Shown piece by piece: positions 1 to 64,000 of a DNA stretch of 64,000 nucleotides. The stretch spans positions 29,087,239 to 29,151,238 of the forward strand of contig NC_049979.1 of NCBI RefSeq assembly GCF_000003815.2. The letters are read 5' to 3'. The translations under genes were made by a program, and so were the position numbers. Position 1 is the stretch's first letter. Each line of letters starts with the position of its first letter. The notes below the pieces were generated by a model. It was not told the origin of the DNA and made no database searches. It saw only the letters and a list, made by a program, of their open reading frames with translations. Source of the DNA: Branchiostoma floridae (lineage: Eukaryota; Chordata; Leptocardii; Amphioxiformes; Branchiostomatidae).

Positions 1-279
1 CGCAAAATGAACCGTGCGATTTAACGACAACTCCTCAAATGTTACATGACCAGTGTTTTACTGCAAATCAAGAAACATTTTCCTTTCCTAGACTTTGCTA
101 ATGAGCGCTGCAATGTTTTCTGTACGAGTAGAGGTCATGGATAAACAGTATTCTTACAACGTTTATTTGAAGGGCTAAGAAGGGCTGAGAATTGTCGTAA
201 AAACGCACGGTACATTGCGTTTATTTGAAGGGCTGAGAAGGGCTGAGAATTGTCGTAAAAACGCACGGTACATTTTGCG
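1..279. mobile_element. Foldback (MITE-like) element cut by the window edge
   Basis: The first 30 bases (starting CGCAAAATGAACCGTGCG) are the imperfect reverse complement of 246-279 (ending CGCACGGTACATTTTGCG), so the ends form a terminal inverted repeat. The interior holds a 58-bp tandem duplication. No transposase reading frame is present, so this is a non-autonomous element. The left end coincides with the window start, so its true border and target-site duplication cannot be seen. Confidence 0.6.
161..276. repeat. 58-bp tandem duplication (two copies)
   Basis: 161-218 and 219-276 are near-identical, each starting GTTTATTTGAAGGGCT. The copies differ by about one base, so the duplication looks recent. 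It lies inside the foldback element. Confidence 0.85.
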
Positions 280-1462
280 ACCATAGCAGACCCATCCAAG
301 GACGAACCATTAAACCGGGGACAAAGCCGGGCGCCTGCGGCGCCCCGGCAAAAAACGGTCAGACCTAATCTGTGTGCAGGTACGCCTCCTGGCAGAAAGT
401 GATGGAATTGCAAGCAATATGGCATGTCCCATACCGGTATTCCTAAATATGGCGTCAACAATGTTACAGACTGAGATGATACTTTTTTCATAGAAATAAG
501 TTTATTGTGATATTAAATATTCTCTTTTGATGTAATTGTCTGGGTCCTTTTCTCCTGGTGAATGTATGAATTAAGTTTATGGATGATTTATAAGAAAAAA
601 ATTATATCCATTACAAAACATTACAGTAATGATGACTTAAGGTTAAAGTGGCAGTTATTAAGAATTAAATTTTTTTAATTAGATGAAAACAAACATTTTC
701 AAATTACTACAGATCATTAGTAGATATCAGTTTGCGCAACACTACGTTTGTAGCTTCCATCATTATGCAACGAAAAACGAAGTTTCATTACAGTGGTATG
801 TACCAAAGTGCTGTATTTTGTCATAGAAAAAAATAATATCAGAGGTAATAAATATGATGACGTCATCAATTCGGCCCCCAAAAAATCAGATTTAGAATTC
901 TCTAATGCCCATCTATCAATATTCGTTACGGCTCCATTCTTTCTTAATTTATTAATAAGAAAACAGCGGAGGGTCAAAATGCCAATTTAGCCGACCGAGA
1001 TACCTTAATATTTTGCAAATTGCAAAATGTAGTGAACTTATTGAAATTTATTGTGAAATAAATAAGTTTACTTTTTGAAATAAATTTTGATGCCTTGATA
1101 TTATATATATATATATATACATCTATTCATTCATTTATTATTCTTAAAGCTATGTTTATATATTTGTTTCTTTTTGTATCTGACATTCCTTTATCAAAAT
1201 GTTGCTATTTATTTTAAGTAATGTTGGTGACATGATATTAGAATGGGGAATAATGTAACAATGGGGCAACCTTAACAAAAATATGACTTTTTTTCATTGG
1301 TTGTGATATGTATAGAATTACATCGTTATCTATAACAGTCATTATAGAGCTTCCAATGTTTGTGAACCCAGGGAGCTTTTATCCTGATAAAAGCTCCTTG
1401 GTTAACCTAAGAAAATTTTACTTTCTACTACTTTTGAGACCTCAATTTTGCTAATAGGTCCT
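280..1462. other. AT-rich stretch without a recognisable gene
   Basis: Only short open frames occur, with no splice-supported exon. A (TA)n microsatellite lies at 1102-1119. A short palindrome, AGGGAGCTTTTATC then GATAAAAGCTCCTTGG, lies near 1370-1401 and may be a small hairpin or relic repeat. Confidence 0.6.
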
Positions 1463-1745
1463 AAATAATAATAATATCGGGTGTATTTGCAGCCAGTGCC
1501 ATAGGCAGGTACCCAATGTGTTGAGTAATGAGGCTGTTTAACGTGGTCGAGGCACCTCCTCGAGCACGGGACCCCCGTTTTACGTCCCTCCCGGAAGACG
1601 ATTTCGTGGAAAGCTTCGTGAGGCTACAGCAATCCGGACGTCCTTGGTTGGTCTCCCATCCAAGCACTGTCCGGACCGCGCGTTGCTTAACTTCCGAGAT
1701 CGAGGGATCGGGTGTACCAACGCGCCACGCGGCCGTAGCTATCCG
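1463..1745 (-). mobile_element. 5S-rRNA-derived SINE (SINE3 type)
   Basis: On the minus strand the 5' part reads like 5S rRNA: GATCTCGGAAGTTAAGCA (box A region) is followed by CAGTGCTTGGATGGGAGACC (box C region), with an ACGGCC start near 1740. A non-5S tail follows (GGGACGTAAAACGGGGGTCC) and the element ends in an (ATT)n tail at 1463-1475. The 5S internal promoter plus a foreign body and simple-repeat tail is the SINE3 arrangement. A bare 5S pseudogene is the alternative, but the tail also occurs in the tRNA-headed SINE at 23.2 kb, which favours a SINE. Confidence 0.85.
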
Positions 1746-2246
1746 TTTCTGCATGGGTGCAAATAGATGTAATGCTCACAAATTCCTTTTCAGTCAATTA
1801 TTCAGCCATACCGACTAAAATGTTTCAAACAGCACGGGTTTTATTTTATTTCGCGTAATTTAATAAGTTATCACAGGTGAGACACATCCCACTAGGTAAT
1901 ACTGCTACAGTCCACTCATATTGGGCCACGTAGCTTCCGGTAATCACATTACGTGTGCTATATCCCTCCGCATCATTCATAGAACGTCGTGCAAGACAAG
2001 ATAGACAACCTAATGCTTTGAAAACAGCCACACATAACCTTAACGATTTCTCAAGATATATCTATATGTAATCTGCGACGTTAAGGTTACATACTTTAAG
2101 GCGACGGTAGATGAAAGAAAATAGTCCCAGAATCTAGGCGAAGTGATCGCCGGTGGGGGTGTGAAGCGGCTCGATCATCAACAAGGAAGATACAGTGACA
2201 CCGGCGGTGTCTTGTCGGGACGTCTTGCAAGATCCTGGCATGGAAG
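1746..2246. other. Upstream region of ERO1 first exon 1a
   Basis: There is no coding exon. The last 150 bases before the exon 1a ATG are GC-richer than the surroundings and probably hold the 5' UTR and promoter of the upstream ERO1 transcript. I see no clear TATA box or ER-stress element. Confidence 0.4.
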
Positions 2247-2348
2247 ATGGCGTCTAAGATCCATCTTCTGGTGACTGGACTGCTGGTTCTTATTCCTACC
2301 ATCGGATCCAGGCGACAGAACTCTTCAGCTGAGCAGTGTTTTTGCAAT
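2247..2348 (+). CDS. ERO1: ERO1 alternative first exon 1a
   Basis: The exon encodes a signal peptide ([20 protein letters not shown]) and then a short stretch ending SAEQCFCN before a GTAAG donor in phase 0. Joined to exon 2 it gives [15 protein letters not shown], which matches the CFCQV...LDDCTCD start of vertebrate ERO1. This is the better match of the two first exons. Confidence 0.85.
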
Positions 2349-5300
2349 GTAAGATGTCATGCGTGTGGGGTGGGAGGGGGGCATTTTATTATGTTCTTTT
2401 TATTAGTAGATTTCCATGAAAATGTCATCCTCCGTTGCAGTATGGTTCGTCTAGTTAGCAACTATTGGAAGGTATTGCTAACTTAGATCGTAATGCTAAA
2501 GTTAATGTGATCTTGTGCAGCCTATACGTTAAAGATTCAAGTACATGTAAACGTCATACCAAAATGTCCTCTAACGTTAACGGTAATTAAATTTTCTCTC
2601 GATGAAGGAAGCCACATATGAAAGAAAAACGTTTAACAAATTGACTTTGCACTCCAACAGCGTAATATTTCCATAATTGTTACAAAGCATGCGTCATGCA
2701 TATTAAGAGGGAAGTCGTTAAAAAAGGAACCATATGGTTGGAACAATCGCGAAAGAGGGAAGCGATTTTTTTTTCTTTCCCACGCTGATTTCTCAAGTTC
2801 CCCTCTTGCCTAACGATGTTTTCGTATACTAGAAATAGTTGTCGTAATCAAAAACAGTTGTCTGAATGTTCAGATCTTTTTGCAAGCCACAACAACTTTC
2901 CCTTGAGGGCGCCTTGCCTTAGCGTGTTTATATCCCACCAGTCGGCCGTATGTTTGTATTTTTGCGCCTGTACCTTTAACCACTCCCGGCTTACCAATCG
3001 CCTTGTCAAGAACTACTTTTGGAGTACAAAGTCTAATCGATTTTTTTCTCTCTTTGTTTTCTTCTGTTTGAGAAATTGAGTGTGATTGACATTTGCAATG
3101 TAGGAAGGGGGCGTGGCTTAGAATTTGACAAGTGGACTACGTGTCACATTATCAGGTGAAAGGGTATTACCAAACTACACATAAAACGTACCCTAAGGGC
3201 AAGTAGTCAAAATAGACAGAGGATTTGACCCAGAATGGGTAGGGCTTTCATTCTGCAAGTTGTTGTGTTAGTGGCTGTTTTTCTTGCTACGGAAAGCAAC
3301 AAGAATGGGAGTCAAACAACCACCAATTTTTTGGACAAGGCAGAGTGTTCGTGCAAGGTAGGTGACTACTAAGTTGGTTTCGGCGTAATTCAGAAGTGTT
3401 GCATCAGTCAAGGGCGTTCGTAGGATTTTAGAAATTGGGAAATTTGTCTGAATTTAGTGCTTTGTTGCCTAACTGTTTTTGTCTTACTCTTACTCTTATT
3501 GAAGCCTGTACCTATTGTGTTATATACAATGTATGTTTTTGCTTAGGTTGATTTCAATGATAATAGCCTTGACTTCGTATTCTTATCAAAGTCACGATTC
3601 TCGCAGTTGAAAGTAGCCATTGATGGCTGTGTGTGATACACATACGCATGACGTACATGTATGCCCCCCTTGGAGAAAGTAAATGGAACACTGAAAGCAG
3701 TTTATTTTTTTCTTAAGGTTCTGCATTGGGAAGCCATTTACTAGTACATAGAATCAGGACAATTATCAAGTGTTCAACCATGACATTGACATTAGTACTG
3801 CTAACATTGATAATTGTCTCGAAAATGTGATAAAGGTACGCACAACGTACAACCACTTATACATGAGTTGTGTACATGGGGTGGTAGCAGAAGTTATGTT
3901 TCTGAATATTTTAGAAAACCATTGTAGAATCCAGATAGGTTCAAGGCTTCAAGCTTAATGATAAGTCTTAAGTAAAGCCATCTAACGTGGTGGGAGCTTT
4001 TTATTTGAAATTACTCTCACCTTCATCATACAGGATAATCCCCAATAATCACGAAAGGCAACATACAAGCATTCTAACAAAGGAGTTAAACATTACCTAA
4101 ATGCTATTCAGATGTAAATCACGGTGTAGCTTGCGGATAAAATGGAAACACCATTCATAAGATAAGAAATACATTTTGTAGCAATGGTTCCTGAACAATT
4201 TTAGTATGATCCATTACACTACAGAGTGATGGTGCAGTTAATTTACAATGTTACCTGCCCCAGTGAAGGTATGCAAAAAAGGATTTCAAGCTCTGATGAA
4301 TGTACATGTATATGTCACAGTAGAGATCACGATCCAGTAGAATTGTTGATTCTCCTAGGAGAGATCGCGATCAGAGTTTCTCCTAGGAGAGATCCCGATC
4401 GCAATCTGTACTAGGAGAATCGACGATTCTACTGGATCATGATCTCTACTGTGACATATACCAATCTGATGACACTACTTGTATTCACGGATGTTTATTG
4501 ACTGTGTTATGTGCAGCTGAAGGGAGGTCTGGATGACTGTAGCTGTGATGTGGAATCCATCGACTCCTTCAACAATGGGAAGATCCACCCCCTACTGGAG
4601 GAGCTGCTGGGAAGGAACTACTTCAGATACTTCAAGGTCAGTTCAAGGATAACGGCAGGGCTGTCTCTATAGGACTTGCCCTCCATCCTGAAATTTGCTT
4701 GTACAGTAGAAGCCAGTTAATTGCACAATGCATAACTTCACACTACTGTTAATAATTTCAATTGCAAGGAATCCAAAAGTCCCGCAGTGATGCGTTCCAG
4801 CTAAATAACTTCGCTATGTTGCACTATCCAGATAATTGCACAAAATGTGCTGGCAAATGGAAAGTGCAATTAAATGGCTTCTACTGTACTATGTTGTAGG
4901 GACATACAACACCATTTGTTGCTGTGTGTTAATTTAAAACAGACCCTCTGTGGTGAACCATGGGTTCTTTCATGACCTGTTGTACAAGTACCACCTCCAG
5001 GGTGGTATGACTGGCTATTGAAATGCTCGTCAGATGGCAATGGGGGCCGATTTACATGCAGCAACGAAAAGTGTTGTACGACCGCATACTCATCGTATGC
5101 TGTTGTCGTATGTCCAGTAATTTTCCTAAAGTAACTGTAAATTAGTTATGTGACTGCAGTTGAAAATTTATAGATGCCACTGAAGTCGACTATCAGAGAG
5201 TGGAATTTGTCTATCAAAGATTGGAATTTGTTATCACCAAGCACAGATCACTGCAGCTAGATAATATATTATGCAAAAGTTAGATGTGACAGGTCCGTGT

Positions 5301-8300
5301 GATATGCTGAAGGGTGGTTATAACAACTACATAGACAGATACAGAAATTGTATTTTCAGAAAGATATGTTTTAACATTATCAAAATTAGATTGATGGGAG
5401 TGTTTAAGTTGTGATAAGAGATCTACGTATTACACAGACCTCTTGTTTGTGCTATGTTCAAAAGTTGATCTTTATCACTGACACAGATGTTATAGATGAG
5501 TACTTACCTGACAAAAAGCCATTGTCTTGGACATCGATAACCATAATCTGTGTGCTTTTCTACTTAAAACAGTTTGAATTAGTGCTTTGAAGTATTATAT
5601 CCTCAAGATATATATACAGGAAAGTAAATCATTAAGCTCAATTCTTGAAAATTAACTTCTTCCCAAACTGCACAAATTGTTAGATGTACATTTGTAGAAA
5701 TGCCTGAAGAAGGAGAGTCTATGACATTGCAGAGTAAAACTACTAAGACTCAGATTAGTCAGAAGTACATGTACCTGGGTGCTTGTTTCCTGTGCCAAAA
5801 TAGCTTTTTGCATCAAAATGTGTGGCATCAGAGTGGCATAATGGTAGGGCATTTAGCCCAGACCCTAGAGGCCCTGGGTTTGCATCTACTGACATGCCCC
5901 ATTAATTGGCATGTAGGGCTCCTTCCCGGTGTGAGTGGATCAAATAATTCTGTCTGGATATGCAGCTTGTACTGTTCAGTACAAACCTGGTTTGTTATGT
6001 CATTAGGCTGTTTACAGGGTATACAATACAAATACAAAGTAATAATGGCTTAAGTAGTGATGGTAGACTCTCACTGCACTTAGGCACTGGTGCGACACTG
6101 CGGGGTTTGTTCACTGCGTCACTGTTTTGTTATATCTCTTTATCTCTGAAAGTCATCTACGAACCCCGCAGTGCCACACTGGTGCACCAAGTGCAGTGAG
6201 AGTCCTCCTGTAGCAGGAAAGATGTTTATAATCACATATATGTATAACTATAAGGACTACAAATGTACCTGTCCTTCATATATGCCATATGTACTCTCCA
6301 AGCAGAGGTTGGTGGGAAAAATTTGTAATCAGCCTCCCCACCAAAAAAATGAAATTTTCCCCCACCAACCTCTGCTTGGAGAGTACTCATGTACAATTAG
6401 CATGAGTTTATGCTGTATTCTTACACTTTGCCATGCTATGGACTGTTACAGGTGAACCTGAACAAGGACTGTCCCTTCTGGTACGACGACAGCAAATGTG
6501 CACTCAAGGACTGTGCAGTAGATATCTGTACTGAGGTAAGAAAATAACAGATGTACTAGATATAGTTTAATATGGTTAATAACAATACACATGCAGTCAT
6601 ATACATGATTGTATATCAATTGCTGACTGTTGTCAATATTCAAATCTATCTGTATCTGCAATTCATTTTGAAAATGCACATTTACACATTGTAGATTCCT
6701 GAAACAACTTGTCACTGTTCTTTGTTTGTTTGACATCCATATCAAAATGAAATATTTTAACAAATACGCCCTTGCAGTTCCAAAGGCAGCTGCTAGGTGA
6801 CCCAAACCTACACCACTGTCTCCTTACAGCTATCTGCCATCAAATAATCAAGACCTCAGCATTTTCAGAAAAGCAGAAAAGAAACAAAAGCAGAAGTTCT
6901 ACTTCAGTACTAAGGTCACACACTAGGGGGCCCAAAATCAACCTTGACCTTTATCATCCCAACCCTTATCAACATACCAAAACAGACCAAATATCATTGC
7001 AATACTGTAAGTTCAGAAATGTTCGTGGTGGTGTTTTGTTCACGGTTTTCGCGAGGCAGTCTTTAACCGCAAACTTAAACCACCACGAACATCTTTCCAT
7101 TGCAGTATGTGACTGCAGTCTATGGCACTACCGTGAACTTAAAACCACCGCGAACACTCCACTTTCCCACTAACGCGAAATTAAATCCCCGCGAATGTAA
7201 ATGCATTTACAGTACATCCTGATGAAAAAGGAGGTTCTTATTATGTTATGCCAACCACAAATATCCAGAAACACAAACACATACCAAAAATAGAACTTCC
7301 ATTATATTTTTCGTGGAGATAAAAATCTCTCCGTCAATGTTTGATTTTAGTCTGTTGTTGTTAAGAGGAAGGTAACTTTCTTGTTTGTTTGTTTTTTAAT
7401 AGGAGGTGCTGCCCGAAGGAATGAGAAATGGGCATGAAGTAAAAAAGGTAAGTGCGAAATATTTTTGACTCTTTCAGTTGGTTTAAGTATTGATAAGATC
7501 ATACAAAAATTTAATGTTTTATTTATTGTTCCAAACACTGTCCTTGTTGAGAAATTGTTGATAATATGATAAAATTTATACAGACCCTATGTAAATGTAA
7601 AGGTGGTATCTCACTGCACTTGGGGCACCAGTGCAGCACTGCGTGATTCGTTTACCACGGCACTGCTTTATTATTTTTACCAATTTTCTATGATTTAGAT
7701 ATTGTGTTATATGTGTATGACTAAGAAGACAACAAAATACACAAATCGTAAGAAAATTTGTTCTTTATCTCTGAAATTCAATTTTTGAACCCCAAAGTGC
7801 CACACTGGTGCCCCAAGTGCAGTGAGATACCACCTTTAACTCACAAACTGATTTTACAGTTTTTTCATCGCAATACTTTAACATTAGGTACATTGACATG
7901 TGCTAAATTCAATACTAAGGAAACTGACAAACTGTTGCTTGCTACCTTGACTATAGTACATGACAGACTCTCTGCAGGAGAAAGAGGAATGTGATGAAAT
8001 GATGGAGCTCAGTACAGTAGACACCACGCTCAGGTTAGAACCATGTTTAACTCATAGATATACATGTTGTACAAGGAAAGATTAGATCGTCTAAACTTTC
8101 CTTGTATTTGTGCTAACTCTTTTAAACTTTAAAGCCCTGTTTTATTATGTTTCTGAAGTAAAACATATTGTTTTCACTGGCCTACAGGCCCTTGTTTTTT
8201 TTTTTTCTTCCATCGTCAGCCAAAGGTTACTGTGACATAGGCTAAAATATTTTTAAAAATTATAACATTTTTAAAAATCGCCATTATGTAATGCTGGTAC

Positions 8301-11300
8301 CAGTAGCTCAACTGGCAAAGCAACGGTTACTGTCTATGACGCAGTTGGACGGAAGTTCATCTCCCATCTTGGACGTTTTTTTAATCTATTCTTTTCTTCT
8401 TCTATTAAGACGTATATCTGATTTATACACCGAAAGCTTTCATCTTTTGAACAGGACATTGCACATTTGACAATCAGCTTTTTTATTTATTTCTAACAAT
8501 TTTTCTTTTCCCTACGGAAACATCTTGCATTTTCTTTGAAAAAAATGGCCCTTCTAGTTTGCTTTTGCTTCAAGCTACATGTTTTTTCTTTTGAGCCCGA
8601 CAAAGCGAGTGACTTGAGTGTGTTTCCATCTCTAAGCTACAATCGGTAACTAACGTTAAAACTGTATACAGTATATGTTTGCATTACTGACTATGTAACC
8701 TCGTACCTACCACATCCTGTTTCTAAACCATGGGTCTGTTTATTTCAAACAATGGCCTTGTAAAGATTTGATTTAGGATGATTGCTTGCAGATACGGCGG
8801 TCTGCACTTAAGCAATTGAGGCTGAAAAGAAATCACAATTGATTAAACACTCAGCCATATTTTCATGAGCTTAGTGGATATAAACAGGACGTTGCAAAGG
8901 CATTTTAGCCAAGATATTAAGTAAAATGTATTATAAGCTTCTTACCCATGGAGTGTTGTGGCTTAGAACATTGATTTTTTGAGTGCTTGCATTTGTATGA
9001 AAATAATGCGGCCTCAGTCTCTAAGAAAAGGTGTAGTGATGCCAATAATGCTATATGTCTAGTATATCTTTATCTTTCAAGAGCTGCTGTTTTTAAAAAC
9101 AGAGTATTTAGGGATATGGAGTTGACATTGATGATTTCAAACTGACATATTTTGAAGATACACACTGTGTATTGCAATTTCATATCACCATCCATAGACT
9201 TGATCCCTAAATTCGCTGTTTTTAAAAACAACAGCTCTTAAAACAGAATGAGCAGGAAAACTTTTTTCTCCATTTTTACATATTTTGTAGGCTGTACCCA
9301 GGACTTAGACATATTCAAATCTTGTAAATAAATTTTGCACCTGGCTTAAAATTTTGAGATACTGTACCTTCTCGAACTGGGGTCTTACACAATGTAAACC
9401 AAAGTAAATCCCTATAAGCAAAAAAACTGTGTTGTAATTTCTCAAAACTTCATTCCATATTCTCTACATACGTGTAAATAAGAATGCAGAAGTCATGGTA
9501 GAACTGACGGACATGTACATGTGTATAAAGCTTTGTCAAATTGTGTATTATATACCTTTCACTACAGCCAAGAGAGTAAGGATGCCTTTGTAGAATGGAC
9601 AGAGTACGATGATTCCCAGCTCAGCTTCTGTGCCATGGATGGTAAGGAGAACCAATGTTCATTATAAGTCTTATACCCTGTGTTCGAATCAAGTGAATTT
9701 TCCCATAATTTATTTATTTATAATTTATTTATTGGCTTCTGCATGAAACATTGATGACTTATTGTTCCTATCATGTCCAACCAATTTTCCTGTAATATCT
9801 CATGTAATAGTATCAAGTCGTTCTGCTAGTTCATTTTAGATGCTAAAGAAGAAAAACACGCTCCAGAAAACCTTAATAATTTCAAAATAGATTGACTAGA
9901 TGAATTAATATTTGTAGGTTTGATATATCAAAGAATAGTGAATACATAGGTTGCAATTAGATGTCTCTACAAAGCAAGTCTGCAGAATTAATATTCTGGC
10001 TCAAGGTCTCAGAATTCTGGCAGAATCCTGGCTCAGGTTCCCAGAATTCTGGCTCACACTCACAGCCAGATTCCTGGCAGAATTCTGCAGAATTGGCCAT
10101 CTTCATGGAGACATCTAATTGCAACCTATATTATATTCATCATCCTTTGATATATCATACCTGCAAATATCAATTAATCTGGTTAATCTATTTTGAAATA
10201 AATTAAGGTTTTCTGAAATTACATTTTGTGTAAAGTGTTCGTCCAGAATTTATACTGTTGCGTTTTTCATATATTGTCATGTAGTTATTGATTTGTGTGA
10301 ATTTTTTTTTAATGAGATGATTGTGGTTGCAGATGAGGATGAAAATGACATGCAGTACGTTGACCTCCTGCTGAACCCGGAACGCTACACTGGCTACAAG
10401 GGGGAGTCCCCTCACAGGATCTGGAGAAGCATCTATGAGGAGAACTGCTTCAAGTTAGTGGCAGTTAACAATTGTGTTGCAGATACGTGTTAATAGTTTG
10501 GGGTTATATCAATAGCAAGTAAAAGATGATTAAAGGTACTCTACTAATAATAATATTCTTGAAATTTTGAGGTGGTTTTATGCCTGGCATTTTTGTCCAA
10601 AGTACATGTACGGCCGACGTCCTGGCTATTAATGATAGAGCTTCGGGCAATTTTTAGCAGCTCGTGTGTTGGCATTGAAACTTCCTTGTGATGTCAGTTG
10701 TGCACCAAAAAGGCAGGAAACTCAAACTTTCCTGAATGAAACATTGAGCCGAGTCCAATTTGTGATGAAACAGATTTTTTTTTATTTGACAAGCTTCAGC
10801 CGATCTAAAAATTTGACTGGCGCTCACTTGAATTGTGATGCAGGCCTAAGAACTGTGACCCTTTCCAGTAGTGTGTAATTTTTTGTCAGTAAAATGACTC
10901 AGCCATGTAAGAACTCAAGGCTTCTTGGTCCAAAGGCAGTGTTGCCAATCACTGTACTATGCATGCCACTACAGGAACATTCAATTTGTAATACAGCCAT
11001 GTACATGTATTTCACACATTATATATATCCCATGTATGTACATGTATTGTCTTTCCTACAGGCCTGTCCAGTCTACCAGACCATCCTATTCCCCCAACAT
11101 CGTATCAAAAGGTACACAAACGCTGTCTCCAATATTGATGTTATGTGTTATAAGGTTGAATATGTTTGTGAGCTGTTTTCTCTTTTCTTTTCATGAATCC
11201 TTTTCACAGGTTTTTGCCATGTGTGCATGGTTTTGCATTTTGATTATCCACTTTGTTTGTGCATGGAATATTTTCTATTTATTATTTTGACCATTGAAAT

Positions 11301-14300
11301 TTGAAACCATTTTGAGAGAGGTTGTTACTTACAATCATTATGGTAAAAAAGCTATACATGTACAAATATTGTTATATGTTTTATGGATGTTTTGATATTT
11401 GATTTATAAGGTTCTCCGCATGCGGTTAGAAGACTATTATTACTGTTGCTGAGGTCGAGCAGAATGTGATCCATGTACAAATGTATATGTGTAAATACTT
11501 TTTTTATGTCAAGCTACTCCAGTATTTTTGCCCCCGCTGCCACTGCAGAAGTAGTATTATTATAGAGCATGTGAAAGTACAGTATTGTACCACTGCATTA
11601 TAGCTTGTACCCTTTTTCATCTGCAAAAACGTTCTCATAAGGCCATGTTGATTTGTATTACATTAGACAACATCCTCTGGGAATCCCACAACTGATGCAA
11701 GTGTGGGATTATAAAAAATTTTGTCAAAAAAAATTGCCTTGTGGTATAGGGAAGGCTGAACAAATGGCTTAGTAAAGTACGCAGATACATGTATCATTCA
11801 TATAATTGAATTGGCCTCACAGTGAATGCAGAACTACAAAACAACCTTTTTTTCAAGATCTGGGCATTTATAGCAAAATGTCACTTGTATCACAGCATGG
11901 ACCCTCCAGTGTTTTCCCTCCCAACCACAGCCTATACTTACCTGTTGTTTGCTCTGTCTTGTTTTCTAGGGTCCCCACTTGAAGGTAACTGTCTGCCGTG
12001 TGCTGTGGTAGCCTCAGCATGCCGTGTCTGAGTAGAGTAGAGGTAGAGGTAGTGGTAGAGGTAGACTGTGGTATTGTGTGTAGGCTTTAAAGCTTTCTGT
12101 TGTGGTGTTATCTCTGGCATGTTTAAGGGGCTGTCTCAAAAGTTAGCATTCCTTTTCTAAATGAACTTTAGGAACATTTGTATGGCCTTTCAACGTCTTT
12201 CACAAATGTCAAACATCATTAGTATCAAATATTGTTATCAGAAGACAAGACTACTTGAAATGCACACAAACACTATTCATAGTCGCTGTGTTGAATTGGC
12301 ATTATGGTTAGTGTGTTTTGGTTCTAGGTACCTGACATTGGTTGGGAAAGTACGTGTAAAAGGTGGTTGAAGGAGAGGGTTGGGCTCTGCCTTCTTACTG
12401 TGCCCTAGACAAAAAACCAACTGGCATCAAAAAGGGTTTGTGACTGCCTTTATCCAGAGCAGCACTGACTGAATGATCTTCATTGAGAGATTCATAATGG
12501 AGGCTTTTTAGCAAAACCTAGATCATAAGAAGAAACAACAGTTGCCAACTTTTGAGGACACCCATTCCTTGTAAACCATTGTGCCGTGCATGGTGTAGTA
12601 GTGTGGATTGTTTTTGTGGTGTGGTATATTTATTTATCATAACTGCACTTAGGGTCTGTTTTGGGTTAGAACTCTGTATATTAACCTTTTGCATTGCACC
12701 CCGGTCAAATGTCCAAATTTGAAATCTTCTAGTCTATTATCAAATATTGATATGTAAATTAAAGAAGAAGAATTGTTTTACTAACACCATCAATATACTC
12801 AGGACAGACCCCAGTGTTGTACAATGTAGATTATGTCGTTCCATACACAAAGACACTGGACCAATGATATCACTTCTGTCAACTAATCCATAAAGATGTA
12901 CTTGATGGCATTTTTATTTTATTTTCGAATTGCAAAATTGGGTTCTTGTTGACTTTATGTTTTAAAGAAAAGTTTAATAAAGTAGAACATGCTTTAAAGG
13001 TGATGGATATGATTCTGTACAATTATAGGAAACATGCTACAGATGTCATCAAGTACAGCTTTATTACTTTATTATAATCTCACTTAGTGTACCTCAGAGG
13101 TTTAGAAAATACCACACATTTCCTGCAGTTTCGTACGTGGTCCTGTGAGATACCAAAAATTGCATGAAACGTGTGTGTTTACCTAAACCTTGTGGTACTA
13201 CTGTTATGATAACTGATGGCATGATTCCCCCCTCACACAGATAACAGACAGACACACGGACATTTGACGTTAGTCTCTGGTTTAGTCGGTGATGACAGAA
13301 TGGTCTATCCAGGGTTGGACAAGTTTTCAAAAATTCACTGGTCCTATGGTCAAGCACATGTACATGGTTCTTTCCACTTGCCCGAACCAACTTTTCACTG
13401 GCCCGTAATTTAGATAGCACATTTCTTTGTATTTTTACCTGCAACAAGGAAATCCTGTTTTTTATTTTCGGTAAAAACATCCCAGGTCGTCAGTAAAAGC
13501 ATGTACTAATTACAAGACCAGGTGGGCCACTGGGAACGTGACTTGTTCAGGATATCCAAATTGCACTAGCCTTGTCGGGCAAGTAAAGGATAATGTGCAC
13601 TTGCTTGCCCCTATGCAATCGACCAATGGCATTGGACTTGTCTAACCCTGTTATCTCACACATGACCACACAACCAATCAGCAGTCACCCTCTGTAGTTC
13701 CTGATTAACTCAACCCTAACTCCACAGTGATTGACCAATGAGATTCTTCCTTTTCAAATGCACATATGATTGACATGATTGATCCATGCACCTGTGTTCT
13801 GTCACCCCTTGTCTTTCTGTTGAATCACAATAATGATTTTGTTGCTTGTCACTAACCACATAATTTTGATGCAGTAGACTAAGTTTGTTGTCGCATTTTT
13901 GTTGTTGTTCTAGGGCTTAATAACATACTAAACAGTGACTCTAGTTATGACATGGAAGGTGGGGAAAGGGTTTTTGTGTCTCCCTTTCTGTCACACTTTA
14001 TGAACGCATGTGTGATTACGTAACAGAACCAAGTGCATATTTTTCAAGCAATTTTTGAACCACACAAATTGTTTTTGTCTTAGGGGTATTTTGCTCTCAA
14101 ACTGTCTGTCATCTTTCACGTCCTTAGATAATAAAACATTCGAATGACATTCCCCAAACCCAACTGGGACATGGGGCCTGGTGTCTTGAGACGGGTAATT
14201 ACTATTCACTTTTCAAAGTCTAACATTTCAGGGTACCGCTACACAACGTTTGTGGCTATTTCTCTTTGCCACTTGCGTAAAATGCCCCCAAAAGGCTTAT

Positions 14301-17300
14301 CTTTTACTTAACTGTCGAAAATCAATAATCAAACACTGAACACTGCTTTCTGGGGTTGGGGAATGTCCTGTAAATATGTTCTGTTATTTACAGACGTGAC
14401 ACTGTGATGAAAATTTATTTAGTTTGTGAGCAAAATCAGGTCCCTCCCCCCTCTATAATGACATATAAACAGTTTATGTGGTTCAAATTCGCCTATTGCT
14501 GGAAGTCTCTGTGATCTTTTCATTATGCACTGCATGGATGTGGCATGAAATCTTCTGTGCACGCTTACGCTTCACTCTAATCATATCATTCACAGGACAA
14601 AACAGCTTCTTTATTTCCATATACATATGGCATGATAATATTGTCTTTATATGGCATATACATCTCCCATATTTGGTCATATGTGTTTATGCCTGTTTTC
14701 TGCTTTCTTTCTGTGCATGACACGGACTTTAGCTGAAGGTGCTTTGCTTGTTTGTTTGCTATTTTGTTAGTTGATTAACCTTTCGATTCTTCCCTGTACA
14801 TAATCCCAAACATGGCACCTCTGTCTCTCCAACAGCCTTGCATTATCAAATACACATGACGGACATGTTTGATTTAGTTTTGTCATATTACATAGTTATA
14901 GTACTATCAATAATATTCGGTAATAAAATTTATCTCAGAAGACATTGGGCGGGCAGTGTAAGGTGGAGTAAGGCTTAAAGATAAGTTTCTGAAACTAGAT
15001 GTCAATCTGTAGAATGCCCTTCATTTAAGTATTAACTTTGGTCTCATGATAAGGTTGCCCCCCTCCCACCCCTAGGCCTGTGTCTGGAGAAGCGAGTGTT
15101 CTACCGTGTCATCTCTGGGCTGCACTCCAGCATCAACATACACCTGTGTGCCCGGCACCTATTGCCAGGTAAGATACAGCTGCTGTTTATTTTCTGTCAC
15201 CTGCATACAGGGCACAGGACAACAATGGAAATCTGTATTGACAGTTATGTAAAAACTACTTCCTTGCAGGTGTCATAATCTCATCCATAAACATTCCAGG
15301 TCATAAGAACTTTTAAGTCATACCTGGGCCGCGAAAATGTTCGATACAGGTGTTCCGGACCGTGTGATAACTTTCTGTATCACACGGGTTCTAATGTATC
15401 ACACGGGCTTCCTTCGAGTAAATCGAACTATTTTGAACGGGCCGAATAAGGTATGGTTGAAAATTCGAATACCGGATTTGGACGTTAGAATTGCTGTTGT
15501 TGCAATCTTTTTGTCGAGGATATAACATTTTCTCAACTTCTGGTGCATTTCGCATCAAAACATGGGTTTTCTCAGGTGGGTATGACATAAATAAAATACA
15601 ACACGGTGTATTCTGCATCACCCTCGGTCCCAGCCCTCCCGCACGTTGGATGTCACCCTCCGGCCTTGGGCGCGGGCGATTCTTCCCACGGTCGGGCTTG
15701 TGCCTCAGGTGATATGGATCAATACACCGTGTTGTATTCTATATATATCCGCTATTTCAAGTGTCCAAAAAGGCCAACAATTTCTATACAGTGGTATGCG
15801 ACCCAAATGCCAGAAAGTTGAGAAAGTTAAGACTCCTTTTCTTTCCCGAAAGATAGTGGATGCTACCTGAAACGTCTGACCATTTCCAAATCTATCTATT
15901 TGCTTGTGTAACGGTTACCGTTACCTTGAATACCATGTAACCTAGATGTATGCTAGGAAGTTTTATAACCGTCATCAATGAACGTCTGACATGTTTGAAA
16001 CACTAACAGCATTTACATTGCATAGTAAGAACATTTCCAGAATTTCTGACTGTAGACTGTTGAAGTCTAGATGACTGATATGATTGACAGGACATTGCTG
16101 TTTTCCTGTCTGTTACTGCATGAACCAATAGCTGACGGTCACCACGGTGATGTGTGTCTGACAAGAGGTATGTGACAACGACAGTGCTAGGTAGAGCTAG
16201 CGACGCTAGGTACGTCTGACAGACTAGCAAGAATCAGCATAGCAATGACAGTAGTGACAGTAGATACCTGTACAGTAGAGTAGCATTGGTTACAGTTGAC
16301 AAACAGTAACAAAAATGCCTGACAGTTAGCGACACTTTCAGGGTTAGACAAGTCCATTCGTCCGATTGCCCTGGGCAAGGGAAAGTGCTGTTTATTGAAG
16401 CACATGTCATTATGTACATGTAATTGCCCAATTGGCCAGTGCAATTGGGATAAATATCTTTTATACCAAAGGCCCACCTGGTCTTGTTGTGATAGCATTG
16501 TTACAGATGTTGAATTAAAGGTTTTTTTTTTACTGAAAAATAGAAAGCCAATGATTAGCAAGTGTATGTAAACTCTGGGACAGTGAAAAGTTGCTTTGGA
16601 CAAGGAGAAATGACTGTACTTGCCCAGAACAAGGAGCACAGAATAGGGCCAGTGAATTTTTGAGGACTTGTCTAACCCTGAGTTTTGTTGGTAGTTAATA
16701 TAATTAGAGAAATGCTAACAAACATTGTCAGGATGCTTTACCCAAATTTTCCTCACCTCACCAAATTTTCCTCACCTCACCAAATTTTCCTCACCTCACC
16801 AAATTTTCCTCACCTCACCAAATTTTCCTCACCTCACCAAATTTTACTCTTGGATGACTCCTGACGTTAACCTGATTCCCCATAGACGGATGGGGGAGGA
16901 CCAAGTGGGGTCCTAAACTGGAAGAGTTCCGGAAACGTTTCTCCCCGGAGAGCGTGGGACCGCAGGGCACGACCCGGCTGAAGAACCTGTACTTCGTGTA
17001 CCTGCTGGAGCTGCGGGCGCTGGTGAAGGCCGCGCCCTACTTCCTGAACCAGACGTTCTACACGGGAGACCGCGGAGAGGACGACGAGGTGCGCCAGCTA
17101 CTGATGGAGGTGCTGGATGTCGCAAGGTCAGGGCAATGTCAAGTTGAATAATAATGATGATGATAATAACTTAATTGCAAATTTTTGCCCAAACTGCAAG
17201 ACTAGTATACATGGAAATACGGAATTGATGATAAAGGTATACTAACAGAAAGTCATCACATAGTGCTACTTCTAATCTAAAATAGTTGCTATTGGATGAA

Positions 17301-19522
17301 ATTCCCAACATCTACATACATATATGAATTGGGTGGTGTTTGCAGAAAGACAGTTTTTGTAGCTGTCATGTTTGTAACTGGTGATAGCATATGTGAGTTA
17401 TGCATACAGTGAATACAGTAAAAGTTGGATAATTTTCTGTGGCAGTTCTTGTATGCAATGGCATGGACAAGATCATTTTTGTGTGTTTGATAGTAATTAA
17501 TAATGATTCTTCCATAATGTATGTCTGGGACTGGATTTCTAGAGAGAAAAAATGCCAACAGTGCTGTATTCAGCTTGTGATTCAGCTCTACAGGTTCTAA
17601 TGCAGTTAATACAAAATGCATTTATCACAGGCAATTTCCGTACCAGTTTGACGAAAACACCATGTTCCAAGGTGACCCCAAGGAGGCAAGAAGACTCAAG
17701 GTGGGTAAAGGTCATAGTATGAACTTCAAGATTTTAAATGCTGCACAATTTTTCTTCATCTGTGAGAAAGTATGGCTTGGGGATTCCAGATTTCTTTTTA
17801 GTCCATAAGAACCTCCTTTTAAAGTGAAGTTAATATAGAATACAACACGGTGTATTCCGTATCACCCGAGGTACAAGCCCGACCGCGGGTCGGATCGCAC
17901 GACGGCTGAAGGCCGGAGGGTGATCCGACCCGCGGGAGGGCTGGGACCGAGGGTGATGCGGAATACACCGTGTTGTATTTTATTTATGTCATACCCACCT
18001 GAGAAAACCACTGTTTTGATGCGAAATGCGCCAGAAGTTGAACAAATTTGTTGCCCTCGAAAAAAAAGCGTTGCAACAGTAATGTTCCAACGTCCGAATC
18101 AGGTATTCGAACTGTCGATGGCGCCGTACTCGGTCCACTCAAAACAGTTTGATTTATTCGAATGGAGCCCGTGTGATAAGCCCGGGCCGTAGGGAAAGTT
18201 ATCACCCGGTCCGGAACACCCGTATCGAACAATTTCGCGTCACAGGTATGACATAAAGTGAATTACATGAAGTAGAAGTTGAAGATGCATAACTACCCCT
18301 GCCCCCCTCCCCCCCTTCAGGAGGAGTTCCGCCAACACTTCTGGAATGTGACCCGCATCATGGACTGTGTCGGGTGTGACAAGTGTCGACTCTGGGGCAA
18401 GTTACAGGTACAACGTACATACATACATTTCTCATGACATTGTGAAGCAAAATCTTTTAGTACTTCTCAAATTGGTACAGCACTGTCACTGGAAAAACAA
18501 AACATCACATTTGATATTATAAATGCAGAAATGTTCATGGTGGAAATTTCTTCTCCTTACCCTTGTGTTGGTGCAGATTTATAAACATGGAGAAAATTTT
18601 TGGTCATTCATTTGGAATTAATCTGTGTTGGCTCACTCTGTAGAATTAACCAATGACTGTTAACGTTGTTGTTGTTTGTTGTTGTTTAGGTCCATGGACT
18701 AGGCACAGCGCTGAAGGTCCTGTTCTCGGGTGACATCATTGGTCGGACGGACATCCCGCACAACAGGCAGTTCCACATGACACGACGAGAGATCGTGGCA
18801 CTGGTCAACGCCTTCGGAAGGTGAGCTTATGATTTGAACAGAAAAGATTACCTACATTGTTATCTTTGCAGTTATGCACAGTTACATCTAGTGTTAAAGT
18901 ACTTATGTCGCCAAAATACAACGTTTTCTGACTTCATTCAGTCATAGGACAGTTCTGATATTAGTCAACATCAAATCTTACAGGTCATACTTCCATAGTT
19001 AACACGGAATCTGGTACCAAGACTTGAAAATAACACTCTTTTGAGAAGCAAACAGTACATGACAACAACTGTTTGGTGAAGCAGAAAAACATTATTTTTT
19101 ATCAACAGAAAAAATGTCCTTTAGAGAAGCAGAAAAACTTTATTAAATCTTGCAGTTGTATGTACTATAGAAGGCTTTACTCTGTTTGCGTCTCAAAATA
19201 ACATTTTTTTACAAAATGCTGTGCCAGGTTCTGTGTTTACTATACCATCACATGCAGGAATTAGCTTGATTACCTGGCAAGAGAAACCAAAAATTGAAGT
19301 ATGATTTGTAAGATTTGACGTTCAATAACATCAGAAGGGTTCATAGTATGTACAAACATCAATATTCATTGAATAATATTTAATCAGCTATTTTAATGTC
19401 ATTGGTGACACTTAAATTTAGTAACACTGAATGATGACCAAACTGCACCTATGTTCAATCCCAGACTCTCCAAAAGTATACGGGCCTTGGAAGATTTCAA
19501 GAACATGATGACGACAAGTTGA
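2247..19522 (+). CDS. ERO1: ERO1 ER oxidoreductin (disulfide oxidase), 15 coding exons
   Basis: ERO1 is a FAD-dependent ER-lumen oxidase that re-oxidises protein disulfide isomerase and passes electrons to oxygen, making peroxide. Exons: 1a 2247-2348 or 1b 3235-3357, then 4517-4636, 6452-6535, 7403-7447, 7978-8033, 9568-9641, 10333-10453, 11062-11111, 11970-11984, 15076-15168, 16886-17126, 17631-17700, 18321-18407, 18690-18820 and 19465-19522. Phases agree throughout and give 448 aa (1a) or 455 aa (1b); vertebrate ERO1 is about 468. In 1b numbering the shuttle pair is C102-AVDI-C107 and the active site is C380-VG-C383-DK-C386. [16 protein letters not shown] and [15 protein letters not shown] are family signatures. 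The N-terminus is a signal peptide and there is no KDEL, as in other animals. Introns carry many foldback repeats. Confidence 0.97.
3107..3117 (+). promoter_or_regulatory. GC-box/KLF-like site upstream of exon 1b
   Basis: GGGGGCGTGGC lies about 120 bp before the exon 1b ATG, within the intron that follows exon 1a. An ACGTG core follows at about 3139. Together they would suit an internal promoter for exon 1b. This is a consensus match only. Confidence 0.3.
3235..3357 (+). CDS. ERO1: ERO1 alternative first exon 1b
   Basis: ATG at 3235 opens a second signal peptide ([20 protein letters not shown]) followed by a polar spacer with an Asn-Gly-Ser sequon and ending AECSCK before a GTAGGT donor, again phase 0. 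It supplies the same Cys-x-Cys pair as exon 1a, so it can replace it in front of exon 2. There is no splice acceptor that would obviously make it an internal exon, and the ATG context suggests an independent start. Confidence 0.75.
4311..4458. mobile_element. Small palindromic MITE in ERO1 intron 1
   Basis: The ends TATGTCACAGTAGAGATC and GATCTCTACTGTGACATA are perfect inverted repeats, and pairing continues inward for about 55 bases per side around repeated CTCCTAGGAGAGATC motifs. The TA-flanked ends suggest a Tc1/mariner-like non-autonomous element. Confidence 0.8.
4637..5821. other. ERO1 intron 2, left part
   Basis: No exon or clear element is visible. Composition is ordinary AT-rich intron. 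Confidence 0.5.
5822..5945 (+). mobile_element. tRNA-derived SINE fragment
   Basis: GTGGCATAATGGTAGGGC resembles a tRNA A box and CTGGGTTTGCATCTA a decayed B box, followed by body sequence containing GCATGTAGGGCTCC. A related fragment lies at 55160-55270. Confidence 0.55.
6063..6206. mobile_element. MITE family B, copy 1
   Basis: ACTCTCACTGCACTT at the left pairs with AAGTGCAGTGAGAGT at the right, and pairing continues inward through GGGGTTYG/CGAACCCC. A second copy with the same termini lies at 7599-7837. Both are in ERO1 introns. Confidence 0.8.
6292..6385. mobile_element. MITE family C, copy 1 (94 bp)
   Basis: TACTCTCCAAGCAGAGGTTG and its exact reverse complement bound a 94-bp hairpin. 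The same termini bound the element at 19634-19758 in the ERO1 3' UTR. I cannot see a convincing target-site duplication for this copy. Confidence 0.85.
7003..7214. repeat. Dispersed repeat family D, copy 1
   Basis: The element starts TACTGTAAGTTCAGAAATGT and ends ATGTAAATGCATTTACAGTA, with internal CCACCGCGAAC blocks in both orientations. Other copies lie at 46504-46715 and about 44192-44462, with a fragment at 18521-18556. The ends are inverted repeats, so this is probably a non-autonomous DNA transposon. Confidence 0.75.
7599..7837. mobile_element. MITE family B, copy 2
   Basis: AAAGGTGGTATCTCACTGCA and its reverse complement TGCAGTGAGATACCACCTTT bound the element. The outer 25 bases are perfectly paired. 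It lies in ERO1 intron 4, less than 150 bp upstream of exon 5. Confidence 0.85.
8291..8375 (+). other. tRNA-like relic
   Basis: CCAGTAGCTCAACTGGC resembles an A box and GAAGTTCATCTCCC a weak B box at about the right spacing. The acceptor ends do not pair well, so this is more likely a decayed tRNA-derived repeat than a functional tRNA. Confidence 0.25.
9081..9237. mobile_element. MITE family E, copy 1
   Basis: GAGCTGCTGTTTTTAAAAAC and AAAAACAACAGCTC form inverted ends, with internal TTTAGGGAT/ATCCCTAAA. Related copies with longer ends lie at 34251-34432 and 40091-40280; all share the TATTTRGGG...CCCTAAAT core. Confidence 0.65.
9875..10205. mobile_element. Foldback element with about 110-bp inverted repeats
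   Basis: The left arm (ATTTCAAAATAGATT... to TTGCAATTAGATGTCTC) is the near-perfect reverse complement of the right arm ending AATCTATTTTGAAATAAATT. The centre repeats CAGAATTCTGGC-type motifs and is itself partly palindromic. It lies in ERO1 intron 6, about 130 bp upstream of exon 7. Confidence 0.85.
10454..11061. other. ERO1 intron 7
   Basis: No exon or repeat structure is evident beyond short AT-rich tracts. Confidence 0.5.
11970..11984 (+). CDS. ERO1: ERO1 15-nt microexon
   Basis: Between TTTTCTAG and GTAACT lie 15 bases that keep phase 1 on both sides and encode the SPLEG segment. With it the protein reads [15 protein letters not shown], matching the WLEGLCVEKRAFYR of vertebrate ERO1. 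The shared LEG is the main support for the exon. Because it is a multiple of three with equal phases, skipping it would be frame-neutral. Confidence 0.8.
11985..13309. other. ERO1 intron 9, left part
   Basis: A purine-rich short repeat (AGAGGTAG units) lies at 12031-12066, and 12380-12440 matches the 3' portion of the SINE at 32.0 kb (GAGAGGGTTGGGCTCTGCCTT). No further exon is visible. Confidence 0.5.
12380..12440 (+). mobile_element. SINE 3'-end fragment
   Basis: GAGAGGGTTGGGCTCTGCCTT, followed by GGCATCAAAAAGG and GACTGCCTTTA, repeats the 3' part of the element at 32030-32300. The tRNA-like head is missing, so this is a 5'-truncated copy. Confidence 0.65.
13310..13650 (+). mobile_element. 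hAT-like MITE, copy 1 (CAGGGTT ends)
   Basis: The element starts CAGGGTTGGACAAG and ends CTTGTCTAACCCTG. The interior shares a GACCAGGTGGGCC block with 16339-16680, where it is in reverse orientation. CAGGG-type ends fit hAT-derived non-autonomous elements. It lies in intron 9, upstream of exon 10. Confidence 0.75.
13651..15075. other. ERO1 intron 9, right part
   Basis: No exon or defined repeat is seen. A CTCCCACCCCTAG acceptor tract closes the intron at 15075. Confidence 0.5.
15317..15746 (+). mobile_element. GTGTATT hairpin element (family K), copy 1
   Basis: The copy runs from GTCATACC through a 5' half (GTTCGATACAGGTGTTCCGG, then CTTCCTTCGAGTAAATCGAA) to a terminal hairpin bounded by AATACAACACGGTGTATTC and AATACACCGTGTTGTATT. 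Copies lie at 17834-18254 (inverted), 51863-52248, 52858-53004 and 56683-57031. No coding capacity is seen. Confidence 0.8.
15830..15900. repeat. Fragment of the foldback family at 27.2 kb
   Basis: GATGCTACCTGAAACGTCTG and the following CCATTTCCAAATC resemble the right arm of the element at 27206-27636 (GATGCTATCTGAAACACCTG). Confidence 0.5.
16339..16680 (-). mobile_element. hAT-like MITE, copy 2, inverted
   Basis: It starts CAGGGTTAGACAAGTCC and ends GGACTTGTCTAACCCTG. The internal GGCCCACCTGGTCTTG is the reverse complement of the copy at 13310-13650, so the two copies are in opposite orientation on either side of ERO1 exon 10. Confidence 0.75.
16743..16846. repeat. 19-bp minisatellite just upstream of ERO1 exon 11
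   Basis: CAAATTTTCCTCACCTCAC is repeated five times without change, plus a partial unit. The array ends about 40 bp before the exon 11 acceptor at 16885, so its pyrimidine-rich units sit where the branch point and polypyrimidine tract are expected. Confidence 0.95.
17834..18254 (-). mobile_element. GTGTATT hairpin element (family K), copy 2, inverted
   Basis: This is the best-preserved copy, in reverse orientation to that at 15317-15746. The hairpin with AATACACCGTGTTGTATT ends encloses a GC-rich inverted stretch, and the far end is GGTATGACATA. It lies in ERO1 intron 12, so copies 1 and 2 flank exons 11 and 12. Confidence 0.85.
18521..18556 (+). repeat. Family D fragment
   Basis: AAATGCAGAAATGTTCATGG matches the start of the repeats at 7003 and 46504. 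Confidence 0.5.
18900..19440. repeat. Diffuse dispersed repeat
   Basis: GAGAAGCAAACAG, AGAAGCAGAAAAAC and AACATCAGAAGGGT blocks recur in 59440-59760 and, in part, at 43615-43720. Borders are unclear. It occupies ERO1 intron 14. Confidence 0.4.
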
Positions 19523-21320
19523 CAACCTCCAGACACCTGCTGCTACATTCCTCACCACTAGGAACCAGAACTTAAACACTACCACAACACTGCAAGAACT
19601 ATGGACGAAAACACACTCCAAGTAATATATACCTACTCTCCAAGCAGAGGTTGAGTCGCGTAGATATAGTAGTAAGAGGAGCTTACGTAAGAGGAGCGGC
19701 CGTGTAATTTTTCCGACTACTACTATATCTACGCGACTCAATCTCTGCTTGGAGAGTAATATATACCTGTAGCTTCGCTGCAGTATGCTTTAGTTCATTC
19801 AGAAGTATGACATATATGCTAGGACTTGTACTTGTTGCAATGTTCTTTTTTTTTTCTTGAATATTCTGGAAAGGCTTATTCAATTTCTCAGCTTGTTGAG
19901 CTTTTACCGCACTGTATTGCATATGATATACAAATCAAGCAATACCTGTCATATGCTTAATTTTTATGTTTGTAAAAATGTAGTTATTATTATTTCTGTC
20001 CATAATTGTCATGGATGCAATAAGTGGCACATACTGAATGGGGGACTGTAAATAATATAGAAATATCACTCCCAACGGGATCTGTGCATTCCAACTAACA
20101 CTGGGACTAACTTTTCTTGTCAAAGTATTGCAAAGAATTGGTTTTTATTTAAAGCTAAAACAAGTTATTTTTGTTGAGAACATATTTCTTTCCTTGTACA
20201 ATTGTGTAAAGATACATATGAACCTATTGACATGAAGTTATTAAGAATCTTAGTTCAAGAAAAAAGTTAAAGGAAACACTTGGCCATTGCCACAGTCCAA
20301 AGAGTTTTAAGTTAAGTTTTATTTATTTCAGACCCACTGTCTTGTTTATGTGTACTTAATGTTATACTGCAGGATGTAGTACAGACTGTTAGAAATATGG
20401 GTCAACATACCAGCAGCTGACAGCAGAGGCAGAATTGAACCAAATCTTTAGTATAAATCTCCAAACAGTTTGTATGTTATGCTTGTATCTTGTTGTCTCG
20501 ACTTGGCCTCAGAACCTAATGGCCCATTCACACTTGTGTGTATGTTAAAGTCCGCAAACTCTGTAGCAGAAGAAGTTGTTTTTGATTTGTTTTGTTTGGT
20601 AACCAGGCCACACAATGGTCTGTCAAAAAACAACTTATTACCTGCAAAATTGATTAAAACCAAAAAGGATTTCAATACGCAACTCATGTGGACTTGAATG
20701 TATGTAAGTGTGAACGGGGCCTAAGCGTTTAACATACTCTACTCTACTCATGACTTAAAAATATTCCTTATATGTATATCCAGAACAGAAACCAATCTTC
20801 AACAACTATCTGCAGCAATATGTAACCCCCTGCATTCAAGGAACTGATGTACAAAGATTAACTACCTAGAGATTTGCCTGTATCAAGACTGTGAAGTCAG
20901 GTGTATGATGACTTTTTTTCTGTATTTAATATGTATATAAGATTTTATGACTTTGTAAATTGTATATTGTGAAAATGATGATCAATACAGAATGGGAGTT
21001 TTTATGATTATAAAGCTATGTAGAAGGGGTCAGTAAATTAGTAGTCAGTACTTAAGTCCTGCTTTCTTCTAGCATACATGTTTCAAATGTTATACAGGAG
21101 GCTTAAGGTCTTAAGAGCTATCAAATGTTGATCCATGTGAAAGATATACAGCAAGAAACTCACAGCAACATGGCAGTTGGGAAGCAATGGCTGTTAGATC
21201 TTTGGTGTAGAAATTAAAGTTTTGTGCAAGCCAGAAAAGTTGTTGTTTAGTTTGTGTTTGTGTCAAGGTGCATGTACCTTAGAAAGTGATTTTTATGAGT
21301 ACTCAGATAAAAAGCCTACT
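19523..21320 (+). other. ERO1 3' UTR and downstream
   Basis: There are no further coding exons. ATTAAA at 21213-21218 is a possible polyadenylation signal. A family C MITE sits 110 bp after the stop codon. Confidence 0.4.
19634..19758. mobile_element. MITE family C, copy 2, with 9-bp target duplication
   Basis: The ends TACTCTCCAAGCAGAGG and CTCTGCTTGGAGAGTA are inverted repeats and the pairing runs on through GAGTCGCGTAGATATAGTAG. ATATATACC is present directly on both sides (19625-19633 and 19759-19767), a 9-bp duplication that suits Mutator-type insertion or, if trimmed by one base, hAT. Confidence 0.9.
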
Positions 21321-22042
21321 AGAGTCAATTCTATATTACCGAGAGGGTGTTTCTTGCCTTTTGTTCTAACATTTTGGAAATCTTTGTAACAATCTAACTG
21401 TGATAAGTAACTATTTAGAACTATTTATAACATCTATGTGACGTTCTAAAATATTTCTAAAGTATTCAAACATGTTAGAAACATTTCTAACATCAAATAC
21501 TTTATTTCTGTTAGTTTCTAAACTGTTCCAGCATAGATGCATCGTTTGTGATCACATGTTCGAACATGGAAACAATACGATGAAACTGGGTCAGTGTGCT
21601 GGGAAGAGGACAATTCACACATCCCTGCCAAGTGCAGGAAATTATGTCTGTCTGCCACCTTCTCACAAAAGACTCACCAGTGTATACTATAGAAAATCTA
21701 AAAATACAAGAGCCAAACAAAGGACCAAGCTTAGGAACTTTGTTTATGGGGGCAATAAAAGTTTTTATGGAGGGAAAAAATGACACAAAATGTTGGAACA
21801 TGTTGGAACAATAACAAAAACACATAGATGTTTGAAAATTGTTCTAAATAAAGAGATAATTATATCATTACTTTCCCAAATGTTCCAACAAATATAAAAA
21901 GGTTCAAACATGTTGAAACTTTCATTTTTAAATGTTTGAACAATTTCGAACCCGAGTGACTGAAATGTTCTTTTATTCCAAATAGTTCAAACTTATTGCA
22001 AATATTATTTCAAAACCATCTCGGTGACTTGGAATTGACTCT
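21321..22042. mobile_element. About 720-bp non-autonomous DNA element
   Basis: AGAGTCAATTC at the left and GAATTGACTCT at the right are inverted, extended by ACCGAGA/TCTCGGT and GGTGTTT/AAACC. The interior is rich in GTTCTAACA and TGTTCCAACA motifs. Its open frames are short and resemble no transposase. Confidence 0.6.
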
Positions 22043-23207
22043 ACTCCCTAGAAAAAGGGAACAATGGTTATTGTTTTTTGGGGGGAGAGGGGGCTACCGT
22101 ATTTAATTTGAAGGAGACACTTTTGATTTTTAAACAAACCAGTCAACATCGAGATCTGAATGTTATTGTAAGCTTACCCATCCTGTTGGTAGATTATTCA
22201 ATATTGACAAGAGTGTTGGAGTTTGCAGTGTGGATCAAAAGCGACTCCTTGCAGCTAGAAAGATTATTGCAGCAAAGGAATCACCAATAGCTGCTAAAAT
22301 GATACGAATCGCTAGGTGGCCTCAATGACACGTGGCGTTTGTCTATACGTCCAAATGACTTTTAAAAGAACGTGATCGTCTGAGTTCTAAGCATGTCTGA
22401 AACAAATCAATGCAAAACAAGCACAAATGAGTTTTGATACAAGTTAAGATTTAAGCACCAAGGATAGGTGTGTGTTTGTGTGGATGGAGTGTAGAACTAT
22501 CCCTGGTACTGAGCAGATCGACGCACTGTCAAACACAGCTCTGTAGTTGTACTGAACACTATCTGCATATAAGCAAACGCACCTGTCCTTGGTGCTGAAT
22601 AGTATCCACACGTTAGCAAACACACCCGCCCCTGGTGCTGAACACCATCCAAATATAAGGAAACATCTATCCCTGGTTCTAAACAGTATCTACAACACTC
22701 TGTTCAAGACCAAATTGCTTTTGTGATAATATCTCCCCTTCTTATGTCCCTACCCTCATTAGCATACGTGCTCATTTGCATAACTCCTCTGATTGGTTAT
22801 ACACCAAAATTGAGTTAATTGACCACCTGGCTGTGGTGCACGGGGACAGGTGTAGCGCTATGAATAGGAACATAGTCCGCAGTAGTGCGAGAGTAGAGAG
22901 TGACTTTTTCCAGCGGGCCCACCGAGGGAGGCCTACAAAGTCCAATCCAAGCTTCCCCGCAGATATTACAGGCTAAAGAATACGTCAGACTCTCTCAAAG
23001 CTGCCTTGGTGGCGCGCACTGTCTAATAAGTTCGAACACCATGAAAAGACGAAAAAGGAAAGAAGTCAAGTATTACATAGGATCAAGTAGACTTGTATAT
23101 TTTAATCCTTGGAACCTAGAGCATGGTCGTAAATGAAAACTTGATAGCAAAACCAGGAGATTTTGTTGCATTTTCTTCTATCCCATTTTGTTGAACACAA
23201 TATTTGT
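22043..23207. other. Intergenic, no gene seen
   Basis: 22441-22700 contains four to five diverged units resembling the minisatellite at 55.6 kb (see the separate entry). The rest shows no supported gene. Confidence 0.5.
22441..22700. repeat. Diverged minisatellite related to that at 55.6 kb
   Basis: CCCTGGTGCTGAACACCATCC and variants (GGTACTGAGCAG, GGTGCTGAATAG, GGTTCTAAACAG) recur about every 60 bp, separated by AAGCAAAC or AAGGAAAC spacers. The core is that of the 34-bp repeat in the dehydrogenase-RING gene. Confidence 0.6.
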
Positions 23208-23693
23208 GGGGCCGCGTAGCACAGTGGTAGTGTATTCGGCCCGTGACCGAGAGGTCGCCGGTTCGAATCCGCATGCCGTGTTGCCGGTCTTGTGCCCTTG
23301 GGAAAGGCACTTTACACGACTTTCCTCACTTTACTCAAGTGAAAAATGAGTCGTCCCTCGGATAGGACGTTAAATGGAGGTCCCGTGTATGAGGAGAGTC
23401 ATACCCTATGCACGTTAAAGAACCCGCCACATGTGCGAACATCCACCCGAGCGGATCAAACCATTCCGGCCAAAATAGGGGTAGGGAATCTCCCGAGCAG
23501 CCCTCGTAACCCCTGCTTCGCCTATTGGGTCAGTTAGTCCTCACTCATAGTGAGCAATTGGGCTGGTCTCAATCATGATGTTTCTGACCTAGGGCGATGA
23601 GTTGCTGTTACAGTTCCAATCATGTAACCCGTAACATTGAGTGGCCTTCAGGCCTTGTTACGTGGTGACCATTGAGTAAAAAAAAAAAAAAAA
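23208..23693 (+). mobile_element. Full-length tRNA-derived SINE
   Basis: The head has a tRNA-like A box (CGTAGCACAGTGGTAGTG) and B box (GCCGGTTCGAATCCG). The conserved body TGCCCTTGGGAAAGGCACTT follows, then the segment GGACGTTAAATGGAGGTCCC, and a poly(A) tail ends at 23693. The last segment is also in the tail of the 5S-derived SINE at 1.5 kb. Confidence 0.9.
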
Positions 23694-24427
23694 ATTAAAC
23701 ATTGTGACATCCTTAACGTAACGGTGAAAAGCAGGTCAACAACTATTCTAGTCGTTTATGATTATACGAAGCGGTCGCCGAATTGGCCTTTGAACTGACC
23801 ATGCCACGTGCGTAATGCGTAAACATATGTATGATATATCTTCAAAACATTAAAAACGCACCTTTCAACTGAAGCAGACAAATCAACACTGTCATTAATT
23901 TCTACGCCAGGAAGAGATTGAGGGTAAAAATCATTCATTTTGCTCATACATGTTTTGGCTAGACGTATACAAAACTACATTGTACAATAACCGGGCGTTA
24001 AACCTAACATGCACTTATTGTCTACTGACGTAGTTTGATTGATTGATTTTCTGGACACTCGGGGTAAAGTAAATCAGAACCAGACTCTTGACTGCTTGGC
24101 TCTGGATTATCGTACATAAGTTATATTACAGCCTCTTAAATTTTCAGCATGCATGACAAAGCACAATGGTTTCTCTAATACTGCTACCATCACCATCTCA
24201 GATAAAAAATAATCACAACTAGACAGGCAACAATTTCGCGAAAATGCAGAATGGTTTCCCTGTATCCTTTTGTCATGCTACTCGCACACAATACTACACC
24301 AATAGGCTTGCCCTTAAGTAATGAGTTCGAGTAAAACAAAAGGAGCCACCCTACATCTACTTGGTTTTCAAGTCGCCACATGCATGTGTTGGTAAAATTA
24401 CAGGAGACTAACATCCTCAGTTGATTG
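23694..24427. other. Intergenic, nothing recognised
   Basis: Short open frames only. No splice-supported exon or clear repeat. Confidence 0.5.
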
Positions 24428-24590
24428 GTGGAAACATGGTCATATGTTATAAGGGGTGCACGTGCGTAGAAACAATCCCCTGGCTCCCGGGATTCGAACC
24501 CACGCCAAACCTGGGCCGCCAGATCACAAACCCAAACCCACTAACCATCACGCCAAAAGGGTTAGTCTCGTTTGGCATAATCAGTTTGGC
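24428..24590 (-). mobile_element. tRNA-derived SINE head, family S2
   Basis: The minus strand has GGCGTGATGGTTAGTGGG (A box) and GCGTGGGTTCGAATCCCGGG (B box), with TGTGATCTGGCGGCCC between them. The same middle block is present at 29281-29385 and 50040-50115. Confidence 0.75.
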
Positions 24591-24689
24591 GACTGTTTCA
24601 CTATTCCCCCTTTTATTTCAAAGATTCCTCCTCTAATGTGTGGCACATCCGTTAGCCTGTTACTCACTGAATGACACATCTTCTAAGTT

Positions 24690-24970
24690 CTAGCCTGTTA
24701 AGCTAAGGGCACAACCCGCCGCACGGGCAAAAACGTGCTGTCTATATATACTAGCTACGTACCAAAACGTGGGCAATCTTTCGGGATCCGTAAGTGGTAA
24801 GTACCGCCTCCGTACGAACTCGTAGGAAATCCGACGGATTTTGGTGCACGCAGACACGCCGTAGAACGTTACGTGCAGGCAAAGCTTTGTGTGCCACCAG
24901 GCTGCGGATTCGCCCCCCGTTCGTGCCAGTACGGGTGAAGTACGTGCCAGTACGTGCGAAGTACATTTGT
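24690..24970. repeat. CpG-rich dispersed repeat (family N), copy 1
   Basis: ACCGCCTCCGTACGAA, CACGCAGACACGCCGTAG and GGCTGCGGATTC blocks occur in the same order at 41815-42205. It is unusually CpG-rich for this region, with many CGTGC and GTACG words. Confidence 0.7.
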
Positions 24971-25348
24971 ATTGTCTTTGCCTTTGTCTCTGTCAGCAGG
25001 ATTAGACACTCGTAATAGCTGAGCAGCCAAAACAATAAATAAAATCAAAATAAATTTCCTTCCTTCGACTTCCTGACCCTTGCATTGCTTATAGAGACCG
25101 GATATATTGTTGTGGATATAGAACTAGACTGTAAGCGGACCCTAGGACGCCCTGCATGTTTCAATCCACTCTGCAAAATTTAAGAATAAATCACAGGGTC
25201 GACCTTTTGTATGCGATTATTTGATTTTGACGTATTTTGATGGTATTGATTTCAGAAATTTCGTATATTGGCCAGACCAAAAGTAATCTATTCTGTGGAA
25301 CGAACGGATTTAGATTGTGTGCGGGGATTGTCTGCTGGCCTATTTTGA
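24971..25348. other. Upstream region of the NHL gene
   Basis: Nothing specific is recognised. Confidence 0.4.
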
Positions 25349-25369
25349 CCAATCTGGTCTCTATTTATA
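25349..25369 (+). promoter_or_regulatory. CCAAT box and TATA-like motif
   Basis: CCAAT at 25349-25353 and TATTTATA at 25362-25369 lie about 170 bp before the NHL-gene ATG. The pair AAATCACACAGAAG is directly repeated between them and the ATG (25380-25422). The two motifs are closer together than usual, so assignment is tentative. Confidence 0.3.
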
Positions 25370-25537
25370 TGCAGGGCGACAAATCACACAGAAGTCACAC
25401 AGGGCACAAATCACACAGAAGTACGATGGTGTTTCTTGTGTACCTCTCCTTTTAAGGAGATCTCAGAGTACGGATGGTACAGAAAATTGGAAGTTTGAAA
25501 TTGAATGTATCCGTAACTCTTTTGACTCTGAGGTACG

Positions 25538-28500
25538 ATGGCTGCGATGAAGAAAACAGCTGACGATTCCACCTGTTGTAAAATACCCGACAACATGGAA
25601 GCCACACAAGCAGACCTGCCTCATATCCGTGACTCTCCTGACTATACAGCAACAGAGCCTTTGGATCAACAGGGCATCCAAACCCAGCTCCACGGGATCC
25701 CGACCAGTCCAGGAGAGCAAGAGGACATCTCAGCCGGCAACGCGGAAGACCCGTTGCAGGACGTCGATAGCGATTCTTTGGCTGAATACCCTGACAAGGA
25801 TGACGGACCTGCTTGCAACCCTGACAACGGCGCAGAAAGTTTACCGTCACAGACTACCTACAATTCCTATACAAACATTGGCAAAACTGAAGAGAATCAA
25901 ACACTTTACTTTGAAAGGACATCTCCACCGACAATGTGTACTTCATGTACACACGCTGAACAGAATCAAACACTTTACGCTGACAGTCCTAGGCCTGGTA
26001 TAGAAACAGAAGAATCCCCGTCCATCTACAATACTGACGATTGTAACGCAGATAATGAAGTGCAATATCAGCTGAAGGAAACTTGCCGTATAGAAACATC
26101 AGCTGCTGCTTACCAATGCAGTGGAAACGTCGATGATACAAGTGTGGACAACCAAGATATCGAAGAAGGAAATGCAAATAACGAAGCAGAAGACAAGGAT
26201 GGAACTCGACCAGAGACTATCAACCAGTCGAGGGAAGAAGTAGAAGAAAAATCTGTACAAAACCAAGCAGAAACTACAGCCGCGTCAGACGCAGTTGCCA
26301 ATCGCCGAGATGTCCAAACAAACGGTGGACAAGAAGATGCGTATGACATCCAACCGTACGCCGTTACGTATGACGAACAGGAAGGTCAAGATGAGAACCA
26401 AACACCGACTCTCAGCTCTGTCAACAATTATCAGAGCGTCTGTGGACAACCAAACGCCATTTCTGGTAAGTTGATAACTTTGTCACCGCAAGGCCATGTG
26501 TGTTGATTTGATTTTATGGATGACATCCACGCTCGGCATAATTTTTGGCTATTTCAGAAAAAAAGTTGTCAACTATACTGTAAATCATACAAAGCAGCTA
26601 CAAAATGAGCAAAGGTATGCCGTAGATTGCAAGAAAAGATATCCCAAAACGTATACTAGTGTCAAGAACAAAATGAAGAATATATTGTTCAGTATACCAT
26701 ACTCTGTGTTTTTAGTCATTTATTCAACCATCTTGACCTCTTAGATTTCATAATGAAGGCAAATTGTTTTGTTTGCAAAAAATTGTTTTGTTTGCAAAAC
26801 ATTTTTATTCGCACGCTCGCATCAATTTTGGGGTTCGAAAAGGATGTCATCCATTTTATCAAATCAACATGGCCTAACAATTCTATAAGTAAGTGGTGAC
26901 AATCCACTACGAAATGCGGTCTAGCAATTCCATCAAACGGATTAAGAAATTGAATAGAAAAAATGTTTCCATCAATAATTCGGACACCGTAAAAGCCCAT
27001 TAGTTTATATTTTCACCAGGTTTGGTAATTTCACTGTTCGGATATTTGCTAGCGGGAAAACATCCACACCTCACAATTATTTTCTGACACTCATGCTTGC
27101 TTACATCTTCTGCTATTTCTAACAAGCGACAGACATAGAGGAATAAGGCTATTTAGTAAGAGAAGATATACGTCGATGTAGGTTAGACATCCAGGTAATA
27201 AGATAAGCCAAAAAGTAGTTACTTCAGCAACTGGATATGATTTGGAAACGGCCAGACCTTTCGGACAGCCATCCAGCGCTTTTCGTCAGTGACATTGGAG
27301 AAATCTTGTTGGACTGAGTTTTTTTTTATATCCTAGTTAACAAGTTAAGACTATGCAAATGAGCCAAATAACATAAATATAGTCTTAACTTGTCTTGCTC
27401 TTGTTTCCTTTGGACTACTAAAAATTTGTCTTCTTTCTCTTTTTGCATATCATTTCATAGTTAGGATAAACATGTTCTCCAACTAGATTTCTTTTGCATA
27501 TCAATTCACAGCAAGGATATAAAAACTCAATCCAGCAAGATCTCTCCAGTGTCACTGATGAAAAAAATTGATGCTATCTGAAACACCTGACCGTTTCCAA
27601 AATCATATCCCGTGGCTTCAGTAACTGCTTTTTGGCGTAAGAGAAAATATGTTTATAGTTGTCCCCAGCGTACCTTTGCTATAATTGATATCCATGTTCA
27701 TAGAAACAGTTTGTTCGGAAATAGAAGCGACAACAGGAACAGTTGAATATCAAGACAATTAACATGTATCTTGTACCTTCTGCAGATACTGTTGACGGCA
27801 AAGCGGACGGATTACTTCCCAACCCCATGTACAGTGGCAACGCCTTACAACCCAACCCCATGTACAGCGGCAACGCCTTACAACCCAACCCCATGTACAG
27901 CGGCAACGCTTTACACCCAAACCCCATGTACAGCAGCAACGCGTTACGCCCAAACCCCATGTACGCCCCAAATGTTGCGCAGCCAATAGCATGTGCACGT
28001 GGTGGTAAGTCCGATAAGTTACGGTTCTTCCACTTTGTTACACTTTAATTTGTTAATTACCCGTTTTTAATTGGGGTATAGCAAAATTTAAAAAGAAGGA
28101 AAACTAGACAAGAGAGACAAGAGTTTTTTCCACACTGTTCCACTCATTTTTATGTCAACATTTAAAAGAACATACAAGAGAGGGAGGAAAGAAAAGGGAT
28201 GTGTCAAGCTACCCACGACTTTCCTTTGTTACCGGTATACCTTCGATACTAGTGGTGCGATTCGAAATGTTTACTTTTATTCTTCTCTTATTTTACAGGC
28301 CATGGATGCGTCGTTACTTGGTCTATTACGGGTGTGGTAGTGGTTGTACTGACACTTCTAACAGCTCTCATCATTGCAACTTTCATGTCAGGGGATAAAA
28401 GCATGGGAACGGTAAGTGTTTTGGATTGTCTGACTACACCAATGACAGCAGCAGTATTTTCTACATTGAAGATGATTTGACTATAAAGGGAATGGAAATT

Positions 28501-30643
28501 TCTAAAATATCATTTTCTACTCAATTTTTACATGATTCCCTTTTATAGGGCCCTCACACCGAAACCGAATTAGCAGGAATCAAGCAGAACCAGTGGCATG
28601 AATTCGTGTACACACACTTAATTTGGCGGGAATTCCAAATTGACCTCATATCCCCTTCACACGAGAATGAATGAGCCGAAATGCTGTCAGAATAAGTATT
28701 CTTTGTCTATTCCTAGGTATTTGTAGTGCATTCTAGACATTCTCACTGCGTTCTAGATATCCTCTTGGCCACATTCTGGCAAGATTCGAAATCGCTTGCC
28801 ATTTAGGTTCTCCATCGAATGAGATCAGAATGTGTCGAATAATGTTGAAATGCCGTAGAATGCGGTCATACTGTAATTAGAATACAATTTGAATGTCATT
28901 CGATATATCTCCACTTCAAATGTACCTCAAAAGTTTTGAGCATGTCAAAAACGTTCGGGCCAGCCAAAAGAACGGGCACAAATATCTGGAATGTAGAATT
29001 TCTAGAATACACTTCGAATTCCCAGGAATAGGAAATAATTTTCATTCTGACGGCATTCCAGCTCATTCTTGCTTTCGTGTGGAGGGGCTTTTAAGGCGCT
29101 TGTGACTGACTGTCTCGTTTTTTTTCCTCAGACATGGACAGAACCCACCTGTACAGGTAACACTACGGATGACGTAACCAGAAATGTGGACTTCACGCGA
29201 TCTCCACAGTTCGGCACTGAAGGTGATGCTTCGTTAAAACCCATGTATTAGGAAGATATAATGTAAGAAAGGAGTATTAAAAGAAAGAAACAATATCCTG
29301 ACTCCCGGGATTAGAATCCACGCCGATCCCGGGCCGCCAGATCTAAAAGTCTGACCGTGAGCCGCTTGGCATTGTCAGTTAAGTAGTCATTGAACCACAC
29401 TGTTACAACAATCATATTTCTCTAAAATGCCTCTGAATAGGGACTAACTAGTTAAATAAATGCATTGTCACTGACTTTTACGGGTTTACCTACCAAACGC
29501 TATCACGGAGGAATAGATCGTGATTTGATTTCAACATTCTCTAGTATCCATAATACCCCATATGTTATAATTTCCTATAACAATAGCACTGCTTAAACTA
29601 AATGTATCGGAAACAGAAAACACGAAATCGCTTTCTAAACTCAAACGAAAAAGCAATACAGCACTGCTAAATGAAATGTGAACACACGAAATAGCTTTCT
29701 AAACTCACATGAAAACGTAATATGCTGCATTGGCAATAACTTTTTTTCATAATCTTCTTCAGAGAACGCAAATAAAGAGCACAAACAAAAGAGAATTGTC
29801 TTCGGTGGAGAGGGCGATGAACCGGGCCAGTTTGACGAACCATACGCTGTTGTCGTGTCGTCTAGCAACGAGATATTTGTAGCTGACCACAACAACAGAC
29901 GAGTTCAAGTCTTCAGCATGACGGGCGTCTACCTCCGCCATTTTCCAACCATCGTTTCCGGAGAAGACTCTGTGACCATGGAGCCAGAGGACATTTCTAT
30001 CGACGAGGAGGGCCACCTGTGGGTGGTTGGGGTTGAAGAATCCGAACGATTGTCGACAGGGTTCATTATCCGGTATACCAAAGTGGGGCATCACCTAGCT
30101 ACACTTCATGCAACTTTCAGCAATAATTCTTTCTGTGGCATCGCGGTGGACTCACCTCGCAATCTTGTCGTAGTAACGGAGTTTTGGGACGCTTATGGGG
30201 AGGTTAAGCTTCTGAATTTCAACGGGAGTGTCGTTCGCAAATTTAGGACGGAGCAGGGCCCAGAGTATCCCGGGCTGGTCGCTGTGGGGAGGGAGGGAAA
30301 CCTGTTTGTGTCCGACCACTGGGGGGAAACAATTGTGTTTGTATACAACAACACTGGCCACTACCTTTCTAGTTTTGGGGGTGACAAAATTGGTGAGCTT
30401 CAGACAGAAATGGAAGTAGGAGAGAGAGTTGTTGTCATGGCAATCCGTACGGACAGTTCAGGAAACGTTCTGGTGGGGACTGGGATCGGCGGGACGGTGG
30501 AGATGTTTACCCAGGACGGGCGGTACGTTCGCCGCTTCTCTACCGGCATGTCCCATGCTGACGGTGTCGCAGTAGCACAAGGTGGACAGTTGGTCGTAAC
30601 AACGTCTTATAACAGTACCGTCACAATATTCTCACACTATTGA
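25538..30643 (+). CDS. Single-pass membrane protein with NPMY array and NHL propeller
   Basis: Exons 25538-26465, 27786-28004, 28299-28411, 29132-29222 (or to 29156) and 29763-30643 join in frame to 743 (or 721) aa. Residues 1-309 are Asp/Glu/Gln/Asn-rich, probably disordered, with two NQTLY motifs. Residues 319-372 hold five NPMY motifs, Tyr 325, 336, 347, 358 and 369, at 11-residue spacing. A hydrophobic helix spans about 387-412. The C-terminal part, from FGGEGDEPGQF to the end, forms about six NHL blades (FVADHNNRRVQVFS, LFVSDHWGETIVFVY and others). There is no signal peptide, and sequons NTT, NNS, NGS, NNT and NST lie after the helix, so I infer a type II protein: NPxY tail inside, propeller outside. 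Function unknown; NHL propellers usually bind protein or RNA, and NPxY motifs bind PTB or clathrin adaptors. Confidence 0.85.
26491..26875. mobile_element. MITE family O, copy 1, beside a splice donor
   Basis: The ends AGGCCATGTGTGTTGATTTG and CAAATCAACATGGCCT are inverted, extended by TTATGGATGACATCC/GGATGTCATCCATT. A second copy lies at about 34693-35082. This copy starts 25 bp after the exon 1 donor of the NHL gene. Confidence 0.8.
27206..27636. mobile_element. Foldback element with about 120-bp inverted arms
   Basis: The left arm starts GCCAAAAAGTAGTTACTTCAG and the right arm ends CAGTAACTGCTTTTTGGC. Shared inner blocks are GATATGATTTGGAAACGG, GACATTGGAGAAATCTTG and TTTTTATATCCT. It lies in intron 1 of the NHL gene. 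Confidence 0.8.
27821..27976 (+). repeat. 33-bp coding repeat (NPMY array)
   Basis: Five units of about 33 bp, with CCCAACCCCATGTACAGCGG as core, encode PNPMYSGNALQ-like residues. The first three units are nearly identical in DNA, including third positions, and the last two have diverged, so the array has expanded recently. Confidence 0.95.
28549..29092. mobile_element. Complex foldback repeat in NHL-gene intron 3
   Basis: GGGCCCTCACACCGAAA at the left and TTTCGTGTGGAGGGGC at the right are inverted. An internal CACACGAGAATGAATGAGC block with CTATTCCTAGG also pairs with the right arm (CCTAGGAATAG-type). It may be two nested copies. Confidence 0.6.
29281..29385 (-). mobile_element. tRNA-derived SINE head, family S2
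   Basis: The minus strand carries GATCTGGCGGCCCGGGATCG and GCGTGGATTCTAATCCCGGG, a decayed copy of the head at 24428-24590. Confidence 0.65.
29386..29762. other. NHL-gene intron 4, right part
   Basis: An ACACGAAATAGCTTTCTAAACTCA-like stretch occurs twice (about 29620-29645 and 29690-29710). Nothing else is seen. Confidence 0.4.
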
Positions 30644-31205
30644 TCAGGTAAACAGTCCTGTGCAATGTAAGCTCCAGATCCGAAAAAGTAGTCCTCACAC
30701 TTCCCAAGCTTCAAGAGATGAAAAATGCTTGTGGATTTAAAAAGAACGATAGTGGTGGTTAAGTTGTGATATGTTTTTGTAGAAGTAATTATAAATTGTT
30801 TATCCCGTCTATGCAATGTTGCCGTTGAAGAAGTTGTTTCTGTCCAAAGGGCGTCTGTAGACCAATTAGAGTACCCGTGTGTGCGGACCTAACGCAGTTT
30901 GTATGATACACATTTTTTTTGCTGTGAAGAAAAAAAAGACTATCCGACATTATGCCGTCAAAGCAACTTGGGAATGTTGTTGGTATATTGTAATGTGAGA
31001 GAGGACAGAGTTATCAAAATAAATACAGTCCAATCGGAATGTTTATGCATGGAATTATTAACCATATTTGCTCAGATGAGACAAAGTAGATACACGCATT
31101 AATCGATAGATGAAACAGCAAAGGAAAAAAAAACTTGTTGGTCATCAGAGGTGAAGTACATGGATCAAAAGCGGCTTTTAGTGGTTCATTGAAGGACTGC
31201 AACAT
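30644..31205 (+). other. 3' UTR of the NHL gene
   Basis: AATAAA at 31018-31023, 375 bp after the stop codon, is a plausible polyadenylation signal. No coding exon follows. Confidence 0.45.
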
Positions 31206-31499
31206 CAGGGCTCGAAATACTTTTTTCTGCATACCTGCACTACTCTGAACTTAGGAGTATGGATCATACTAAAATTGTTCAGGTACCATTGCTATTTTTC
31301 TTCTATACTTGATAGGTGCTAACAGTCAATGTAGCTAATAACAATCCATGTACATCAACAGGATAGGACATTAATGTACATGTATAAAACTCAGTACATG
31401 GACCAGTGTAGGTTAGGTGCAGGTAGACACCAGAAATACCTGCAAAGCTCCAATTTTACTTGTACTAACCTGCATATCCAGGTGGTATTTCGAACCCTG
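31206..31499. mobile_element. MITE family R, copy 1
   Basis: CAGGGCTCGAAATAC at the left and GTATTTCGAACCCTG at the right are inverted ends, flanked on both sides by AACAT, a likely target duplication. Internal CTGCATACCTGCAC and AACCTGCATATCCAGG blocks also occur at 57394-57692. Confidence 0.8.
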
Positions 31500-32029
31500 A
31501 ACATGTTAACATAATGTGACTTGTAGTGCTACATTATTATATTCACCGCTATATGGCGCTTTTGATACATATTGATTTTTGCACCAATTAATCCACATTT
31601 GTTTATATAACGTTACGGTTTTTTGTACAAAACTAGGTGTTAGGTCTCAGCTGCCTTTACCAGATACTAAAACATCGACCCTATACCTTTATATTTATTA
31701 TGAGCGTTTCTCATTAACTATGCAAATATGGCACTTATTTCTCATTAACTATGCAAATAAGGTACTCATTTTCATAAATCATATTAGTTGATCATTTTAT
31801 ACCAATAGAAGTGGTCTCCTGATTACGTCGCAGATCACAACTTTGCAACATTATTTTCTGTAAGCCATTTAACTTTGCTTTTTAATACCCAAAGCAAGTG
31901 TATATTCAACCCCATACATTTCTATAGCTACAACCATTACCTCTGAAATGTCCTCATAAAAATGATCTGTCAGAACAGGGTGTAACGTTTAACGGCAATA
32001 TCTAACATCCGGATTAAGTAAAAGGTAAG
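31500..32029. other. Intergenic, no gene seen
   Basis: TTTCTCATTAACTATGCAAATA is directly repeated near 31709 and 31738. Nothing else is recognised. Confidence 0.45.
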
Positions 32030-32300
32030 GGTGAATGGTGTCGTGTCGGCGTGTTTGGCCAAGAATCAAGAGGTAATAAGTTCGAATCCCGTGACATACC
32101 ACCGATACCGTGCCCTTGGGAAAGGCACTTTACATGACTTACCTCACTCCACCCAGGTGTAAAAATGGGAGGTATCATTCGGTGGAATGAGAGGGTTGGG
32201 CTCTGCCTTCTAATACCGTGACCAAGACACAGTGGATAACAATCCACTGCCCCTACGGCATCAAAAAGGCTATGGGACTGCCTTTACCTTCCTATGACTA
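32030..32300 (+). mobile_element. tRNA-derived SINE
   Basis: A GTTCGAATCCCGTG B box, the body TGCCCTTGGGAAAGGCACTT and a 3' part with GAGAGGGTTGGGCTCTGCCTT and GGCATCAAAAAGG. The body is shared with the SINE at 23.2 kb. Confidence 0.85.
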
Positions 32301-32631
32301 CTCCGGTCCCTGGCGCAAGTATGTCCAATACTAGGTCACAACAATGGCTCCAAGCTGTAAACAACAGCCCTACTCACTGACTGTTTTGTCAAATAGTATT
32401 CCCATGAATTGAATTGGCCTTAACCAAGCTATATCCTTTGTAAATCAGTGAGAGAAACATTCCATTTGCGTGTTGAAGGAGAATGATAGAGTGTTGCAGT
32501 AGTTGCTAGGACAGTAATCCATGGAGGTTTTAGGTGCATAACTGACTAGTCTCAAGATGGAACCAGTACCCTGACAACGAGTAGTGTTTTTGCCGCAAAC
32601 TGTTCCCCAGGTGTGACTATTATTTTACGAG
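32301..32631. other. Intergenic, nothing recognised
   Basis: No exon or defined repeat. Confidence 0.5.
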
Positions 32632-33142
32632 GGGTGATTAGTAAGTCCTTAGCCTCACAAAGAAATAATGTGCACAACTCAAATTTCAGGGCACAGCTAC
32701 ACAAATCATAAAACATTAATATTAATTATAAATGTCAACCAATTTCAAATCATTATGTTCATTGATTTTGAGGGGCACCCTTCAGAAAATCAGTAACGTT
32801 CAAGTTTGACGGTCAAATAGCTCTACTGAAAGTCAGACATACCCACTTCATTCTACTTGACATACGAAAGACATTCCAATTATAATCCTCTTCAAAAAAT
32901 TTGACAATTTTTAACGATGTCATTGATGATTTTTATGGCATGAGGGACACAACCTACACAGCACACAGTTCATCCTTGTTTTACTCACCGCTTATCTACA
33001 TTGACTGGAACGTAATGACCAGAATTAAAAGTAAATGTTACGTTGGACATTGATAAAAGACTTTACGCTACATTATTATGCCCTGAAATTTGACTTCTGC
33101 ACCTTGGTTTCTTTGTGAAGCACCGCACTTATTGATCACACC
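32632..33142. mobile_element. Mariner-like non-autonomous element, copy 1
   Basis: GGGGTGATTAGTAAGTCCTT with GCCTC following at the left, and CACTTATTGATCACACC at the right, are imperfect inverted ends. Blocks GCACAACTCAAATTT and GATAAAAGACTTTA recur in 60439-60889. There is no transposase frame. Confidence 0.65.
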
Positions 33143-33967
33143 GCATATATCAACTCGGGAGCGCTCTCACGAAGACTAGGTTTCAGCAGTTATTCCTAAC
33201 TCATGTTAAAAACACATTAGTCCCAGCTTAGTGTACTCTAATTGTCGTGGGGACGTGCGAGTACCCTCGACCAAATTTATCTTTTCGGGCCTTGGAAGGG
33301 ACAAATATTGGATTAACTTCAATGAATGGTGGCTAAATGCGAGACAAATACTGTCACGACTTCTTGATCCAGTTCATTCGGCCGTGTATTGTGTGTGACA
33401 ATAATGGGTGTTTACAAACGTGGTTATTCGCCAACCTGTTACAGCCGCCAGGGCGCAAAGGTTACTACTCAACGCCTAGTCAATAGTTATTCGATTAGTA
33501 AGTGTGACTGCGGCGGCGGTCACAAGTTTCTTTTTTTTTTCCAAAGTACGCGTAGTTCAAAGTGTGTGGCATAACCGGGCGACATTTGTACCTCCCCTTT
33601 CTGGTTGTACAGATTTTGTACCGATGTGTATAGTTTTGTTGCAGGTGTGCTCGAAGTGCCTAAACTTTTGCCTAGTTACAGTTGCTAGGTTGGATGCTCC
33701 TTTTCAGATACGTCCAGGTGTTTTCGGAGAGACAACCTTACCTGTGTAGTAACGCCTGTTTCTCGATCGTGCGTGAAATGTGGACAAGTAAGTTCACATG
33801 GTGCAACGGGCAACGGTACCAGGTGTTCGTATTCTCACAATGTTGGAGAGATTCTGAAGGTCTTTGGACACCGTAGAGCGTTGTAAGTTGCCATACATTT
33901 GTCTTTGAGAGTGGAGAAAGACTTCCGCCTGTTTTAGAAAGACTGGAAAGAAGTTGTAGTCGTCGCC
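33143..33967. other. Upstream of the two-exon gene
   Basis: No supported exon; probably promoter and 5' UTR of the gene starting at 33968. No clear core-promoter motif is seen. Confidence 0.4.
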
Positions 33968-36900
33968 ATGAAGTCGGAGCCAGTACCGCGAGTCCCACGG
34001 CGCCGACGCCCGACAAAGAAACGACAGAGAAATAGCGATACAGAGTCGACAGGACGACGCCCCAGCAAGCCCGCCTCGTACAACCAGAGTTCCCGGCCCT
34101 ATCACGAACGGGCGCTGAAACAGAGGACCTTGCTGACGGACAGGACCCACGAGAGGACGGTCTCACACATCAACGCAGAGAGAACAAGATTTTCTAGGAC
34201 GATGAACAGACAAGAGACGGACTTGCTGAACAGGTACGTTTATAACTATAGTTCACCTTTATCCGTGGGGTAACCCAAATCCGTTATTTCTAAAAACAGA
34301 GTATCCAGTCGACGGACCGTGGACCATGTTTTAAAAATTGCAGTTTGAAACCACCGTCCATAGTCTTGATATCCCTAACCATCCTGTTCATAAGAAACAA
34401 CGGATATATGTTACCCCGCGGATAAACGTGACTAACGTTACGCATAACCACCACACGTAAACGCTAAAGTGTAGCCAACAAGGCATTGCGTAGTTTTTTG
34501 CTCAACAACTTGAATCTGTTTCGTAAAACTCGTTTCATTTCTTCTCTGTGCTGCCCTATCACGGTGGCAAAGTAGATTTGTGCTCTTTTTGTAAAACGAG
34601 AGACTTTACAGAAATCAGATCCTCTACACGCTACCCCTCATTACCTACATCAATTTCACCACGTCCAATCATAGGTGCCAGATGTTAATCTTATTAAGCC
34701 ATTTAGACTCGATTATATGGATGACATCATCGCAATTTGGTCCATTTTCGACTATACTGTAAACAGCACAAAACAGCTGTATATGTAACGTTAAAACGAC
34801 TAGATATGTGTTGAAAGTTGCAAGAAACCTGAAAACGGGTGATAAGTCGTAGAATGGCAAAGGCAATTTCAAAGTCAGAGAAAAAGTTGTGAAAGAACAA
34901 AAATGAAGAATCTTTTGTTCTGTATACCATACATTGTGTGTTAAGTCATTTGTTTATCTCTCCCGACTACTTAGATTTCAAAATAACGGGGACTTTCTAC
35001 AGACTTTTTTTTATTCACATGCTCACATCAGTTTTGGGGTTCCCAGAGGATGTCATTCATATAATTGAATCAACGTGGCCTTAAGAACAAACAAACTAAA
35101 AGTAATAGCTGTTTAAACAAGACTGTAATTGCTTATCCTTATCAGATGGAGATAACGTTCCTCCGGCTTTCGAAATATTTACTTGACAAAGTATGAATTA
35201 TTTCACGGATTACACTGTATATCTATTTAAACGAAGTGAAATTGGGCGTGCCTAAATCTTCGTCTGTGAAGCTTCAGTCTTTTTGACGGTGGAATAACTT
35301 CCATATGTGATTCGTTAAGAGGGGATAATGATTTATAAATATTCTGATATACGTTATTTACTATACACAAGGCTGTCATTTTAAAGACAAGGATTTGTCT
35401 CAATGGACGTGAAGAGCAAATATAAGTACATAATGACATGTGGCAACCGTCGTATGGTATACATATATCAAAGAATGTCTAGAAGTTAGAAATTCCTCCA
35501 ATGATTGTATAAAAGTCCGTTCTAATCCCACACTGCACACGGTAGATTACCTTTATGGAACTGTTATGTACCAGTAGATGCCGTACTTTGTACAGCTGTT
35601 GTGCAATAGAATAATTTTTTTATTATCATGAATTATGCTGATAAGAGACTTCTTTGCATATCATTATAAATGTAATGAGACAGTCACTAGGGGAATTCAT
35701 GAAGTCGTGGAACTCTAGTTAGTAATGATGAATGATATACCCTGACCTGTGGTCCCTTCTCTCTACAGACTGATGGAGCTAGAGGCATGTCTCCCCAAGT
35801 ATCAGACTGACACTGACACAGTGGACACCGGGAAAGCAGTCAAACTGGACAAGACAAGAAAAAAGTTACCACCACAACATGAGGCGAGGGTTGCAACAGC
35901 ATCAAATTGTGAGTCGTCATCGGTAGAGGGATTCCCCGAAAACTCAAAAACGTCGTTGCGACCGAAAATCTCCGACAAACCAAATACGCCGTCATTGCAA
36001 CCGAAAATCTCCGACAAATCGAATACGTCGTCATTGCAACAAAAAAACTCCGACAATCCGAAAACGTCATCATTGCAACCGAAAAACTCCGACAAACCGA
36101 AAACCTCACCATTGCAGCCGAAAAACTCAAACAAACCGAATATGTCGTCATTGCAAACGAGAAACTCATCCCCACAACAGAACGATATTAATACTGAACT
36201 TTCAAGTGCGCCGCCGGAGTCGGAGAGTGATAATTCAAAGGACGTGCAGAAATCATCCGACCCTAACAGATTGTCTCCTGTGTTAGAAGCCTCGGAGGAA
36301 GGCAGCACTACTAGTGGTGCACCGGGTCTACCTTCAGTACCATCTAACACTACCAGCGCCAAGTGTGTTGTATGCGAGGGGAATGCAAAACAACCCGATA
36401 CAGAACACCGTGAATCTACCAGAAACGGAACTACCATTACCAACGGAGGCGTCCGTTTGCCACAAATAGACCAGCTTTCGGAAGAGGAGAGAGCAGAAGC
36501 CAAGCTGAACCCTGGCTTGCCAAGGTCACTACTACAGGCGAGGATACGGAGGCGAAGTGTTTCAAAACATGCCACATCTAACCCCAATAAATACCGCACC
36601 CATTTTCCGAATACATGCACAGAAGGGAAGACAGTCGAAGGATCTTCTAAGACAAGAGAATTTGAGGGTGAGAAGTACCCCTTGGAGAGGAACGTGCACC
36701 ACCTCCCACCCATTCGGACTGACCGCGAGTACGGCCGCCGAACGTGGCCGGGCGACGCTATGGAACTGGTGGGAATGAACGGATATACCTCGGACATCAT
36801 GCCCAAAGTCATGCAGGCTAGCTATAGCTACAACACGCGTCTGCATGACGATCAGAATAATAAACAGGAGATAACAGGCGATAGTTTACCTACGGTGGTC

Positions 36901-37038
36901 CGTTCCAGGGCCTTGATTCGAAGAGAACAGAAGAAACCGAGTAAAGATATGTACGTGTGGTTAGGGCTAGATTCTAAGTACCAGCTTCGCCTGATGACCA
37001 ACCCCGCAAAATCTGTCAGCCACACAGACAAGTCCTAA
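33968..37038 (+). CDS. Unrecognised disordered protein with 13-residue repeat
   Basis: Exons 33968-34233 and 35769-37038 join in phase 2 (Arg 89) to 511 aa. The ATG has a GCCATGA context. The N-terminus is strongly basic (PRRRRPTKKRQR at about 10-21, a possible nuclear localisation signal). Residues about 150-225 are five to six units of a 13-residue Ser/Lys/Pro repeat (SLQPKNSDKPKTS type). The C-terminal third (LSEEERAEAKLNPGLPRSLL, then Arg/Tyr-rich sequence to the end) is the least repetitive and most likely conserved part. No membrane helix, signal peptide or known domain is visible. Both exons are single long open frames with a consensus GTACG donor and TCTACAG acceptor, which supports a real gene. 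Confidence 0.7.
34251..34432. mobile_element. MITE family E, copy 2, beside a splice donor
   Basis: GTTCACCTTTATCCGTGGGG and CCCCGCGGATAAACGTGAC are inverted ends, with AAATCCGTTATTTCT/AGAAACAACGGAT inside. It starts 17 bp after the exon 1 donor of the two-exon gene. Confidence 0.8.
34693..35082. mobile_element. MITE family O, copy 2
   Basis: It pairs ATTATATGGATGACATC with GATGTCATTCATATAAT and shares CAACTATACTGTAAA-like, TATACCATAC and TTTTGGGGTTC blocks with 26491-26875. It lies in the intron of the two-exon gene. Confidence 0.75.
35083..35768. other. Intron of the two-exon gene, right part
   Basis: AT-rich, nothing recognised; it ends in a CTCTACAG acceptor. Confidence 0.45.
35953..36168 (+). 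repeat. 39-bp coding minisatellite
   Basis: About 5.5 units of 39 bp (core CATTGCAACCGAAAA, then CTCCGACAAACCGAA) encode the 13-residue repeat. All units keep the frame. Confidence 0.9.
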
Positions 37039-37400
37039 TGTCGGGATCATACAGAGCCATAGCAAAATATCACCAGTCAAAAACATGTCAAATAACAGTG
37101 CAGGAGGTCATATAAGAAGGGCAATGAAAACATAAGAAAACGTTTCTGAACTGAAAGAAATTAGGAAAGCGACCAATAAGAGATTTGCTGCATGTCCGTA
37201 AAATATCATAGTCCTGTGGTCGCTATAGGCTCGGTCAGCAACATGTTGGACCAAAGAGGATGCCGCGATCTCTGTATTCAATGGGAAGTGTAAATGTATG
37301 TATATGTTGCCACCTAATATCAGCTAAAATGCCTGGTTTGCCATGTATTGCATTGTCTGCAATATCAATAAATAAACCTAAATCTAATCTTTGGAAAAAC
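37039..37400 (+). other. 3' UTR of the two-exon gene
   Basis: Two overlapping AATAAA signals lie at 37367-37372 and 37371-37376. The block TTAGGAAAGCGACCAATAAGAG at about 37160 recurs at about 41746, so part of this UTR is a dispersed repeat. Confidence 0.5.
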
Positions 37401-37628
37401 TTTCAACAAGAACAAGTCATCAGTTATATTGTGATAATGACTGCTACAGCATTACAGCACTAATGTTTCAGAAGGACGTTTGTCATTCTTCACTTGTCAG
37501 CCACGTTAGTATCTGGAAAAGGGATGTTGATAAGCAACAAGGGCATTGCATTGTTGGTGGATATTTGCAATCATTGGTAAAGAATGAGCAATAGACAAAA
37601 CATAACAGTAACATTGATTTGTTTTTAT

Positions 37629-38040
37629 TCTTAATACAAGAACATCATTGCAGGTTTAAGAAATTCAGTCATAAGGACAGATAAGAATTTTTTATAATAA
37701 CCTCAACCTTTGTGCAAGAACATCATTTCTGATGTAAGAGAATAGAAAGATATTCATAGTACAAGCAAGAACCTCAATCCTAATACAAGAATCTCATTCA
37801 AGGTATAGGAAATTCACTCTTGATGACAAAAGATAGTCCTGGTACAAGAACCTAAATCTTCTACGTTTACGAAATAAGTCTTGGTAGTAGAACGATATTC
37901 ATGGTGAAAGAATCTCAATCTTGGTACAAGAATCTCATATGCGTATGTCTTCAGCACGCATGTATTAGAAATAGATTCTGACCACAAGAATGATATTCTC
38001 AATTTTTGGACCATTAGCGGTAAGAAAAATTCTTAGGACA
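37629..38040. repeat. Degenerate short tandem repeat
   Basis: Variants of TACAAGAATCTCAATCTTGG recur many times with irregular spacing (GTACAAGAACCT, ACAAGAATCTCATT, GAAAGAATCTCAATCTTGG). This is an old, decayed array. Confidence 0.55.
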
Positions 38041-38410
38041 AGGAAAATATATGGGTTTCGTAAGTTAAATCAATATTTAATACGGGATTATAGAATATAA
38101 ATGAATGTGAAATATAGATAATAAAAAGTAATAATGATTTATATTGTTAATGAATACTTAAAAAATATGCAACTACTACTGCTACTTATTGTTATCATCA
38201 TCATTGATTACTTTGATATAGATATTGTATCATCCAGAAATTGCGATTGATTTAATTTCTATCATTCAATACACATATGGTTTTTCTAAAGAAAACTGCA
38301 TTGAAGCACATTTAAAGAAAATGTTCTTTGTCAGTCAACATCTTTCAACATAACAATCATATAGCAATTCCCCCACCGCACCACAATTCGTACCTATTAT
38401 TCAACAGGTA
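38041..38410. other. AT-rich spacer
   Basis: Nothing recognised. Confidence 0.5.
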
Positions 38411-38754
38411 TTAGTTATTATAGCTTAATGCTTATCATATAATTCCGCGACATTGAAATCAAGTTGCTTGATGAATGCTATGTGTTTTTGTTCCTTCCAA
38501 CTACCCATCGCCTCCCAGATCACAATAGAAAACGCCCCTGTCAGCACACATGTTAGACCCAAACCATCTAAAAGTGTCGGAGCGAATCCCAGCATTGCCC
38601 ACTGTAGGCCATAGGCCGAAAACGCGCTGAGCTAAATCATTGCAGTAACTGCATTTACCTCTACTGACTTTAGACCGAGGTAGAAGAACAGAACGCTCAT
38701 ACCATGAATGCAACAGCTTAGCACTAAGACTGTGGCAGTCACTGGTTCAAGGTG
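38411..38754 (-). pseudogene. Broken tandem copy of the transporter's last-exon end
   Basis: 38411-38754 repeats 38755-39098 as a direct 344-bp duplication without length change. Read on the minus strand it would encode the last 110 residues of the transporter (LEPVTATVLVLSCC...), but one glutamine codon has become TAG at 38632-38634. There is no splice acceptor or start at its upstream edge, so it is probably non-coding and part of the downstream UTR. Confidence 0.85.
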
Positions 38755-38768
38755 TTAGATATTGTAGT

Positions 38769-40425
38769 TTAATGCTTATCATTTAATTCCGCGACATTGA
38801 AATCAAGTTGCTCCATAAATGCTAAGTGTTTTTGTTCTTTCCAACTACCACGTGCCTCCCAAATCACAATAGAAAACGCCCCTATCAGTACACATGTTAG
38901 ACCCAAGCCATCTAAGACTGTCGGAGCGAACCCCAGCATTGCCCACTGCAAGCCATATGCCGAAAAAGCGCTCAGCTGAATCATTGCAGTAACAGCATTT
39001 ACCTCTACTGACTTTAGACCAAGGTAGAAAAACAGAACGCTCATGCCATGACTGCAACAGCTTAGCACTAAGACTGTGGCAGTCACTGGTTCAAGGTGCC
39101 ATGTGGTACTGGTAACGAACACTCCTATTCCGGCATACACTGAGCTAAAGGCGTACACGTACGTGACAACCTTTTCCCTCGGGGTGGATTCTAGAAGATA
39201 TTTGGCGCCGACGTCACCAATGGAGTGAATCAGTGCTCCAGTTACGGCTAGAATCTGTCCAAGAGTGACGTCTGCAGTATTAGCTGATGACGTCATGTTG
39301 ACGAAGCTACCGTAGCCCAGAAGCACAACACCTGCTACACACCACATGCTGCCGAGGACGGTTACTCGAGTTGGAATCTGGAATGATAGAAAATTTACTG
39401 CAGTAAAATGCCTGATAGCTGTCACATACGCTTTAAGTCAACTTTTAGTCCCCTGTCGTCAATACATATGAATTTACATGGTTAAGTACAGCAACCATAG
39501 TTTGAAGTAGAAACAGTCAGTTTTGCCCGGAGCTGTCTAGTTGACAATCTATCAACACGTTGGCAGGTAAAAACTATTACTGGTTGTGTCAATGAAACGT
39601 AAAACTTAAGGGTTAGTTCACCGCTTACCTGTTGAAGGAAGATACAGGAGAGGGTCACCACAAATACCGGCATACTCGCGTTCCAGACGGCTTCTGCGTT
39701 CGCAGGTGGAATATACTGGTACGACATGAACAGGCAAAGAAGACTGGTAAACCGCGTACATCCGAGAAAAATCAAGTTGGCCCCATGTTTCCAGCCTTTT
39801 GGGAGCATGTCTGTCCGCCGGTACACAGTGATGCTAAGTGCCACAAGGAAAATCAGCAAGTCATCCAAGAACAGCACCTGATATGGTGTGTATCCTCGGT
39901 CTATGACGTATCGTGATGTTGCTGGTACTGGACCTTTGAAGAAACTGCACGCTAGGCAAGCTGCCACACCCGAGAGGTTCTGAAAAAACACAGAGGCGTT
40001 ATCTCTTAAAAGTGTTAGATACATTTCATTCATTAAGATTGATGAAATTTGTAGTAATCATTTTCGATAAAATCTAGGCCTATAACGCTAGTTCCCATTT
40101 ACTCGTAGGGTAATCTGTATCCGTTGTTTTTAACAATAATGTATTTGGGGGTATCAAGTCGAGGGACTGCAAAGTTTTGAAAATATTGCAGTTTGAAGCC
40201 ACGGACCGTCAACTTGATACCCCTAAATGTTCTGTTTGTGAAAACAACGGAAATAGGTTGTCCGGCGGATAAAGGTGCATTGGCGTTACATGATAAGCCT
40301 AAACCTATATCATGGTGTCTTGCCTTCATCCAGAGTCTCCAATTGCCGCCCCTTTTCTGATCCTCAGAGTTTCCATTCCTCAGATGTTTGACCATCCCAT
40401 CGCTGTTGTCAGTGTCCTCACTCAT
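38769..40425 (-). CDS. EamA/DMT-family transporter (SLC35G-like)
   Basis: A membrane carrier of the drug/metabolite transporter superfamily, probably ten helices; substrate unknown. Minus-strand exons: 40324-40425, 39629-39979 and 38769-39377, all joined in phase 0, giving 353 aa (human SLC35G1 is about 365). Residues 1-34 are a polar cytoplasmic start. The first EamA half begins NLSGVAACLACSFFKG and contains the family-like YIPPANAEAVWNASMPVFV segment. The second half includes LAVTGALIHSIGDVGAKYL and ends QLSAFSAYGLQWAMLGFAPT before a short tail. Intron 1 has a GC donor (ATGAAG|GCAAGA) with a normal acceptor. Choosing the ATG at 40425 is supported by the in-frame GC donor 102 bases later. 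Confidence 0.85.
40091..40280. mobile_element. MITE family E, copy 3
   Basis: AATCTGTATCCGTTGTTTTTA pairs with AAAACAACGGAAATAGGTT, and GGGGGTATCAAGTCGAGGG pairs with GTCAACTTGATACCCC. It lies in intron 1 of the transporter gene. Confidence 0.8.
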
Positions 40426-41814
40426 TTTTGATTGTTCCTTGCATGTAACGCTGTAGTGAAAGAAATGTGATAAATTCAAATTGAACAAAAGGTAAAAACT
40501 GGTACCCGTTTTCAAAGGCCGTTTAGCGAATATCTTGTAGCTTGTTGGAAGACGATTTCAAAAGGAATATTCATTCACAAAAGAAACGTTCAAGGTAGTG
40601 TAAACAATGCAAAATCATGCTGTGTCTGTATAAGATGCCAATGAGTGTTAAGTATTGCGAGGTCTTTGCTAAAAGCGTAACGATAATAAAACAAATTATA
40701 TTTATATGACATAATTCTTAGTTACAAAAAAGCTAACAATGTAGGCAGTCAGTTCCATTTCTGAAAAATGATAAATGAAAAACAAACAGTTTGTTTACTG
40801 TATGTCCCAGAAATTGTGACCAGAGTTCATGGATTGTCTATCTACCTTGAGGGAATGTCCAACAAGCGGGTTTCTAGGTTGGAATATTGTATGTCGGTTG
40901 TCGAAGGACACTTTGTCAACGCCAAAACGCACACACACACACACACACACGCACACACACACACACCCAAACGCACACACACACACACACACATACACGC
41001 AAACGCACACACACACACACACGCACACACACACATATACATAAAATTTTGTCACTTTCTCTTGATACCATCACCATATCTTTTGACTGATACCCGACCT
41101 ACTTTATTACTTACCTCACCTGCCATTGTCCAACTAGCATAGATCTATAAATATGGTCTCTAACAGACTCCCGCCTGGTCGGATAGTAAAAGAGGACTTT
41201 GGCCAAGTTAGGAATAAAAGCCTAGTAGTAGTAGGATTAATTAGCGAATTGAGGTGAACTGGCCGGCTGAAGGGGAAACATAAATATATAAGCGTGGACT
41301 GACTCCCCTGGCCAATTTCCCGATTTTTTCCCCCGAATTATACGATCCCTGCACCCACGTAGGAAGGTCTGGTGGAGGTTACATAAAGCTGTTATACGTA
41401 GCTTTCTGTCTTCCCTATAGGCAACAAGAACGGTTGTATTCAAATAACTCACCGCGACAGCTTGTCACAGATGGACAGCAAATAAGAATTTGCTCTGGCT
41501 TGTCTCAGTTGGCAGGGTACGTCAGATTTCTTGAATCTCTTCCACACTTCGCCGTATATAGGATACAAATCCTGTTCTTCCAGTTATTGTGGTGCGTAAC
41601 CAGTTCACCGTATAAATCATTGATGAACCCAAAGCACCGTTCTCATGCGGCGGCCTTGATAACGTTAGGTCTAAAACGAGTTCATTCAGACAAACAAAAG
41701 ACTTTCCATCATAATTATCAGTTCAACCAATGATAGTCTGCCAATTAGGAAAGCGACCAATAAGAGACTAGCTGCACGTCCGTCAAATATTTGTACTGTT
41801 TTTATTTTGCATCT
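40426..41814. other. Upstream of the transporter gene, no gene seen
   Basis: It contains a (CA)n microsatellite and a dispersed block at about 41740-41793 shared with 37150-37213. Open frames over the CA array are artefacts. Confidence 0.5.
40929..41038. repeat. (CA)n microsatellite
   Basis: About 110 bases of mostly CA units, interrupted by CG, CC and AA variants. Confidence 0.95.
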
Positions 41815-42205
41815 CTTAAGCCAAAGGTACAACACGCCATACGTGCAACTGCGTGCTGTCTACGTGCAAAAACGTGGACATCTTTTAGAATCCGTGAGTT
41901 GTAATTACCGCCTCCGTACGAAATCGCACGGAAACCAACGACTTTGGGAGCACGCAGACACGCCGTAGCACGCTAGGCGCATGCAGAGCTTTCTCTGCGT
42001 CCGAGGGCTGCGGATTCACCATGCACCCATACGAGCCAGTACGGACGACGCGCGTGCCCCGTACAGCGAGTAGAGAGAGTAAGGAAACCGTACGTACGCA
42101 GCACGTGTAAGTACGGTATGCATACGGTAACGTGGCAGTCGCACAGAGATCGTACGTTGTAAGCACTTACAACTCACTTAAGGCGCGGTCACATGGTGCA
42201 ATCGT
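41815..42205. repeat. CpG-rich dispersed repeat (family N), copy 2
   Basis: It has the same ordered blocks as 24690-24970, then continues with many GTACG and CGTAC words to GGCGCGGTCACATGGTGC at about 42183. It is the longer of the two copies. Confidence 0.7.
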
Positions 42206-44191
42206 CCTACCATCGCTAACTTGGGACCGCACCCTTACCACCCCACGTGATCTAATATCAATAGGTTGCCTTTAAATATTTCATAGTGGTAAGTACAGAT
42301 ACCTTTGATACATTTACTATAAATGGAAATAGACACAAATGTTGAAGTTTGAATTCGACTTTATTCCCTGCATTTCTGGACAAAGAACTCAACATGTAAT
42401 CAAAGTACCTCATGTAGTGATAGCATGAACCTATGCACAGGGAAGAGTCTGTTTCTGTAAGACCTTGACAAAACTTTTAAAAGAGCAGCAAGAACAATTA
42501 AAGTTTGCTACATGTACATCATTATCTTTGCCAATAAGTTGATGTATTTGTCAGCATTTGTTTGTGTGTGTTTCAGTTTGTCTATCTGTGTGTATCTTTC
42601 TAAAACACGTGGATTGCCTTCATATTTGTTTGGTGCGGTCGTGTATGGGATCTGGAAATACAGTAATGTGATTTGGAGACCCCTAGCATCTTTCTAAGGT
42701 ACTACTCCAGGACTTCATGTTCAGGACATGACATGGTCATGATTTGGACATTGGTGGAGTATACTCTAGGTTGACTAAAAAAATGCATGACACTGTATGA
42801 ACCCAGCCAATGTTATGTCATGTTAACATAGCAACGCAGCTTTACTTATGGAATGCTAACACTGTGCGTATGTTTGATCCACATAAAAGAGTTTACACTA
42901 AGCATAATGTTTACATACAATGTCATGTACATACTAAATGGAGCATACAGAAGAACAAACCTACAAGTGACTGATATTTGTCTAAAGCTTTAGGCCATGA
43001 TTGTACTAGTTGCACTTTTGAACCAACTTACTTGTGTTACAACACATAGAAAAAACAACTATTACAACTCACAGTCTTCAAACTTAAGTCTTTGGCGATT
43101 TTACTGAAGGCATAATTAAAATTGTGCCATGATTTAATACAGGACGACTTAAAGAAGCTATTCTTGCATCACAGTTGACAATGGTAACAACTTCACACAT
43201 TTCAAAAGTTCTGGACTAAGTGTTAAAGCATTCATGATACCAAATACATGTTCTCACTATCTGTATGTAATTGAAAATTGAACTATCAAAAACCAAACTT
43301 ACAGCTCTTGCTTCTTGCCACTTAATTAGATTAAACATTGACTATTATTGTTATGATGTTACAATGAACACGGCAGCTAGTTTGGCCCTGGACCCACTGC
43401 TTGCTAAAAAAGGTAATGAAATTTGATAAGCAAACATTATGCTTAACTATTATGATTACATACAAAAAAATATTTGCTTTGTTTGCTGCTCAAAAGAACC
43501 TTTTTGCAAGCTGCAGTGTTAAGTTTCAAACTGGCTGCTATGTTTATTGTGATGTTATGACAGGCATATAGTCAATATTAAATCTAAGTAGGTGGTAAGA
43601 ATCAAGAGCTCGAGGTATGAGTTTTTATGGTTCGGTGTGCAATAACATCAGAAGGGTGTATCTTTTCTGCAAATATCTAGTATGTTATTAAACAACATCA
43701 TCATGGTTAAATGTAATATTAGGGAATGTTATTGTGTCATATCAGAACCATAACATATCATGAGAAGTTGATACATTGTATATTGTAAGCAGTAGTTTTC
43801 TAGTTTATTCATTCATTTACTGGTACCACAAAGTGCTTTATTTTTGCAGTACATCTAATATTGCTTTACTACTAACAGTGACTATGACATATGTACATGT
43901 TGTACAACTGCATAGATTTGTTGTAATTTGCATATTAAGTCTCCTCAGTACTTTATAGACCTTACTATTTGCATGAATTTGCATCTCCTCCTCACTGGAG
44001 TGGTAATTTGCATAAATGTCCTTATTTTGTGTCAAGCTCCACCTGTAGATGTGACATCACTTCCTATGAATGACATCACACCCTCTTGTTTTGCAACATA
44101 CTCAGTGACTAGGTAAGCTGGAAAGGGTATTACTTTGGTCTACTCTACCTTTTGTATATATGACTAAATAAGTGAAGACGAAAATGATGTT
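42206..44191. other. Gene-free AT-rich stretch
   Basis: Nothing is supported apart from a short block at 43615-43720 (AATAACATCAGAAGGGTGTA) shared with about 19.3 kb and 59.6 kb. Confidence 0.5.
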
Positions 44192-44462
44192 ACTGTAAAT
44201 GCATTTATGTTCAAAGCAATTCTAATTTTGTGTTTCTTACTGTAACAGTGTAACCACAACAATCCATTCACATTTACAGGTAACATGCTTTTGTTGTCAT
44301 CAAAGATCGACCATTATTTGAACAAGTAGTTCAGGTACTGAAAAAGGTCCGGACCTGTACCTACACTCATGTACCTGTACCTGCACCTAAAATTTGCTTA
44401 GGTACACAGCTCTACGTACCACAAAATTAAATCACTGCAAACTTAAATGCATTTACAGTACC
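44192..44462. repeat. Dispersed repeat family D, diverged copy
   Basis: TTACTGTAAATGCATTTATG at the left and ACTTAAATGCATTTACAGTA at the right match the family ends. The interior differs from other copies and includes CCTGTACCTACACTCATG-type sequence, perhaps a second insertion. Confidence 0.55.
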
Positions 44463-45454
44463 TTGTAGTATACTAACTTCTGACTTAATAAAGCCTTGAT
44501 TAGTATAATGATACATGATGACATGACTGCTTTACAGGCAGACAGTTGTTCATTAGTCAGTGGAAGACCCTGTACATCTCACTGGGCCATGCCTGTTGGC
44601 CACTGTTTGCGAAGGACATTCCCAAACAGTCGAAAACACATCGCCAATTTGTCGCCAACAAGAGCCAATCGGTTGCCTGAAATGGCAAATTTTCTATAAA
44701 AAAAGCACATTGGGAAATGGACACAAACTAGATGTGAAGTAATCGCCAACAGGTGTAAATCACTGCAAATCTCTTTTTGATGAACCTTAATCATTGTAGA
44801 CTCGCTTTTATATTCAGCGGCAACATGCTCTTCTCAATAAAGTCATATTGTATCAAATGTAGGGCCGAAACTGAGGATGTGACATTCCGTGCGTGGCCAT
44901 TTTGTTTGTGGAGGTCACGTATTTTACCCATCAGTGTGAACGGAAGCCAAAGCTGCCGCAATAATTTGTCGTCCACAGGTGCAGCCCAGTAAGATACACA
45001 CTTAAAAGAGGCCCTTAAAAAGAAGGAAGACTTATATTTTTGTAAGCTGACTAATCCATCTCACACATTATACACAGAGGCAGCAGTTATTATTGGGGTA
45101 CAATGGAATTTTTAAAACAAAGTCTAGAAACATGATTAAGTCATGTAAGTGAATTCTAAAAAAATTGTACAACGAGTCAAAACCTCATGGATATAACATA
45201 GAAGATAAAAGGTACTGAAAACAGTTGTTCAGTCCTCATGAACGTTCCCAGGCCTACACAGCTCACTCACACACATCAGGATTAAAAAAAAACATTTTGC
45301 AATTAAAGATCATAGAATAAAGGAAATGTGTCAAAAAAACTTGCAGAAAGTTGTAGGTGTTACAGTTGATTCTGGGTACCATGCAGGAACAGCAGTGTAC
45401 TATCCAGCTGGTCTGTACAGTAGGTAGGAACAGCTGCATTGCTGTCCACAGCTA
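44463..45454. other. Downstream of CAMKMT
   Basis: No exon seen; probably holds the CAMKMT 3' UTR. Confidence 0.4.
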
Positions 45455-48400
45455 TCATTGCTTGATGAGGGACAGCATGATGGGATAGTGGATATCTGGG
45501 TTGTACCTGTCTCTGTCTTCTGTCTGCAACTAAACAACAACAACATCCCTTTGAAATTTTGTACTTGGCTAAATGTCTTTCAAATTCAAGTTCTCATTTG
45601 TTCTAGACAAGTCCATCATAGCTTATGGCTCTTCCACCAATCAAAACTCACGCCAAACTGATGGCTACTCTATATTGACAAGAGATAAGATAAGGCAAGG
45701 ATACCTTAAGATGAAGAGCCCAGACGACTTCTTCGTAGTTTTCAACTGTCGCCACCCTGAAGAACGGCTCAGCTCGTCTGCAGAAATCTTCCAGTGTCTG
45801 GTTACGCCGAGGTGCAAAGATTGTGGCCACGCCCTAAAACAAGAGTTCCGAGACCTCATACATTACAAAATATTTGTACAGTTATTGTTTAAATTTTTCT
45901 CATTGACTGTGCAAATAAGGTTGTAATTAGCATAACCTACTTTAATGATGGTCTTGTAAAAAAATGTTGCCCGTGCGTCTGTAGCAGATGCTTAGGGGTG
46001 GCTCCCATCTCCACTTCTGTAGCCCTTGGGCCACACATTTGTACAAGTCACTACAGCAGGGGGCTAGTCCACTGGTAGTGATGTGTTTTTAACTCCCATA
46101 ATCTTTCTCATTGGTGCTGAGAGCTTAGCAGAGAAAGCAGCACATTTTTAAAGTCTTTGGTATGACTCTGCTGGGAATCAAACTCAAGACCTACCAAACG
46201 CATGGTGAACACTCTACCCACTCTGCCATTTCAACAGCATGGTCTTGTAAAAAACAGCATTAAATGCATAATGTTACCTTGATGCTCGTGTACAATGTAT
46301 ATGTAACTAGGTACTCACGTTTGGTTTGAGAATTCTGTAGATACAGTCCACGAGGGGTTGTCTGTACTGGTCAAAGAACAGGCTGGAAAAATACATCAAA
46401 GTTGAAATGGGTATTCAAGTACTCAACTAAATTGTCTTACATTTTGTATTTCATTACTTCTTATGCTAAGCTCCAATAGGTAGGCCTAACTCCAATTGCC
46501 AGGTACTGTAAATGCAGAAATGTTCGAGGTGGATTAATGTTCGCGGTTTTCGCTGTGACCACTTCACCGCAAACTTAAAACCACCGCGAACATTTATCTA
46601 TTATGATATTAGATTGCAGTCTATGGTGTTACCGCAAACTTAACTCCACCGCGAAAAGTCCTTTTTCCCGCTACCGCGAAATTAAATCCCTGCGAACTTA
46701 AATACATTTACAGTATCTGTTAAGCTGCTAACATTCCCTTTGGAGTCTATAAGTACAAAACAATGTAATGTTAGATTTATCAGGTTGGTCAATTATCTAA
46801 CATAGTTTTCACACAATCCCATTGGCCCCCTTGTCAGCTTGCTATAAAAAAAGTACCATTACATGCAACATGGTTTCATTATCTACTATTCTTTCTGTGG
46901 CACACATATGACATTGCAGAGCTAGTACAAAAGTGCCCCCTAGCAACATACACATGCACTGCACATAATACATAAACAATCAGACATTTCTGCAAAGTTA
47001 CTACTTCAATAGCAACATGAAATTACTTAAAAATTGTATCTTTTTGCATAGTGATTCATACATTTTTCATAACAATTGTACGTTTTCTCTTAGCGATTTC
47101 AGCATTTTTCATAAAAAATACACATTTCCTAAAACTTGTGCAAATGCTTTATAGGTACCCCTGAACAATGTAAGGCAGAAAGTTTTTATGTTACTGAGGC
47201 CACACTAATTTTATTTGTTGTTTCCCGGATTTCCGGACCCTTTTTTTTCCGATTTAAACAAAAAAAACTTTTCAAATTGATGGCCACACCTCGTGTTGAC
47301 AAAATTTCACAGCCTCCTCTTTCTCAAATTAACTATGGGCCTCAAATGCCAGTAGCTATTTTTTGAATGGTGCGTTTATACTTCTTCTTCAAACTTTGGA
47401 CTTTGTTACCAGGGACTCCCTAAATTAACTGTAACTTGAGTAAGCCTCTCGATATCTCCTACCCTCTACTTTTTGCAAAAGTTTTTTTTAATTTTTTTTT
47501 CTCGACCAACCGACCCAACTTTTTTCTGAAAAAATCCGAGAAACAAGAAATAAAATTGGTGTGGCCTGAGAGTTGACCTTACCAGTCTGCACAGATGACG
47601 TGATCATAAACCCCAGTCAGTCTGTCCAGCTGGTCCTGTTCATCCCACTTTAACACCTGGCAGGTAACCCTGGTGTCTCTGAACTGGGCAGAGTTTCTCT
47701 TTACAATCTGCTCCACATCTCAGTCACAACGTTGTCAAGGAAGATATTTTACAACTTAAAGGATCCCACTAAAAGGGTAGGGATGTCCCTATGACTCAAC
47801 TGATTGGTGAAGGTTGCACCATCTTTAGGTAGGGAGGGGTCTAAAGCATATAAACCTGTTAAAAGGGGAAGGGCTAGTATCCGCTCCCTATAAGTAACTG
47901 AGGTGCTACTAAAACAGCACGGAAACTTGCTGTCCTAGTGCTACATGCCACTAGGGTATGCTACAAGAGTATGAACAAACTGAAAGGGCATGCTATGCAT
48001 TAGATCAGAAGAGAATCAAGTATTTTTTGTGTATGAAAATCTACTCTTTTTCAATGGATGAGCAAACATCAGCCGTTTTTCTGAAAACCTCCAGTGATCA
48101 AGATGACCGGGTCACCCTGCACCCAAAAATTCCCCTTCTGTGTTTGCAGATATATTTCCCTGTGTCCCTACATGTATGTAACTTTGTGGTGTGCACATAC
48201 ATTTGTAGCTGTGGTTGCTGCTGTTCAAACTTCAACAATCATTATGATACCTACCTTCATCTGTTTGGCTGGCTTTAGGCCCTGATTGTATACCTCAACG
48301 TCCACATACAGGTATGATTTCACAATTACAAAAGGATACTTTCCACAGACTTTTCATTGCCATCTGTCAAAACAACTTCTTCAGCTGCAGATGCAACAGC

Positions 48401-50737
48401 CACCTGAAATGAGGGACAATTTATCAGTGACAAACTTTTAACGAAAGAGCTATGAAAATTTCTCTTCTTTTGTCATCCTCAATTGTGGTGAAGCATGATG
48501 CTCTTTCAAGTAACTACTTGTAATGCAATGTGGCTTTGCTATTATAATGCTTACGTCTTAAGCCAAACACACTGGGCCAGGTCTACTCTTCTTGACAAGT
48601 GATTTAGGCTCTGTTACATGCAGAAGTTTGAGTATGGAGGCTAATGCTAGAAGCTCTCTCATACATGGCTTTTACCTTCAGAAGAAGTTATACATCTGTA
48701 CATATACTCACAGCTACTCCAGCGAGGCATGTCATCCCTCCTCCTAGTTCACAGACTCTCTGGTCCCTAATAGTTGAAAAAAAGTGTTCATCATTTTTGT
48801 GTCATTGGTTTGGTGAAGAAAATGGGCCAGTTCAAACAGAAAAAACCTGAAGTCTGGCTAGTGAGCTGAAAAGTGCTCCGACATAAATGTAGATGATTAC
48901 CAACAAGTTGTTGAAAGAGATCATTTTTCATCTTACCTGAAAATTTCTTTGTTCTTCAGACAGTAATATGTCAGGACCTCCTCTGATGGCCAAATACCTA
49001 AAACATTTATCACAAAGAACAATCATGGAAAGTATTGACAATAAACACATACCAGTAATTTTTGAAAGGTATGGAAGTTTCACATTTTTTTTTAAACTTC
49101 AAATTGAAAATCAGCTACTAATACTTACAGACATTTCCTGTATTGTTGAACCCAATCAAGGCCTCATAGGTGAAAGAACCACCAAGTTGTCTGAAAGATT
49201 TTAGAATGAAAAGCACTAAAGACAGCAACCATCAACATGTCCTTCACATCAAGATGGTGTTGTAGACAAGTTTCAATGTCTAATTATGGACAGACAAAAT
49301 CACATGATAATCTAGTACATGCATGCCAAAGACAAGCAGAGACATTATCAATCTAGTTATGCCATGTTCCAACTTCATATCTACTTTTTTTAGACCAACA
49401 TTTGAAGCCTTTTAACACAGATGCTATGTCAACCTGCCATTTCATTCATATTCCTGTATACATGGTTTTTAGAATACAGGAGAATTATTGTGCAGTCATT
49501 TTGTGCTGATTGCTTTTGAAGCTATGTTTTTGTTGCCATACATATTACAGTAGTAACATGTGCAACTAGTGAGAAAAAACAGGTAATGTAATTCATTCAA
49601 TGATTATGACACAGTGCAAATGCAAACATGAACACCTCTTTGCTAATGTCTTTCTATTTGTTTTTTTCAAATGAATCTAATAAAATATTAAAGGAAAACA
49701 GAAAGAATTGCTACAAACCTGATGTCCATCTTAAAGCTGGGCACAAGATCACAGGTGTACTGGAACCACTTAGCGTCCTCCTTGTTGACCCCCTCCCTCT
49801 CAGTCGGAATGGAATCATCCTCTCTTGCCTTCCGTGTTTTCAGGAGACCGAAGGACTCAAACCTGCGCACGGATATGGCCTCTACCTTGCCGTTGGTTGC
49901 ACGCTGTTTTAGAGCCTAAATAAATGAAAGATCATATGTCATACAAATTCTCCTTGGAAATGGTCATTCAATTGTGTTTGTATCAGTGGGGCTCAAGTAC
50001 CGCCAATCGATCGACCATGCCAAACGTCTGACAGCCTTTAAAATGTAGCGTAGTGGTTTGCATTGCTGGGTTTGTGATCTGGCAGCCCGGATTTGGCGCG
50101 GGTTCAAATCTTTCTGTTTTTCTACTTCTTTCTTACAGGTTCAATACAGACGAGTATATTTTACCATGTATAAATATCTAATAACATATACATTAACATT
50201 AATAGAAAAAACAGCAACATTAATAAGTGTCACCATGCATAAGTAAACAATGTGGATAAACAATAATGTTACAGGTGTCATAATTTTTGTTGCCATCTTT
50301 ATTTGTCCCCTTGTCACAACAACGACCTGGAGGTCAAGGGACTAGTACCTGTAGGTAGGTAGGTAGGTTATGCGACATGTGTGAAAATAATTAATCAAAA
50401 ACATATGTATCAACAATGCACAATTTCAGAATTCTTCTTCTGACTTTTTTCGACCAATTTTCAATTTCAGATGATTTCAGAATACCAGACTGTAAAAAGA
50501 ACAACTTCGACTTAGTTTGAGAGCCAAGCTATAGGCAGGGGTCCTCACACTAACACTTAGAGTTTAGAGTTATCAACGGTGAAAATCCTCATCTCGCTAT
50601 GATTAAACATTTCTGCATACCCTTCCCAGTAATTTCCACCTCTCCCTGGCCGCACTGGTGACCACTCTCCGGGCGGACAAGCTCGGACAGTCCGAATGTC
50701 TGCATCCCGACGGGCTATCGTCCTGACTGGACGCCAT
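45455..50737 (-). CDS. CAMKMT: Calmodulin-lysine N-methyltransferase
   Basis: It uses S-adenosylmethionine to trimethylate a calmodulin lysine (Lys115 in vertebrates). Minus-strand exons: 50621-50737, 49719-49915, 49129-49190, 48937-48997, 48712-48766, 48340-48403, 47583-47718, 46319-46382, 45705-45833 and 45455-45523. All phases agree, giving 317 aa against about 323 in human. Family landmarks are VRRFESFGLL (about 52-61), WPSEEVLTYYCL (128-139), the AdoMet-binding VCELGGGMTCLAG (150-162), LTDGN (176-180), HVICADCLFFDQYRQPLVD and FAPRRNQTLEDFC. It is a seven-strand class I methyltransferase of the FAM86/METTL21 group. Upstream it faces the dehydrogenase-RING gene 329 bp away. Confidence 0.96.
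46005..46245 (-). mobile_element. tRNA-derived SINE in CAMKMT
   Basis: The minus strand starts with a good A box (AATGGCAGAGTGGGTAGAG) and B box (TTGAGTTTGATTCCC), followed by a body with AGCCCTTGGGC-like sequence. Confidence 0.75.
46504..46715. repeat. Dispersed repeat family D, best copy
   Basis: It starts TACTGTAAATGCAGAAATGT and ends AACTTAAATACATTTACAGTA, with two CCACCGCGAA blocks and TACCGCGAAATTAAATCCC. It lies in a CAMKMT intron. Confidence 0.8.
50040..50115 (+). mobile_element. tRNA-derived SINE head, family S2
   Basis: TAGCGTAGTGGTTTGC (A box), TGTGATCTGGCAGCCCGG and GGCGCGGGTTCAAATC (B box) match the heads at 24.5 and 29.3 kb. The body is missing or unrecognisable. Confidence 0.7.
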
Positions 50738-51066
50738 CTTTACAGGTCATAGGTTAATAGAACAGTCTATTTCAACTCAGGGTTACATGATATTTTTTTT
50801 GCAAAATAAAATGTTATAAATAGACATTAAAATACGTATAAATTCGTATATAACAGTCAAAAATATACATGTATATAATAATACATATAGATATTTGTTG
50901 TATACATATTTGTTGTATACAAAAAGAATAACTAATTCTTCCTACCTTTTGGGGTGACTGAATGGTTTATTCCATAGATGGAATGCCATGCACACTGTGA
51001 CAGTGGTGTTTCTTCAACGCTTTTGTAACCAAGGAGGTTGAAAAGTCTGTCAACAGCGAGTGAGAC
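50738..51066. promoter_or_regulatory. Divergent promoter region between CAMKMT and the dehydrogenase-RING gene
   Basis: Only 329 bases separate the two start codons, which point away from each other, so both promoters and 5' UTRs must overlap here unless untranslated exons lie elsewhere. The middle is AT-rich, with TATACATGTATATAATA at about 50867-50883. No further motif is certain. Confidence 0.6.
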
Positions 51067-54000
51067 ATGAATGGAGGCTGTTCAAGCGATGTGAGAACAG
51101 ACACAGGAGTTCCCGATGAGCGGATAAAGATAGCTGTGATAGGATGTGGTCTTCTGGGCACAAGAATCGCAGGTAAACTTTAGTTTGACAAACACACTAC
51201 AGCTTATAAACACTGTCCTGAGTTACAAAACTTCCTCAAAGAGACCTTAGTTTCTCCAAATTTGTTCCGAAATACCTATTACGAAGTTACAGCTTTGTCA
51301 GTGGAGTATATGAGTATCAAATGAGTATTTACCAACCTAATGATAACTGGATTATTAATTTATAATAGGAGAATCCTTGTACACAATCAGTTTATACTGT
51401 GCTTACTTTACGGTGTCAGTCAGACACCTTCCTCAGAGCTTCAGAATCTGACTGGAGTTCTGTTTCTTGCCGCTATTTGTAGCCAATGTAGGAGGCGCTT
51501 TTCCAGCGAGAACACTTTCCCAAACATGGGAACACTATCTCAACAGGGAAGACAACAGGCGGATCCGGTAGATCGGAGGCAGTGTAGATAAGAAAGTCAA
51601 CCCCACCAGTGATGAACCGGTACGAGGGGGGATACAAAGTTAGCCATGTTTGGGATGGTGTTCTCACCACAAAAGTGCCACCTACATTGGCTACATATAG
51701 CAGTGAGAAGCAGAACTCCAGTCAGAAGCTCTGTAGGAAGTTGTCTGATAGACATCGAAACATCAGCATGTAGTAAGTATAACCTGGTTGTGTGCAAGAA
51801 TTCTCCTATATTCTATATTCTACCAACCTGATGAAATTATTTTCGGCTGATAATGACGATTATATGTCATACCTGTGAAGCAAAAACGTTCAATACGGGT
51901 GTTCTGGATCGAGTGATAACTTTCCGTATCACACAGGTTCGAAAGTTGTATAACACAGGCTTCCTTCGAGTAAATCGAACTATTTTGAAAGGGCCGAATA
52001 TGGCACGGTTGAAAATTTGAATACTGGATTCGGATGTAGAATTGCTGTTGTTACAATCTTTTGTTCAAGGACGCAACATTTTCTCAACTTCTGGTGCATT
52101 TTGCATTTAAATATGTGTTTTCTTAGGTGGGTATGACATAAATAAAATATAACACGGTGTATTCCGCATCACCCTCAGTTCCAACCCTCCTGCGGGTTGG
52201 ATCACCCTCCGGCCTTCCCGTGGTCAGGCTGGTACTGTATTCTATATTTACGAATGTTTCCTCCCTCCAGGTGAACTGTGCCTGTGTGGTTGTGCTGTAT
52301 CCCTGTATGACAATGTTTCCTCCCTCCAGGTGAACTGTGCCTATGTGGTTGTGCTGTATGACAATGTTTCCTCCCTCCAGGTGAACTGTGCCTGTGTGGT
52401 TGTGCTGTATCCCTGTATGACAATGTTTCCTCCCTCCAGGTGAACTGTGCCTGTGTGGTTGTGCTGTATCCCTGTATGACAATGTTTCCTCCCTCCAGGT
52501 GAACTGTGCCTATGTGGTTGTGCTGTATGACAATGTTTCCTCCCTCCAGGTGAACTGTGCCTGTGTGGTTGTGCAGTGGCCATGTATGATAGTGACAACA
52601 CTGCCCTGAGTACAGCTGTGTCCAGGATCCATCAGGACTGGGAACACCTCAGGACACAGGGACTCCTTCTCAACCAACATCCTCAGGCTGTAAGAACCAT
52701 TTACCTGTAGCTTACTAGTACAATGTAGTAGCATATTCTTGTTAAACAGTTATGGACAAGACTTGTCACCAACTGCTCCACAGCTGACCGACCGACCAAC
52801 CTACTAGTTCACTTCTTCAAAAGATTTCTAGGGAAACTTATGATATTAATCCTCGTACATATAGAAAATAACATGGTGTAAAACCAAGGTACTAGCCTGA
52901 CTGCGAGCAGGATCACCCGAAGGCTGGAGGGTGATCCAACGTTAACCCGCTTGGGGGTTGGGACTGAGGGGATCAGATGCGGAAAACACTGTGTTGTATT
53001 TTACGGTACAGGAAGGCGAAGCCCAACCCTCTGCTTCCACAGCCTTTTACCTCCCCAATCACAGCCAGGTACCTATTTTAACGCCAGATTGAAGCAAGGA
53101 AAGTCGTGTGCACAACTCCGTGGCATGTCAGAAAATTCGTACCAAGGACCTCTGTGGTCTGTACCAAACACCCAATGTGTTTCGCCAACAGGACACTACT
53201 AGTATTTTTATCTTTCTTGAATTAGCTTTTGTCCTGAGATATTTAGATATTACTTTTAAAACGTCAAGCTTCTGTGTGTACAGTTACACTTACAGGTACT
53301 GTTCTTGTATTTTCAGAATAACCTGATCTGTGCCAGTAGTCTAGAGGCAGCTGTGGAAGGGGCCCAGTTTGTATTGGAGGCTGTTGTTGAGGACCTCCAA
53401 GTCAAAAGTGACCTCATGAGAAGTATGCTTTCCATACTTTCATAATAGTATACTTTCATAATAGTATACCACTTCTTATTTACCTTAAATTTTTGTTCCA
53501 AACACCTGTCTTGGCTTTGCTTGGTCAACCAAGATTCCAACACATATATTACATATCAAATATCATCACAATCTATCCAGGGTTTCTTAAACAAGTTGCT
53601 TGTAAGTTATGCTGACAAATGTCCAGAAACATGGACACACACACAGACAGACAGACACACACATACACACCAAACACAACCCCCATATTTCATGGTGGTA
53701 ATAAAAAAAGGCCATGTCAGTATACTACTAATGTGCAAAATCTCAAATTTCTACGAATGTAATGGGTAATATCTTCTGGTGAACACTTTTAAACGATAGG
53801 AAGTTTCTCTGTGGTGCTGTCCAGGGTGCTGAAAAGGTATGCAGTTGTTTGACAGCCTAGGAGCAGTATTCAGATGTTTGATATTAATGGCTTTCTTGTC
53901 AATGAATATGTTCAATTTGCATTGGGTGACTACTACCATGCTTTCTGGTTTAAAATCTGCACTTTTTTTTAACTTTTCAAAGTCCGAAAAGTGCTGCAAG

Positions 54001-57000
54001 TTGTTGCCAAAGTCAGAGTGTTCACCTTATTATAGGTTATTGCATGGATTAATGGGAAGTGGCCTCAATTAGAGCAAAGTGTTGTATATTTACAGTTTTT
54101 GGTATATATGTTGTTTTTGTGGTCAACATTTCTTGTGAGTGATTAATTCTAAGTTACGGTACTAGGCAATTCACAAGTTTGTTGAGACGATGCTAGCAGG
54201 GAACAAGTTAGCTATTTTACAAATAATTGCTTGGAGAAAAGACAAGAAAACACCTTAGACTTTGATTGATCCAGATCAAAATGTGTTCAAAATTGGTTTA
54301 TAGAGGATGTGTACTTTACTTGAGTTTTCACATTCCAATTCCAAAGATTTGTCTGTGACTTGCCAAAGTCATGGGTACGTATACGTACTTTAAAAAATAT
54401 ACGATTCATGTACCGGGTACTATATGTTATTTGCCCCTGTAGGAATATCTAGCACATGTTCCCAGACTGCTGTCCTGGGTACCAACACTCTCACCCTGGA
54501 CATCACTGCCATTTCAGAACATGTGCTGCACAAACAGGTAGGGAATAGTTTGACTTTATGAATATGATATAATATGATAATTATGAACAAATATGATATG
54601 AACAATTTTATAAAGATTTATACTACTTTATCAGGCAATTGTAAAGAAAAGGATTTGTTGGATCCATTTTCCTATGCAAAGCTGAGTCCTCATCACTGAA
54701 ACTCGATTCACCTCTGCTTGCTCACCCTGCCCATTGCACTATTGACCTGTTTTGCTTATCAATAGAAATGAACTTACCTTATTGGTCTCTAGCCAGTCAG
54801 CCGTCAAAGCCTAGATTTCAAATGTACAATATGGCGGACGTGCTGGCTGATTAAATTGCTTCTTTTTTTCAGCAAGACGGTAGTGGTTTCTAAGTGGTTT
54901 CTAAGCAGTCCATATCATCAATATAATGGAATGAGTTTGGCCTGACTACAAAAGTAAACTTCTCTATCCCTTTCTCTACTCCCACCAGAGACTTATAGGT
55001 ATACGATTCCTGTACCCAGTGTACACCATTCCAGAAGTAGAGGTGACTATGGGTGGCAACACAGATGCACAGGTTCTACAGAGAGGTTTGTATTTTCATC
55101 CCTTTTCACCACATTTGAGCACTAAGACTGCAAGATTCTAATGAAGTCTCCCAAGTTTCTAATGAAGTGGCATCAGTGTGGCATAATGGTAGGTCCTGGG
55201 ATCAAATCTCCTACCATGCCCCATTGACGTTGTGTTGTACCCTTAGGAAAGACACTTTACATGTGCCAAACAGCAGTTACTCAAGCAACTGGATCTTTTA
55301 TCAGTGACATGACTTTCCTCACTTCATTGAATTCCCCTTTATGTAACTCAAGTTTAACATGTCTGCCTGCTAACCTGACCAATGTGCCATGTTTTTGTCC
55401 AGTTGGTCGGCTGATAGAACACTTGGGTAAGGTGTTGTTTGTGAGGACTGGTGACCCCCTCATCCTCACACCACAGCAGGTTCAGTCCAGGCAGATCGGT
55501 GAGTCCAGTACCCATTTATGTCTTCAGGATGAATTTTTTTTCTGTCCCACTCATCTAAGTGGTCAAATTGAAAAGAAACTTCCTGTATTACCTGTCCTTA
55601 GTACTGAACACCATCCACACACATACCTGTCCCTAGTGCTGAACACCATCCACACACACACAGACCTGTCCCTGGTGCTGAACACCATCCACACACAGAC
55701 CTGTCCCTGGTACTGAACACCATCCACACACAGACCTGTCCCTGGTGCTAAACACCATCCACACACAGACCTGTCCCTGGTGCTGAACACCATCCACACA
55801 CAGACCTGTCCCTGGTACTGAACACCATCCACACACAGACCTGTCCCTGGTGCTGAACACCATCCACACACAGACCTGTCCCTGATGCTGAACACCATCC
55901 ACACACAGACCTGCCCCTGGTGCTGAACACCATCAACACACAGACCTGTCCCTGGTGCTGAACACTATCTACACACACACACATACCTGTCCCTGGTGCT
56001 GAACACCTTCCACACACAGACCTGTCCCTGATGCTGAACACCATCCACACACAGACCTGCCCCTGGTGCTGAACACCATCAACACACAGACCTGTCCCTG
56101 GTGCTGAACTCCATCCACACACAGAACCTTCTCTATAGAATTAATTACGCTCACAAGTCTATGACAAGCTGGAACAGATAAGGGCTTTGGACAGTTGTTG
56201 TGTGCTTTTGTGAATGTGTCAAATATTCTTGCTTCTACAATGTGTATCTGTACAATTACAATATGATATCAAAAATACTACTGCATATCAGGTTTACATC
56301 GCTAAACTATATTTGTTGGATCACTTTGGCCAAAATCTTAAAGATGAAAGGAGAGGATCCCTACCTACGACCTCTTTTTTTCCAGGACAGTAACCAGAAA
56401 CAACATTGTTTTTCCTAAGCCTAATTTACAACATTTTAAGCCTAAATTAATCTCATGATGATTCCTTACTTTGCAGCATGGAAGGAGAAGGTTCAGGCAC
56501 AGCAGAGAGACAGGGGACCAGGATCACATGGAGGATTAAATGCTTCTAGTCATGCAGTAGTTAGCATGCTACAACATGTACACTCAGCAACTAACTATAG
56601 GACTGAAACAGAGGACAACAGACATACAGGTAAGCAACATTATGATAGAAAATACAGCCGACCCTGTAAGTGTAACGAACTTAATGTCACACCCGGGCTG
56701 CAATAATATGTTCAATACGAGTGTTTCGGATCAGTTGATATTTTGAGATACTTGTATCACAATGGCTTCTATGGAATTATTTGTACGCTCTTCGTGTGCA
56801 CTGGTGTTAAAAACTCTGATACCAAATTTAGACTTGTCTTTATTGCTGTCGTTACAATTATATGTTTGAGGATGACATACATGAAATACAACACAGTGTA
56901 CTATCGATCATCTTCGATCCAAGCCCTCCTGTGGGTCGTATCATCTTCTGGCCTTTGACCGCCAGGCAATCTGACCCGCTATCTGCATTGTACCTCGGAT

Positions 57001-57899
57001 AGTTCTGAATACAGTACAGTGCTGAATTCTCTTTGTAAATAGAAACGTGTAGATTTGAATTTTTCTAGCACTGTGATATGTCACGTAAGTGTTGGGAGTG
57101 TTTATTTTCATTTGTAACAATTATAATATTTAATATTTAGTAAGAGGAAAAATTGGTCCAGGAATAACTTCTCCATTCTCCATCTCTCTCATATTACGAA
57201 TACATATATGGTACCAGGCAGCTTTGGGGCTTAAAGTTGAAGGTTACCTTGTTTTATGGTACCTTTTCCGGCAGAATATTATGGCCTGACTTTACAGTAT
57301 ATAGGATGGCCAGTAGACCATATAAGTGCCGTTTGTGTAATAGCTGTCATAAATAAGACGCATTCTGTGCCAAGCTGAGCTTGTAAAATATGCTCAGAGC
57401 TTGAAATACTTTTTTCTACATACCTGCACTGGTGCAGGTACATTGTAACATTGGAAATTACCTGCACCAGACAAATTTTACCTGCACCACAATTTAGGAA
57501 GTATACTAAAATCTGTTCAGAAACCAATGTCATTATTCATTCTATACACAATAAATGCATCAGGTAAAGATCTATGATAGACCTACAACATAGTACATGA
57601 CTGTATATATAAACCCATGCCAGTACATGGACCAGTGCAGGTTAGGTGGTACCTGCACTAACCTGCATATGCTAGTGGTATTTCGAGCCCTGATGTTGGT
57701 TCTAAAATGTGTTCCAGATTCCTCGCCGAGGGGCAATGAATGCATCATCTGTACAGAGCGGGAGAGGAACTGCCTGTTGAGTCCCTGTAACCACCTGTGC
57801 TGCTGCATGGAGTGTGCCAAGTCCCTGACAAACAGGCACCAGAACTGCCCCATGTGTCGGACACCTATTGCTGAGGTCCTGAGGGTCTTCAGTGCGTAG
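51067..57899 (+). CDS. 3-hydroxyacyl-CoA-dehydrogenase-like NAD-binding domain fused to a RING finger
   Basis: Exons 51067-51172, 52550-52689, 53317-53422, 54443-54537, 54989-55085, 55403-55498, 56477-56629 and 57718-57899 join in frame to 324 aa. Residues 20-213 form a 3HCDH-type Rossmann domain: IAVIGCGLLG (G26, G28, G31), YDSD at the end of strand 2 (NAD type), VLEAVVEDLQVK and LGTNTLTLDI. The usual catalytic HFFNP...E motif reads R155-FLYP...E167, so His is Arg. The usual C-terminal helical substrate domain is absent. A Gln/Ser/His-rich linker (about 215-265) leads to a C3HC4 RING of the IAP/MUL1 type: C273-II-C276, C288-N-H290, C294-ME-C297, C308-PM-C311. I infer a catalytically dead NAD(H)-binding E3 ligase. 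I know no named vertebrate protein with this layout. Confidence 0.88.
51863..52248 (+). mobile_element. Family K element, copy 3
   Basis: It runs from TATGTCATACCTGTG through CTTCCTTCGAGTAAATCGAA to the hairpin start AACACGGTGTATTCCGCATC. The right hairpin arm is shortened, and the copy directly abuts the tandem acceptor array. Confidence 0.8.
52253..52549 (+). repeat. Tandem array of exon 2 acceptor units (59/51 bp)
   Basis: Five units start at 52253, 52312, 52363, 52422 and 52481 in the order 59, 51, 59, 59, 51 bp. Each contains TTTCCTCCCTCCAG, then GTGAACTGTGCC, i.e. the acceptor and first bases of exon 2 of the dehydrogenase-RING gene. The true exon is the sixth member, with acceptor ending at 52549. 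Confidence 0.95.
52858..53004 (+). mobile_element. Family K element, hairpin-only copy 4
   Basis: It has only the hairpin: AACATGGTGTAAAACC to AACACTGTGTTGTATTTTA, with GGATCACCCGAAGGCTGGAG within. It may be a 5'-truncated or recombined copy. Confidence 0.65.
53005..53205 (-). mobile_element. SINE copy, reverse orientation
   Basis: GAAGCCCAACCCTCTGCTTCC and CAGCCAGGTACC match the reverse complement of the SINE 3' region (GGTTGGGCT) seen at 32.2 kb and 58.1 kb. The tRNA-like head near 53200 is decayed. Confidence 0.55.
53434..53682. repeat. Short duplication and CA-rich tract in intron 3
   Basis: TACTTTCATAATAGTATAC is repeated at about 53434-53468, just after the exon 3 donor, and ACACACAGACAGACAGACAC lies at 53635-53655. 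Confidence 0.6.
55160..55270 (+). mobile_element. tRNA-derived SINE fragment
   Basis: GTGTGGCATAATGGTAGG (A box), CTGGGATCAAATCTC (B box), then ACCCTTAGGAAAGACACTTTA, a variant of the CCTTGGGAAAGGCACTT core. It is related to 5822-5945. Confidence 0.65.
55591..56126. repeat. 34-bp minisatellite in intron 6
   Basis: About 15 head-to-tail units of CCTGTCCCTGGTGCTGAACA plus CCATCCACACACAGA, with single-base variants. There are no unique spacers. Long minus-strand open frames (VCGWCSAPGTGL type) arise from the repeat and are not genes. Confidence 0.97.
56683..57031 (+). mobile_element. Family K element, copy 5, most diverged
   Basis: TTCAATACGAGTGTTTCGGATC, AGGATGACATACATGAAA and AATACAACACAGTGTA follow the family order, with the right arm ending CAGTACAGTGCTGAATTC. 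It lies in intron 7. Confidence 0.65.
57394..57692. mobile_element. MITE family R, copy 2, just before the RING exon
   Basis: CAGAGCTTGAAATACTTTTT at the left and GTATTTCGAGCCCTG at the right are the family ends. It ends 25 bp upstream of exon 8, so it supplies part of that exon's polypyrimidine and branch-point region. Confidence 0.8.
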
Positions 57900-58034
57900 G
57901 GTTTGTCTAATGTTAGCTCATTAACTTTGCTACTTAATGATCATTCCATTTTACACATTATATAGTATGTATATGATAACGTGATAACCATTACAAGAAT
58001 GCTATGACTTGTAAAAAAGTTAAAGGTTATGGTA
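57900..58034 (+). other. Start of the 3' UTR of the dehydrogenase-RING gene
   Basis: No further coding. AATAAA at 59090-59095 is a possible but distant polyadenylation signal; SINE and MITE insertions lie in between. Confidence 0.35.
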
Positions 58035-58300
58035 GTCCCATAGCCTTTTCTGAGGCAGTAACGAGTAAGGACAGTGAGTTATTATCCATTGTCTTAGGGC
58101 ACAATATTGGAAGACAGAGCCCAACATTCTCTTTCCACCAACTTTTACCTCCTCAACCAAACTCAGGTACCCATTTGTACACCTAGATAGAGTGAGGAAC
58201 GTCCCAAGGGCACAATATTGGCAGTGGAGGATTTGAACCTAGGACCTCTGAGTTCTGGGACAAACATCCTGATCTTTACGCCAACAAAACACTAACATAA
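58035..58300 (-). mobile_element. tRNA-derived SINE, reverse orientation
   Basis: The minus strand has GGTCCTAGGTTCAAATCC near its head and TTGGGCTCTGTCTTCC near its tail, matching the 3' region at 32.2 kb. The left end near 58035 corresponds to the CTATGGGACTACC tail. Confidence 0.65.
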
Positions 58301-58780
58301 CTGCTTAGACTTGTGTCACATACAATATGGATTGCTGGGACATACATGTATGTCTGTAACAGTTACTGAGATATCAAGGGCTATAGATTCCAAAGTAACA
58401 AGAGGGGCAAGATTGTATTCCTTGTACCATATAACCTCATCTCATGTTGTGTCAATTGCTCTGTGCAATGCTCTGTGCAATAGTAGACACTCGAAAGTAA
58501 GGCTCTCTGTCTGAGACGAATGAACTACAAACATTATTGTACAGGTTTTGGTCCAGGAGTGATATTATGTTAAGTATATTATATTATATGTGTGTGTGTA
58601 TGTATAAAGAAAATGTAAAAATAACTTCAATGTATGTTTGTGTTGTCCTAGTAATATTCATCATGCAGTTCATGGTGAAACATTTTCCCATCATGGACCT
58701 ACATGTACATGTACTAATAGCATGTGCATGACTGTATATTTGTGTGATCATGATGTTACTGCATGTGTTTGCTAGCATTG
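58301..58780. other. No gene seen
   Basis: Short TG-rich tracts only. Confidence 0.45.
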
Positions 58781-59052
58781 GTGCCATCTTCCATAGTGAC
58801 CGCTGGTTCGATCTTTTCCTTTGCTAATACCCCCCTCACATTAGGCAAAAATTGATCAGACAACGAGTCGGCGAGCTCTAAATTACGAGGAGGCATGACC
58901 CTACTGCCGACGAAGAAATGGCAGAGTTCCCCCCTTCCCGTCAGGGTCATGTCTCCTCGTAATTTAGAGCTTGCAGACTTGTCGTCCGATTGATTTTCGG
59001 CTAATGTGAGGGGGGTATAACCATAGTGGTTACTACAGAAGATGGTGCCCAG
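58781..59052. mobile_element. Nested or two-layer foldback element
   Basis: The inner pair is TACCCCCCTCACATTAG / CTAATGTGAGGGGGGTA, with near-perfect pairing through AGCTCTAAATTACGAGGAG. An outer pair, GGTGCCATCTTCCATAGTGACC / GGTTACTACAGAAGATGGTGCC, encloses it. Either one element has a loosely paired zone between two stem parts, or one MITE inserted in another. Confidence 0.8.
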
Positions 59053-60438
59053 GCTAATTGTTCGCATGTTTGTAAAACAGGTTCATACTAATAAAGACAC
59101 TGTTTATACTTGTACTGATAACCTTCATCCTGTGTATTCTAATACCAGTGTTGATAACATCTCGACATCTCTTCGGTGTAAGGTTGTAAAATATATGTTG
59201 ACATGTATTTATAAACTTACACCAAAGATGTAAATATTAATCTTTACCACACACAAAGTGCCCATGTCATTAATGACACTAAGATACAACAGACGTTCAT
59301 ATTTATAAGCAACCATAAGTGTTATTCAATGAACAAACTGTACAAAATATACACCTTTCTGTTGTTAATATTGAACATCAAAATGTTACAGAACACATCA
59401 TTCTTGATTCATGCCACCAACTATGACGTCATAGAAAACATGACACTGTCAGCTGGTTAGGAACCAGGTGTTACAGTAACTTGTCTCGAAGCATTGTTTT
59501 GAGAAGCAAACATTGCATATTAATGTTTTGATGTTAACTTTGCTTTTCTGCTTCTAAAAAAAAATATATTTTTGGGAGTCACAACCCCAGGTTTTGAATT
59601 GGCTGACTGCAGGAATCAAGTGTTTATTTGTAAGATTTGTTGTCTCTTGAACATCAAAAGGGTGTATATTCTGTAGAAAAGTCTTTGGTCATTGAATAAT
59701 GACTTGTTATAATTATGGCCCAATGTGATCAGGAAATGTCAAATTTTGGTGACGTCAGTATTTTAACTCCTTACAAATCAAGGATAACAAAAAAAGATGT
59801 GATACAAGTTTCATCTCTTGACTTGTATGTTTATTGCCATAAATACAGAGACTGACAGATACATAGTCATCGATATACCAACAGTAATATAGGCCAAGAT
59901 ATACATATACATACAATATATATATATATATATATAATACGAGTTTACTTGACTTTCAATGTGTAAAAGCTACCGTCCCATGATTACAACATACGTATAA
60001 TGTCACAAGAAAATTAAACGTTACACGATTTCAGACACACAATTATTACAGTACCGGTAGGTAGGATTTATACAGTTACATGTACAGTCCAACGGAATTC
60101 GCCTACTTGGACCAGTTTCAACTGTCTATACCATCGTATTAGGTAGCACACAGTCACATACATGTACAAGCATGTTAAGGTTACATCTACACATAGGAAT
60201 TATTGTTATGCATAAACCTGATAGTTTTAACCGTTTCTTAGTCAAACAAAAAAAGCCTGCACCTGTTTGTACTTGGATCATCAACATGATGAGATTTGCC
60301 ACTATCGTCTTTACAATCCGCTTTTTGCAAAAATATAAAGTCACTAACTCTCTGTCAAGCTGTATGGGTTCTCTCCTATTGCAGCCAAATTCAATAGTCA
60401 CAGTGCTACAACCCTACTGTACCGTGCCAAAGGTACAA
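59053..60438. other. Gene-free stretch
   Basis: A diffuse repeat at 59440-59760 shares GAGAAGCAAACA and AACATCAAAAGGGTGTA with about 19.0-19.4 kb. A (TA)n tract lies at 59916-59936. On the minus strand an AATAAA (59830-59835) could end a long 3' UTR of the gene at the right edge. Confidence 0.4.
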
Positions 60439-60889
60439 GGGGTGATCAATAAGTTCTGAGCCTCGACTAGAAGATGCACAACTCAAATTTTGAAGGAATA
60501 ACTATAAAGTGTAAGAGAGCGTTTCATAAAATTCAATTTTGACCAAAAGGTCAAATCATTATCTAATGCAGGCAACACAATATTATTGAGCTTGTGTTGA
60601 ACAATCTTCTGAAAGGCAGATACCCACTTCTATCTATAGTTGAAATACAAAGGCAATATTCGTCAAACGTTTTGACAATGTCTTAGAAGATTTCATGGCA
60701 TAAGGAACAGCTTGTTTGCCCTAAGCTTGTTTTTCTCACCACTTACGTATTGATTTTTGAAAGTAATGACCAAAATGATTTGAAATTTGGCTGATATTGA
60801 TAAAGACTTTAAACTATATAATTGAGCCCAAAAATTTGAGTTGTGCCCCTTATATCTTGATGAGGCCGAAAAATTCATTGATCACACCC
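60439..60889. mobile_element. Mariner-like non-autonomous element, copy 2
   Basis: AGGGGTGATCAATAAGTTCT with GAGCCTC following at the left, and AAATTCATTGATCACACC at the right. It shares GCACAACTCAAATTT and GATAAAGACTTTAAA with 32632-33142. Confidence 0.7.
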
Positions 60890-63669
60890 GATATGTCACA
60901 CCTGAAACTTCAACCTCTTATTGCCAGAAATCACATTACACTTGTTGTCGTATCTCATAAATCGATTATTAGCAACACTGAAAATAGTGTGGGACTTTTT
61001 CTAGTACATAAAAAAAAAAGAATATTTGATACAAAAAAAACTTTCTTAAATAAGCAAACATAATATGTAAGAATGGCTTGAACATCTGTATGTATCCAAA
61101 CTACATGTAGACTTGCAGAATTCAATACTTATTATACTTTTTTGTCCCAATCATGTTTTGGGGCAGCCCACACTCTAGATGAGGACTCCCAAGATGAAAT
61201 TTCTTTTCATGATTTTCCATGAAGTTTTGGCAAGATTTCCATATCTAAAGATTTGGTCTGCATAATCAAAATGGTTTTTCGTGTTACTGGTGTTACAAAA
61301 TGATCATTACAAAATAGACACTTCAAATTATAATTCTACAGTAACTGTAAAGTATGCTGAACCAGAAACTGGTAGAATATTAAAGTCTAGGATACAAAGT
61401 TGTATTAATATTGATTACAATATAAACTGACATGGAGTAAACTCTCATGATGTAACAGAATAAACTTCACAATAAAGTGTAACATTATGCACAGCAACAT
61501 TTGATATCAAACAGGACTCCATATTTTTTTTACTTTTTCCATTCCATATAAATTCCTTATCTCAAATAGGGACAGATCTTCCTGAATAAAAAAAGTCAAT
61601 ACAACAAAACATAATACTTGCAAAACCACTATAATAATTACACAGATTGTATTACATGTATAAAATGTTGTAAAAAATGAATAAATTAAATTGGTTTTTA
61701 GTTAATACAGAAATGGCAGTCAAACAGTAACTGTTAGATGTTACATTGCTCTTTGCTATGTCACAGAGGAATGAGGCAGCTTGGGTAAGTTTTTCTCTTT
61801 TTTTGTTTCACTTTTTTTCGTATTTTTGTAACTGATGAACAATGACAAGTCACTTAAAGTAGAAATATGATTTCGATTTACAACTTTAAAGAATATCTGT
61901 TAATACAAATATTATCACCACATCTTCACAAATATTTTGAAGTTATTCACATGAAGTTCCCATGTAAGAGATTTCAGCTTCAAATCCTTTTGGACATTTC
62001 ATGTAGCTATTGGTAGAACATAGCAATGGATATACGTGTAACGTTACATTGAATAGCATGATATGATTCAACAAGCGCTCTAATCAAAATACAGGCTGCT
62101 ACATATGTAACGTTAAGATTATAAAACTAACTGTATAGGACTGAACTACTGATTAGCATAGCAGTTGGGTTGAAGCATGGTACTTTGCCTTACGCAATCC
62201 AAAGTTACTGTTTTTTACTGGCTAATACCTTTTCAGCGGTGCTATAACCCAAGCTATTCATAGAGGTGGGTGGAAAAAGTTGTCCCATCGCGATAGGGAA
62301 CAGGCCTATACCACGGTTGTCTCCAGTTTTGATTTCTTCCATTCGTTGCCCAAGTTTTGTTGTTAAACGAAGGAAAACACAATTTTCATCACTTTCGTGT
62401 TACAAAGATCAAATTATTTTGGATGGACAATGTATACATTTTGTAACTGTCCATCCCAACAAGAAAATTTCTGTCCTGGTAAGGATGGATGGGTCCTGCA
62501 GACTGCCCTGGCCTATACATAGTAATAAAGTGCACTTAGTGCTAACAGCAGTCATACAAACATGTTATTCAATGACCTCAAGTTGATTTAAAATAGCAAC
62601 CATTTGGCATAGGTGGTAAAAGAAATACGTCAATTTTAAAGACACTGAATGGGGCTCTCGCTTAATCATATAGCTTTTTCTTTGCTTTTAGAAAAGGTGC
62701 AAACATGTCTATCGTATGGCACTGGTAATTATAGTTGCCATTTGACGTGGGTGAAATTTAAGAGATCTCTTACAAATTCATGGCACTATCTGCAGCAATT
62801 GCAGCAACTTTGTTGCAGGACTATGGACTGTACTGACAGTGGTAGCTTTTTGTCCACTATTATGCAATTTGTTGGATATAAACGTCAGCAACTGCTTGGC
62901 ATGTATGTGTAATAAGTTAACCGAAATGGTTTGGCCCAATTGGCAAGAAAACTGGTGGGATATGGCAATTCACTCAGCACTGTAGACACTGTTAATATTG
63001 ATCCAATTTTTACATGCTTCCCGCTTACATTGTATACATGTATGTCCTATTATATCTTACATCAAACTAGACAAGACTTTCCCACTTTTGTAACTTGGCA
63101 AAGTTTTGACCTGGGTAATTTAAGTACAATCACTAGACCAAACAAGACCCTACATTGTACCTGAAGCTCACATGCCAACTAATCGGGTATCTTACTGGAC
63201 TATGGCACGTTGGTGACAAAATGTTTTTTTGCCAATTTTCTTTTACGGTCATAACGACTTCTTCTTTTTTCCTTTTCAAAAACGTCTCCATTTCAAGCGC
63301 CAGGTTGGGCAATGTCATTCACAAGCAGTCACCAATGTGCCTCAGTCCAGTGACAAACTGGCTTCACTCTGCATGACATTGTATTTTCTTGATTCAGAAG
63401 TTAGCAGTACAGTTTGCTAGCTTCTCACATATTCATGGAATCCTATCTAGATGCCCATGAAAACTTGTGACATAAAATGGTCTTGTTCAGCCATATTATT
63501 TGTATTTTAGATTTAACAAATTTTACTCACCTGCACCTACTGCTAGTGCCTATCATTTACCTCACTAATTTGTCAATTTTGCTATTTTGTCAACATACAG
63601 GATATGTAAACAGATGTCTTAAATACTTATTGCAAGACTTACATGTACTTCCAAAAGATTTGAAATAAC
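60890..63669. other. Gene-free AT-rich stretch
   Basis: No splice-supported exon on either strand. The open frames of 60-106 codons show no domain or membrane pattern. It may be the 3' UTR of the minus-strand gene that ends at 63670. Confidence 0.45.
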
Positions 63670-63996
63670 CTACACCATAAAGCTGCCTTCTGGCGTCCCG
63701 TTGACCCCCTGCAGCCCACCTCTACTGTCTGGTTTGGAGGGGTCAACCAGGACTGGGCTGGACGTTCCCGGCTGCTGGTCAAGAATTGCTTGAGGCTGAC
63801 CGATACTGTCCAATTCACTACTTTCTGTCGAGGATATTTGCTTTGTTGGAGTCCGTGTGTCGTGTATTTCCTCGGTATTATTTACAGTGTGAGTCCCTGG
63901 GGACATGATGTTGTTTTCTAGTCCTGACGTCGGCTTCATGTCGTTGAAGAACTGATCCCTCAGCTGCTTGGCTGACGCAGGAGACGTCATCACAAC
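63670..63996 (-). CDS. C-terminal exon of an unidentified gene, continues beyond the window
   Basis: The minus-strand frame is open from the window edge to TAG at 63670-63672. The bases ACAG just upstream of 63996 could be a splice acceptor, which would make 63996 the exon start. About 108 residues are visible: a short charged start (AKQLRDQFFNDMK), then a Ser/Thr/Pro/Gly-rich tail with no domain or helix, ending GSFMV. The last three residues (F-x-V) fit a class II PDZ-binding C-terminus, which would suggest a cytoplasmic tail, but this is weak. I do not recognise the family. Confidence 0.5.
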   Translation of the reverse strand, partial: VVMTSPASAKQLRDQFFNDMKPTSGLENNIMSPGTHTVNNTEEIHDTRTPTKQISSTESSELDSIGQPQAILDQQPGTSSPVLVDPSKPDSRGGLQGVNGTPEGSFMV

Positions 63997-64000
63997 CTGT

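Follow-up and report, generated by a model that had tools for sequence, protein, structure and literature searches.

The locus described here raises the question of whether a single gene of Branchiostoma floridae joins a 3-hydroxyacyl-CoA dehydrogenase (HAD)-type Rossmann domain to the RING domain of a ubiquitin ligase, and what a dehydrogenase domain would do in such a protein. The window, i.e., the whole stretch of 64,000 nucleotides that was analysed, corresponds to C1:29087239-29151238 in a genome of 513 Mb and 431 contigs. Eight exons at 51067-57899 on the forward strand were found to have GT/AG at all of their exact borders and to agree in phase, giving 975 nt that encode 324 amino acids and a stop codon, and thus connect the two domains in the manner that the initial annotation had proposed. 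Two codons before the ATG the reading frame is closed by a stop, and the G+C content is 0.51 in the exons versus 0.36-0.46 in the introns. The exon 2 acceptor has five decoy copies within intron 1, which could reflect relaxed constraint.

Both Pfam families named by that annotation were matched by the 324-aa product with E-values that place them far above chance, namely 3HCDH_N at residues 21-192 (E 4.1e-37, 128.3 bits, cut-off 22) and zf-C3HC4_3 at residues 271-317 (E 1.7e-14, 53.8 bits). None of the 25 NCBIfam models displayed, out of 26 matched, reached its curated cut-off, the top one among them being a 3-hydroxyacyl-CoA dehydrogenase subfamily model with 119 bits versus a cut-off of 508; the HAD-type domain is divergent in sequence. 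We consider the predicted pseudo-dehydrogenase-RING gene model to be real and unusual.

The first Ser of the NTSS motif has a catalytic role. For human HAD it is described that His158 takes the substrate proton and is anchored by Glu170, and that the NAD domain and the dimerisation domain enclose the active site between them, with Asn208 coming from the latter (PMC10988713). The corresponding positions were compared with those of 86 prokaryotic relatives (80 found in a single scan and six plasmid-borne, all 86 counted), a set that is biased to one clade because the scan of 80 was seeded with an alphaproteobacterial protein. In exon 5 (54989..55085, +) the HFFNP motif reads RFLYP, so that the catalytic His, present in 86 of the 86 relatives and in all five paralogous loci read in the own genome, is R155; its codon, CGA, is two changes away from CAC or CAT and hence does not represent a single base error. 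In exon 4 (54443..54537, +) NTSS has become NTLT, with L134 in place of the first Ser (S in 86/86) and T135 in place of the second. The Asn of HFFNP is replaced by Y158 at a position where the relatives have N in four, S in 81 and Y in none of the 86 sequences, and this change appears less telling than the losses of His and Ser. The Glu that anchors the catalytic His is retained as E167 (E in 86/86). The residues that the initial annotation had assigned to these positions (R155, Y158, L134-T135 and the remaining E167) were all confirmed.

The nucleotide-binding side gave a different picture. The three glycines of the GxGxxG loop (G26, G28, G31) are encoded together with the start codon by exon 1 (51067..51172, +) and are each found in 85 of the 86 relatives, the other row being gapped. 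Exon 2 (52550..52689, +) holds the end of beta2 with D49/D51, position 49 being acidic in every relative (86/86), and exon 3 (53317..53422, +) holds the EAVVEDLQVK motif with E103, E107 and K112 kept. E107 and K112, like N132 and T133, are present in all 86 relatives. Given the conservation of His and Ser in the relatives, and of His in the paralogues, the catalytic side has been lost here while the nucleotide side was kept. Among the features of the enzyme, the 3HCDH_N domain and the anchoring Glu were thus found, and the catalytic His, the first Ser of NTSS and the C-terminal domain were not.

For the absence of the C-terminal domain the strongest evidence is the predicted 324-aa protein itself, in which PF00725 (3HCDH C-domain) gave no Pfam match at E up to 1 and in which the two matched domains are separated by only 78 residues, versus the 97 positions of PF00725. 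The proposed replacement of the helical domain by a linker and a RING was borne out in this respect. The NAD domain ends and the linker starts in exon 6 (55403..55498, +), and the linker continues through exon 7 (56477..56629, +), which has no Pfam match and contains no stops in the used frame versus two and five in the others. By a loose pattern, all 86 prokaryotic relatives carry a C-domain-like motif. A local HAD profile built from the 86 relatives was applied to 5,522 ORFs from the window and from seven paralogue stretches; of these stretches, four gave clear C-domain pieces (L119, L120, L121, L124), L122 gave weak ones (E 2.4, 6.9), and L118 and L123 gave none. In the window it recovered five N-domain exons (E 0.0003 to 0.48), reaching model position 169 of 301, and missed exon 6. 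Neither this profile, in the stop-to-stop ORFs of the window, nor PF00725, in the genome, revealed a C-domain concealed in an intron or another frame; the 11 genome matches of PF00725 (E up to 1) lie on C2, C3, C9, C14 and C143 and none on C1. Because the N-domain exons of the window score weakly themselves, exon 6 was missed and the 3HCDH_N search of the genome did not list any of them, the absence at the genome level is weak evidence, and a very divergent C-domain exon could have escaped the searches of window and genome.

The RING is encoded by exon 8 (57718..57899, +), together with the stop codon. All eight zinc ligands are present in C3HC4 order (C273, C276, C288, H290, C294, C297, C308, C311), the linchpin Arg after the last Cys is R312, and the protein ends in the tail R320-V-F322-S-A. 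The closest solved chains are MGRN1, MDM2, MEX3C, MUL1 and the IAPs, and in phmmer alignments F322 is paired with residue 63 of cIAP1 (a chain of 65), residue 60 of BIRC7 (62) and residue 64 of XIAP (66), so that it matches the aromatic third-last residue of the IAP chains. In cIAP1 the linchpin is R606, which touches the donor ubiquitin as do R614 and F616; the latter two, in the tail of the other protomer, are described as holding it, and F616H is reported as defective (PMC6349121). The RxF tail, the linchpin Arg and the spacings of 8 and 2 are shared, 606-614-616 of cIAP1 corresponding to 312-320-322 here. The linchpin Arg helps to hold E2~Ub, and XIAP, which differs from the protein studied here in having Tyr at this position, is described as gaining activity when Arg is introduced (PMC12326332). 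An aromatic residue occupies the aligned tail position in all four own-genome RINGs that were read (31-41% alike), two of which extend several residues beyond it. The RING looks competent for ligase activity, and the zinc ligands, R312 and the cIAP1-like tail spacing make a tail-dependent dimeric ligase likely. Since the RING of the top match, MGRN1, is internal (272-326 of 539), the tail mechanism is not certain, and we infer the dimer.

The reading that we favour, and hold to be somewhat more probable than even, is that of a single gene encoding a pseudo-dehydrogenase ubiquitin ligase with the Rossmann domain as a binding module. The eight exons would be spliced into one mRNA, and the product would be a soluble ligase forming a homodimer through RING and tail. 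The RING would bind E2~Ub, and the tail (R320, F322) of one protomer would press against the donor ubiquitin bound to its partner, in the way of cIAP1, BIRC7 and MDM2. The HAD-type Rossmann domain, having presumably lost hydroxyacyl-CoA oxidation, would either pick the substrate or tune the ligase while carrying NAD(H). The initial annotation had called the product an NAD(H)- or CoA-responsive ligase built from a dead enzyme. The sequence supports this in part: the loss of catalytic residues and partner domain and the active-ligase features of the RING agree with a putative ligase derived from such an enzyme, and it is the response to CoA that appears less likely, as the CoA cleft needs the missing C-domain. 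The retained E/K, Asp and glycine motifs tilt the balance towards nucleotide binding, an ordinary nicotinamide pocket is disfavoured by Y158 and L134, and NAD(H) sensing seems plausible. A full NAD(H)-gated ligase, in which NAD+/NADH occupancy would switch the dimeric RING and protein turnover would read the redox state directly, is a tentative idea that we regard as doubtful.

The alternative that survives best is that the Rossmann domain recruits substrates as a scaffold without any nucleotide, e.g., by binding to HAD enzymes through their C-domains in the manner of the cognate NAD domain, and this we consider possible, if rather unlikely. The changes at three nicotinamide- or substrate-side positions (R155, Y158, L134) would agree with it, and pseudoenzymes that recruit substrates for ligases are described, as in TRIB1-COP1 (PMC10211241); however, the retained glycine motif, D49, E107, K112 and N132 would be superfluous in a pure scaffold. 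A targeting presequence or PTS1-like end was not apparent on inspection either, which makes an encounter with mitochondrial HADs unlikely.

The single-gene pseudo-dehydrogenase ligase also has to be weighed against the possibility that two neighbouring genes were wrongly joined, a degenerate HAD N-domain gene made of exons 1-6 and a small RING gene made of exons 7-8 or of exon 8. The splice sites were ranked by a crude consensus score against all GTs and AGs of the window. By this score exon 8 has a middling acceptor, matched by 32% of the AGs in the window, and exons 2 and 3 have weak donors, matched by 43% of its GTs. The middling exon 8 acceptor is compatible with two genes, as are an AATAAA in intron 7 (57550; a second one lies at 59090, 1.2 kb past the stop codon) and the fact that exon 6 can be read onward to a stop at 55716. 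Against this, exon 7 has one of the best donors in the window, matched by just 0.4% of the GTs, and exon 6 has a good one (4%), so that something should follow both exons; moreover, intron 6 contains neither AATAAA nor ATTAAA, the phases agree at every join, and a HAD N-domain standing alone, with no C-domain beside it, would be unusual. A search of the own genome returned eight pieces for the eight exons, all at this locus. We therefore regard two genes as improbable and a single gene as the simplest reading, although it is a model in which phase and splice sites are what links the RING exon to the others. That the gene is a decaying one whose frame is still open by chance seems more improbable still: the failure to find a second copy, a very long branch and the acceptor decoys of intron 1 would fit, but all eight exons are open with canonical splice sites, the zinc ligands, linchpin and tail are complete, and the retention of nucleotide-side residues with loss of the catalytic ones is a selective rather than a random pattern.

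The favoured pseudo-dehydrogenase ligase can be set beside several known systems. With the 3-hydroxyacyl-CoA dehydrogenases (HADH, HADHA, EHHADH, PaaH; PF02737) the protein shares the Pfam match, GxGxxG, the E/K motif, the NT pair and the anchoring Glu, and it differs from them in the changed catalytic His and Ser, the missing C-terminal domain and the fused RING. The RINGs with an active C-terminal tail (cIAP1/2, BIRC7, XIAP, MDM2, MUL1; PF13920) have the same C3HC4 arrangement, whereas the N-terminal module here is a putatively dead dehydrogenase domain. The nearest design is that of UEVLD (UEV3), in which a dehydrogenase domain is likewise fused to a domain of the ubiquitin system and whose function is stated as unknown; there, an E2-variant domain and a lactate/malate dehydrogenase fold are described, in the opposite order to that seen here (PMC12513931). 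Neither the UEV nor the lactate/malate dehydrogenase families were among the 14 Pfam families listed at E up to 1 for our protein. To our knowledge, UEVLD has no RING. The TRIB1 pseudokinase is described as catalytically dead and as presenting substrates to be ubiquitinated (PMC10211241), with a kinase fold and with COP1 recruited in trans, whereas the RING sits in the same predicted protein here.

No report of a HAD-RING fusion was found in the open-access literature that was searched, and the fusion may well have been annotated automatically. We know of no description of ligases that sense a redox cofactor via a captured enzyme domain. With dead catalysis, a retained nucleotide-side motif and a complete RING, the gene offers a compact test case, and it hints at a switch by which metabolism might govern the destruction of proteins. 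It would also parallel the unexplained UEVLD fusion and could show that fusions of dehydrogenase and ubiquitin-system domains arose more than once.

Relatives of the fusion were sought in one eukaryote genome, its own, on viral contigs and on plasmids. Neither a second copy nor any other place with both halves was detected in the 513-Mb genome (41 matches, best candidates scored), nor did these 41 matches include a paralogue or second haplotype consisting of an intact enzyme with a RING. A RING-like match in one paralogous locus (L007, E 2.3) was discarded as chance since it overlaps the paralogue's own HAD exon. The exon-by-exon search with 3HCDH_N gave 16 matches in the own genome, none of them being the exons described here. 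The own-genome loci include some that we take, by resemblance, to be HADH, HADHA, EHHADH, CRYL1, MEX3 and neuralized. The viral contigs yielded no relative in a search with six short patterns from one protein, which reaches close relatives only. Among plasmids, 626 of 72,556 records matched, and the annotated ones among the 30 listed are HAD enzymes; the HAD part is 28-32% identical to the six plasmid-borne prokaryotic proteins. In a tree of 16 rows, including 11 of the 86 prokaryotic rows and four paralogues with exons missing, the branch of the query is very long and unplaced, and no particular HAD family is supported as its source. Intron positions were compared by eye with those of the displayed paralogue exons: none is exactly shared, and the phase-0 intron preceding RLIGIRF is offset by one codon from that of two paralogues.

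A tandem-repeat search of the window identified minisatellites in two introns of the pseudo-dehydrogenase-RING gene model, one of which, with a 59-bp unit in 5.7 copies, occupied the 3' end of intron 1 (52253-52574). Its units were found to be repeats of the exon-2 acceptor together with the start of exon 2, and the minisatellite contained six CCCTCCAG|GTGAACTG sites. When exon 1 was joined to any of the five upstream sites with read-through, a stop was encountered, and the frame was kept only with the last of the six. These upstream acceptor copies could act as splice decoys or be a source of non-productive mRNA. The second minisatellite (35-bp unit, 15 copies) was located inside intron 6 (55590-56125).

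Genome and profile searches of the same assembly identified two adjoining 3-hydroxyacyl-CoA dehydrogenase gene copies, L122 and L123, on another contig (C9:21051000-21068000), which we take to resemble lambda-crystallin/CRYL1. Only one piece of a third copy was recovered, and it contained an internal stop.

Elsewhere in the window, a plus-strand ORF at 29753-30640 matched the NHL repeat (Pfam E-value 4.5e-16). A 430-codon plus-strand ORF (35746-37035), which contained a 39-bp (13-aa) repeat at 35951-36167, had no match in the Pfam search at E-values up to 0.01. The Pfam search of window ORFs also yielded two minus-strand ORFs matching the EamA transporter in the region 38406-40057; at its low-coordinate end, one of these ORFs overlapped with a 344-bp tandem duplication (38406-39098; two copies, 91% matches).
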